A stretch of 43,525 bases of DNA from Erythrobacter sp. (GTDB taxonomy: Bacteria; Pseudomonadota; Alphaproteobacteria; Sphingomonadales; Sphingomonadaceae). This document shows positions 1 to 43,525 of this stretch, piece after piece. A program made the translations under genes and the position numbers. How positions within the stretch are numbered: position 1 is the stretch's first letter; every line of letters starts with the position of its first letter. Below the pieces are notes generated by a model. The model was not told the DNA's origin. It worked only from the letters and a program-made list of their open reading frames with translations, and made no database searches. The stretch is taken from positions 1 through 43,525 of the forward strand of contig PNJY01000009.1 in the NCBI GenBank assembly GCA_013822125.1, in the 5' to 3' direction.

Positions 1-537
1 CGCCGCGAGGACAACCGGCTCGCGCCTGATGAATACAAGGCGCTGCATCCGATGGGGATCGCGCCCGTAATCGAGGACGGCGATCTGGTGCTGGGTGAAA
101 GCGGCGCGATCATCGACTACCTGCTCGCGAAGCATGGCAAGGGCCGGCTCGTCCCCGCGCTCGACAGTCCGGACTTCCCGCTGCACCTGTTCTGGTTTCA
201 TCACGCCAATAGTACATTCATGACAAATGCCATGATGGCGCTGGTGGCCAATGCCGCGGGCGCTGCCGAATTGCCCGAATTCGTCGCCAATCGCGGGGCG
301 AAAAGCTGGCAGATGATCGAACAGCACCTGGGCGAGTACCCTTGGTTCGGCGGCAGTGAATTTTCCGCAGCCGACGTGATGATGGGCTTCGGCCTCACCA
401 CCGCGCGGCTGTTCGGCGGGCCGGACATGGCGGAATTCCCCAATATTTGCGCCTGGCTCGGGCGGATCGGCGCACGCCCAGCCTATCAGCGCGCCATGGC
501 CAAGGCCGAACCGGGAATGCCGCCAAAGCTGGACTAA
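1..537 (+). CDS. Glutathione S-transferase family protein (5' end missing)
   Basis: The reading frame is open from the first base of the window, so the true start lies to the left. About 178 residues are visible. The start of the visible part carries the end of the thioredoxin-like GST N-domain, with the cis-Pro region (HPMGIAPVIEDG) and the glutathione-binding stretch GESGAIIDYL, in which Glu and Ser contact the gamma-glutamyl group. The all-helical C-domain follows, with a typical late SAADVMMGF motif (N-capping box). Family members conjugate or reduce electrophiles with glutathione in the cytoplasm; the substrate cannot be read from sequence. The gene ends convergently with the next one, the two stop codons overlapping by 4 bases. 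The family call is firm, the subclass is not. Confidence 0.9.
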   Translation, partial: RREDNRLAPDEYKALHPMGIAPVIEDGDLVLGESGAIIDYLLAKHGKGRLVPALDSPDFPLHLFWFHHANSTFMTNAMMALVANAAGAAELPEFVANRGAKSWQMIEQHLGEYPWFGGSEFSAADVMMGFGLTTARLFGGPDMAEFPNICAWLGRIGARPAYQRAMAKAEPGMPPKLD

Positions 538-1433
538 TCGCGAGCGATCGCAGCGACCGGCTGTTGCCGCGCCAGGCGGCGGCGCACCCACCACGGGCGC
601 ACGATCTCGCCGCGCTGCGACGCCAGCCAGACGAGGTAGGCACCCACCGAAGTTGCCACCACCATAGCGATCACCGATGCTTCGAGCCCGAAGGCACCGC
701 CGCTCAGCAGCTCGTTGCCATGAAGTTGCGCTTCGACCATGCCGTCGACGTCGTTGCCTGACACTGGCACGTCCCAGATAAACCCCTGGGTGACGTTCCA
801 ACCGAAGTGAATTCCGATTGCAAACCATAGCGAACGAGTCACCATGTAGGCCCCGCCCAGCAATATGCCGGCCTCCAGGGCGATCGCCAGTGATGACAGC
901 CAAGTGGCATTGTCATTACTGATATGGGCAAATCCGAACAGACCCGAAGTCACAGCCAACGCAAACCAGCTGCCCCCAAAATCCTCAAGCCACCGGAACA
1001 GGACACCGCGAAACATCAGTTCCTCGACGAAACCGGCGGCAAAACCGGCGACAAATAGAATCATCACGAAATCTTCGCCGCCGCCCCAGCCGACGATGCG
1101 ATAGGAACCCAGCGCGGCAGCAATCGCCACAATGGCCGAGAACAAGCCAAAGGCAAGCAGCGTTCCTTGTGCCAATTCGCGCGAGGCGCGGTGCCACGGC
1201 AGGTCATCATGCGGCGCATCCCCCAGATGCCGAATGAAAAACTTGTAGATGATCAGCAGCAGAGCGATGAGCGCAATGACCTTGGCGGTACGACTCGCGT
1301 CCTGGCTGCCGATGTCCGGCAAATGCTCCACCAGCCAACCGAAACCCGATGTTGAGCCGACGACCGCCAGCAATGCGATCGCAAGTGCGACAAGCGGAAA
1401 ATCGGCGATTCTGCGCCACAGCGGATTTGTCAT
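534..1433 (-). CDS. CPBP family intramembrane glutamic endopeptidase
   Basis: A 299-residue polytopic membrane protein with the three CPBP (CAAX protease/Abi) motifs: EELMFRG (motif 1, EExxxR), GFAHI (motif 2, FxxxH) and HFGWN (motif 3, HxxxN). These supply the catalytic Glu and His residues of Rce1-like intramembrane proteases. Several hydrophobic helices flank the motifs. I chose the ATG at 1433 because a GGGAGG ribosome binding site lies about 7 bases upstream of it; the frame stays open to 1490 but without such a site. Bacterial members are linked to bacteriocin self-immunity, protein maturation or membrane signalling, but the substrate here is unknown. It is 59 bases downstream of ada on the same strand and may be read from it. 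Confidence 0.88.
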   Translation of the reverse strand: MTNPLWRRIADFPLVALAIALLAVVGSTSGFGWLVEHLPDIGSQDASRTAKVIALIALLLIIYKFFIRHLGDAPHDDLPWHRASRELAQGTLLAFGLFSAIVAIAAALGSYRIVGWGGGEDFVMILFVAGFAAGFVEELMFRGVLFRWLEDFGGSWFALAVTSGLFGFAHISNDNATWLSSLAIALEAGILLGGAYMVTRSLWFAIGIHFGWNVTQGFIWDVPVSGNDVDGMVEAQLHGNELLSGGAFGLEASVIAMVVATSVGAYLVWLASQRGEIVRPWWVRRRLARQQPVAAIARD

Positions 1434-1492
1434 TCGAATGCCTCCCGAAACGCGCAACCGATGGCGCGGATCGGATACCAGAGCAATCAAAT

Positions 1493-2515
1493 TTAGCCTT
1501 TCGCCCGCTCCCTTTTAAGCAACTCGCTCTTTATCTGCGTGCCATAGGCATAGCCGCCGAGCGTGCCGTCAGCCTGGATCACCCTGTGGCAGGGGATCAG
1601 CACCGCGATGTTGTTCGCGCCGTTGGCGCCCCCCACCGCGCGGCAGGCCTTTGGATTGCCCACCAATGCTGCAAGCTCGCCATAGCTGCGCGTTTCGCCC
1701 GGCGGGATGCGCCGCAATTCTTGCCACACGCGCTGCTGGAATGCCGTTCCTTTCACATCTAGTGGAATGTCGCGCAGCACGCCGGGCTGTTCGACCGCGC
1801 GCGTCACTTCGTCGAACAGCGTGCGGAACCCGCTCCCTGCGCGCACCAGATCGGCCATCGGAAAGCGCGCGCGCAGCTCATCCTCCCCTTCGTTGAAAGC
1901 GAGGCAACAAACGCCCCTCTCTGTTGCGGCGACCAACATCGGGGCGAGGCTCGTCTCGATCACATCCCAATGGATCACGCGCCCCTTGCCGCCGTTACGC
2001 CAATCGCTGGCGTTCATCCCTAACTTCCCTTCCATTGCCTTGTAAAACCGGCTCGGTGCCTCATAACCCGCATCGTAGATCGCGTCGGTGACACGCTGCG
2101 ATCTTACAAGTGCGTCCCTGGCGCGCTCTTCGCGCAGCGCACGGGCATAGGCGGCGGGCGAAAGCCCGGTGGCGCGCTTGAACAGACGTTGAAAATGCGC
2201 GGGCGAATAGCCGGTTATGACAGCAAGTTCCTCCAGCGATGCCCGTTCGCCGGCCTTGATTGCTTCGATTGCCGCCAACACCGCTGCCTCGTCGCGCGCC
2301 ACGTCATCGGGGCGGCAGCGCTTGCATGGCCTCAGCCCCGCCTCGCGCGCATCCGCTCCACTGGCAAAGAAGCGAACGTTGCCGCGCGCCGGGTGCCGCG
2401 CCGCGCAGGACGGGCGGCAATAGATACCCGTGGTGAGCACGCCGGTGACGAAGCGCCCGTCAAACCGCCGGTCGCGCCCCAGCACCGCCTGCCAGGCTTC
2501 ATCCACCGCGATCAT
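1493..2515 (-). CDS. ada: Bifunctional Ada: methylphosphotriester sensor/activator and O6-methylguanine-DNA methyltransferase
   Basis: 340 residues with the full three-part Ada architecture. The N-terminal zinc domain has C33, C37, C64 and C67 (CRPSC, CKRC); the first Cys accepts methyl groups from DNA phosphotriesters. An AraC-type helix-turn-helix domain follows (about residues 80-180, GYSPAHFQRLFKRATG). The C-terminal alkyltransferase domain has the PCHRV active site with C309. In the family, methylation of the N-terminal Cys turns the protein into an activator of its own operon and other repair genes. The start codon overlaps the stop of the upstream DUF1203 gene by 4 bases (TGATG arrangement), so translation is probably coupled. 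No alkB or alkA is visible nearby. Confidence 0.96.
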   Translation of the reverse strand: MIAVDEAWQAVLGRDRRFDGRFVTGVLTTGIYCRPSCAARHPARGNVRFFASGADAREAGLRPCKRCRPDDVARDEAAVLAAIEAIKAGERASLEELAVITGYSPAHFQRLFKRATGLSPAAYARALREERARDALVRSQRVTDAIYDAGYEAPSRFYKAMEGKLGMNASDWRNGGKGRVIHWDVIETSLAPMLVAATERGVCCLAFNEGEDELRARFPMADLVRAGSGFRTLFDEVTRAVEQPGVLRDIPLDVKGTAFQQRVWQELRRIPPGETRSYGELAALVGNPKACRAVGGANGANNIAVLIPCHRVIQADGTLGGYAYGTQIKSELLKRERAKG

Positions 2516-2994
2516 CCTGCCGCTCCTTCATGGCGATCTACCCGCGCGGCAAAACAGCCGTGCGCAGCGTTGTGCGCATGGATATAGGCGATTTCAGGGT
2601 TCGCAAACAGGTTGCAGATTGCAGCATCGGCCTGCCCCGGCAGTGCGAGACGCGCATCCTTGAGCAGCCCGTCCTCCCCGAAGCCGCGCATACCTAGCGG
2701 ACGGCCTTCGAACACCGGCGGCAGTTTGTCGATATAGTCGGCAGGCTCCTGCGCCAGTTCGCGCACATAGATCGCGTAGGCGCTCCGATAGGGCGTGGCG
2801 ACGTCATGGCTGGTGTGGTGGAGCAGGATCAATTGCTCGCCCTTGTCCGCGTTACGCAACGAAACCCGGCAGGGAAACCCGCGATCGGCCGCGGCGGTCA
2901 CGCGCCTGGCGTTGCGTTTTGTTAGTGCCGCATCGTTGAGCGCGAAGAGCGCGGCGAAGGGTTCTGGCGAAAGTCCGGTGATGCGATAAGTCAT
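2512..2994 (-). CDS. DUF1203 domain-containing protein
   Basis: 160 residues, soluble, matching the DUF1203 family by its overall pattern (start MTYRITGLSPEPFAALF, core PCRVSLRNADKGEQLIL and LLHHTSHDVATPYRSAYAIYV, and a C-terminal YIHAHNAAHGCFAA block). The conserved His residues (LHHTS, HAHNAAHGC) could bind metal, but no function is established. The ATG at 2994 is chosen because CGGAGA lies about 8 bases upstream and the DUF1203 homology starts there; the frame is open further up to 3216 but would run into the divergent protease gene. It is the first gene of a two-gene unit with ada (4-base overlap), so it may be induced with alkylation repair. Confidence 0.85.
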   Translation of the reverse strand: MTYRITGLSPEPFAALFALNDAALTKRNARRVTAAADRGFPCRVSLRNADKGEQLILLHHTSHDVATPYRSAYAIYVRELAQEPADYIDKLPPVFEGRPLGMRGFGEDGLLKDARLALPGQADAAICNLFANPEIAYIHAHNAAHGCFAARVDRHEGAAG

Positions 2995-3091
2995 GCTTGG
3001 TCTCCGTGTTATGAAGCCTTGCATAGCGGCTCGCAAATCTGCGCGCGTCCCGAAGCTTGCGGTCAAAGCAAACACGCGCCACACTCGGCGC

Positions 3092-4654
3092 ATGAAACAC
3101 ATCCTCATGCTCGTCGGCGCGATCCTCGCGCTGGCGTTCCCCGGCCCTGCCAACGCCGACCCAGCCGACATCGACGCCGCCGCGCGCGGCGTGGTGAGGG
3201 TTGTGATCATCGGCACCGACGGGAAAGAGGTCTATCCCGTCAGTCACGGCAGCGGCTTTGCGGTATCTCCCACGCAAATCGTCACCAATGCTCATGTCGT
3301 GCGCGAGGCGATGCTCGACGATACCTTGCGGATCGGGATCGTGCCGCCCGAAGGCGAGGACGCCGCCTATGGCCGGGCGGTGGCGGTAAGCCCGCGCAAC
3401 GACCTGGCGTTAATCGAGATCACCGAGGGCAGGCTGCGTCTGCCGCCGCTCACGATAGCCGGCGGCGTTGTAGACGAGCTTCACGATGTCTCAGCAGTCG
3501 GTTATCCGATGAATGTCGATCAGGCCCAGGGGCTGGATATCGGCGACATTTTTCGCGCGCAGCCTCCGGTCAAGAGCCGTGGCTTCATTTCGGGCTCACG
3601 GCCAAGCCGCCAGTTCGATACGCTGCTCCACACCGCACCGCTGGCGCGCGGCAACTCGGGCGGGCCGTTGCTCGACAATTGCGGCAGGGTGCTGGGCGTA
3701 AACAGTTTTGGTGCCACGTCCGACGGAACCGACGCCGAATTCTATTTCGCCGTATCGACGCGCGAACTTATTCCGTTCCTGCGCGCCAACGGCATCGAAG
3801 CACGCATCAACGCGCTGCCTTGTCGCAGCCTCGCCGAACTTGACGAGGCCGAGCGCGCCATGATGGACGCGCAGCGTGCGGAGGCGGCAGGCCTGGTCGC
3901 CGCGCGCGAGATGGCGCAACGCGAAAAGCTCGACCGGGCCCAGCTCGAAGCGCAATTGGCGGTCCAGAGCCAGCGCGAGAATTTCATGGCGGCTGCGATG
4001 ATCGCGCTGCTCGTGGCACTTGGCAGCGGATATTTCGCCTTGCAGCAGCGGCGGGCGGGCGGGCTGCGCAAGCGTGTGGCCTCGTTTGCCGTGATTGCCG
4101 TTGTCGGCGGGCTTGGCACCATACTGCTATGGGTCACACGCCCCGGCCTTGAAGAGATAGACGAGCGCGTGCGGCTGGCCATGGATGAAGGAACGCCCGA
4201 TCCGGCCGATCCGCCATCGCAGGCCAGCGAAGGCACGATGCTGTGCACATTCGTTCCCGAGCGCAGCCGGGTTACGGGCGCCAGGATGGACGATGTTGAA
4301 TTCGAATGGGCGGCGGATGGTTGCGTCAACGGGCGCACACAATACGGGTTCGCAGATGGCGAATGGCGCCGTGTGCTGGTTGCTGAGGATGAGGACGCGG
4401 TGGCGGTCAACAGCTATGATCCGCTTAGCCGCACCTTCCGCTCTGATCGCTATCCTCTCAGCCGCAAGGCGATGGAGATGGTGCGCGCGGTTCGTGCCGA
4501 ATATACGCCGCCCCAATGCGGCATCACCAACGCTGCGCGTGACCTGGGCGAACAGCAGGGGGCAATCCTCTCGTTGCTTCCCGCGCAGCCCAATGAACGG
4601 CTGGTCTACAGCTGCGCGCCCAAGGCGAGGGTCAGAGCATCGCAGCACGAATAG
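3092..4654 (+). CDS. Exported trypsin-like serine protease with coiled coil, two membrane helices and a Cys-containing C-terminal domain
   Basis: 520 residues. Residues 1-22 form a signal peptide ending PANA-D. A trypsin-like (DegP/S1C-type) domain follows with an intact triad: H68 in TNAHVV, D104 in RNDLALIEI, S189 in RGNSGGPLL. Residues about 247-297 are charged, Ala/Glu/Gln-rich and predicted coiled coil. Two hydrophobic helices (about 298-317 and 329-348) are joined by a short Arg/Lys-rich loop, so both the protease domain and the C-terminal 170 residues should face the periplasm. The C-terminal domain has several Cys (about 4) and is not one I recognise; there is no PDZ domain. The ATG at 3092 is chosen because it opens the signal peptide; the frame is open up to 2993. 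Transcribed away from DUF1203-ada and followed after 54 bases by msrB-msrA. Confidence 0.88.
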   Translation: MKHILMLVGAILALAFPGPANADPADIDAAARGVVRVVIIGTDGKEVYPVSHGSGFAVSPTQIVTNAHVVREAMLDDTLRIGIVPPEGEDAAYGRAVAVSPRNDLALIEITEGRLRLPPLTIAGGVVDELHDVSAVGYPMNVDQAQGLDIGDIFRAQPPVKSRGFISGSRPSRQFDTLLHTAPLARGNSGGPLLDNCGRVLGVNSFGATSDGTDAEFYFAVSTRELIPFLRANGIEARINALPCRSLAELDEAERAMMDAQRAEAAGLVAAREMAQREKLDRAQLEAQLAVQSQRENFMAAAMIALLVALGSGYFALQQRRAGGLRKRVASFAVIAVVGGLGTILLWVTRPGLEEIDERVRLAMDEGTPDPADPPSQASEGTMLCTFVPERSRVTGARMDDVEFEWAADGCVNGRTQYGFADGEWRRVLVAEDEDAVAVNSYDPLSRTFRSDRYPLSRKAMEMVRAVRAEYTPPQCGITNAARDLGEQQGAILSLLPAQPNERLVYSCAPKARVRASQHE

Positions 4655-4708
4655 GGCGTTTGTAACCAAACGGGCCACTGCCGCGTATCTCGCCATGAGG
4701 TGAAGATA

Positions 4709-5209
4709 ATGAACCGACGTAATGTGATGATCGCTGGTGCCGGTCTGCTCGCGGGCTTGTTCTCGCGCGCGCAAGTCGCCAGCGCCAAGCCCGCGAGCAA
4801 GTTCGAGGTCGCCTACAGCGATGCCGAGTGGAAACGCAGGCTGGCCCCGCGACAGTACTACATACTACGCGAGCAGGGGACCGAGCGCCCGTTCAGCAGC
4901 GCGCTGCTGAAGGAAAAGCGCAACGGCGTGTATGCCTGTGCCGGCTGTGCGCTCCCCGTATATCGCTCTGCCGACAAGTTCGACAGCGGCACCGGCTGGC
5001 CCAGCTTCGTGCGCGCGATCAAGGGTAACGTCGGCACCAGCATCGACAAAAGCTGGTTCATGACCCGCACCGAAGTGCATTGCCGCCGCTGCGGCGGTCA
5101 TCTGGGGCATGTGTTCGACGATGGGCCACCGCCCACCGGCAAGCGCCACTGCATCAACGGCGACGCGCTCGATTTCGTTGCTGCCGCACGCAAGGCGAAA
5201 TCGTCATGA
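4709..5209 (+). CDS. msrB: Peptide-methionine (R)-S-oxide reductase MsrB, exported
   Basis: 166 residues. Reduces the R-epimer of methionine sulfoxide in proteins. Two zinc-binding CxxC pairs are present (C77/C80 in CAGC, C125/C128 in CRRC), as are the signature FDSGTGWPSF and the catalytic Cys C148 in KRHCINGDALDF. The N-terminus MNRRNVMIAGAGLLAG, followed by a small-residue cleavage region (ASA), looks like a Tat or twin-Arg-like signal peptide, so the enzyme probably acts in the periplasm. I chose the ATG at 4709, with GAGGTG 6 bases upstream, over the in-frame GTG at 4700, which lies inside that site. Its stop overlaps the msrA start (ATGA). Confidence 0.95.
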   Translation: MNRRNVMIAGAGLLAGLFSRAQVASAKPASKFEVAYSDAEWKRRLAPRQYYILREQGTERPFSSALLKEKRNGVYACAGCALPVYRSADKFDSGTGWPSFVRAIKGNVGTSIDKSWFMTRTEVHCRRCGGHLGHVFDDGPPPTGKRHCINGDALDFVAAARKAKSS

Positions 5210-5790
5210 GGTTGATCCTGGCGATTGCCGTTGCCGCGCTGTTGTCGGCGTTCACGCAGGCCAAGGACACGCCGCCCCGCGCCGAGGCCTACTTTGCCAT
5301 GGGCTGCTTCTGGTGCGCCGAACACGACATGGAAGCGGTACCGGGCGTGATCGAGGTGGTGTCGGGCTATACCGGCGGGACCACGCGCAACCCCACTTAT
5401 GAGCAGGTCAGCGCCGGGGGCACGGGGCATTACGAGGCGGTGCGCGTGATCTACGACCCTGCCAGGCTCAAATATTCGCAGCTTCTCGACGTGTTCTGGA
5501 AGAATGTGGACCCCTTCGATCCCGCCGGGCAATTCTGCGACAAGGGCGCATCGTATCGTGCCGCAATATTCCCGGTGAACGCAGCGCAGAGAAAACTCGC
5601 CGAAGCCTCGAAGGTCAGCGTGGAAAAACGCTTGGGGCGTTCAGTCACAACGAAGATCGTCGCCAAGCGGCCATTCTACAAGGCCGAGGAATATCATCAG
5701 GACTATGCGGAAAAGAATCCGCTCCGCTACAGTTTCTACCGTCGGGGCTGCGGCCGCGACGCACGGCTGAGACAGGTCTGGGGCCAGTGA
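5206..5790 (+). CDS. msrA: Peptide-methionine (S)-S-oxide reductase MsrA, exported
   Basis: 194 residues. Reduces the S-epimer of methionine sulfoxide, complementing MsrB. The catalytic Cys is C34 in the invariant GCFWCAE motif, and the family blocks SGYTGG, YEQVSAGGTGHYEAV and YHQDYAEKNP are all present. Later Cys residues (QFCDKG, and GCGRD near the C-terminus) are candidate resolving cysteines. Residues 1-19 form a signal peptide (hydrophobic core ILAIAVAALLSAF), so this copy is also exported. The start overlaps msrB by 4 bases, giving coupled translation of both epimer-specific enzymes. Exported reductases need an external electron donor; no DsbD/CcdA-like gene is visible nearby. Confidence 0.95.
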   Translation: MRLILAIAVAALLSAFTQAKDTPPRAEAYFAMGCFWCAEHDMEAVPGVIEVVSGYTGGTTRNPTYEQVSAGGTGHYEAVRVIYDPARLKYSQLLDVFWKNVDPFDPAGQFCDKGASYRAAIFPVNAAQRKLAEASKVSVEKRLGRSVTTKIVAKRPFYKAEEYHQDYAEKNPLRYSFYRRGCGRDARLRQVWGQ

Positions 5791-5826
5791 GAACGCCGCG
5801 GCGGTACTGCCCGCCGGTCTCGATGG

Positions 5827-6381
5827 TCAGGCCCCGCCGTTGCGAACGACAGGCCGCAACGCGGGCACTTCGCGCGCGGCTTCCTCGGCGCTGATCCCGG
5901 GCGCAGGGGCAGCGCTGATCTTTTCCTGCCTGCGTGCCACCCTGCCCGCCCGCTCGATAGCGCGCACCAGCCGCGGATAGACCCCGCAGCGGCACAGATT
6001 GGGAACCGCGGCCTTGATTTCCGCTTCGCCCGGAGCAGAATTCTGCTGGAGCAGCGCGGCTGCGGCCATGACGATACCCGGTGTGCAGAACCCGCACTGG
6101 ATCGCCTGTTCGGCCACCAACGCCTGCTGCACCGGGTGCGCACGATCGCGCGACAGCCCTTCGATGGTGGTGATGAAGCGCCCCTCGGCCTCGGCAATGG
6201 TGATGAGACACGACCTGAGAGCTGCACCATCGACGATCACCATGCAGGCACCGCAATCGCCATTGCCGCAACCATATTTGGTGCCGGTGAGATTGGCCGC
6301 ATCGCGCAGTGCCCACAGCAACGGCGTATCCGGGGCCATGTCGAACTGCACCGGTCGATCGTTAACAGTCATCTGCGACAT
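5827..6381 (-). CDS. [2Fe-2S] subunit of xanthine dehydrogenase/isoquinoline 1-oxidoreductase (IorA) type, orphan
   Basis: 184 residues, the size of the small iron-sulfur subunit of molybdenum hydroxylases. The plant-ferredoxin-type cluster is bound by C38, C43, C46 and C58 (YGCGNGDCGAC), and the second helical cluster by C96, C99, C130 and C132 (CGFC, CRC). The family passes electrons from a molybdopterin subunit to an acceptor. Here the gene stands alone: upstream is divergent cheA, downstream is convergent msrA, and no large molybdopterin-binding subunit is present. The last ~35 residues (after RRQEKIS) are an Ala/Pro-rich tail. The start at 6381 is chosen because GGAGAG lies 9 bases upstream; ATG 6372 is an alternative. 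Confidence 0.9.
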   Translation of the reverse strand: MSQMTVNDRPVQFDMAPDTPLLWALRDAANLTGTKYGCGNGDCGACMVIVDGAALRSCLITIAEAEGRFITTIEGLSRDRAHPVQQALVAEQAIQCGFCTPGIVMAAAALLQQNSAPGEAEIKAAVPNLCRCGVYPRLVRAIERAGRVARRQEKISAAPAPGISAEEAAREVPALRPVVRNGGA

Positions 6382-6550
6382 CGGCGCGCACTCTCCGTGG
6401 CTGGTTCGGAAGTCCCCGCCTATCGCACGGCCAGCCCGGTCGCAACTCCTGCGACTTCCAATTGTGCAAGGACGCAAAGGAAAACTCCGGTGACCATTCG
6501 TTAACCATCATCCTGCATAGCGTTGGCGCGGTTTCGGGAGATTGCGGACA

Positions 6551-8935
6551 ATGGACGACCTGCTGGCTGAATTCGTCGCGGAAACGCGCGAGATGCTGGA
6601 AGCAAGCGAAGGCGAGCTTATCGCCTGGGAATCCAATCCGGGCGATACCGCCCGTCTCGACGCAATTTTCCGCTTCGTTCACACCGTGAAAGGCAATTCC
6701 GGCTTCTTCGATGTCCCGCACCTCGAACGGCTGAGTCATGCCGCCGAGGACGCACTGGCCGAAGTGCGACAGGGTAAGCGACAGGCCGACAGCGCGCTGG
6801 TCAGCGCAGTATTGGCGATCATCGACCGGATCATGGACCTTGTCGGCCTGCTCGAAGCCGGGGAAGATCTGCCGACAAGCGGAGATGCCGAACTGATCGC
6901 CGCCCTGGCCGCGCGTAGCGATGCGGGCGCGCCGGATAGTCCGGATCCGAGCAATGCGGCGCAGGCTACCGACGACCAGCCGGTGACAAGGGAACACTCT
7001 CCCGCCTCACCGCAGCGTTCGATCCGCCTTCCGGTCGAACTGCTCGACCGGGTGATGAGCGGCGTTTCCGACATGGTGTTGGCTCGCAACGACCTCGCGC
7101 ATCGATTGCGCGAAGCGGGTAACCAGCCGATGATCGACGGCCCGTTTGAGAGGCTTTCAACTATTCTTTCCGATGTCCGCGATGCCATTACCCGCATGCG
7201 CATGCAGCGGCTCGAACTTCTGTTCAGCGCCTTTCCGCGCCTGATCCGCGACCTTTCCGCCGAACTGGGCAAGCAGGTGATGGTTGAGCTGGAGGGCGGC
7301 GATGTCGAGCTCGATCGCGAAATGATCGAGATGATCCGCGATCCGATGACGCATATTCTGCGCAACGCGATCGACCACGGCATAGAATCCGCCGCCGACC
7401 GGGCCCGGGCAGGTAAACCTGCGGCGGGTCTGCTCAGCATCGCGGCGCGTCAATCGGGCAACAAGATCATCATCGCCATCAGCGACGACGGATGCGGCCT
7501 GAACGAAGCCAGGATTGCCGCCAAGGCTGTCGCAAACGGGCTAATCGGCGAGGCGGAATCTCAGAGTATGAGCCGCGATGAGATATTGCAGCTGATCTTC
7601 GCGCCCGGTCTTTCGACAGCCGAGACTGTCAGCGCGATATCCGGGCGCGGGGTCGGGCTTGACGTGGTGCGTGAGAATATCGAGCGCATCGGCGGCAGTG
7701 TCCGGGTTACCAGCACTCCGGGGACAGGTACGATCTTCTACCTGCGTATCCCGCTGACCCTCAGCATCATTACCGGGCTGACGGTGGAGGTCGCCGGGCA
7801 GCGCTTTGCCCTGCCCCAATCCTATGTCGAGGAAATCGTACGGGTGGGCGGCGATGCCCTTTCCTATGCCAAAGTCGGCGATACCGCGCTGGTCACCTTT
7901 CGCGGCGAACGCCTGCCCTGCCTTTCATTGGGCGATGTGCTCGGGATCGAGCATGGTGTGCACGAGACCGACCGGACGATGGTCATGCTGCGCCTTGCCA
8001 GCGGCGACCTGTTCGCACTGGCGGTCGATCAGGTGCACAACAGCAGCGATCTGGTGGTCAAGCCCCTGCCGCGCGAGGTCATGGATACCGGGCTATATGG
8101 CGGCTCGACGCTGCTCGACAGCGGGCTGCCAATACTCCTGCTCGACATACCGTCGATCGCGATCCGAGCGGGGCTGGCATCGGATGCGCGTGCCGCGGTG
8201 CTCAACCGGCGGCGCACGGAGCAGACCGAAATCGTGCAGGACCACCTGCGCACGATCATGTTTGTCGACCACCAGGGCCGCAGGCGCGCCTTGAGCATGG
8301 ACCTGGTCCAGCGGATCGAAACCATCCCGGCAAGCGCGATCGAGCGCGCGGGGGAAACGGCAATGGCAGTTGTGGGGGACGAGATCCTGCCGCTGGTCGG
8401 TGCCGAAGGGATTGCGCCCGACAGTGACAAGGTGCGATTGCTGCGCCTTTCCGATGGCAACTCGGAATTGCTCTATGCCGTTCGGGAGGTCGAGGACGCG
8501 GTGGTTCTCAATGGCGATCTGGTTCCCACCGATATCGATCCGCTCATAGAGGCACTCACGCTGGTCGGCGGCGAGTCGGTGGCGCTGATTGACGGTCACG
8601 CACTTTTCGCCCGCCATGGTGCTTCGCCCCGGCGCACTCGCAATGTCACCTGCCGCCTGCCACAAGGCGACTGGGCTCAGAGCATTCTCGCCCCGCTGCT
8701 GCGCAAGGCGGGCTATGCAATTGCGGCAGATGGCGACGAAGCGGACATTCTGATCACGCTGGACGACAGCGACCGCGCGGCCGAGGCTGAGACCGCGGCA
8801 GAACGCCAGATCAGGCTGCGTAGCCAGCCCGATGATGACGTGAGCCAGGCGGAACGAACCGGCTCGATCTACCGCTATGACAGGCAGGCGCTGCTCGCGG
8901 CGCTTGGCCGGATTGCCCGGGGAGAGGCTGCATGA
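6551..8935 (+). CDS. cheA: Chemotaxis histidine kinase CheA (no P2; two CheW-like domains and a C-terminal pseudo-receiver)
   Basis: 794 residues. The Hpt (P1) domain has the phosphorylated His H44 in RFVHTVKGNSGFF. A short Ala/Pro linker (120-155) follows with no recognisable P2 CheY-binding domain. Then come the dimerisation helices (about 157-235) and an HSP90-type ATPase with N box HILRNAIDHGIE (268-279), G1 DDGCGL (312-317) and G2 GRGVGL (365-370), all intact. A first CheW-like domain covers about 405-540, and a second, more divergent one about 565-690. The last ~95 residues resemble a receiver domain without the acidic pocket or the KP motif. The ATG at 6551 has GGGAG about 10 bases upstream; the TTG at 6542 is too close to that site. 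First gene of the che run; overlaps cheW by 4 bases. Confidence 0.94.
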   Translation: MDDLLAEFVAETREMLEASEGELIAWESNPGDTARLDAIFRFVHTVKGNSGFFDVPHLERLSHAAEDALAEVRQGKRQADSALVSAVLAIIDRIMDLVGLLEAGEDLPTSGDAELIAALAARSDAGAPDSPDPSNAAQATDDQPVTREHSPASPQRSIRLPVELLDRVMSGVSDMVLARNDLAHRLREAGNQPMIDGPFERLSTILSDVRDAITRMRMQRLELLFSAFPRLIRDLSAELGKQVMVELEGGDVELDREMIEMIRDPMTHILRNAIDHGIESAADRARAGKPAAGLLSIAARQSGNKIIIAISDDGCGLNEARIAAKAVANGLIGEAESQSMSRDEILQLIFAPGLSTAETVSAISGRGVGLDVVRENIERIGGSVRVTSTPGTGTIFYLRIPLTLSIITGLTVEVAGQRFALPQSYVEEIVRVGGDALSYAKVGDTALVTFRGERLPCLSLGDVLGIEHGVHETDRTMVMLRLASGDLFALAVDQVHNSSDLVVKPLPREVMDTGLYGGSTLLDSGLPILLLDIPSIAIRAGLASDARAAVLNRRRTEQTEIVQDHLRTIMFVDHQGRRRALSMDLVQRIETIPASAIERAGETAMAVVGDEILPLVGAEGIAPDSDKVRLLRLSDGNSELLYAVREVEDAVVLNGDLVPTDIDPLIEALTLVGGESVALIDGHALFARHGASPRRTRNVTCRLPQGDWAQSILAPLLRKAGYAIAADGDEADILITLDDSDRAAEAETAAERQIRLRSQPDDDVSQAERTGSIYRYDRQALLAALGRIARGEAA

Positions 8936-9372
8936 GCGAACTACTGGTCATTGCAGTTATCGGCTCGCGCCGCTGCGCCTTGCGCGCGATCGAGGTACAA
9001 TCGGTGATCGAGGTCGGTGAGGTCACTCCAATACCGCGCACCGCCGCGCATATCGTTGGTCTGGCCGCGCTGCGCAGCCAGGCCTTGACCGTGATCGACT
9101 GCCGCCTGTCGCTGGGGCTCGCTGTTGACGGACTGGCGACCGACGCGCGCGCCGCCGTTGTGAAGGTGGCCGGTCATGCCTATGCCCTGCTCGTCGATAC
9201 CATCGAGGATGTCGAAGAGGCGCAATCGGCGCCCGGCCAGATTCCAGGCGGCTTCGGGACCGAATGGACCCGCGTGAGCGCGGGCATGGTCGAGACTTCC
9301 GGAGGACCCGCACTGCTGCTCGATATCACGCAGTTGGTGGCGGGGCGTCCGACAGAGACCATGGCGGCTTAA
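8932..9372 (+). CDS. cheW: Chemotaxis coupling protein CheW
   Basis: 146 residues, the usual CheW size: a single SH3-like double-barrel domain that links receptors to CheA. The family pattern is visible: an N-terminal strand with IEVQSVIEV, then TPIPRTAAHIVGLAALRSQ (the LRG/Q..PVIDLR region) and LTVIDCRLSLGL, and a C-terminal LLLDITQLV. The start ATG overlaps the cheA stop (ATGA), so the two partner proteins are probably made in a fixed ratio. An 87-base gap separates it from cheY. Confidence 0.92.
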   Translation: MSELLVIAVIGSRRCALRAIEVQSVIEVGEVTPIPRTAAHIVGLAALRSQALTVIDCRLSLGLAVDGLATDARAAVVKVAGHAYALLVDTIEDVEEAQSAPGQIPGGFGTEWTRVSAGMVETSGGPALLLDITQLVAGRPTETMAA

Positions 9373-9459
9373 TCGTATGGTTACGGGTCAGCCCTATCAC
9401 CGTGGGAACACCGCAACGCAAAACAGGTCGTCCGGGCGACGCAAGGGGCAAAGTCGCAA

Positions 9460-9825
9460 ATGAAAACGTGCTTGATCGTCGATGATTCGCGGGTGATCCG
9501 CCGGGTTTCAAGGCATATCCTTGAATCGCTCGGCTTTACCGTGGAAGAAGCCGAAAACGGCCAGGAAGGTCTTGATCAGTGCGACCTCGCGATGCCCGAC
9601 GTCGTCCTGCTCGACTGGAATATGCCGATCATGTCGGGGATCGAATTCATCGTCCAGTTGCGCCAACGCCCCGGCGGCGAAAAACCCAAGGTCGTCTTCT
9701 GCACTACCGAAAATGACGTGGCCCACATCCGCGAAGCCATCAATGCAGGCGCCGACGAATATGTGATGAAGCCGTTCGATCATGAAACGCTGCAGATCAA
9801 GCTGCAGCTCGTCGGGTTCAAGTGA
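9460..9825 (+). CDS. cheY: Single-domain response regulator CheY
   Basis: 121 residues consisting only of a receiver domain. The acidic pocket D8/D9 (IVDDS), the phospho-acceptor D52 (LLDWNMP), the switch Thr (CTTEN, 82-83) and the invariant K104 (MKPF) are all present. The sequence VDDSRVIRRVSRHILESLGF is typical of the CheY-like regulators that alphaproteobacterial che operons carry beside CheA. Phosphorylated CheY would be the output, acting on flagellar switch proteins or on another target. Its stop codon is overlapped by a GTG that can start cheB. Confidence 0.94.
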   Translation: MKTCLIVDDSRVIRRVSRHILESLGFTVEEAENGQEGLDQCDLAMPDVVLLDWNMPIMSGIEFIVQLRQRPGGEKPKVVFCTTENDVAHIREAINAGADEYVMKPFDHETLQIKLQLVGFK

Positions 9826-10940
9826 GATCGATCAATATGGACGCCCGGTCACCTAGAATTTCTGAAGCGACCGCGCCGGACCCGCCGGCCGGGCGCGCAA
9901 TCCGGGTCATGATCGTTGATGACTCGCTGACCGTGCGCACCGTCATTTCGCGCATCATCAGCGGCGATCCCGCAATCAGCATCGTCGCCACCGCCGGCAG
10001 TGCCGAAAGCGCGCTGCTGCAACTGACGAAAACTCCTGTCGACGTCATCCTGCTCGATCTCGAAATGCCGGGAATGGGCGGGCTGGAGGCGCTCCCCCGA
10101 ATTCTCGAACGTGCCCGCAACGCACAAGTGCTGGTGGTCTCCTCGCTGACCCGCGACGGTGCCGAACATACGCTCGCCGCACTTTCGATGGGGGCGGCAG
10201 AGACCATGCTCAAGCCGCGCCCCGGCGGTTTCGATGACGCTTATCGCGCCAACCTGCTGTGCAAGATCCGCGCGCTCGGCGGACTTGAAGGGGCCGAAAA
10301 CGACCAGCCGCGGGCAGATGTCAAGGAACCCAGGCGGGAAATTCGACCGGAGATCTGCAGGAAGCAGCCGCAGGTCATCGCGTTCGGTGCCTCGACCGGC
10401 GGAATACACGCCTTCAACATCATCCTGCGCGGCCTGCCTGCGAGCTTCCGCCTGCCCATCCTGGTGACGCAGCACCTGCCGCAATCGTTCATTCCGGTTT
10501 TCGCGCGCCAGATCGAGGGAATATCGGGCCGCCCGGCGCAAATAGCGTGCGATGGTGCCGAAATCAGGCCGGGTGAGATCATGGTTGCCAGCGGCATGGG
10601 CCACATGACGGTCAAGCGGCAAGGGGACCGTGCCTTTACGATGATCAGCAACGAACCGGCGGCGAGCGGCTGCATGCCCTCGGTTGATCCGATGCTGCGC
10701 AGTCTCGCCACTGCCTACGACGGGCATGTGCTGGCGGTAATCCTTTCGGGAATGGGCCGCGACGGCGCAATCGGTGCCGAACACCTGGCTGCTGCCGGCG
10801 GTACCGTGATGGCACAGGATGCCGCGAGCTCGGCCGTATGGGGAATGCCCGGTGCCGTGGCCAAGGCGGGCATTGCCACCACGGTCCTGCCGCCCGACGA
10901 ACTGATCGGGGCGATCCTGCGCGCCGCAGGAGCGTGGTAA
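9822..10940 (+). CDS. cheB: Chemotaxis protein-glutamate methylesterase CheB
   Basis: 372 residues: a receiver domain with VDDS and the phospho-acceptor D79 (LLDLEMPGMGG), a linker, then the methylesterase/deamidase domain with the catalytic triad S191 (GASTGG), H218 (TQHLPQSF) and D314 (GMGRDGAIG). It removes methyl groups from receptor glutamates and is activated by phosphorylation from CheA. The GTG at 9822 overlaps the cheY stop; an ATG at 9837 is the alternative start, and neither has a strong ribosome binding site. The stop TAA shares its last base with the cheR start (TAATG). Confidence 0.95.
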   Translation: MRSINMDARSPRISEATAPDPPAGRAIRVMIVDDSLTVRTVISRIISGDPAISIVATAGSAESALLQLTKTPVDVILLDLEMPGMGGLEALPRILERARNAQVLVVSSLTRDGAEHTLAALSMGAAETMLKPRPGGFDDAYRANLLCKIRALGGLEGAENDQPRADVKEPRREIRPEICRKQPQVIAFGASTGGIHAFNIILRGLPASFRLPILVTQHLPQSFIPVFARQIEGISGRPAQIACDGAEIRPGEIMVASGMGHMTVKRQGDRAFTMISNEPAASGCMPSVDPMLRSLATAYDGHVLAVILSGMGRDGAIGAEHLAAAGGTVMAQDAASSAVWGMPGAVAKAGIATTVLPPDELIGAILRAAGAW

Positions 10941-11791
10941 TGGAGTCCAGCGATGCGTCACATCAGATCATTGCCGATCTCCTGTGCGCGCATACCGGGC
11001 AAGAGCTGACCCCAAGCCGGCAGTGGCGGGTCAAGACCGCGCTGGCCGGGGTCTTTCGCGAACGCGGCATCTCCAACGTCGATCAGCTTGCCTGCCTGCT
11101 GGCTGTGCCGGGGGAGCAGGGCCTGATCCGCGACGTGATCGAGGCACTGCTCAACAACGAAACCTATTTCTTTCGCGACCGGCCGACCTTCAACCAGTTG
11201 CCCAACGATGTCCTCCCGTTGCTGGCGCAAAGACGGCAACAGCGGCGCAAGCTGCGAATCTGGAGTGCGGGATGCTCGACCGGGCAGGAGGTCCATTCAC
11301 TGGCGATCCAGTTCGCCGAGCAGGCCCATCTATGGCAGGGCTGGGCGATCGATATCCTGGGAACCGATATCTCGCGCAAGGCAATCGCAGCGGCGGGAAG
11401 CAATCTCTACACGCAGTTCGAGATCCAGCGCGGGCTGGGGGTGGCCCAGATGCTTCGCCATTTCGAAGAAACCCCCGAAGGTTGGCGCTTCCGCCGGGAT
11501 ACTCCCTGCACCATCCGCTTCCGTCGCCACAACGTACTCGATGCCCCACCCGAACCGGACCGGTTCGATCTGATCCTTTGCCGCAATGTGTTGCTCTATT
11601 TTGGCCAGGAAACCCGCCAACGTGCGTTCGCCAGGCTCCATTCGGCCCTCGCCGGTGACGGTTTTCTGATGCTGGGAGCGGGCGAAACCGTGGTCGGCCA
11701 CACACGAATATTCGAACCATCGCAGAACCGGCCCAGCCTTTACCAGCCAGTCGAGGGCGGGCCGGGGCAGGCGCTGCGCCTTGCGGGATAG
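10940..11791 (+). CDS. cheR: Chemotaxis protein-glutamate O-methyltransferase CheR
   Basis: 283 residues. The N-terminal helical CheR domain ends in NNETYFFRD (72-80), followed by the SAM-binding domain with motif I WSAGCSTGQE (108-117) and the LCRNVLLYFG motif. It methylates glutamates on chemoreceptors using S-adenosylmethionine, opposing CheB. The ATG at 10940 has AGGAG 8 bases upstream, inside the cheB end, and overlaps the cheB stop by one base. The adjacent receptor gene lacks a C-terminal CheR-tethering pentapeptide, so methylation probably does not rely on tethering. Confidence 0.95.
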   Translation: MESSDASHQIIADLLCAHTGQELTPSRQWRVKTALAGVFRERGISNVDQLACLLAVPGEQGLIRDVIEALLNNETYFFRDRPTFNQLPNDVLPLLAQRRQQRRKLRIWSAGCSTGQEVHSLAIQFAEQAHLWQGWAIDILGTDISRKAIAAAGSNLYTQFEIQRGLGVAQMLRHFEETPEGWRFRRDTPCTIRFRRHNVLDAPPEPDRFDLILCRNVLLYFGQETRQRAFARLHSALAGDGFLMLGAGETVVGHTRIFEPSQNRPSLYQPVEGGPGQALRLAG

Positions 11792-11932
11792 GAACGGCAG
11801 TCGAATCTGCCTGCCAATTCCCCGTCGTTGCCAGGGCGATCAAGGTAAATAACCGGTTTACGTTTCCTTAGCGGTTCCACGTTAAGGCCAGACAACAAAG
11901 CTCGGAAAACCGTGAGGGAAACGGGATAAACC

Positions 11933-13455
11933 ATGGGTCAGATTGTCAAAAGATACCAGCTTGCAGCCGAATGGCTCATCCTGGCCCCGGTCGCGGTACT
12001 GAGCGTCGCCTTCATGGCTGCGCTGACGGCAATTTTCTGGCATGGCACCATTTCACTGCCCTCCTCGCTTTTGATCGGCGGACTGTTCGGCTATGCCGCC
12101 GCGTTTGTCATTCTATACAGCATCGGCTGCCAGAGGCTGCGCAAGCTTGAGGAGTATGGACGGACCGACAGCCTTACCCAACTGCCCAACCGGCGGGCGC
12201 TGCATGCCGACATTCAGTGCGAACAGGCCGATGGCAAGGAAGTCGCGTTGGCGCTGGTCGATCTCGACGGGTTCAAGCGGATCAACGACCAATATGGCCA
12301 CTTCATCGGCGATCAGCTGATCCGCGATTGCGCGGTCATAATCACCGGCCTGTGTGGTGACGAGGCGCGTTGTTACCGCCTTGGCGGCGACGAATTCGCC
12401 GTTGCCAAGTCGGGACCGCTGGCGGGCACCATTCTGGAAGGAATCTGCCGCGGACTGATCGAACGCCTGTCGCACCCCATCGCAATCGAGGATCGCAGAC
12501 TGACCGTGGGCGCCAGCATCGGGTTGTCGCGCGTTGCCCAGGGCGACACGCTGGCGTCATCCGAGCTCCTGCGCCGCTCGGACGTGGCAATGTATGCGTC
12601 GAAGCGCGGCGGGCGGATGCGCTGCACCTGGTTCAGCGACGATTTCGACCGCAATCGCGAATCGCGCAGCGAGATGGAAGACGAACTGCGGCACGCGCTG
12701 GCGAACCAGGAATTCGCAGTACACTACCAACCGCTGGTCGATGCAGAGACGCATGACATCGTGGCGGTTGAATCGCTCGTCCGCTGGATCAGGCCCGACG
12801 GCAAGGCGATCGGCCCCAATGTGTTCATTCCGGTGGCCGAGGAAACCGGGTTGATCAATGCGATCGGGCTTTGGGTGCTGCGCCGCGCCTGCACCGATGC
12901 CATCGCGTGGCCCGGAATTACGCTCTCGGTCAACATCTCGGCCGCGCAGCTGCGCAATCCGGAATTCCCGATCCAACTGGGGCATATCCTGGAGGAGACC
13001 GGTTTCCCCGCAGAGCGGCTCGAGCTCGAGATCACCGAAACCTGCCTGATACTCGACCCGGAGGTGGCCGAGCGCAGCCTTGGACTGATCCGGCAGTTCG
13101 GCGTCAATGTCTCGCTCGATGATTTCGGCACAGGCTATGCATCGATCGGCTTCCTGCGGCAGTTCCGCTTCGAAAAACTCAAGATCGACCGCTCGCTTGT
13201 GGTCGATGCGGGTGAGGATGATGGATCGCGCGCGATGATGCTGTCCAGCGTCACCGTAGCCCACGCACTGCGGATGGGAGTCACCGCCGAAGGCGTGGAG
13301 ACCGAAGAGCAGGCGATCCTGGCGCGCGCCGCCGGGTGCGACCGCATTCAGGGCTGGCTGTTCCACAAGGCCATGCCGGTGCACGAAATTACCAGCCATC
13401 TGAACATCGAAGAAGCATTGCGGCAAAACGCGCCGCTACGAATGGAAGGCCAATC

Positions 13456-13459
<4 letters not shown>
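11933..13459 (+). CDS. Membrane-bound GGDEF-EAL cyclic-di-GMP enzyme
   Basis: 508 residues. Two N-terminal membrane helices (about 14-36 and 44-65), then a GGDEF domain with the intact RLGGDEF signature (151-155), which makes c-di-GMP. The residues at the usual inhibitory I-site (142-145, GDEA) do not fit RxxD. The EAL domain reads ESL at 280-282 instead of EAL but keeps the residues for metal binding and catalysis: E280, N334, E366, D396/D397 in [10 protein letters not shown]417 and E453. Both activities are therefore possible. It lies 141 bases after cheR, with GAGGGAA before the start, and its stop overlaps the chemoreceptor start (ATGA), placing c-di-GMP turnover inside the chemosensory operon. 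Confidence 0.93.
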
Positions 13460-15290
<1,831 letters not shown>

Positions 15291-15291
<1 letters not shown>

Positions 15292-15307
15292 GGCGCGCGG
15301 CGCGCCC
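15291..15307 (+). terminator. GC-rich perfect hairpin right after the chemoreceptor stop
   Basis: GGGCGCG-CGG-CGCGCCC forms a 7-bp perfect stem with a 3-base loop starting at the last base of the receptor stop codon. There is no T-run after it, so it is not a classical intrinsic terminator. It may stabilise the 3' end of the che transcript or assist termination before serS. Confidence 0.35.
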
Positions 15308-15403
15308 GCACCCGAGAGGCAGTGGCAACCTGAAGGGGGCGATTTTCGCAACTCGCAACTCGCATCTGGCATTTGCGCCAGCGAGCGGGCATAGGCGCGT
15401 GCC

Positions 15404-16687
15404 ATGCACGATATTCGTTCGATCCGCGAGAATCCCGAGGCTTTCGACGCTGCGCTGGCGCGGCGTGGCCATCCTCCAATTGCCGAAGCGCTGATCACGC
15501 TCGATGAAGAACGCCGCGCGCTGACCACGCAAGTGCAGGTCGCGCAAAGCCGCCGCAACGAAGCGTCCAAGCTGATCGGCGCGGCGATGGCCAAGGGCGA
15601 CAACGACGCAGCCGAGGCGCTAAAGGCTGAGGTCGCGGCGCTGAAGGACGAAATGCCCGCCTTGGAGACGCGCGCCGATGAACTGGCGGCGCAGTTGAAG
15701 GCGGCGCTGGAGGTGATCCCCAACCTGCCCGCCAGCGACGTGCCCGTTGGCGGCGGCGAGGAAGACAATGTCGAGGTGTCGCGCTGGGGTGATGCGCGCG
15801 CGTTCGACTTCACCCCGCGCGAACACGCCGACATCGCTCCGGCGCTGGGCATGGATTTCGAGACCGGCACACGGCTTTCCGGCGCGCGTTTCACCTTCCT
15901 GCGCGGCGACGTGGCCCGCCTGCACCGCGCGCTCGGCCAGTTCATGCTCGATGTGCAGACCCTCGAGCATGGTTACAGCGAGTGCAACCCGCCGGTGCTG
16001 GTTCGCGACGAGGCGATGTACGGCACCGACAAGTTGCCCAAGTTTGCCGAGGATTCGTTCCAGACCACCGAGGGCCGCTGGCTCATCCCCACCAGCGAAG
16101 TCAGCCTCACCGCCAGCGTCATGGGCGAATTGCTCGACGAAAGCGTGCTGCCGATGCGCCTCACCGCGCTCACGCTGTGCTTCCGCAGCGAAGCGGGTGC
16201 GGCGGGCAAGGACACCCGCGGGTTCATTCGCCAGCACCAGTTCGAAAAGTGCGAACTCGTCAGCATCGTGCGGCCCGAGGACAGCGAGGCCGAGCATCAG
16301 CGCATGACCCGCGCGGCGGAAACCATCCTCGAAAAGCTGAACCTGCCCTATCGCAAGCTGCTGCTGTGCACCGGCGACATGGGCTATGGCGCGCGCAAGA
16401 CCTATGATCTTGAGGTGTGGCTTCCGGGCCAAGGGAGCTACCGCGAAATCTCCTCGTGCTCGAACACCGGCGATTTTCAGGCGCGGCGGATGAACACCCG
16501 CTACCGAGTCGCGAGCGAGCAGAAAAAGACCGCCTTCGTCCATACGCTCAACGGTTCAGGGCTGGCAGTGGGCCGTACGCTGGTGGCGGTGCTGGAAAAC
16601 TACCAGCAGGCAGACGGCAGCGTTCTCATTCCCGAAGCATTGCGCCCTTATGTGGGCAGCCTAACCAAACTGGAGCCCGCCGCCTGA
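15404..16687 (+). CDS. serS: Seryl-tRNA synthetase
   Basis: 427 residues, the normal length for bacterial SerRS. The N-terminal tRNA-binding coiled-coil arm is visible (about residues 27-100, rich in E, A and K). The class II catalytic core has motif 2 ([20 protein letters not shown], with FEKCE after it) and motif 3 ([17 protein letters not shown]), plus the serine-site stretch [15 protein letters not shown]. It charges tRNA-Ser in the cytoplasm. Its stop shares a base with the surE start (TGATG); serS-surE is a common alphaproteobacterial pair. Confidence 0.97.
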
Positions 16688-17451
16688 TGCGCATACTCCT
16701 CACCAATGATGATGGCATCCACGCACCGGGCCTCAAGGTGCTGGAGGAGATTGCGCGTCAGTTCTCCGACGACATCTGGATCTGCGCTCCGGCTGAAGAG
16801 CAATCCGGCGCAGGCCATTCATTGACGCTTAGTCAGCCGGTGCGGCTGCGGCGCTATGACGAACGCCGCTATGCCGTAAGCGGAACGCCGACCGATGCGG
16901 TGATGCTGGGCATGCGCAAGGTCATGGACAGCCCGCCCGACCTGATCCTTTCAGGCGTCAACCGCGGGGCCAATCTGGGCGACGACATTACCTACTCGGG
17001 CACCGTTTCAGCCGCAATCGAAGGCGCGCTGGCAGGCATCAAGTCAATCGCGCTGAGCCAAGTCTATGCGCGCGAGGGGATGGGCGACGACGTACCGTTC
17101 GCCGCCGCACTGGCATGGGGCGCGAAGGCGATAAAGCCGCTGCTCAATGCGCCGCTTCCGGCGCGCACCCTGATCAACATCAATTTTCCCGCCCGCCCCG
17201 CTGCCGAGGTCAAGGGCATCCGCGTGGTGCGCCAGGGCTTCCACGATTATTCTCGCGGTTCGGTGGTCGAGGGGCGCGATCCGCGCGGCTATCGCTATTA
17301 TTGGTTCGGACTCGATCCGATCGAGCATACGCTTGACAACGGAACCGATCTCGAAGCGATCGAGGAAGGCTTTGTTTCGGTGACGCCGCTCCACCTCGAC
17401 CTGACGCATTATTCCTCGCTTGGCGCTCTGGCGGAGCGTTTTGTCGGCTGA
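16687..17451 (+). CDS. surE: 5'/3'-nucleotidase SurE
   Basis: 254 residues. The metal-binding N-terminus [15 protein letters not shown] carries the Asp pair (D8, D9) of the SurE active site. The other family blocks are present: PAEEQSGAGHSLT (the Ser ligand), GTPTDAV and SGVNRGANLGDDITYSGTV (the Asn ligand). SurE dephosphorylates nucleoside monophosphates and is linked to stress survival. Its start overlaps the serS stop. In many relatives pcm (protein isoaspartate methyltransferase) follows surE; here a gene on the opposite strand follows instead. Confidence 0.96.
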   Translation: MRILLTNDDGIHAPGLKVLEEIARQFSDDIWICAPAEEQSGAGHSLTLSQPVRLRRYDERRYAVSGTPTDAVMLGMRKVMDSPPDLILSGVNRGANLGDDITYSGTVSAAIEGALAGIKSIALSQVYAREGMGDDVPFAAALAWGAKAIKPLLNAPLPARTLININFPARPAAEVKGIRVVRQGFHDYSRGSVVEGRDPRGYRYYWFGLDPIEHTLDNGTDLEAIEEGFVSVTPLHLDLTHYSSLGALAERFVG

Positions 17452-17492
17452 TGGACCGGGTGGCGGCGCTAGATGAGGCACCACCACTCGCT

Positions 17493-17912
17493 TCACGGCA
17501 AATAAGCGTGCACCAGCCCCATGGCGATGTAGAACAACAGCCAATAGCTCGCATCGATGAAGAACAGCGTCCTCGATTTCATTGAAAACAGGTAATTTGT
17601 ACCGATTGCCGGGACGATGAAGCCCAGCGCCACGCCAAAAGCGGTCAGCACCTTGACCCCAACCGAGAATTCAGCGCCAAGTTCGGCATAGCTCTGGAAC
17701 GTGTGTGCCAGTACCCAGCTCGACAGCAGCGAGAACGCGAAAGCGCAGCCATAGACCATGCCCATGTTGGCCGATTTGGCGTCTTCTTCGGTCAGGCCGA
17801 CCGCACCCATCCATTTCTTGCCCATGACAGGGCCATACCAGATTCCGCCCACCACGAAGCCCGCCAGCGCCGCAAGCACGACACCGAGCCAGTTTACCGC
17901 AATAAGATCCAT
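17493..17912 (-). CDS. DUF1761 family membrane protein
   Basis: 139 residues with four predicted membrane helices. The family's opening pattern is clear: [20 protein letters not shown] followed by [10 protein letters not shown]. No enzymatic motif is visible and no function is known for the family. The ATG at 17912 is chosen because GGGAGGG sits 7 bases upstream; the frame is open to 17933. It is convergent with surE and divergent from rimO, so it is transcribed alone. Confidence 0.85.
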
Positions 17913-17990
17913 CGAATTGCCCTCCCTAATCATCGACCCAACCGAAGCAGTAGCGCATTATGCAACACTGGTGTAGGGGGCCGCGCGACT

Positions 17991-19370
17991 ATGAACACCC
18001 CTCGCACCCTCCCCGTTCAGAAGAAAGTCGGCATGGTCTCGCTCGGCTGCCCCAAGGCGCTGGTCGATTCCGAACGCATCCTCACGCGCCTTCGCGCCGA
18101 CGGCTATGCCATGTCGCCCGACTATGCCGGGGCGGACGTGGTGCTGGTCAATACCTGTGGCTTTCTCGATTCCGCCAAGGAGGAAAGCCTCGCCGCGATT
18201 GGCGAGGCGATCGCGGAAAACGGCCGCGTGATCGTGACCGGCTGCATGGGCGAGGACGCGGACGCGATCCGCGCCGCGCATCCGCAGGTGCTGGCGATTA
18301 CCGGCGCGCACCAGTACGAACAGGTGGTTGAGGCGGTGCATGTCCACGCCCCGCCGGGCCAGGGGCCGTTCGTGGACTTGATACCGCAGCCCACCGATAC
18401 CGATATCAAGCTTACCCCGCGCCATTACAGCTACCTCAAGATTTCCGAAGGCTGCAATCATTCCTGCGCGTTCTGCATCATCCCGCACCTGCGCGGAAAG
18501 CTGGCCAGTCGCCGGGTCGATGCCGTGCTGCGCGAGGCGGAAAAGCTGGTCGCGGCGGGCACCCGCGAACTGCTGGTGATCAGCCAGGATACCAGCGCCT
18601 ATGGCGTCGATATCCGGCACGAACCGCGCACCTGGAAGGGCCGCGAAGTCCGCACTCACATGACCGATCTTGCCCGCGAACTGGGGCAGCTGAAGACGCC
18701 TGAAGGCAGCACGCCGTGGGTGCGGCTGCACTATGTCTATCCTTATCCGCACGTGGACGCCGTGATCCCCTTGATGGCCGAGGGGTTGCTGACGCCCTAT
18801 CTCGACATCCCGTTCCAGCACGCCAGCCCTTCCGTGCTGCGCGCCATGAAGCGCCCGGCGAACGAGGCAAAGGTGCTCGAACGGCTGAAGAGCTGGCGCG
18901 AAATCTGCCCAGACATCGCCATCCGCAGCAGCTTCGTGGTCGGCTTCCCCGGCGAAACCGAGGACGATTTCCGTTACCTGCTCGACTGGCTGGAAGAGGC
19001 ACAGCTTGACCGTGTGGGCGCGTTCCGGTTCGAGCCGGTGGCAGGCGCGGCGGCCAATACCCTGCCCGATCCGGTGCCCGAAGCGGTCAAGGAAGAGCGC
19101 TATGCCCGGATCATGGAAGTGACCGAGCGCATCAGCGCCGCCAAGCTCGCGGCCAAGATCGGGCGGACCATCCCCGTCATCATCGACGAGGTGGGCGAGC
19201 CGGATGAGGAAGGCGACATCGGCGCCACCGGGCGTTCGCAGGCCGATGCGCCCGAAATCGACGGCGTGGTCTATCTGCGCAACGTGCCCGCTTCGCTGGC
19301 GATGGGCGATATCGTCGACGTCGTCATCGAGGAATCCGATGCGCACGACCTATACGGGGTGATCGGCTGA
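17991..19370 (+). CDS. rimO: Ribosomal protein uS12 methylthiotransferase RimO
   Basis: 459 residues. The N-terminal MTTase domain holds the auxiliary [4Fe-4S] ligands C20 ([12 protein letters not shown]), C56 (NTCGFLDSA) and C85 (TGCMGED). The radical-SAM core has C155, C159 and C162 (CNHSCAFC). A C-terminal TRAM domain follows (about 395-459). [12 protein letters not shown] and the length distinguish RimO from MiaB. It adds a methylthio group to the conserved Asp of ribosomal protein S12. The ATG at 17991 is chosen where RimO homology begins; no strong ribosome binding site is visible upstream, although the frame is open back to 17703. Confidence 0.95.
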
Positions 19371-19481
19371 CTCGCGCGGCCTGATGAATGGCCCCGATGA
19401 ATAGCTATGCAGGCGCTCATGCAGCCTATGGCGGGGGGGCAGGTGCACTGCTAGGCTGACCCTGAACATGGAGCATTGGCA

Positions 19482-20921
19482 ATGAACTTTACCGCAGACC
19501 GGCTGCTGTTGTTCGGCGCGACCGGCGATCTTGCGCAGCGTATGCTGCTGCCTTCGCTGTGCGCGCTCGACGCGGACGATCTGCTGCACGACGACCTGCG
19601 GATCGTGGGCACCGCACGATCGGGTCTGGACGATCACGAATTCCGCAATTTCGCGCGCGAGGCGCTCGAAAAATACCTGCCAGCCAATCGGCGCGGCGGC
19701 ATGGCCGATTTTCTCAACCGGCTCAGCTATCAGCCGCTCGATGCGACCACGCTCGAAGGTTATGACGACCTGGCGGCGAAAGTGGGAACTCCAGGCCAGG
19801 GTCTGGCGATCTTCCTGTCCACCGCGCCCAGTCTGTTCGGCCCGACGATCGCAGGCTTGCAGCATGCCGGGCTCGACGGGGCTACTACCCGGATGTGCCT
19901 CGAAAAGCCGCTGGGCACCGATCTTGCCACCAGTCGCCAGATCAACGACGCGGTGGCGGGCGCCTTTCCCGAAGACCGGATTTTCCGCATCGACCATTAT
20001 CTGGGCAAGGAAACCGTCCAGAACCTGCTCGCGCTGCGCTTCGCCAATCTGATGTTCGAGCCGATCTGGAATGCGGCGCACATCGACCATGTCCAGATCA
20101 CCGTTGCCGAAACGGTCGGTCTGGAAGGCCGGGTGGGCTTTTACGACGATGCCGGGGCGCTGCGCGACATGGTGCAGAACCACATGCTCCAATTGCTGGC
20201 GCTGGTGGCGATGGAGCCGCCGGGCAGCTTTGATGCGACCGCTGTGCGCGACGAGAAGGTCAAGGTGCTGCGCGCTCTGCGCCGCGTGGGCACTGGCGAG
20301 ACGGTGACTGGCCAGTATCGCGCAGGGGCCATCGCGGGCAAGGCGGTTCCCGGTTACGACGACGAGCTGGGGCGTGAATCGGGTACCGAGACTTTCGTCG
20401 CGATCAAGGCGCACGTCGATAACTGGCGCTGGAAGGGCGTGCCGTTCTATCTGCGCACCGGCAAGCGATTGCCGCACCGCGTAACCGAAATCGTCGTCCA
20501 GTTCCGCAGCGTGCCGCATTCGATCTTCGCCAGCAAGGGAGCGACGATGCAGCCCAACCGGCTGGTGATCGGCATCCAGCCCGAAGAAAACATCACGCTG
20601 TCGCTGATGACCAAGGTTCCCGGCCTCGACCGCGAGGGCATCCGCCTGCGTCAGGTGCCGCTCAACATCGCCATGCTCGACGCCTTTGTCGGCCAGCACC
20701 GCCGCATTGCCTACGAGCGGCTGTTGCTCGACCTCATCGAAGGCGACCAAACGCTGTTCGTGCGGCGCGACGAGGTCGAGGCGCAGTGGCACTGGATTGA
20801 CGCAATCCGCGCAAGCTGGGGCGAAGAAGGTCTGACGCCCAAGCCCTATACCGCCGGAAGTTGGGGCCCGAGCGCGGCGATTGCACTGGCCGAACGCGAC
20901 GGGGTGAGCTGGCATGAGTAA
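19482..20921 (+). CDS. zwf: Glucose-6-phosphate 1-dehydrogenase
   Basis: 479 residues. Oxidises glucose-6-phosphate to 6-phosphogluconolactone, the entry step to the Entner-Doudoroff route. It has the NAD(P)-binding fingerprint [14 protein letters not shown] (12-25) and the active-site motif RIDHYLGKE containing the substrate-binding His and Lys. The ATG at 19482 has GGAG 8 bases upstream and is preferred to the TTG at 19476. First gene of a co-directional run zwf-edd-glk-eda-PEPC-like; its end overlaps the edd start by 8 bases. No pgl (lactonase) gene is in the run. Confidence 0.97.
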
Positions 20922-22722
20922 GCTCAATCCTACCATTGCCAGGGTGACGAAGCGCATTATCGAGCGTTCGAAGCCGGGGCGGCAGGACTATCTTGAACTG
21001 ATGGATCGCGAGGCGGACCGCGCGCCCGAACGCGAACAGATTTCGTGTTCCAACCTCGCGCATGCTTTCGCCGGTGCGCTCGACGACCAGGCTGCGATGA
21101 AGGCCGATCGCGGGCCGAACATCGGCATCGTCAACGCCTATAACGACATGCTGAGCGCGCATCAGCCTTATGGCCGCTATCCCGAACGGATGAAGATCTA
21201 TGCCCGCGAAGTGGGTGCCACGGCGCAGGTCGCGGGCGGCGTTCCGGCGATGTGCGACGGGGTAACCCAGGGGCAGGACGGGATGGAACTGTCGCTGTTC
21301 AGTCGCGATGTGATCGCTCTAGGTACCGCTGTCGCGCTCAGCCATGCGATGTACGATGGCGTCGTCTGCCTCGGTATTTGCGACAAGATCGTGCCGGGGC
21401 TGGTGATCGGGGCGCTGCGCTTCGGCCATCTTCCGGTGATTTTCGTGCCTTCGGGGCCGATGCCAAGCGGCATCGCCAACAAGGAAAAGCAGCGCGTCCG
21501 CCAACTCTATGCCGAGGGCAAGGTCGGGCGCGAGGAATTGCTCGCCAGCGAGATGGGCAGCTATCACGCGCCGGGCACCTGCACGTTTTATGGCACAGCC
21601 AACTCAAACCAGATGATGATGGAGATGATGGGGCTGCACATTCCCGGCAGCGCCTTCGTCCAGCCGGGCACGAAACTGCGCCAGGCGCTTGATCGGCGCG
21701 CGGTGCACCGCCTTGCCGAACTGGCGGGCACACGCGAGCGGACTTTCGCCCGCTGCGTCGATGAAAAGGCCATCGTCAATGCCGCGATCGGGCTGCTCGC
21801 AACCGGCGGATCGACCAACCACGCGATCCACATCCCAGCGATGGCGCGTGCGGCGGGGATCATGTTCGATTGGGACGACCTGGCCGAACTCTCCTCGGCA
21901 GTACCGCTGATCGCGCGCGTCTATCCCAACGGCCCCGGCGATGTGAACCAGTTCCATGCTGCGGGCGGCATGGGTTATGTGATCGGCGAGCTGCTCGATG
22001 CAGGTCTTTGCCACAGCGACATCGCAACGGTCAGCGAAGGCGGGCTGGCCGAATATGCGCGCGAGCCGGGCCTTGACGAAGCGGAAGCGCTCGTCTGGCG
22101 CGATGTTGGGCCCAGCGGCGATGACAGCATGTTGCGCCCGGCCTCTTCGCCTTTTCAGCCTGACGGCGGCATGCGGCTAGTCACCGGAAACCTCGGGCGC
22201 GGCTGCTTCAAGTCTTCGGCGGTCGAGCCCGAGCGCTGGACGATCGAGGCGCCTTGCGCGATCTTCGAGGATCAGGCCGCGGTGGCCGAAGCATTCAAGG
22301 CCGGCGAACTTGACCGCGACGTGGTGGTGGTGGTCCGGTTCCAGGGACCGCGCGCCAACGGCATGCCTGAACTGCACAAGCTGACCCCGATCCTGGGTGT
22401 GCTGCAAGACCGCGGCTATCGCGTGGCGCTGGTCACTGATGGCCGCATGTCGGGCGCCTCGGGCAAGGTGCCCGCCGCGATCCATGTCACGCCCGAGGCG
22501 TATGGCGGGGGCGCGCTGGCTCAATTGCGCGATGGCGATGTGGTGCGGGTGTGTGCCGCTACAGGAGAGCTTTCGACTGGCGCCGACCTCGCTTCGCGCG
22601 AGGCCATGCCCGATCCGGACCATCAGCGGGGCGTCGGTCGCGAGCTGTTTGCGATGTTCCGCGATGGAGCCGACGGTGCTGAAAGGGGAGCAAGCGCCAT
22701 GCTCGCCGCTGCGGGATTTTAA
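20914..22722 (+). CDS. edd: Phosphogluconate dehydratase
   Basis: 602 residues, the normal Edd length (IlvD/Edd family). Converts 6-phosphogluconate to 2-keto-3-deoxy-6-phosphogluconate. Family signatures visible are [37 protein letters not shown] (a cluster-ligand Cys region), [16 protein letters not shown] and the C-terminal [16 protein letters not shown]. The Cys residues in CDG, CDK and GTC fit the labile [4Fe-4S] cluster of the family. The start overlaps zwf by 8 bases; 17 bases separate it from glk. Confidence 0.97.
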
Positions 22723-22739
22723 GGGAGATACCGGGACAG

Positions 22740-23714
22740 ATGACCGAAATCGTGACGGTCGACATCGGCGGCACACATGCGCGCTTCGCCATTGCCGCAA
22801 TCGCCGGCGACGGAACGATAACGCTGAGCGAACCCGAGACGCTTCATACCTGCGACCATGCCAGTTTCCAGACCGCGTGGGAGGATTACCGCGAACGGAT
22901 GGGTGGGAGTCTCCCCACAGCGGTAGCGATGGCGGTGGCAGGGCCGGTGGACAGCGAGGTGATTCGTTTCACCAACAATCCCTGGATCATTCGCCCGCAA
23001 TTGATCGCCAGCAAGCTGGGCTGCGAGCGCTACACCATCGTCAACGACTTCGAGGCGGTGGCCCACGCCGTGGCCAAAGCCCCCAAGGAACAGTTCCTGC
23101 ACCTGTGCGGGCCGGACAGGCTGCTGCCCACCAGCGGAACGATCAGCGTGCTTGGCCCTGGCACCGGGCTTGGGGTCGCGCAGTTCTGGCGCGACGGAAA
23201 GGGCAGCTACCGCGTCCAGGCGACAGAGGGTGGCCATATCGACTTTGCCCCGGTCGATTCGATCGACGATGCGATCCTTGCCCGACTGCGTAAAAGCCAC
23301 ACCCGAGTTTCGACCGAAAGGGTGGTGTCGGGCCCGGCGATCGTCGAAATCTACCACACGCTGGCCGCGATGGAAGGACGTGCGGTGGTCGATCTGGATG
23401 ATCGCACGATCTGGCAATTGGGCATGAGCGGCGAAGACAGCCTGGCCTCGGCCGCGGTTGACCGCTTCTGCCTTTCGCTGGGCAGCGTCGCGGGCGACAT
23501 CGCATTGGCGCAGGGTGCCGGCGGCGTGGTGATCGCAGGCGGGTTGGGTTACCGCATCCGCGACACGCTGTTGCAGTCGGGATTCGCCGGGCGTTTTTGC
23601 GCCAAGGGCCGGTTTGCAGGTTTGATGGCAGGCCTACCGGTCAAGTTGATCGTCCATCCGCAACCCGGCCTGTTCGGTGCTGCGGCGGCGTTTGCGAGGG
23701 AGCATCTTGCATGA
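22740..23714 (+). CDS. glk: Glucokinase (ROK-unrelated Glk family)
   Basis: 324 residues. Phosphorylates glucose with ATP. The ATP-binding phosphate-1 motif VDIGGTHARFAIA is at the N-terminus, the catalytic Asp lies in TIVNDFEAVAHA, and the phosphate-2 region is GPGTGLGVAQF. The sequence is of the E. coli Glk type rather than the ROK type (no CXCGXXGC zinc motif). Its presence in the operon suggests that glucose enters unphosphorylated, without a glucose PTS. The stop overlaps the eda start (ATGA). Confidence 0.95.
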   Translation: MTEIVTVDIGGTHARFAIAAIAGDGTITLSEPETLHTCDHASFQTAWEDYRERMGGSLPTAVAMAVAGPVDSEVIRFTNNPWIIRPQLIASKLGCERYTIVNDFEAVAHAVAKAPKEQFLHLCGPDRLLPTSGTISVLGPGTGLGVAQFWRDGKGSYRVQATEGGHIDFAPVDSIDDAILARLRKSHTRVSTERVVSGPAIVEIYHTLAAMEGRAVVDLDDRTIWQLGMSGEDSLASAAVDRFCLSLGSVAGDIALAQGAGGVVIAGGLGYRIRDTLLQSGFAGRFCAKGRFAGLMAGLPVKLIVHPQPGLFGAAAAFAREHLA

Positions 23715-24325
23715 TCGAAATCGAAACGCTGATGCGCAAGGCCCCGGTCATCCCGGTGATCGTGGTGGACGACATCGCTCATGCGACACCCTTGGCCGAA
23801 GCACTGGTCGCCGGCGGATTGTGCGTGCTCGAAGTAACCTTGCGCACTCCTGCGGCGCTTCCCGCGATCGCGGCGATGAGCAAGGTCAAAGGCGCGATCG
23901 TAGGTGCAGGGACAGTCACCAACGCACGCGAGCTTGACGCGGCCATGAAGGCGGGATCGCAGTTCATCGTCTCTCCCGGGCTCACCGAACCGCTGGCCAA
24001 GGCCGCGATTGCCGCCAGGATTCCCTTCCTGCCGGGAATAGCCACTGCGGGCGACATCATGCGCGGGCTCGACCTGGGTTTGACGCATTTCAAGTTCTTC
24101 CCGGCGATGGCAGCAGGCGGCCTGCCCGCGCTCAAGGCGCTTGCCGCGCCGTTCGGCCAATGCCTGTTCTGCCCCACTGGAGGAATCGGACCGGACAATG
24201 CCGCCGAATGGCTGGCGTTCGATCCGGTGCTGTGCGTTGGCGGCAGCTGGGTGGCCCCGCGCGGCGCGCCCGACCGGGCGGCGATCGAATCCATGGCGCG
24301 CGCCGCCATGGCATTGCGACAATGA
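23711..24325 (+). CDS. eda: KDPG aldolase (2-keto-3-deoxy-6-phosphogluconate aldolase)
   Basis: 204 residues, a class I TIM-barrel aldolase. Splits KDPG into pyruvate and glyceraldehyde-3-phosphate. The catalytic residues are visible: E41 and R45 in EVTLRT and the Schiff-base Lys K128 in HFKFFPA. FVSPG-like (IVSPGLTEP), LPGIAT and PTGGIGPDN are family blocks. It completes the Entner-Doudoroff pathway in this run. The start overlaps the glk stop, and its own stop overlaps the start of the PEPC-like gene. Confidence 0.97.
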   Translation: MIEIETLMRKAPVIPVIVVDDIAHATPLAEALVAGGLCVLEVTLRTPAALPAIAAMSKVKGAIVGAGTVTNARELDAAMKAGSQFIVSPGLTEPLAKAAIAARIPFLPGIATAGDIMRGLDLGLTHFKFFPAMAAGGLPALKALAAPFGQCLFCPTGGIGPDNAAEWLAFDPVLCVGGSWVAPRGAPDRAAIESMARAAMALRQ

Positions 24326-27129
24326 CGCAGCTCACCTTCGCCAGCGTTGCCGATCTCATCGACCGGCTTGGCGAATTGCATGGCCGCACGCGCGAAACCC
24401 CGCTGTTCAACCCCGTATTCCAGCTCGGGCTCGACATCTCGCGCGCGCTGGAGGGAGGCGAACTCACGCTTGACGGAATTGCGGCACTGGTGTCCGAACT
24501 CGGCTGCCTGTCGCTGCAAAGCCGTGCCGCAAGGCTGCGCGGGCTGGTCAGTCCCACTGCGGAAGGCAAGGATTTCCCTGATTCTGGCAACAGCCTCCGG
24601 TCCAGCCTGAACACTGACGATTTCGAGAGCTTCCGCCGCGACTGGGAAAGGCCGCAAATGCACGCGGTGTTCACCGGGCACCCCACCTTCCTGCTCACGC
24701 CCGGCCAGCACCGGGCGGTTGCCGAGGCGGCCTCGCGAAGCGCAGAAATCGGCCAGGAAGTGTGCATGCCGGACGGCGAACGGCCCGAGATCACGCTCGC
24801 GCTCGAGCACGAAATGGCAATGGAAGCGATTGCAAGGGCGCAGGACGCGCGGGATCGCATCGTTGGCCAGGTGCTCACCCACGCCGCCGCGAACTGGCCC
24901 GACCGGTGGCACGAGCTGCGCCCACTGCCGTTCCGCTTCGCCAGCTGGGTCGGTTATGACATGGACGGACGTACCGACATCAAGTGGTACGATTCGATCC
25001 GCTTCCGCCTTGCCGAAAAGGCGCAGCGGCTGGCGCGCTACATCTCCGCGCTCGAAGCAATCGACCCGGCGCATCGCCTGCTCGGCATCCTGCGGCCAGC
25101 CTCGGCCTATACCGAGGCGCGGGTGAGCGATTTTACGGTGGAGTTGAGCGTCCCGGAAAACCTTTCAACCGCAGCAAACCGGCTGACCGCCGACGATCCA
25201 GCGAAGCTGCTGTCTCTGGCCCCGCTGATCGCAGCGCTCGAGGAGGAAGCGAAAGCGGCGGATGGGGCGCATGCCGTCGCCCTCAAGACGCTCGCCGCGG
25301 CGATGCGCGCCGACGGCCTTGGCATGGGCGGGATCCATTTCCGGGTCAATTCGTCGCAATTGCACAACGCCATCCGGCGCCGGATCGATCCCGACAATGC
25401 GCTCGACCTGACCAGCAAGGGAGCGATGGTAACGCTGCGCCAGATGCTGACGGGGGTGCAGCCGCTGCGTTCGAACTTCGCGGCATTGGCGATCGAAAGC
25501 TCGACCGCGATCCGCCAGTTCATCGCCATGGCTCAGATCGTCCAGCACATCGATTCAGATGCCCCGCTGCGAATGCTGATCGCCGAGTGCGAACAGCCCG
25601 CCACCATCCTCGCCGCGCTCTATTTCGCGCGCCTTTTCGGTGTCGAAGACAAGGTCGATGTCTCGCCCCTGTTCGAAACCGAAGGCGCGCTCGAACACGG
25701 GGGCCGATTCCTCGACGCGCTGCTGGCAGAGGAAAGCTACCAGTCCTATGCGCGGCGGCGCGGGCGGGTGGCAATCCAGACCGGCTTTTCCGACGCGGGC
25801 CGCTTTGTCGGACAAATTCCGGCGAGCCTGGCGATCGAACGGTTGCAGGGCCGCCTGTGCGAAGCGATGGAGAAGAACGGCCTTGCCGATGTCGCCGCGC
25901 TGATCTTCAATACGCACGGCGAAAGCATGGGGCGCGGCGCACATCCGGGCAGCTTTGCCGACCGGCTAGCCTGGCCGCTTTCACCTTGGGCGCGGCGGCG
26001 CTTTGCGCGGGCAGGCATCAGGCTGGAACCCGAAGTCAGTTTCCAGGGCGGCGATGGTTACCTGTTCTTCGCCACCCCCGAACTGGCACTGGCCACGCTT
26101 GCAGGCATCGCCGAGCTCAGGCCCGCCACCAGCGCCGATGTGGGCGCATCGCCCGATCCTTTCTATCGCCGCACCGACCTCAGCCTCGATTTCTACCGCG
26201 CGATCCGATCGCACCAGCGTGCGCACCTGCAAAGCCGCACTTATGCGCGCGCGGTGACCGCATTTGGCCTCGGCCTGCTCAACCCCACGGGGAGCCGCGT
26301 CTCGCGCCGCCAATCGGACATTTCGGCAGATCGCGACATGAGTCTGCGGCAAATCCGCGCCATTCCGCACAATGCCATTCTCCAGCAATTGGGCTATCCG
26401 GTTAACGTCATCGCCGGTCTGGGCAGTGCGGCTGACGGCAATTACGAAGAACTGGCTGCTCTGCTGCACGAAAGCGAGCGCGGACGGCAACTGGTCCGCC
26501 TCGTCCGTGCTTCGAACGCGCTTGCCAGCATCAAGACGGTGGCCGCCTTTGGTGAACTGTTCAACAGCGCCTATTGGGCAAGCCGCCCCTATCGCGGCGT
26601 CGAAGGGCACCTTTCGTCTGCCTGCGAGACGCTGGCCGAATACCTCACCACCGACGATCGCACCGGCGTGTTCCGCCGCCTTGCCTCGCGCCTCAGGGTC
26701 GATGCTCTCAAGCTGCACCGGCTGCTGGCGCTGATCCCCAACGAAGCACCGCTCGACGATCGGGAAACCGTCCGCCGCACGATCGGTGCGGCACAGGCGC
26801 TGCGGCTGGCGCTGCTCCAGCATATGTTCCTCAAGGCAGTATCAATCCCCGCCTTCAGCCGCGCCAATGACATCAGTCGCGACGATGTTCTGGAAATGGT
26901 GTTCAGCCTGAGGATTGACGATGCGCTGGCGCAATTGCGCCGCGCCTATCCCACCAGCTTTCCGCAAATCGGCGACTTCGCGGTCGATGCGCCGAGCGAT
27001 TATCCCGACGACGAAAGCGAGGGATACCAGCAAATCCGACGCGACTTTATCGACCCGCTCGAGCGGGCGAATCAGCTTTCGCTGCGTCTTGGAACAGCGA
27101 TCGCCAACATCTTCGGCGCACACGGATAG
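24322..27129 (+). CDS. Phosphoenolpyruvate carboxylase-like protein with altered active-site loops
   Basis: 935 residues, the length and domain layout of bacterial PEP carboxylase. Conserved: catalytic His H120 in FTGHPT; likely metal ligands E452 (PLFET) and D491 (GFSDAG); phosphate/substrate Arg R659 (GSR) and R679 (IRAIP). Altered: TAHPTE reads TGHPTF; GGDRDGNP reads GYDMDGRT (211-218); SDSAKDAG reads SDAGRFVG; the FHGRGGxxGRGG glycine loop reads THGESMGRGA (531-540), losing the Arg essential for carboxylation; and the usual NTG C-terminus is replaced by AHG. It may be a divergent carboxylase, a PEP-binding enzyme with another outcome, or a regulator. The ATG at 24322 overlaps the eda stop, so it is co-translated with the Entner-Doudoroff genes. 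Annotation pipelines would probably call it ppc; I leave the symbol empty. Confidence 0.8.
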   Translation: MTQLTFASVADLIDRLGELHGRTRETPLFNPVFQLGLDISRALEGGELTLDGIAALVSELGCLSLQSRAARLRGLVSPTAEGKDFPDSGNSLRSSLNTDDFESFRRDWERPQMHAVFTGHPTFLLTPGQHRAVAEAASRSAEIGQEVCMPDGERPEITLALEHEMAMEAIARAQDARDRIVGQVLTHAAANWPDRWHELRPLPFRFASWVGYDMDGRTDIKWYDSIRFRLAEKAQRLARYISALEAIDPAHRLLGILRPASAYTEARVSDFTVELSVPENLSTAANRLTADDPAKLLSLAPLIAALEEEAKAADGAHAVALKTLAAAMRADGLGMGGIHFRVNSSQLHNAIRRRIDPDNALDLTSKGAMVTLRQMLTGVQPLRSNFAALAIESSTAIRQFIAMAQIVQHIDSDAPLRMLIAECEQPATILAALYFARLFGVEDKVDVSPLFETEGALEHGGRFLDALLAEESYQSYARRRGRVAIQTGFSDAGRFVGQIPASLAIERLQGRLCEAMEKNGLADVAALIFNTHGESMGRGAHPGSFADRLAWPLSPWARRRFARAGIRLEPEVSFQGGDGYLFFATPELALATLAGIAELRPATSADVGASPDPFYRRTDLSLDFYRAIRSHQRAHLQSRTYARAVTAFGLGLLNPTGSRVSRRQSDISADRDMSLRQIRAIPHNAILQQLGYPVNVIAGLGSAADGNYEELAALLHESERGRQLVRLVRASNALASIKTVAAFGELFNSAYWASRPYRGVEGHLSSACETLAEYLTTDDRTGVFRRLASRLRVDALKLHRLLALIPNEAPLDDRETVRRTIGAAQALRLALLQHMFLKAVSIPAFSRANDISRDDVLEMVFSLRIDDALAQLRRAYPTSFPQIGDFAVDAPSDYPDDESEGYQQIRRDFIDPLERANQLSLRLGTAIANIFGAHG

Positions 27130-27331
27130 CGGTATCCCCGTTAACCGGATCGGCTGACCCGTATCAACGAGGGACGGTCAGGTATCCGCACTGGCAATCG
27201 GCAGGAATCGGGGGCAGCAAGGCAGCGTCGGCCTCATGGCTGACGGGCATTCACGTTTTCCTGGTCCAGTCGATGCCCGGATTTCGGACCGATGTTTTCG
27301 GTTCGACAGGTTGCTGCGGCGCGTCAGGCAT

Positions 27332-28279
27332 TCAGTGCCTTGGGGGTTCGCGCCGCAGCATCCATCCACCTTCCTCGCAGGTTACCAGCACCAGGCCAAG
27401 ATTGCCGCCGTCGCCCCGTTCCAGTTGGTCGAGCAGGCGGGCCGCCGCGCCGCCGCGAGGCTGCTGACCCAAAACGCCGATCGCCCGCACCAGCACACCG
27501 AGGCGCACCGCGCGAGGGGCATCGGGCCGATAGAGCAGGCCGCCGCCGCATTCGCTGACGCCCCTCTGCCATTCCCGCTCGATGCACCAGTCGAGCGCTT
27601 CGGCGGCATCGGCCAGATGCGCGGCGCTCTGCGCGATGGCAACGGGATCGAGCCAGTCCGCCTGCGCAAGGGCATTGCGGATGCGCACGCGGTCAAAATC
27701 CTCATCGGCATTGGACGGATCGCTCACCGGAATGGCACCTGCGACACGCACCAGTTCGCAAAGCTCGTGCTTTCGCCAGGCGAGCAGCGGCCTGACAAGC
27801 CTGCGCCGCGAATCGGGGACATTGCCGCTCGCACGCGCGCCCGCAAGGCCCGAAAGACCGCTGCCCCGATTGAGCCGCATCAACAGCGTTTCCGCCTGGT
27901 CATCGGCATGGTGCGCTGTGGCGAGCAGTTCCAGTCTGCGCGCCTCCATCCATTCATCCAGTGCCCGATAGCGGGCTGCGCGCGCCTCTGCCTGCAGGTT
28001 GCCCCTGCCCACCTTCACCGGCAATATGGCATGCGCAATTCCAAGGTCACGGCACAGCCGGGCAACCATTTGCGCCTCATCGGCGCTTTCCGCACGAAGG
28101 CCATGATCGACAGTCGCCGCCTCGACCAACCCGGGACGCGCAGCCTGTGCGAGCAGGAGCAGCGCCAGACTGTCGGGCCCACCTGACACTGCGACACCCA
28201 GCCGCTCGCCCGCGGGCCACAGCGGCGCGCAATCGTCGCGAAAGCGCGCGATCAGGTGCGGGTCGGGCTGCCTGTCAAT
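27332..28279 (-). CDS. tilS: tRNA(Ile)-lysidine synthetase TilS, probable AUU start
   Basis: 315 residues from the proposed start. It makes lysidine at position 34 of the AUA-reading tRNA-Ile. The PP-loop ATP-binding motif SGGPDSLALL and the blocks VDHGLR, ATAHHADDQAETLLMR, RPLL and DPSN are all TilS signatures. The only GTG in frame (28189) falls inside the PP-loop strand, and no ATG/GTG/TTG lies between it and the in-frame stop at 28286-28288. The extra 30 residues upstream (PHLIARFRDDC, PAGERLGVAVSGG) match TilS N-termini. ATT at 28279-28277 has AGGTGA 6 bases upstream and overlaps the ybgF stop by 5 bases; CTG at 28255 is the alternative. The C-terminal part is shorter than in long TilS forms. 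Confidence 0.9.
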   Translation of the reverse strand: MDRQPDPHLIARFRDDCAPLWPAGERLGVAVSGGPDSLALLLLAQAARPGLVEAATVDHGLRAESADEAQMVARLCRDLGIAHAILPVKVGRGNLQAEARAARYRALDEWMEARRLELLATAHHADDQAETLLMRLNRGSGLSGLAGARASGNVPDSRRRLVRPLLAWRKHELCELVRVAGAIPVSDPSNADEDFDRVRIRNALAQADWLDPVAIAQSAAHLADAAEALDWCIEREWQRGVSECGGGLLYRPDAPRAVRLGVLVRAIGVLGQQPRGGAAARLLDQLERGDGGNLGLVLVTCEEGGWMLRREPPRH

Positions 28280-29249
28280 TGCATTTCACCTTTTGTCGGT
28301 CTGCATCGAACTGTTCCTTGAGGCGTCCGGCGGCAAGTGCCGGATAAGTCTCGCCAAACTCGGCAAGCGCGATGCAGGCGCGCTTGGTATCGCCCATCTT
28401 CACCATGCTTTCGGCAAGGAACAGCAAGCTGTCGCCAGCGCGCGCCGCCTGCTTGTCCGCCTGGTAATTGCGCAGAAACCAACGGGCTGCTTCCTCGGTC
28501 TGGCCATCGTCGAGGAAGGCACGCCCCATCAGATTGCGGCCAAAGGTGGCCATCGGATGGCCAGGATAACGATCGAGAAAAATGCCCAGTTGCTGGCGTG
28601 CCTCGGGATAAAATCCCGCGCTCCACAGGCGAAAACCATAGGAATATTCGTCCGCGCCGGGATCTTCGGTCTGCGGCTTGGCAATAGCCTGAACCGCCGC
28701 CAGTCGCTCCTGGCTGGGGCCAACCGCGCTCGCAGCAGGTGTGGTCGCCCGCGGGGCAGGCTGCGATGCACCGCCAGTCATGGCCGCAAGGTTGGCGTCG
28801 GCAGCCGACGGGGATTGAGAGGAGGGGGTGACGGCCGACTGTGGGCCGGTCAACGCCGGTTCAGCCTGCACGGGTGGAGCCTCGATCGCGGCCAAGCGGC
28901 CTTCGATCTGCGAGATTGCATTGGCGTTCTCCTCGCCGCGCGCGGTGAGCTGTTGAAGTTGCCGCTCGAGCGCATCGAGCCGCACCAGGATATCGGTGAC
29001 TGCCGTGGTCGAAGGCGCTGCGGTGGTTGAGGTTGTCGTCTGCTCCGATTGCGGGGCGGTGATCTGCGGTTCGAAGAAACGCCCGTCCCCGCCGGGGAAG
29101 ACCTTGCGTTGCAGCGCGCGCACTTCGGCTTCAATCTTGCGCAGCCGCGCGTCGGGCGAAGTATCCTGTGCCAAGGCCATGACCGGCACCGCCAGCAGGC
29201 TCAGGGCCGCGCCCGCAACTAGTATCCGGCCGAATGTCAATGTTGCCAT
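28275..29249 (-). CDS. ybgF: YbgF/CpoB-like periplasmic TPR protein
   Basis: 324 residues. A signal peptide (about 1-24, LVAGAALSLLAVPVMALAQ) is followed by a short coiled-coil heptad segment (RLRKIEAEVRALQRKV). Next come a long Thr/Ser/Ala/Pro-rich linker with a second coiled coil (DALERQLQQL), and a C-terminal TPR domain with YSYGFRLWSAGFYPEARQQL, then GRAFLDDGQTEEAARWFL. This is the architecture of CpoB/YbgF, which coordinates peptidoglycan synthesis with Tol-Pal-driven outer membrane constriction. In alphaproteobacteria ybgF often precedes tilS, as here, but tolQRAB-pal are not in view. The ATG at 29249 lies 10 bases after AGGAG; the ATG at 29258 is only 1 base from it. Confidence 0.85.
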   Translation of the reverse strand: MATLTFGRILVAGAALSLLAVPVMALAQDTSPDARLRKIEAEVRALQRKVFPGGDGRFFEPQITAPQSEQTTTSTTAAPSTTAVTDILVRLDALERQLQQLTARGEENANAISQIEGRLAAIEAPPVQAEPALTGPQSAVTPSSQSPSAADANLAAMTGGASQPAPRATTPAASAVGPSQERLAAVQAIAKPQTEDPGADEYSYGFRLWSAGFYPEARQQLGIFLDRYPGHPMATFGRNLMGRAFLDDGQTEEAARWFLRNYQADKQAARAGDSLLFLAESMVKMGDTKRACIALAEFGETYPALAAGRLKEQFDADRQKVKCN

Positions 29250-29388
29250 GGATGCCATGCTCCTTGCTATCTGTGCCCGCAGCGGGGCTAGCCGCGGTCC
29301 TTGTAACGCGATGGATGAACAGGGGCGGAATCCTGCCCCAGGCGCGCCCTGCCAGTCGAGCCGGTACCTGTCGAAAACGGGGGAAAGT

Positions 29389-30219
29389 TCAGTTCGACGC
29401 CGGCTCGTTGCCACCGCCGACAGCGCCCGTTTCGGCCCGTGCCAGCAGTGCCCGCGCCGAAATGGCGACGTCACGCATCACAATGTCATTCTCCGCAAGC
29501 TTGGGCACCGGCTTGCCGCCGACGGTTATGGCAAAGGCATCGGGTCGCCCCGTCCATATCTGCGGTGCCTCGGCCTCTGTCGGCACTGCAAAGCGCTCGC
29601 CGCGCGCCATCTGCTTTTCCAGCAGGCGCACCCCTGTGGCATCGTAAAAGCGCACCCAGATGCCGTCCTCCAGCGCGGTGAAGACCACCTGACCGTCGGT
29701 TGCAGCCGGCGCAGGTATCGGCTGCGAGTTACGGTCCGTGGAAACCTGCGCTTGCGCCGCAGGTTCGTCATCCACCAGCGGATCGGGGCCGGTGCCGATG
29801 CCGGAATTGCGGGTAATGAACACCATGGAAGCCACAAACAGGAACAGTGCGGAAATTCCCGCCACCCACACCATGCCGCGCGGCGGAAGCTTGGCCGGAT
29901 CGCCAGGCTCAAATCCGCCGCCATGTGCGGCATGGCGTTCGTCGCGTTCGGCTAGTTCCGCGCGCACCGCGCCCACAATTGAATTCTCGTCAAGTCCCAT
30001 CGCCCTGGCATAAGTACGCGAGAAGCCGAGGGCATAAGTGCGACCCGGCAGCCGCGAAAACGACCCCGCCTCAATCGCTTCGAGATGATGCATCGAAATG
30101 CGCGTCTTGTCGGCAATGTCCTTCAGCGAAAGGCCCTTTTCCTCGCGCGCACGACGCAAAACCTGCCCAGCACATTCCAACGGCAGTTGCGCCGTATCCA
30201 CTTCCTCAACTCCAGTCAT
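29389..30219 (-). CDS. RodZ-like membrane protein with cytoplasmic helix-turn-helix and DUF4115
   Basis: 276 residues. An N-terminal HTH_25-type domain (about 16-75, GQVLRRAREEKGLSLKDIAD and RISMHHLEAIE) precedes a Gly/Pro linker, one membrane helix (about 116-136), an acidic/Ala-rich periplasmic linker and a DUF4115 domain (about 185-276, FTALEDGIWVRFYDATG). This is the layout of RodZ, which links MreB to the cell-wall elongation machinery. The gene lies between ptsP and ybgF on the same strand, close to another envelope gene. 139 bases separate it from ybgF; that gap holds only a weak GGGGC/GCCCC stem near 29330-29350. Assignment to RodZ rests on architecture. Confidence 0.85.
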   Translation of the reverse strand: MTGVEEVDTAQLPLECAGQVLRRAREEKGLSLKDIADKTRISMHHLEAIEAGSFSRLPGRTYALGFSRTYARAMGLDENSIVGAVRAELAERDERHAAHGGGFEPGDPAKLPPRGMVWVAGISALFLFVASMVFITRNSGIGTGPDPLVDDEPAAQAQVSTDRNSQPIPAPAATDGQVVFTALEDGIWVRFYDATGVRLLEKQMARGERFAVPTEAEAPQIWTGRPDAFAITVGGKPVPKLAENDIVMRDVAISARALLARAETGAVGGGNEPASN

Positions 30220-30337
30220 GACCCGGCCTTATCTGTTCTTGTCGGTTTAGGCTGAGCGTGAGACAATCGTGTGAACGCCCCCATGTCAAGCTGCGTCAGT
30301 GCGCAAAGCGGGCGAACACGGCAAGTCGGGGTGAAAT

Positions 30338-32608
30338 TCAGTCGGTTTCGATGCCGCGCTCGTCTGCCCACGCCCGCAAGTTGGCGCGCAGATCGCACGC
30401 GGGGTCGGCCAGCCAGTCATTCATCACCGTGCTCACCTCTTTCAGATCAACCTTGCGCACCAGTTCCTTGATCGGTCCGACCGCAGCCGGTGTGATCGAA
30501 AGCTTGCGAAAGCCGATCCCCAGCAGCGCCAGCGCATCGAGCCTGCGCCCGCCCATCTCGCCGCAGATGCCCAGATCGACCTCATGCCCTGCGCAGGTCA
30601 GCACGATGCGCCGCAGGAAGCGCAAGATGGCGTGGCTGAGCCAGTCGTAGCGCTCGGCCAGCTTGGGATTGGCACGGTCCGCTGCGTACAGGAACTGGGT
30701 GAGATCGTTGGTGCCGATCGAAAGGAAACGGATGTTCGGCAGGAGCAGGTCGAGCGTTTCGGCCAGCGCCGGAACTTCCAGCATCGCACCATAACGGATT
30801 GCATCGGGAAGTTGCCGCTTGCGCCGTTTGAGCAGCGCCAGTTGATCCTCGAAAACCGCGCGTGCAGCATCGAATTCCCACGGCTCTGAAATCATCGGAA
30901 ACATGACGTTGAGCGTCCGCCCGGCTGATGCTTCGAGCAGGGCGCGAGCCTGCACCTTGAGCAATCCGCCGCGCTCCAGCGCCAATCGCAGCGCGCGCCA
31001 ACCCATGGCGGGGTTTTCATCGTGGACGCTGGTTTCGCTACGCAGGTAGGGCACGGCCTTGTCGCCCCCGATATCAACGGTGCGGAAGATCACGGGCTTA
31101 TCGCCCGCCGCGTCGAGCACATCACGGTAAAGCCGCGTCTGCCGTTCGCGCTGGGGCAAGGTGGCTGAAACAAGGAACTGGAATTCGGTGCGGAACAGCC
31201 CCACCCCGTCGGCACCGGTCAGCGGCAGCGCGCTCATATCGTCGCGCAGGCCCGCGTTCATCATTACCTGGATACGCGTACCGCAGCGGGTGAAGGGTTC
31301 AACATCACGCAGTTCGGCATAAGCTGCCTGCCGCTCGCGCGAGCGCGCGAAACGCCGGGCAAACGTTTCGGCAATCTGCGCTGTCGGGCGCAATGTTGCC
31401 AGACCCTTGTCTGCATCGAGCAGAATTTCGTCGCCTTCGCTCACCAGCGAGCGCAGTCCGTTGGCCCGGCCCAGCACCGGAACACCCATCGCGCGCGCCA
31501 CGATCACCACATGCGCGGTCAGCGATCCCTCCTCGAGGATCACGCCCTTCAACTTGCGACGATCGTATTCGAGCAGTTCGGCAGGGCCCAGATTGCGCGC
31601 GATCAGGATCGTGTCGCGCCGCAGCCCTTGCGTGGCGGCGGTGCCCAGTTGGCCCGAAACGATGCGCAACAGGCGATTGGAGAGGTCCTCCAGATCGTGC
31701 ATTCGATCGGCCAACAACGGATCGTCGATCTCGCGCATGCGCATGCGGGTGCGCTGCTGGACTCTTTCGATGGCGGCTTCGGCGGTCAGCCCGCTGTCGA
31801 TCGCTTCGTTGATCCGCCGACTCCAGCCCTCGTCGTAAGCGAACATCTTGTAGGTTTCGAGCACCTCCTCGTGCTCGCCCCCCACGCCGAATTCCGCCTG
31901 GCTCGCCATCTGTTCGATCTGGCCGCGCATACGGTCGAATGCCTGGTAAACCCGCTGGCGCTCGGCCTCGATATCTTCGGCCATGACCTGATCGATTGTG
32001 ACGCGCGGCTGATGATAGACCGCGTGCCCCATCGCCAGGCCCTTGACCAGGACGAGGCCCGAAACGGTCTTCATGCCGATCCGCCCTTCACCCAGCGCAG
32101 CGGCATCGTGCTCGTCGATCAGTCCGGCGTTGGCGATCAGCTCGCTGAGCACCATGGCCGTCGTCTGCAACGCCTCGATCTCTACTTCTTCATACCGCCG
32201 CGGTTCGACATGCTGGACGCACAGCACCCCCACCGCGCGCTCACGATAGACGATCGGCACACCGGCGAAGGAATGGAACTTTTCCTCTCCCGTCTCCGGC
32301 CGGTATTTGAAGTCGGGATGCGCCTTGGCCTCGGCCAGATTGAGCGTTTCGACGTTGGCGGCGATGGTGCCGGTCAGCCCCTCGCCCACCGCCATGCGGG
32401 TGACGTGGACCGCGCCCTTGTTGAGACCTCGCGTGGCAAACAGCTCGAGCATCCCCTCGCGCAGCAGATAGACCGAGCAGACTTCGCTGTTGAGACTCTC
32501 GCCGATGATGTCGACCACGCCGTCCAGCTTGCCCTGTGCGTGCAGCCGCGAGGCCATGACCTCGTGCAGGCGAAGGAGAATCTGGCGGGCGGATGCGGCG
32601 GCAGTCAT
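30338..32608 (-). CDS. ptsP: Phosphoenolpyruvate-protein phosphotransferase PtsP (enzyme I-Ntr)
   Basis: 756 residues. An N-terminal GAF domain (about 15-165) is followed by the enzyme I modules: the HPr-binding/N-terminal domain, the swivelling His domain with H366 in LTAHVVIVARAMGVPVLG, and the PEP-binding TIM barrel with FRTVDIGGDKAVPYL, DGVGLFRTEFQFL, FLSIGTNDLTQFLYAADR and the catalytic Cys in CGEMGG. The GAF domain marks it as the nitrogen-PTS enzyme I, which senses glutamine/2-oxoglutarate in relatives and phosphorylates NPr. It uses PEP, the metabolite the PEPC-like protein upstream would also bind. No ptsO or ptsN gene is in the window. Confidence 0.96.
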   Translation of the reverse strand: MTAAASARQILLRLHEVMASRLHAQGKLDGVVDIIGESLNSEVCSVYLLREGMLELFATRGLNKGAVHVTRMAVGEGLTGTIAANVETLNLAEAKAHPDFKYRPETGEEKFHSFAGVPIVYRERAVGVLCVQHVEPRRYEEVEIEALQTTAMVLSELIANAGLIDEHDAAALGEGRIGMKTVSGLVLVKGLAMGHAVYHQPRVTIDQVMAEDIEAERQRVYQAFDRMRGQIEQMASQAEFGVGGEHEEVLETYKMFAYDEGWSRRINEAIDSGLTAEAAIERVQQRTRMRMREIDDPLLADRMHDLEDLSNRLLRIVSGQLGTAATQGLRRDTILIARNLGPAELLEYDRRKLKGVILEEGSLTAHVVIVARAMGVPVLGRANGLRSLVSEGDEILLDADKGLATLRPTAQIAETFARRFARSRERQAAYAELRDVEPFTRCGTRIQVMMNAGLRDDMSALPLTGADGVGLFRTEFQFLVSATLPQRERQTRLYRDVLDAAGDKPVIFRTVDIGGDKAVPYLRSETSVHDENPAMGWRALRLALERGGLLKVQARALLEASAGRTLNVMFPMISEPWEFDAARAVFEDQLALLKRRKRQLPDAIRYGAMLEVPALAETLDLLLPNIRFLSIGTNDLTQFLYAADRANPKLAERYDWLSHAILRFLRRIVLTCAGHEVDLGICGEMGGRRLDALALLGIGFRKLSITPAAVGPIKELVRKVDLKEVSTVMNDWLADPACDLRANLRAWADERGIETD

Positions 32609-32690
32609 GGATTATCGCCTACAGCACCGCCCGCCTCCTGCACAATGGGCAATAGGCGATGGCCCGCACCGCAGCCTTGGCGGAAAGTGT

Positions 32691-32846
32691 TCAGATTGCG
32701 GAGAGTTCTTCCTTGATCCTGAGCTTTCGCTTCTTGAGTTCCTGGATCATCACATCATTAGGCGCAGGTCGGTTCAGTTCTGCCCTGATCTTAGCCTCGA
32801 TGCCGGCATGTTTGGACTGGAGGGCGGTGACGTGCGATGATTCCAT
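32691..32846 (-). CDS. DUF465 (YdcH-like) small protein, 51 residues
   Basis: A short gene beginning MESSHVTALQSKHAGIEAKI and ending KEELSAI. Its pattern, an amphipathic helix with LQSKHAGIEAKI, then a hinge containing RPAPNDV, then LKKRKLRIKEEL, is the DUF465/YdcH family signature (a helical hairpin). AGGAGA lies 7 bases upstream of the ATG, supporting a real gene. It sits 82 bases downstream of the start of ptsP, on the same strand and upstream of it. Function unknown. A second DUF465 gene starts divergently 170 bases away. Confidence 0.85.
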   Translation of the reverse strand: MESSHVTALQSKHAGIEAKIRAELNRPAPNDVMIQELKKRKLRIKEELSAI

Positions 32847-33016
32847 GAGAATCTCCTGCCTGAGTGTTTACACTTCAAGAGCGACTCGCACCTCATCGCG
32901 GGCGAGCCGCGAATTGCCATCAAACCACAAGATGCCTATCTTGCAAAGCAATTCCGGCAGACTATTGGGCGAGTGGAATTGGGATTGCGTTAACGCGCCG
33001 ATCAGGAGGCATCGAG

Positions 33017-33214
33017 GTGACCGAGCAGGAGCTTCGCAAGCGGCTGGAACTGCTTAAAACCGAACACCGTGACCTCGATGCGGCGATTTCGGCGTTGATG
33101 GAATCCGGATCGACCGACCAACTCCAGATCGCACGCCTCAAGAAACGCAAGCTGGCGTTACGGGACCAGATTGCGAAGGTGGAAGACACGTTGCTGCCCG
33201 ACATAATCGCCTGA
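33017..33214 (+). CDS. DUF465 (YdcH-like) small protein, 65 residues, GTG start
   Basis: Begins (V)TEQELRKRLELLKTEH and carries the DUF465 helical hairpin: EHRDLDAAISAL, a turn region with the GSTDQLQIARL segment, then KKRKLALRDQIAKVED. The GTG at 33017 is chosen because AGGAGG lies 7 bases upstream; the frame is open to 32864 but that part has no family similarity. It is divergent from the 51-residue DUF465 gene, with 170 bases between the starts, and lies upstream of the DUF1465 gene. The shared KKRKL core suggests the two are paralogues. Function unknown. Confidence 0.85.
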   Translation: MTEQELRKRLELLKTEHRDLDAAISALMESGSTDQLQIARLKKRKLALRDQIAKVEDTLLPDIIA

Positions 33215-33332
33215 ATTCGCGACGTACCTTCCCACACTGGCCGTTCCACATTGGGACAGCGGGTGCAAAGTCGCGCAAATCATGGTTGCCGGACTGGCAC
33301 CACGCGCCAACTCGGCCTAGCTCTCGACGATC

Positions 33333-33791
33333 ATGAGACACCCGAACTCTCTTTCGCGTCCCATCATCGAATCGCTTTACGCCGAAGCCCTGGTGCTGGC
33401 CGATGAAGTGCGCGCGGTGTTCGCCATGAGTCCGTCGAAAATGCCCATCGAAGGCAGCAGCGTACTGCGGCTGGCGTTGGCAAGCGAAGGGCTCAAGACC
33501 ACAACGCGGATGATGCACATCCTCGCCTGGCTGCTCAACCAGAGGGCGCATTTTTCTGGCGACATGAGCGAGGAGAGCCTGCGCATCCATGGCAGATTGC
33601 CGGCCGATCGGCCTTCGACCGACGAGGATCTGGCGCTGCTGGAACCTGCCACGCGCGAACTGATCTACGAAACTGTGAACCTTCACCGCAGGATCGCGCG
33701 GCTTGACCGCGCATGGGGAGAGCGGTTCGAAGCGCGCCCAGGCGTCCGCGCTCTGCACGATCGACTCAACCGGGCAATGATGCGCCGATAG
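33333..33791 (+). CDS. DUF1465 family protein, RcdA-like protease adaptor
   Basis: 152 residues, all helical. Family blocks: LYAEALVLADEVRAVF near the N-terminus, LRLALASEGLKTTTRMMHIL, ILAWLLNQRA, and the C-terminal LYETVNLHRRIARLD-like stretch (IYETVNLHRRIARLDRAW). From family knowledge, DUF1465 includes Caulobacter RcdA, an adaptor that helps ClpXP degrade CtrA and other cell-cycle proteins. Whether this one does so is inference. The ATG at 33333 has no strong ribosome binding site. It follows the DUF465 gene after 118 bases and is convergent with glpK. Confidence 0.8.
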   Translation: MRHPNSLSRPIIESLYAEALVLADEVRAVFAMSPSKMPIEGSSVLRLALASEGLKTTTRMMHILAWLLNQRAHFSGDMSEESLRIHGRLPADRPSTDEDLALLEPATRELIYETVNLHRRIARLDRAWGERFEARPGVRALHDRLNRAMMRR

Positions 33792-33798
33792 GCGCGGC

Positions 33799-35274
33799 TC
33801 AGGCCGCCGCCAGCGCCTTGCGCCAGCGAGCCAGCCGCTCCGCACGAACTTCGTCGGCCATGTCGGGCTCGAACCGGCTCAACTCGCCGCGCATGGCCTC
33901 TCCAGCGGATGCCAGATCGGCATGGAGCCCGGCACCGGTCGCTGCCAGCATCGCCGCCCCCAACGCGGTAGTCTCGACCATGGCGGGGCGCTCGACCGTG
34001 AGATCGAGCATGTCGGCCAGGTCCTGCGCCATCCAGTCGTTGGCGCTCATTCCGCCGTCGATCCGCAACCGCCCCCAGGGTGCGCCATCGCGCGCGTATG
34101 CCTCGGCCAGGTCAAACGTCTGATGCGCCATGGCCTCCAGCGCGGCGCGCGCCAGCTCGGCCTTGCCGCTGGCGAAACTTAGACCCGTGATGACCCCGCG
34201 CGCTTCGGTCTGCCAGTGTGGCGCCCCCAGCCCGGCGAGCGCAGGCACGATCGTGACCCCGCCGGTATGTTCGATCGAGCGCGCCAGAGCTTCGGTCTGC
34301 GCTGCAACATCGACGATCCCGAGTGAATCGCGCAGCCATTGGACCAGGCTTCCGGCGACGAACACCGAGCCTTCGATCGCATAGGTTCGCTCGCCGCCAA
34401 GCTGATACAACACCGTGCCCAGGAGACGATTTTTCGAGGCGGGGATATCGCGCCCCATGTTGGTGAGCACGAAAGCCCCGGTGCCATAGGTTGCCTTGGT
34501 CTCGCCAGGGCTCAGGCAAGCCTGGCCAATGGTTGCCGCCTGCTGATCGCCCGCCAGCCCGGTGATCGGCAATTCGCGGCCCAGCCACTGCGCCTGCGCG
34601 ACTCCCAACTGTCCGGCGTTGTCGGTGACTTCGGGCAATGCGGAATGCGGCACGCCCAGGAGCTCGCACAGCCCTTCGTCAAAGCCCTTGCCCGCCAGTT
34701 CCATCAGCAGTGTTCGGCTGGCATTGCTGGCGTCGCTGATATGCACCCCGCCGGTGAGCTTGGCCACCAGCCAGCTTTCGATCGTGCCCAGTGCCAGCCG
34801 TCCGGCCTGGGCGGCCTCGCGCACCGCCGGCTCGTTATCGAGGAGCCAGCGCATCTTGGTGCCCGAGAAGTAGGGATCGAGCAGCAGCCCCGTGCGGCGC
34901 TGCACCTCGCTCTCGTGCCCAGCAGCGCGCAAACCGGCGCAGAAATCGGCGGTGCGCCGGTCCTGCCACACGATCGCGCGCGCCAGCGGCTCCAACGTCT
35001 GGCGGTCCCACGCCACCACCGTTTCACGCTGGTTGGTGATCCCGATTGCGGCGATCCTGTCAGCGCCGCCTGCCTTGGCGACCATCTCGCGTGCGCAGGC
35101 GAGCGTCTTGTCCCATATTTCAGCGGCGTCATGTTCGACCCAGCCGGATTGCGGATAATATTGGGTGATGTCTTGTTGGGCCGTGCCGTGAAGGCTGCCG
35201 TCGGGCGCGAACAGCATCGCCCGCGTTGAGGTGGTGCCTTCATCAAGAACCAATATCAGATCGCCCACAATCAT
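33799..35274 (-). CDS. glpK: Glycerol kinase
   Basis: 491 residues, FGGY family. Phosphorylates glycerol to sn-glycerol-3-phosphate. The phosphate-binding N-terminus is LDEGTTSTRAMLF (DEGTTS where DQGTTS is usual). Other blocks are GITNQRETVVAWDRQT, AIVWQDRRTADFC, GLLLDPYFSGTKMRWLLDN, GLAGDQQAATIGQ and the FGGY signature region LRIDGGMSANDWMAQ. The ATG at 35274 directly follows GGAG, leaving no spacer; the GTG at 35268 would have a 6-base spacer and is a plausible true start. No glpF or glpD is adjacent. It is divergent from the MBL-fold gene. Confidence 0.95.
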   Translation of the reverse strand: MIVGDLILVLDEGTTSTRAMLFAPDGSLHGTAQQDITQYYPQSGWVEHDAAEIWDKTLACAREMVAKAGGADRIAAIGITNQRETVVAWDRQTLEPLARAIVWQDRRTADFCAGLRAAGHESEVQRRTGLLLDPYFSGTKMRWLLDNEPAVREAAQAGRLALGTIESWLVAKLTGGVHISDASNASRTLLMELAGKGFDEGLCELLGVPHSALPEVTDNAGQLGVAQAQWLGRELPITGLAGDQQAATIGQACLSPGETKATYGTGAFVLTNMGRDIPASKNRLLGTVLYQLGGERTYAIEGSVFVAGSLVQWLRDSLGIVDVAAQTEALARSIEHTGGVTIVPALAGLGAPHWQTEARGVITGLSFASGKAELARAALEAMAHQTFDLAEAYARDGAPWGRLRIDGGMSANDWMAQDLADMLDLTVERPAMVETTALGAAMLAATGAGLHADLASAGEAMRGELSRFEPDMADEVRAERLARWRKALAAA

Positions 35275-35309
35275 CTCCACATTATCGCGTCGCACGTTGA
35301 GCGCTAAAC

Positions 35310-35326
35310 CGGTCGCGCGGCGACCG
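35310..35326. repeat. Perfect inverted repeat between glpK and the MBL-fold gene
   Basis: CGGTCGC-GCG-GCGACCG, a 7-bp stem with a 3-base loop in the divergent intergenic region, 36 bases upstream of the glpK start. It may be an operator or RNA hairpin in the leader of glpK; there is no direct evidence for either. Confidence 0.35.
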
Positions 35327-35426
35327 CAAGGGCGACCGCCCGCCCGCAGCGACTGAAAGGAAGTGAGGAAAACCAAGCGAGCGGATGCGAGCGCCGGAGC
35401 TTGAGGTGCAACAAAAACACCCCCAT

Positions 35427-36317
35427 ATGCAAGCCATGGAATTGCCCCCCAAGCCATGGCCGACAGGTGTTGCCGAACAGTGCGAGCCACTGGTACGGCG
35501 CGTGCTCGCCCCCAATCCCTCGCCCTATACCTACACCGGCACGCAGACCTACATCGTAGGTGCGGCAGGGGACGTGGCAGTGATCGATCCGGGTCCGGCA
35601 GAGCCCGCACATATCGCGGCCATTCTGGCGGCAGTGGGCGATGCGCGCGTGACGGCGATCATGTGCACGCACACGCACCGCGACCATTCGCCCGCCGCAG
35701 CGCCGCTGAAGGCACTGACCGGGGCGTCTGTGGTCGGCTGCGCACCGCTGGTGATCGACAGCGATTTGCCGCGTTCGGATGAAGCTTTCGATCCCGCCTA
35801 TGCACCGGATCGGGTACTGGAGGATGGTGAGGCAATGTCAGGCCTCGGCTGGACCCTGCGCGCGATCCACACGCCGGGCCACACGTCCAACCATCTGTGT
35901 TACGCGCTCGAGGAATCGGACGCGCTGTTCACCGGCGATCATGTGATGGGCTGGTCGACCAGCGTGGTCATTCCGCCCGATGGCGACATGGGCGATTACA
36001 TGCGCAGCCTCGATCTGCTCCAGACGCGCGCAAAAAATGGGGTGGACCGGGTCTATTATTCGGCGCATGGCGATCCGATCATGAAGCCGCGCCAATTGGT
36101 GCGCGGGATGATCGGCCACCGCCGCCAGCGCGAGAACCAGATCCTGCGCCTGTTGGCCGAGCGCGCCCGGGCCGTCGTCGAGTTCATTCCCGATATGTAC
36201 AAGGGGCTCGATCCGCGCCTTACCGGCGCGGCGCAGATGAGCGTGACGGCGCATCTGCTCGATCTCGAAAAGCGCGGCATCGTGGCGCGCACAGGCGAGA
36301 TCTGGCGCTCGGCCTGA
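35427..36317 (+). CDS. Metallo-beta-lactamase-fold hydrolase (LACTB2-like)
   Basis: 296 residues from the chosen start. The metal-binding motif THTHRDH, the later His in TPGHTSNH, the bridging Asp in FTGDHVMGW and the final His in YSAHGDP complete a two-metal site. A C-terminal winged-helix part (MSVTAHLLDLEKRGIVAR) is typical of the LACTB2-like branch, whose members are hydrolases or ribonucleases; the substrate is unknown. The start is uncertain: ATGs at 35385, 35427 and 35436 are all in frame without a convincing ribosome binding site, and homology begins at about LPPKPWPTGVAEQ. Confidence 0.88.
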   Translation: MQAMELPPKPWPTGVAEQCEPLVRRVLAPNPSPYTYTGTQTYIVGAAGDVAVIDPGPAEPAHIAAILAAVGDARVTAIMCTHTHRDHSPAAAPLKALTGASVVGCAPLVIDSDLPRSDEAFDPAYAPDRVLEDGEAMSGLGWTLRAIHTPGHTSNHLCYALEESDALFTGDHVMGWSTSVVIPPDGDMGDYMRSLDLLQTRAKNGVDRVYYSAHGDPIMKPRQLVRGMIGHRRQRENQILRLLAERARAVVEFIPDMYKGLDPRLTGAAQMSVTAHLLDLEKRGIVARTGEIWRSA

Positions 36318-36419
36318 CGCACCGGGCCGACGGATTAATCGCCACAATCAACCCACTTCCTTCTCGGTGCCAAGCGCGTTATGCAGCCCCCGGGACTTTG
36401 AGGTTAGGGGAAACCAGGG

Positions 36420-37193
36420 ATGGCCACGACATCCGATTGCACGCCGGGCGTGAGCGACAATACGCGCTATTTCCAGATAATGGCCTGGGTGATGACGCTC
36501 ATCATCGTGGCCGGCTTCGTCACGAACCTGGCGCTGGGGCGATCGAGCTTCGCCGTGCCGTGGCCATACCATGTCCACGGCTTGGTGTTCTTCGGTTGGG
36601 TGGCGATCTTTCTGGCGCAGAACACCTTAATTGCAGGCGGCAATATCGCCATGCACAAACGGCTGGGCCGGATCGCATACTTCTGGATACCGCTGATGGT
36701 GGTGATGGGCTTCACCATCATGTTCGTCTCGCTGCGCCGCGGCGGCGGGCCGTTCTTCTTCGACCAGAACGAGTTCATGATCAGCAATACGTTGCAGCTG
36801 CTGATCTTCGGCGGGCTTGCATTCGCTTCGCTACGCTCGCGCCGCTATTCGGGTTGGCACCGGCGGTTGATGTTCTGCGCGATGGCGATCCTGACCGGAC
36901 CGGGGCTCGGTCGTTTGCTGCCCATGCCGCTCCTCATCCCCAATGCCTGGCGCATCATGGTGGTGGTGACGATGATCATTCCTGTGATCGGCATGATCGT
37001 CGACTTGCGGCGCAGCGGCAAAGTGCACCCGGCGTGGTTCTGGGGCGTTGGCATCGTATTGGCCGGGCAGGCTGTGGCCGATCTCATAGCCTACAGCCCG
37101 CTAGGCGTTTCGCTGACCGAACAAGTCCTGGCGGGAGCACCCGGGGCCGAGCGCCCGATGGCAGCATTCCTGCCGCCGGGTTTCAGTATGTAG
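36420..37193 (+). CDS. Multi-pass membrane protein of unknown function
   Basis: 257 residues with about seven hydrophobic helices. After the first helix comes YHVHGLVFFGWVAIFLAQN, then an HKRLGR motif in a loop, then FWIPLMVVMGFTIMF. A second loop has WHRRLMF, and a third part is PNAWRIMVVVTMII. The paired His-Arg loop motifs (HKRLGR, WHRRL) recall heme-handling or DUF2306-like membrane proteins, but I do not recognise the family with certainty. GGGGA lies 8 bases before the ATG. It is likely transcribed alone or with nadA (106-base gap). Confidence 0.75.
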   Translation: MATTSDCTPGVSDNTRYFQIMAWVMTLIIVAGFVTNLALGRSSFAVPWPYHVHGLVFFGWVAIFLAQNTLIAGGNIAMHKRLGRIAYFWIPLMVVMGFTIMFVSLRRGGGPFFFDQNEFMISNTLQLLIFGGLAFASLRSRRYSGWHRRLMFCAMAILTGPGLGRLLPMPLLIPNAWRIMVVVTMIIPVIGMIVDLRRSGKVHPAWFWGVGIVLAGQAVADLIAYSPLGVSLTEQVLAGAPGAERPMAAFLPPGFSM

Positions 37194-37299
37194 ATTCTGT
37201 TTCAGCTACACCGAAACCGTTCGGCACCGGCCCAAACCCGCTCGCAAAATGCAGCCGGACCCCTATATGGACATCGACTGCAACTGACGGACGAGTTTG

Positions 37300-38292
37300 A
37301 TGGGCGTCGAAATGAAAATCCCTGCCGGCAGCGACCTGCTTGCCGAAATCGACCGCCTGCGCAAGGAACGCAACGCGGTGATCCTGGCGCACTATTACCA
37401 GACGGCCGATATCCAGGACATCGCCGATTTCGTGGGTGACAGCCTCGACCTGTCGCGCAAGGCGGCGGAAACCGATGCCGACGTCATCGTCTTCTGCGGG
37501 GTCAAGTTCATGGCCGATACCGCCAAGATCCTCAGCCCTGACAAGATCGTGGTGCTGCCCGATATGGACGCCGGGTGCAGCCTGGAGGATTCGTGCCCTC
37601 CGGAGAAATTCAAGGCGTTCCGCGCCGCGCACCCCGATCACATCGCGCTGACCTACATCAACTGTTCGACCGAGGTGAAGGCGCTGAGCGACGTGATCGT
37701 CACCAGTTCAAGCGCCGAGACGATCCTCGCGCAGATACCGCCCGAACAGAAGATCATCTTCGGGCCGGACCGGCACCTGGGCGGATATCTCAGCCGCAAG
37801 TTCGGGCGCGAGATGCTGCTGTGGCCGGGGGTGTGCATCGTCCATGAGGCTTTCAGCGAAACCGAGCTGATGAAGCTAAAGGCGCAATATCCCGGCGCGC
37901 CCGTGGCCGCGCATCCCGAATGCCCGCCTTCGATCATCGACCATGCCGATTATGTCGGCTCGACCAGCGGCATCTTGAAGTTCGCCAAGGAGTTTGCAGG
38001 CGATACGCTGATCGTCGCGACCGAGCCGCATATCATCCATCAGATGGAAAAGGCACTGCCCGAAAAGACCTTCATCGGCGCGCCGGGGGCCGACGGGAAC
38101 TGCTCGTGCAACATCTGCCCCTACATGGCGCTCAACACGATGGAGAAGCTCTACGCCGCGCTGCGCGACCTCGAGCCGCGGATCGAGATCGAGGAAGGCC
38201 TGCGGCTCAAGGCCAAGCGTAGCCTCGACAAGATGCTCGAAATGGCGGGCGGCACTGTCGGCAAGGGCGATTTGGGTCCGAGCGGGGATTGA
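37300..38292 (+). CDS. nadA: Quinolinate synthase A
   Basis: 330 residues. Condenses iminoaspartate with dihydroxyacetone phosphate to quinolinate, the NAD precursor. Conserved blocks are AHYYQTADIQD, FCGVKFMADTAK, DMDAGCSLEDSCP (C93), YINCSTEVKA, FGPDRHLGGY, WPGVCIVHE (C179), HPECPP, GSTSGI and CSCNICPYM (C268/C270/C273). C93, C179 and one of the last three should bind the [4Fe-4S] cluster. The ATG at 37300 is preferred over the TTG at 37297. nadB and nadC are not adjacent. Only 7 bases separate it from the next gene. Confidence 0.96.
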   Translation: MGVEMKIPAGSDLLAEIDRLRKERNAVILAHYYQTADIQDIADFVGDSLDLSRKAAETDADVIVFCGVKFMADTAKILSPDKIVVLPDMDAGCSLEDSCPPEKFKAFRAAHPDHIALTYINCSTEVKALSDVIVTSSSAETILAQIPPEQKIIFGPDRHLGGYLSRKFGREMLLWPGVCIVHEAFSETELMKLKAQYPGAPVAAHPECPPSIIDHADYVGSTSGILKFAKEFAGDTLIVATEPHIIHQMEKALPEKTFIGAPGADGNCSCNICPYMALNTMEKLYAALRDLEPRIEIEEGLRLKAKRSLDKMLEMAGGTVGKGDLGPSGD

Positions 38293-38299
38293 TTATCAG

Positions 38300-38800
38300 G
38301 TGATCGACTGGGACGCCTTTAGCTGGGAGGCCTTCGCTACACTTGTGACTGGCGTTGTAGCGGTGGCGGCAGCCTTCGTCGTCGGTCGGAGGCAGCTGAC
38401 GATACATGAGCAGCAAACACGTTTGCAGGAACTGGAGCTGCGATCTGACCTGTTCGATCGTCGTTACGCGGTTTACGAGAAGGTGAGGCAGTTTCTGCTC
38501 TATATTATGCAACACGCACAATATCCCGAATTGGAACTCGAACAAAGCTTCCTGACGGCCATGGGAGAGTCGAAGTTTCTCTTTGGCGACAAAGTGCAGG
38601 GCGCCCTCCAGGAAATCTGGAAACGAGCCCTGGCGTACCGTGTACTGAAGGTGGAAATGGCGAGAATCTATCAGGCAGAGGGTCACTACGGTGACGGAAA
38701 CCCGCAAAGGGAGTTTGACGCAACTAGTTGGTTAAGCAGCCAGTTTCGCGCTCTTCCGGACTTATTCGACGAATTGAAGCTCAGCGGACGCCTTCTGTAG
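38300..38800 (+). CDS. Membrane-anchored protein of unknown function
   Basis: 166 residues from a GTG start. One membrane helix near the N-terminus (about 12-30, ATLVTGVVAVAAAFVVGRR) is followed by a charged coiled-coil segment (QLTIHEQQTRLQELELRSDL) and a helical cytoplasmic domain (RRYAVYEKVRQFLLYIMQ, then a FLFGDKVQGALQEIW segment). This layout, one helix followed by a helical domain with a DRRYAVYEKV stretch, recurs in hypothetical proteins of accessory regions. By eye the gene is more AT-rich and its codon use less GC-biased at third positions than nadA. No ribosome binding site is clear; it may depend on nadA translation. It lies just before a toxin-antitoxin pair. Confidence 0.7.
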   Translation: MIDWDAFSWEAFATLVTGVVAVAAAFVVGRRQLTIHEQQTRLQELELRSDLFDRRYAVYEKVRQFLLYIMQHAQYPELELEQSFLTAMGESKFLFGDKVQGALQEIWKRALAYRVLKVEMARIYQAEGHYGDGNPQREFDATSWLSSQFRALPDLFDELKLSGRLL

Positions 38801-38836
38801 TCACCAATCCAGTTACCTCTGGAGCTAATGACGCTA

Positions 38837-39127
38837 TCACCCCGCAATAACCCGCCGCACCACCTCCGGCTCCGCCTCGATCACCTTGAGATAAGCGCGA
38901 ACCGCAGGCGGCGGCATGTAACGGCCGATCTCGTACTGGCGGATGCTGTTCGCTGGGATACCGAACACGTCCGCGAACTCCTTCTGGGTCAGGCCCAGCC
39001 GGTTACGCAGCTTGCGGACGCGGCGGCCCATCAAACCGCGTTCGAGCGCCGCCTGGGTAACGTCGAAATCCTCCGGATCGTTCGGATCAGCCGGAATGGC
39101 GATCGTAGTCTCTTTGTTCACTCGCAT
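38837..39127 (-). CDS. XRE-type antitoxin of a BrnT-like toxin-antitoxin pair
   Basis: 96 residues. A short N-terminal arm (ETTIAIPADPNDPEDFDV) precedes a Cro/C1-type helix-turn-helix, RNRLGLTQKEFADVFGIP and SIRQYEIGR (about 42-72). Such HTH proteins beside BrnT toxins are antitoxins and autorepressors. The start lies inside the toxin gene, 41 bases before its end, with GAGGCGGAG just upstream, giving coupled translation. The antitoxin is second in the operon, as in BrnTA and HigBA systems. Confidence 0.88.
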   Translation of the reverse strand: MRVNKETTIAIPADPNDPEDFDVTQAALERGLMGRRVRKLRNRLGLTQKEFADVFGIPANSIRQYEIGRYMPPPAVRAYLKVIEAEPEVVRRVIAG

Positions 39128-39362
39128 TGCTCCGCCTCACCGAAATCAGCCTGACGACATCGCCCCGCCAGACGTGGACGACTGTATAATGCCTGCCGTC
39201 AACCAGACCGATCGCCTTGAACCTGTCTTCGCCGTCGATCGGTCGGTGCGAGGCGACGACGACATGGTCCTCATGGTCAAACACCCTCCGCCCGAACGCC
39301 AGCCGCAGCCGGTGCTTGAACAGATTAGCATCGTCCTTGATCGGATCCCATTCGAACTCCAT
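39087..39362 (-). CDS. brnT: BrnT family toxin (RelE-fold ribonuclease)
   Basis: 91 residues. BrnT pattern: MEFEWDPIKDDANLFKHRL at the N-terminus (the family's FEWDxxKxxxNxxKH), FDHEDH in the middle, and YTVVHVWRGDVVRLISVRR near the C-terminus, which carries the strand and Arg pair of the RelE-like fold. BrnT toxins are ribonucleases that stop translation. The ATG at 39362 starts the family homology; the frame is open to 39446 but upstream codons show none. There is no clear ribosome binding site. The partner here is an XRE protein rather than the ribbon-helix-helix BrnA of the classical pair. Confidence 0.9.
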   Translation of the reverse strand: MEFEWDPIKDDANLFKHRLRLAFGRRVFDHEDHVVVASHRPIDGEDRFKAIGLVDGRHYTVVHVWRGDVVRLISVRRSNASEQRDYDRHSG

Positions 39363-39371
39363 ACTAGCTAC

Positions 39372-39388
39372 TATGTGATTCACACATA
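39372..39388. promoter_or_regulatory. Palindromic operator candidate upstream of the BrnT-XRE operon
   Basis: TATGTG-ATTCA-CACATA (6-bp arms) encloses a second perfect palindrome TGTGA-T-TCACA at 39374-39384. It lies 10-26 bases upstream of the toxin start and overlaps a -10-like TATATG on the minus strand. Autoregulation by the HTH antitoxin would be expected from family knowledge; the exact promoter is inference. Confidence 0.55.
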
Positions 39389-39423
39389 TAGCAACGACGG
39401 AAGAAAGTCGAGGACATTGACAT

Positions 39424-40314
39424 CTACCCCCGCCTCCCCCGCGCAATCGCCAGCGCGCCGCCGACCATCACCATGCCCAGAAGATCGAGCCCGGTAAGCA
39501 CCTCGCCGAACACCGCATAGCCGGTCAACGCGGCGACGGCGGGCTGCGTCAGCAAGGCCAGCCCGATCACCAGCGACGAGAAGTGCCTTAGCACCCAGAT
39601 CAGCAGCCCCTGCCCCACGATCTGGCTGAAGAACGCCAGCGCCACCAGCGGGCCCCAATCGCCGGGCCAGATTGGCTCGCCCAGTATTGCGGCCAGCGCC
39701 AGCAGCAGCGGGCAGGCAAACAGGCTGACCCACACCAGCAGGCTCCACCCTCCAATATCCTTGCGCGCATCCTTGAGCGTGATCAGATAGACCGCATAGA
39801 GCAGCCCGGCAGCAAGGCAGAACAGGTCGCCGATCAGCGTGGCAGTCGAAATTTCGAGGCTACGCCCCATCAGGATCGCCGTGCCGACCAGCGCGAAGGC
39901 AATCGCCAGCCACTCGGCGCGGCGCGGCAGATGGCGCGCGACGAAGAAGCCCCAGAACATCAATACCAGGCTGCCCGAATTGCCGAACAGCGCGGCATTG
40001 CCCAACCGGGTATATTCGATCCCGACATGCCATGCCGCCAGATCAAGCCCGAAGGTTACCGCCCCCAGCCAAATCCAGAACATCGTCCTGCGCGGTATGC
40101 TGCCAAGCCTCTGCCCGGTCCTGTGCGCCATCAGCGCGAAGAACGGCAGCGCCAGGAACAATCGCCAGAACCCGGCGGCCACCGGCCCGCTGTCGGCCAA
40201 TCGGACGAACCACGGACCCAGTGCAAGCGCCACATTCGCGATGAGCAGTGCCGCCAGCAGCAACCAGCTGCGCGGCGTGACAAGATTTGCTTCCAATGCC
40301 CCCTGCTTTTCCAT
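39424..40314 (-). CDS. EamA/DMT superfamily transporter
   Basis: 296 residues with ten predicted membrane helices in two EamA repeats. The first repeat starts at LLLAALLIANVALALGPWFV and the second at LIGDLFCLAAGLLYAVYLITL. Typical small-residue helix motifs and the end of each repeat (FGEVLTGLDLLGMVMVGGAL) are visible. The family exports amino acids or other metabolites; the substrate is unknown. The ATG at 40314 is chosen (AGGGCG about 8 bases upstream) over the GTG at 40332. It is divergent from the Old Yellow Enzyme gene with 66 bases between. Confidence 0.9.
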   Translation of the reverse strand: MEKQGALEANLVTPRSWLLLAALLIANVALALGPWFVRLADSGPVAAGFWRLFLALPFFALMAHRTGQRLGSIPRRTMFWIWLGAVTFGLDLAAWHVGIEYTRLGNAALFGNSGSLVLMFWGFFVARHLPRRAEWLAIAFALVGTAILMGRSLEISTATLIGDLFCLAAGLLYAVYLITLKDARKDIGGWSLLVWVSLFACPLLLALAAILGEPIWPGDWGPLVALAFFSQIVGQGLLIWVLRHFSSLVIGLALLTQPAVAALTGYAVFGEVLTGLDLLGMVMVGGALAIARGRRG

Positions 40315-40380
40315 GGGTTGCGCCCTAAACACGAAATCCCCAAGTGCGAAGGCGAATTGCAGACAAGGAAGGAATTATCG

Positions 40381-41478
40381 GTGACTGCTACGCTGTTCGA
40401 ACCTGTGAAGCTTGGCGCGATCGAGGCGCGCAACCGGATCGTCATGGCACCGCTGACGCGCGGCCGCGCGACATTGCCGGGGTCCGTCCCCAACGAAATG
40501 ATGGCGATGTATTACCGCCAGCGCGCCGGTGCGGGGCTGATCATCAGCGAAGCGACCGGGATCAGTGTCGAGGGATTGGGCTGGCCTTCCGCACCCGGCA
40601 TCTGGAGCGAGGAACAGGTCGAAGGCTGGAAGCTGACGACCGGTGCGGTGCATGAAGAAGGCGGCGCGATCGTGCTGCAACTGTGGCACATGGGCCGCCT
40701 GGTTCACCCCGATTTTCTCGGCGGGCAGCCCCCCGTATCGGCCTCGGCCACGACCGCGCCCGATCATGCGCACACGCCGACGGGCCGCAAGCCCTATGAA
40801 CAGGCACGCGCGCTGAGCGTCGAGGAAATCGCACGCGTGGTGGGCGATTATCGCCACGCCGCCGAAAATGCGAAGAAGGCCGGGTTCGACGGCGTGCAAT
40901 TGCACGGCGCCAACGGCTATCTGGTTGATCAGTTTCTGCGCGACGGCACCAATCTGCGCAGTGATGACTATGGCGGCTCGCCCGAAAACCGCGTTCGTTT
41001 CATGCGCGAAGTGCTCGAAGCGCTGGTCGATGTCTGGGGCGCAGATCGGGTAGGTATCCGCCTGTCACCCAATGGCGAAACGCAGGGCTGCGATGACAGC
41101 AATCCTGCACAAACCTTTGGCGCGGCGGCGCGCGTAATCGAGGACCTGGGCTTGGGCTTCCTGGAACTGCGCGAGCCGGGCCCCGATGGCACCTTCGGGC
41201 GCACCGATGTGCCCGGGCAAAGCCCACTGATCCGGCAGATCTATTCGGGGGCGCTGGTGCTCAACAGCGATTACGATGCCGCGCGCGCCGTTAACGATAT
41301 AGAATCCAAGGCCTGCGATGCTGTGAGCTTCGGGCGTCCGTTCATCTCAAATCCCGATCTGCCAGAGCGGATCAGAATCGGGGCAGAATGGGCACCCAAC
41401 CGGGATGTGCCGCAAAGCTGGTATCTCCCCGGCCCCACGGGATATATTGATTATCCCAAGTTGGCCGAGGTGGCCTAG
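40381..41478 (+). CDS. Old Yellow Enzyme family NADH:flavin oxidoreductase
   Basis: 365 residues, FMN-binding TIM barrel. Family motifs: MAPLTRGRA near the N-terminus, QLWHMGRL, the substrate-binding HGANGYLVDQFLRDGTNLR and DDYGGS, and the phosphate-binding FGRPFISNPDLP near the end. The His-Ala-Asn of HGAN corresponds to the substrate-binding pair of classical OYEs (NemA-like reductases of electrophilic alkenes). The GTG at 40381 has GGAAGGA 7-8 bases upstream. The physiological substrate is unknown. It is followed after 42 bases by a CitE-like gene on the same strand. Confidence 0.93.
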   Translation: MTATLFEPVKLGAIEARNRIVMAPLTRGRATLPGSVPNEMMAMYYRQRAGAGLIISEATGISVEGLGWPSAPGIWSEEQVEGWKLTTGAVHEEGGAIVLQLWHMGRLVHPDFLGGQPPVSASATTAPDHAHTPTGRKPYEQARALSVEEIARVVGDYRHAAENAKKAGFDGVQLHGANGYLVDQFLRDGTNLRSDDYGGSPENRVRFMREVLEALVDVWGADRVGIRLSPNGETQGCDDSNPAQTFGAAARVIEDLGLGFLELREPGPDGTFGRTDVPGQSPLIRQIYSGALVLNSDYDAARAVNDIESKACDAVSFGRPFISNPDLPERIRIGAEWAPNRDVPQSWYLPGPTGYIDYPKLAEVA

Positions 41479-41520
41479 CTCGGGCGGAACCGCATCCCGC
41501 CGGGAACAGGAGTGGCGGTA

Positions 41521-42423
41521 ATGCGGTCTTGGCTGGTCGTTGCGGCAGACGATGCGGATGCGCTTGAGCAGTCCGCGGTTTCGGGCGCGGATGCGGTGGT
41601 TATCGATCTCGACCACGAAATGGGTGCAAGCCAGCGGGAGGACGCTCGTGAACGCGCGCGCGAGTGGCTCGGGAGTCACCGCTTGCAGGTTGTCGAAGGG
41701 CGGCATTTCACGCGCTGGGTGCGGATTTCGCCTCTCGGTTCGCGCCACTGGCGCGACGATCTGTTCGCGGTGATGCCCGGCGCGCCGCAGGGCATTTTCC
41801 TGCCCGAGGTTCCCGGCCCCGCTCATATCCAGCAATTGGGCGCGGAGTTCTATGAAATCGAACAGCGCGCAGGGATCGCATACGGGGCAACGCAGATCGT
41901 TCCCATGGTTGCGAGCAGCCCCGGCGGCGTGCTCGACATTAGTGCCTTCGCGGGCGAGCCGCACCCGCGGCTGGCCGGTCTGGCATGGGATGCAGCCCAG
42001 CTCGGCGAAAGGATCGATGCCCGCCGCCAGCGTAACGAGCGGGATGAATGGTGCGGTGCATTCGCGTTTGCCCGTGCCCAGATCATTCTGTGCGCCAAGG
42101 CGCACGGGTTGAAGGCAGTCGAGAGCGGGCAACCGGCTGATACCGATCCGGTCCGGCTGGAAAGGATTGCCGAAATTGCCCGCGCCGACGGCTTTTCGGG
42201 CATGTTCGCGCTTCATCCGGAACAGATTTCCGTTATCAACCGCGCCTTTACCGCTAACGAAGGCGAGATCGCACAGGCGCGGCGGATCGAGATGCAGTTT
42301 ACCGCGAACGCACACGCCGAACTTGTCACGCTCGGCAACCGGGTCCTGGAGCCGGTTGACCTTCACCGGGCACGCCAGGTGATCGAGGCGGCGCCAAAGG
42401 GGCGCGGCTTGCCGCTCGGGTAG
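41521..42423 (+). CDS. CitE/HpcH-HpaI aldolase-like protein, divergent at the metal site
   Basis: 300 residues. The overall pattern matches CoA-thioester lyases of the CitE type: RSWLVVAAD start, SGADAVVIDLDHE (the DLED position), WVRISPLGS (the VRIN position), GIFLPEV, and a late AIHPxQI-like block read here as FALHPEQISVINRAF. At the Mg-binding Glu (usually IETAxG) the sequence is MVASSPGG (129-136), so that ligand appears lost, and DLED reads DLDH. Activity as a lyase is therefore doubtful or altered. The ATG at 41521 has AGGAG 8 bases upstream. It may form a unit with the preceding OYE gene. Confidence 0.78.
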   Translation: MRSWLVVAADDADALEQSAVSGADAVVIDLDHEMGASQREDARERAREWLGSHRLQVVEGRHFTRWVRISPLGSRHWRDDLFAVMPGAPQGIFLPEVPGPAHIQQLGAEFYEIEQRAGIAYGATQIVPMVASSPGGVLDISAFAGEPHPRLAGLAWDAAQLGERIDARRQRNERDEWCGAFAFARAQIILCAKAHGLKAVESGQPADTDPVRLERIAEIARADGFSGMFALHPEQISVINRAFTANEGEIAQARRIEMQFTANAHAELVTLGNRVLEPVDLHRARQVIEAAPKGRGLPLG

Positions 42424-42460
42424 AGTTTGCGCCGGCTCGCCACCACCTCACGCCACTGCT

Positions 42461-43213
42461 TCACGTCATCGCGAACAGCCGCCCGGCCAGCCATCCCATG
42501 AAGATCGACAGCAGCACCGCAGTGACGCCGTAGAGCAACGACCATCGTTGCGACGCGAATTCGACAAATCTTTCGAAGCCCACTTTGCGCACTTCGACAT
42601 CGGCCACCGCCGAGGCAATCACCCGCCCATCAGTGATCGCAAAGGTTTCGGCGGTATATTGGCCGATGGGCACATTCGATGGCAGGCCGATGCGCGCCTG
42701 GTAAAGCACCTGTTCGCTGATGGTGACGCCGCCATCTTCCTGCTTGTAAAGCCCCTGGCGCCGCCGCTGATCGACCAGCCCCGCAGAAAAACGTGCCTGC
42801 TGCTCGGGATTGATCTCTCCACTGGGCGAAAGCTGGATGAACTGCGTTCCCAGTTCGTAGATCGCCGCAGTCCGTTCGTCGACGATATCGCGAATCGGCT
42901 GCGATGAGGCGACAGCGAAGAACGATGGGGCGGATCGGAAATCGCTGCTTTCCGCATTCATCCAGATCCCCGCGATCCGCTTTTTCTCGCGCATGCGGAT
43001 CGGCTGCGTGGGGCCCTTGAGCACCACCACGATGTCATATGCCGCCCCGGCGCGGCGGCCGCCGGGATCGAGAATTGCGCCGAACAGCAACAATTCGGTG
43101 CCGGTAAAGCCCTGGCGGATCTGCACCTCGCTCTGCGAAACCTCGGGCACCAGGATCGCATCGCGCTGTCCCGAAAGCATCAACCCGGCCAGGATGAGGA
43201 ACGCCCATCTCAC
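42461..43213 (-). CDS. TIGR02186 family membrane-anchored protein
   Basis: 250 residues. An N-terminal signal peptide (about 1-19) is followed by a long extracytoplasmic domain starting VPEVSQSEVQIRQGFTGTEL, with LLFGAILDPGG and YDIVVVLKGPTQPI in the first half. A single membrane helix is near the C-terminus (about 222-245, LLYGVTAVLLSIFMGWLAG). This is the layout of TIGR02186 proteins, which in alphaproteobacteria are encoded beside a TauE/SafE permease. The start overlaps the permease stop by 4 bases, so they are probably one unit. The role is inferred to be an accessory to the permease. Confidence 0.85.
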   Translation of the reverse strand: MRWAFLILAGLMLSGQRDAILVPEVSQSEVQIRQGFTGTELLLFGAILDPGGRRAGAAYDIVVVLKGPTQPIRMREKKRIAGIWMNAESSDFRSAPSFFAVASSQPIRDIVDERTAAIYELGTQFIQLSPSGEINPEQQARFSAGLVDQRRRQGLYKQEDGGVTISEQVLYQARIGLPSNVPIGQYTAETFAITDGRVIASAVADVEVRKVGFERFVEFASQRWSLLYGVTAVLLSIFMGWLAGRLFAMT

Positions 43214-43525
43214 AGCGGCGAAACCGTGTAGATTTCTTCAGGCCGGTACCCCAGTCCGGCCGCCATGCGGATCGCCACCAGCAGCACGATTCCCGCCAGC
43301 ACCAGCCGCAGGATTTCGGGCCGCGCCTTGAGTGCGATCTGCGTGCCGAATTGCGCACCCATGACCGATCCCAACAGCAGCAGCCCGGCCAGCACCAGAT
43401 CGATCGCCTTGGTGGTCAGCGCGTGCATCATGGTCGTTACCATGGTCACGAACAGGATCTGGAACAGCGATGTGCCAACCACCACGTTAGCGCTCATACC
43501 CAGAATGTAGAGCATCGCGGGCACC
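43210..43525 (-). CDS. TauE/SafE family sulfite exporter-like permease (5' end outside window)
   Basis: About 105 C-terminal residues are visible; the gene runs off the right edge of the window. Hydrophobic helices and the MSANVVVGTSLFQILFV segment, followed by LLLLGSVMGAQFGTQIALK and LRLVLAGIVLLVAIRMAAG, match the second half of TauE/SafE permeases, which move sulfite, sulfoacetate or related anions. Its stop overlaps the TIGR02186 start (ATGA), so it is the upstream gene of that pair. Confidence 0.88.
   Translation of the reverse strand, partial: VPAMLYILGMSANVVVGTSLFQILFVTMVTTMMHALTTKAIDLVLAGLLLLGSVMGAQFGTQIALKARPEILRLVLAGIVLLVAIRMAAGLGYRPEEIYTVSPL

Follow-up and report, generated by a model that had tools for sequence, protein, structure and literature searches.

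The window, a stretch of 43,525 nucleotides from Erythrobacter sp. (contig PNJY01000009.1 of assembly GCA_013822125.1), carries on its reverse strand a tilS gene preceded by a ybgF (cpoB)-like gene. The features at this junction are as follows.

27332–28279, reverse strand: tilS, tRNA(Ile)-lysidine synthetase, as read from AUU; 315 codons plus stop (TIGR02432, PF01171)
28277–28279, reverse strand: ATT, proposed tilS start codon; homologous position conserved in relatives, in a frame without a canonical start before the PP-loop
28286–28291, reverse strand: AGGTGA, Shine-Dalgarno-like by its sequence and computed duplex, with 6 bases between it and ATT
28286–28288, reverse strand: TGA closing the tilS frame on its upstream side, in frame
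28253–28255, reverse strand: CTG, alternative start proposed earlier; column not conserved as CTG
28187–28189, reverse strand: GTG, first canonical codon of the tilS frame, within the PP-loop and an unlikely start
28275–29258, reverse strand: ybgF (cpoB)-like gene, upstream of tilS; TIGR02795 and TPR models match, all under their cut-offs
28275–28277, reverse strand: TGA stop of the ybgF-like gene, having the last base of ATT in common (ATTGA); offset +2 from ATT

The tilS product scored 157.8 bits against TIGR02432, above the cut-off of 93.6, and 158.6 bits against PF01171. It contains the PP-loop SGGPDS, and the protein has a single match in its own genome at E <= 0.001 (completeness 99.75, contamination 4.77). 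Its neighbour reached 59.8 bits against the YbgF model TIGR02795, below the cut-off of 90.1, and is named ybgF-like only.

From stop to stop, the tilS frame spans 27332–28285 (317 codons). The first-pass annotation had claimed that no ATG, GTG or TTG (hereafter canonical start) precedes the PP-loop in this frame, and this holds from the TGA at 28288–28286 down to the PP-loop, the first such codon being GTG 28189 within GCA GTG TCA GGT GGG CCC GAC AGT. It had also placed AGGTGA six bases before ATT 28279, inside the end of ybgF; the coordinates are correct, and the duplex of this motif with the anti-Shine-Dalgarno string used was computed at -6.9 kcal/mol. TilS-like sequence had further been noted for about 30 residues above the PP-loop. 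These 30 residues lie outside the coverage of the TilS HMMs, because the best matches begin at frame residue 29–30, but relatives do cover them, with matches beginning at query residue 2–8 in the nearest 14. Within the last part of ybgF, and in the same frame as tilS, a short frame reading ATG CAG ACC GAC AAA AGG TGA (28306–28286, reverse strand) shortly precedes ATT. Some relatives that lack the in-frame stop may use an ATG near the position of 28306 to start tilS.

Start codons across the genus, the family and beyond

We compared 199 tilS 5' ends, 198 from genomes of the family (109 of the genus and 89 of 66 other genera) and one from a distant relative outside the family (L111). A tilS gene was found in 111 of the 114 genomes of the genus, and 109 of these 111 could be used, G028 and G034 holding fragments without a usable 5' end. 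In the family sample, 143 of 149 genomes gave a match; the 89 loci of other genera, out of 140 genomes with a match, comprise the 29 top-scoring ones and 60 selected manually with a preference for better matches. L110, from a duplicate of the L029 genome, was excluded, and the non-ATT class includes three loci placed there manually (L183, L191 and L194). Another five loci of the family (L233, L235, L237, L238 and L240) stand outside the count, and none of the five has ATT at the start place. Because hexamer and position decided which loci entered the ATT class, counts of ATT within that class are true by definition.

AUU, AUA or AUC (AUH) occupies the tilS start place in 99 of the 199 loci (ATT 96, ATA 2, ATC 1), in 61 of the 109 loci of the genus, and in at least one genome of 31 of the 67 genera; ATT is found in 38 of the 89 loci of other genera. 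The 14 nearest relatives (L002–L015, 80 to 61% identity) read ATT GAT at this place, except for two related genomes (L011 and L013) in which ATA replaces ATT and the hexamer is ATA GCA. In L034 the place is taken by ATC GAT, and the stretch tested holds no canonical start. The first-pass annotation had proposed conservation of ATT in related genomes as a check, and ATT indeed recurs at the homologous place in many of them. It had also allowed that a sequencing error, creating a missed ATG, could be the cause; since the same ATT-GA recurs in dozens of genomes, error and chance are excluded, and a lost ATG is rejected as well. As judged by sequence comparison, AUU, AUA or AUC at the tilS start is conserved over species.

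A second large group of the genus has GTG at tilS (43 loci so labelled), typically in CAAGGTGAAGTGCAGCTAA. In this group (L030, L038, L041–L053 and others) the distance from AGGTGA to GTG in CAAGGTGAAGTGCAGCTAA is unusually short, and by eye CTA or CTG two codons further on is also common. Outside the family, no AUU-started tilS was seen among the matches listed: all 45 loci compared carry a canonical codon between -14 and -60, a criterion laxer than the test within the family; two of them (L280 and L284) have ATTGAT in the stretch besides the canonical codon.

AUH and canonical starts tend to exclude each other. Counted in codons from the PP-loop, the stretch from -22 to -75 lacks a canonical start in 61 of the 99 AUH loci versus 1 of the 100 others, that from -24 to -60 in 77 versus 1, and that from -26 to -50 in 80 versus 4. 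The lone exception among non-AUH loci at -22 to -75, L154, perhaps starts tilS at CTG; it has CTG codons near where the GTG group has GTG. Fisher's test on the first form of this table, which ignores kinship, gave 2.7e-17. In 10 independent pairs on the tree (starred branches), the presence of a canonical start was opposite in 7.0 and in the same direction in 0.1 on average, with a median p of 0.016 (range 0.008–0.219), the tree being a quick one with SH-aLRT support only and 79 of its 195 inner branches open. From the in-frame stop to the PP-loop, 19 loci are devoid of canonical starts, and all 19 are ATT loci; the genome of the window is not among them, because GTG 28189 lies in its stretch. 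A canonical codon at -22 to -75 does occur in 38 of the 99 AUH loci: in 17 it lies only downstream of AUH, often as TTG at a leucine column, 14 have only other codons upstream, and seven (L004, L012, L016, L113, L135, L150 and L159) have ATG 7–11 codons upstream, which may be the real tilS start in these seven.

The start codon where the ybgF stop lies elsewhere

In 57 of the 98 ATT/ATA loci, including that of the window, ybgF ends at the TGA within ATTGA, an arrangement we call coupled; in other genera 36 of the 38 ATT loci are coupled and two are uncoupled. Overlaps of the AUGA type are a common stop/start arrangement of coupled genes. The tilS overlap resembles them in that the upstream stop and the start share bases, and differs in its AUU start and in the relative reading frame, which is the alternative one (AUUGA). 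The remaining 41 loci keep ATT (39) or ATA (2) even though neither T of ATT belongs to their ybgF stop. The stop is wholly clear of the start codon in 38 of these and shares only the A in three (L032, L060 and L096). Its first base precedes the start codon by 24 to 51 bases in 30 of the 41, by 16 or 17 in four, by 9 in three, by 6 in one and by 2 in the three that share the A. The context is mostly GGGGGCG-CTG-ATT-GAT or similar. Retention of ATT or ATA in these loci separates the third base from the constraint of a stop codon.

Among uncoupled loci ATG is rare at this place. Forty-four uncoupled loci of the genus, 39 chosen by hexamer and five by hand (L022, L028, L034, L084 and L104), have ATT in 37, ATA in two, ATC in one and ATG in four. 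ATG GAT stands at the place of ATT GAT in L084 and L104, and L028 and L022 have ATG in a less certain register; L022 sits in the GTG group, and L076, an uncoupled ATG locus of that group, was left out of the 44. On the tree, two changes between ATG and ATH are needed among 46 uncoupled loci. The third base of the start has a pairwise identity of 0.711, a value biased upwards because most loci were selected by their ATT; fourfold sites near the PP-loop reach 0.348, and the remaining synonymous sites 0.588. For comparison, the internal isoleucine codons in the available sequence of 39 uncoupled loci of the genus are ATC 162, ATT 79 and ATA 10. In a subset of 12 loci, the block from Shine-Dalgarno sequence through ATT to GAT is nearly invariant, and third-position information drops from about +9 onwards.

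The two arrangements also differ in the ribosome binding site. Computed Shine-Dalgarno duplexes have a median of -5.2 for coupled loci (57), -9.3 for uncoupled loci (41) and -2.9 for the background, and the difference between coupled and uncoupled loci gave 5.6e-8 in a Mann-Whitney test that ignores kinship. In 11 of the 57 coupled loci the duplex is no better than the background median.

These data bear on the reading in which the AUU start has no regulatory meaning and is an evolutionary trap, set by the overlap with the ybgF stop and tolerated thanks to the ribosomes that coupling brings. The exact overlap in the coupled loci, so prevalent in other genera, speaks for it, and in the genome of the window the codon is locked, because ybgF would lose its stop if ATT became ATG. 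Against it stand the 41 loci that retain ATT or ATA behind a stronger Shine-Dalgarno sequence although their third base is free to change, as well as the mere two ATG/ATH switches on the tree and the low identity at fourfold sites. We regard this reading, which departs from the explanation favoured below in the last, conjectural step only, as a serious possibility that falls short of an even chance.

If the block around ATT were an RNA stem-loop or an operator, its conservation would be uninformative on the start codon. Conservation of ATTGAT at all three codon positions in uncoupled loci would fit such an element, but ATG replaces ATT in some relatives, and RNAalifold, run on a start-anchored, gap-free alignment, found no consensus structure in either class, the result being the same as with column shuffles. 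We therefore consider this improbable. Slightly less credible still is a real start at another non-canonical codon, either CTG 28255, which the first-pass annotation had named as an alternative, or the codon preceding ATT in uncoupled relatives, often CTG. Although CTG is the commonest codon of its leucine column and a start there would leave the PP-loop whole, just 49 of the 98 ATT/ATA loci have CTG in that column, the others having CTA (14), TTG (12), TTA (5), AGC (4), CTT, GCG and others, and CTG 28255 is rejected because the column varies; the codon before ATT likewise varies in uncoupled loci (CTG, CTC, CCG, ACG, ATC, GTA and others). Least credible of all is synthesis of TilS from a canonical start upstream within ybgF, by read-through or frameshift at the in-frame stop, for which one could cite the in-frame ATG at 28306–28304 upstream of the TGA at 28288–28286 and five loci without the stop (L112, L115, L117, L122 and L125) that have an ATG about 10 codons upstream and no ATT, but which is rejected for most loci, because 74 of the 98 ATT/ATA loci (40 of 57 coupled, 34 of 41 uncoupled) lack a canonical start from the in-frame stop to ATT or ATA, and the stop itself differs among species (TGA, TAA or a doubled TAG-TGA).

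Proposed translation from AUU and comparison with known non-canonical starts

That tilS starts at AUU, as the first-pass annotation had proposed, is supported by the comparison of 199 loci through near mutual exclusion with canonical starts, retention of the codon in uncoupled loci, placement of the Shine-Dalgarno sequence, and ATG at the matching place in a few relatives. AUU is, with high confidence, the predicted start codon of tilS in this genome. In the explanation that we favour, and hold to be very probably right, TilS would be translated from AUU 28279, which ribosomes would reach by way of AGGTGA inside the end of ybgF, part of them being those that terminate ybgF at the overlapping UGA. 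Coupled tilS genes would borrow terminating ribosomes, and uncoupled ones would have a strong binding site rather than AUG.

AUU starts are rare and normally disfavoured, and initiation factor 3 (IF3) discriminates against them. Initiation at AUU would presumably proceed with fMet-tRNA and a third-base mismatch, and would therefore be weak and subject to discrimination by IF3; little TilS would therefore be made, and perhaps more when IF3 is short, as for infC. This suggests that tilS output is kept weak, and it may be tied to IF3. Control of tilS by IF3, an idea already raised in the first-pass annotation, is plausible on general grounds. We know of no role of TilS in initiation, so any such control would be one-way. 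A more ambitious proposal is that selection keeps AUH as a valve, by which TilS would follow IF3 and the stringency of initiation in step with infC, limiting lysidine and sparing the methionine tRNAs with anticodon CAU, so that loci freed from coupling would gain a stronger binding site and not AUG. We put this forward tentatively and think it rather unlikely as a whole. The uncoupled loci argue for selection for weakness, and the coupled ones, including that of the window, could be locked by the overlap.

As regards the tRNAs concerned, TilS is what enables cells to decode AUA. ARAGORN predicted, in 30 of 38 tRNA loci, four distinct genes with anticodon CAU. By their features, we take two of them to be initiators (C1, A72) and one an elongator methionine tRNA, and L300 looks like tRNA-Ile2. 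Passages of one source describe TilS as essential and as modifying tRNA-Ile2 (PMC10128029). An AUU-started tilS was not found in a limited search of the open-licence PMC literature, and the available excerpt of PMC4227106 reports no tilS start codon.

If this reading is correct, gene finders limited to ATG, GTG and TTG would truncate or misplace the essential tilS gene in many species, and the short list of genes with conserved starts of the AUU type would gain a tRNA-modification enzyme. The series of AUU, AUA, AUC, AUG and GUG in related species offers a natural means of testing whether weak starts are selected. The case also suggests a connection between IF3, which polices start codons, and the enzyme responsible for telling AUA and AUG apart.

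The closest parallel is infC, which encodes IF3. In 17 of 18 infC loci of the genus (L201, from the genome of the window, L211–L213, L215, L216, L218 and L220–L229), ATA stands in frame behind AGGAGA; in L219 (genome G037) these bases occur in another frame, as an indel would cause, and the infC frame appears broken near its start. ATG or TTG follows 7 or 8 codons after ATA, and a gene finder would choose that codon. The binding site and the infC starts already known point to ATA as the probable infC start in the genus. Other families of the order contributed 11 loci, of which eight have ATA, two have ATC and L203 has neither; L204, an ATA locus, has an in-frame ATG two codons earlier. In Escherichia coli, infC is described as starting at ATT and as autoregulated (passages of PMC5472188). 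Both infC and tilS are translation-related genes with an AUH start and a Shine-Dalgarno sequence, conserved over species, but infC encodes the very factor that discriminates against its own start.

Two further genes invite comparison. An AUU start is said, in part of PMC1780047, to reduce expression of pcnB in E. coli; like tilS, pcnB encodes an RNA-acting enzyme and starts at AUU, although the enzymes differ. In Streptomyces, according to passages of PMC5472188, the GTC start of sigR is repressed by IF3, as found by experiment; it is GTC in 32 of 34 species and GTT in two, has been misannotated in genomes, and holds the protein low. The likeness to tilS lies in a conserved non-canonical start, whereas sigR has GTC, encodes a sigma factor and was established by experiment, the tilS start being predicted by comparison. 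Conserved non-canonical starts are thus already known from infC, pcnB and sigR, and tilS would join this small set.
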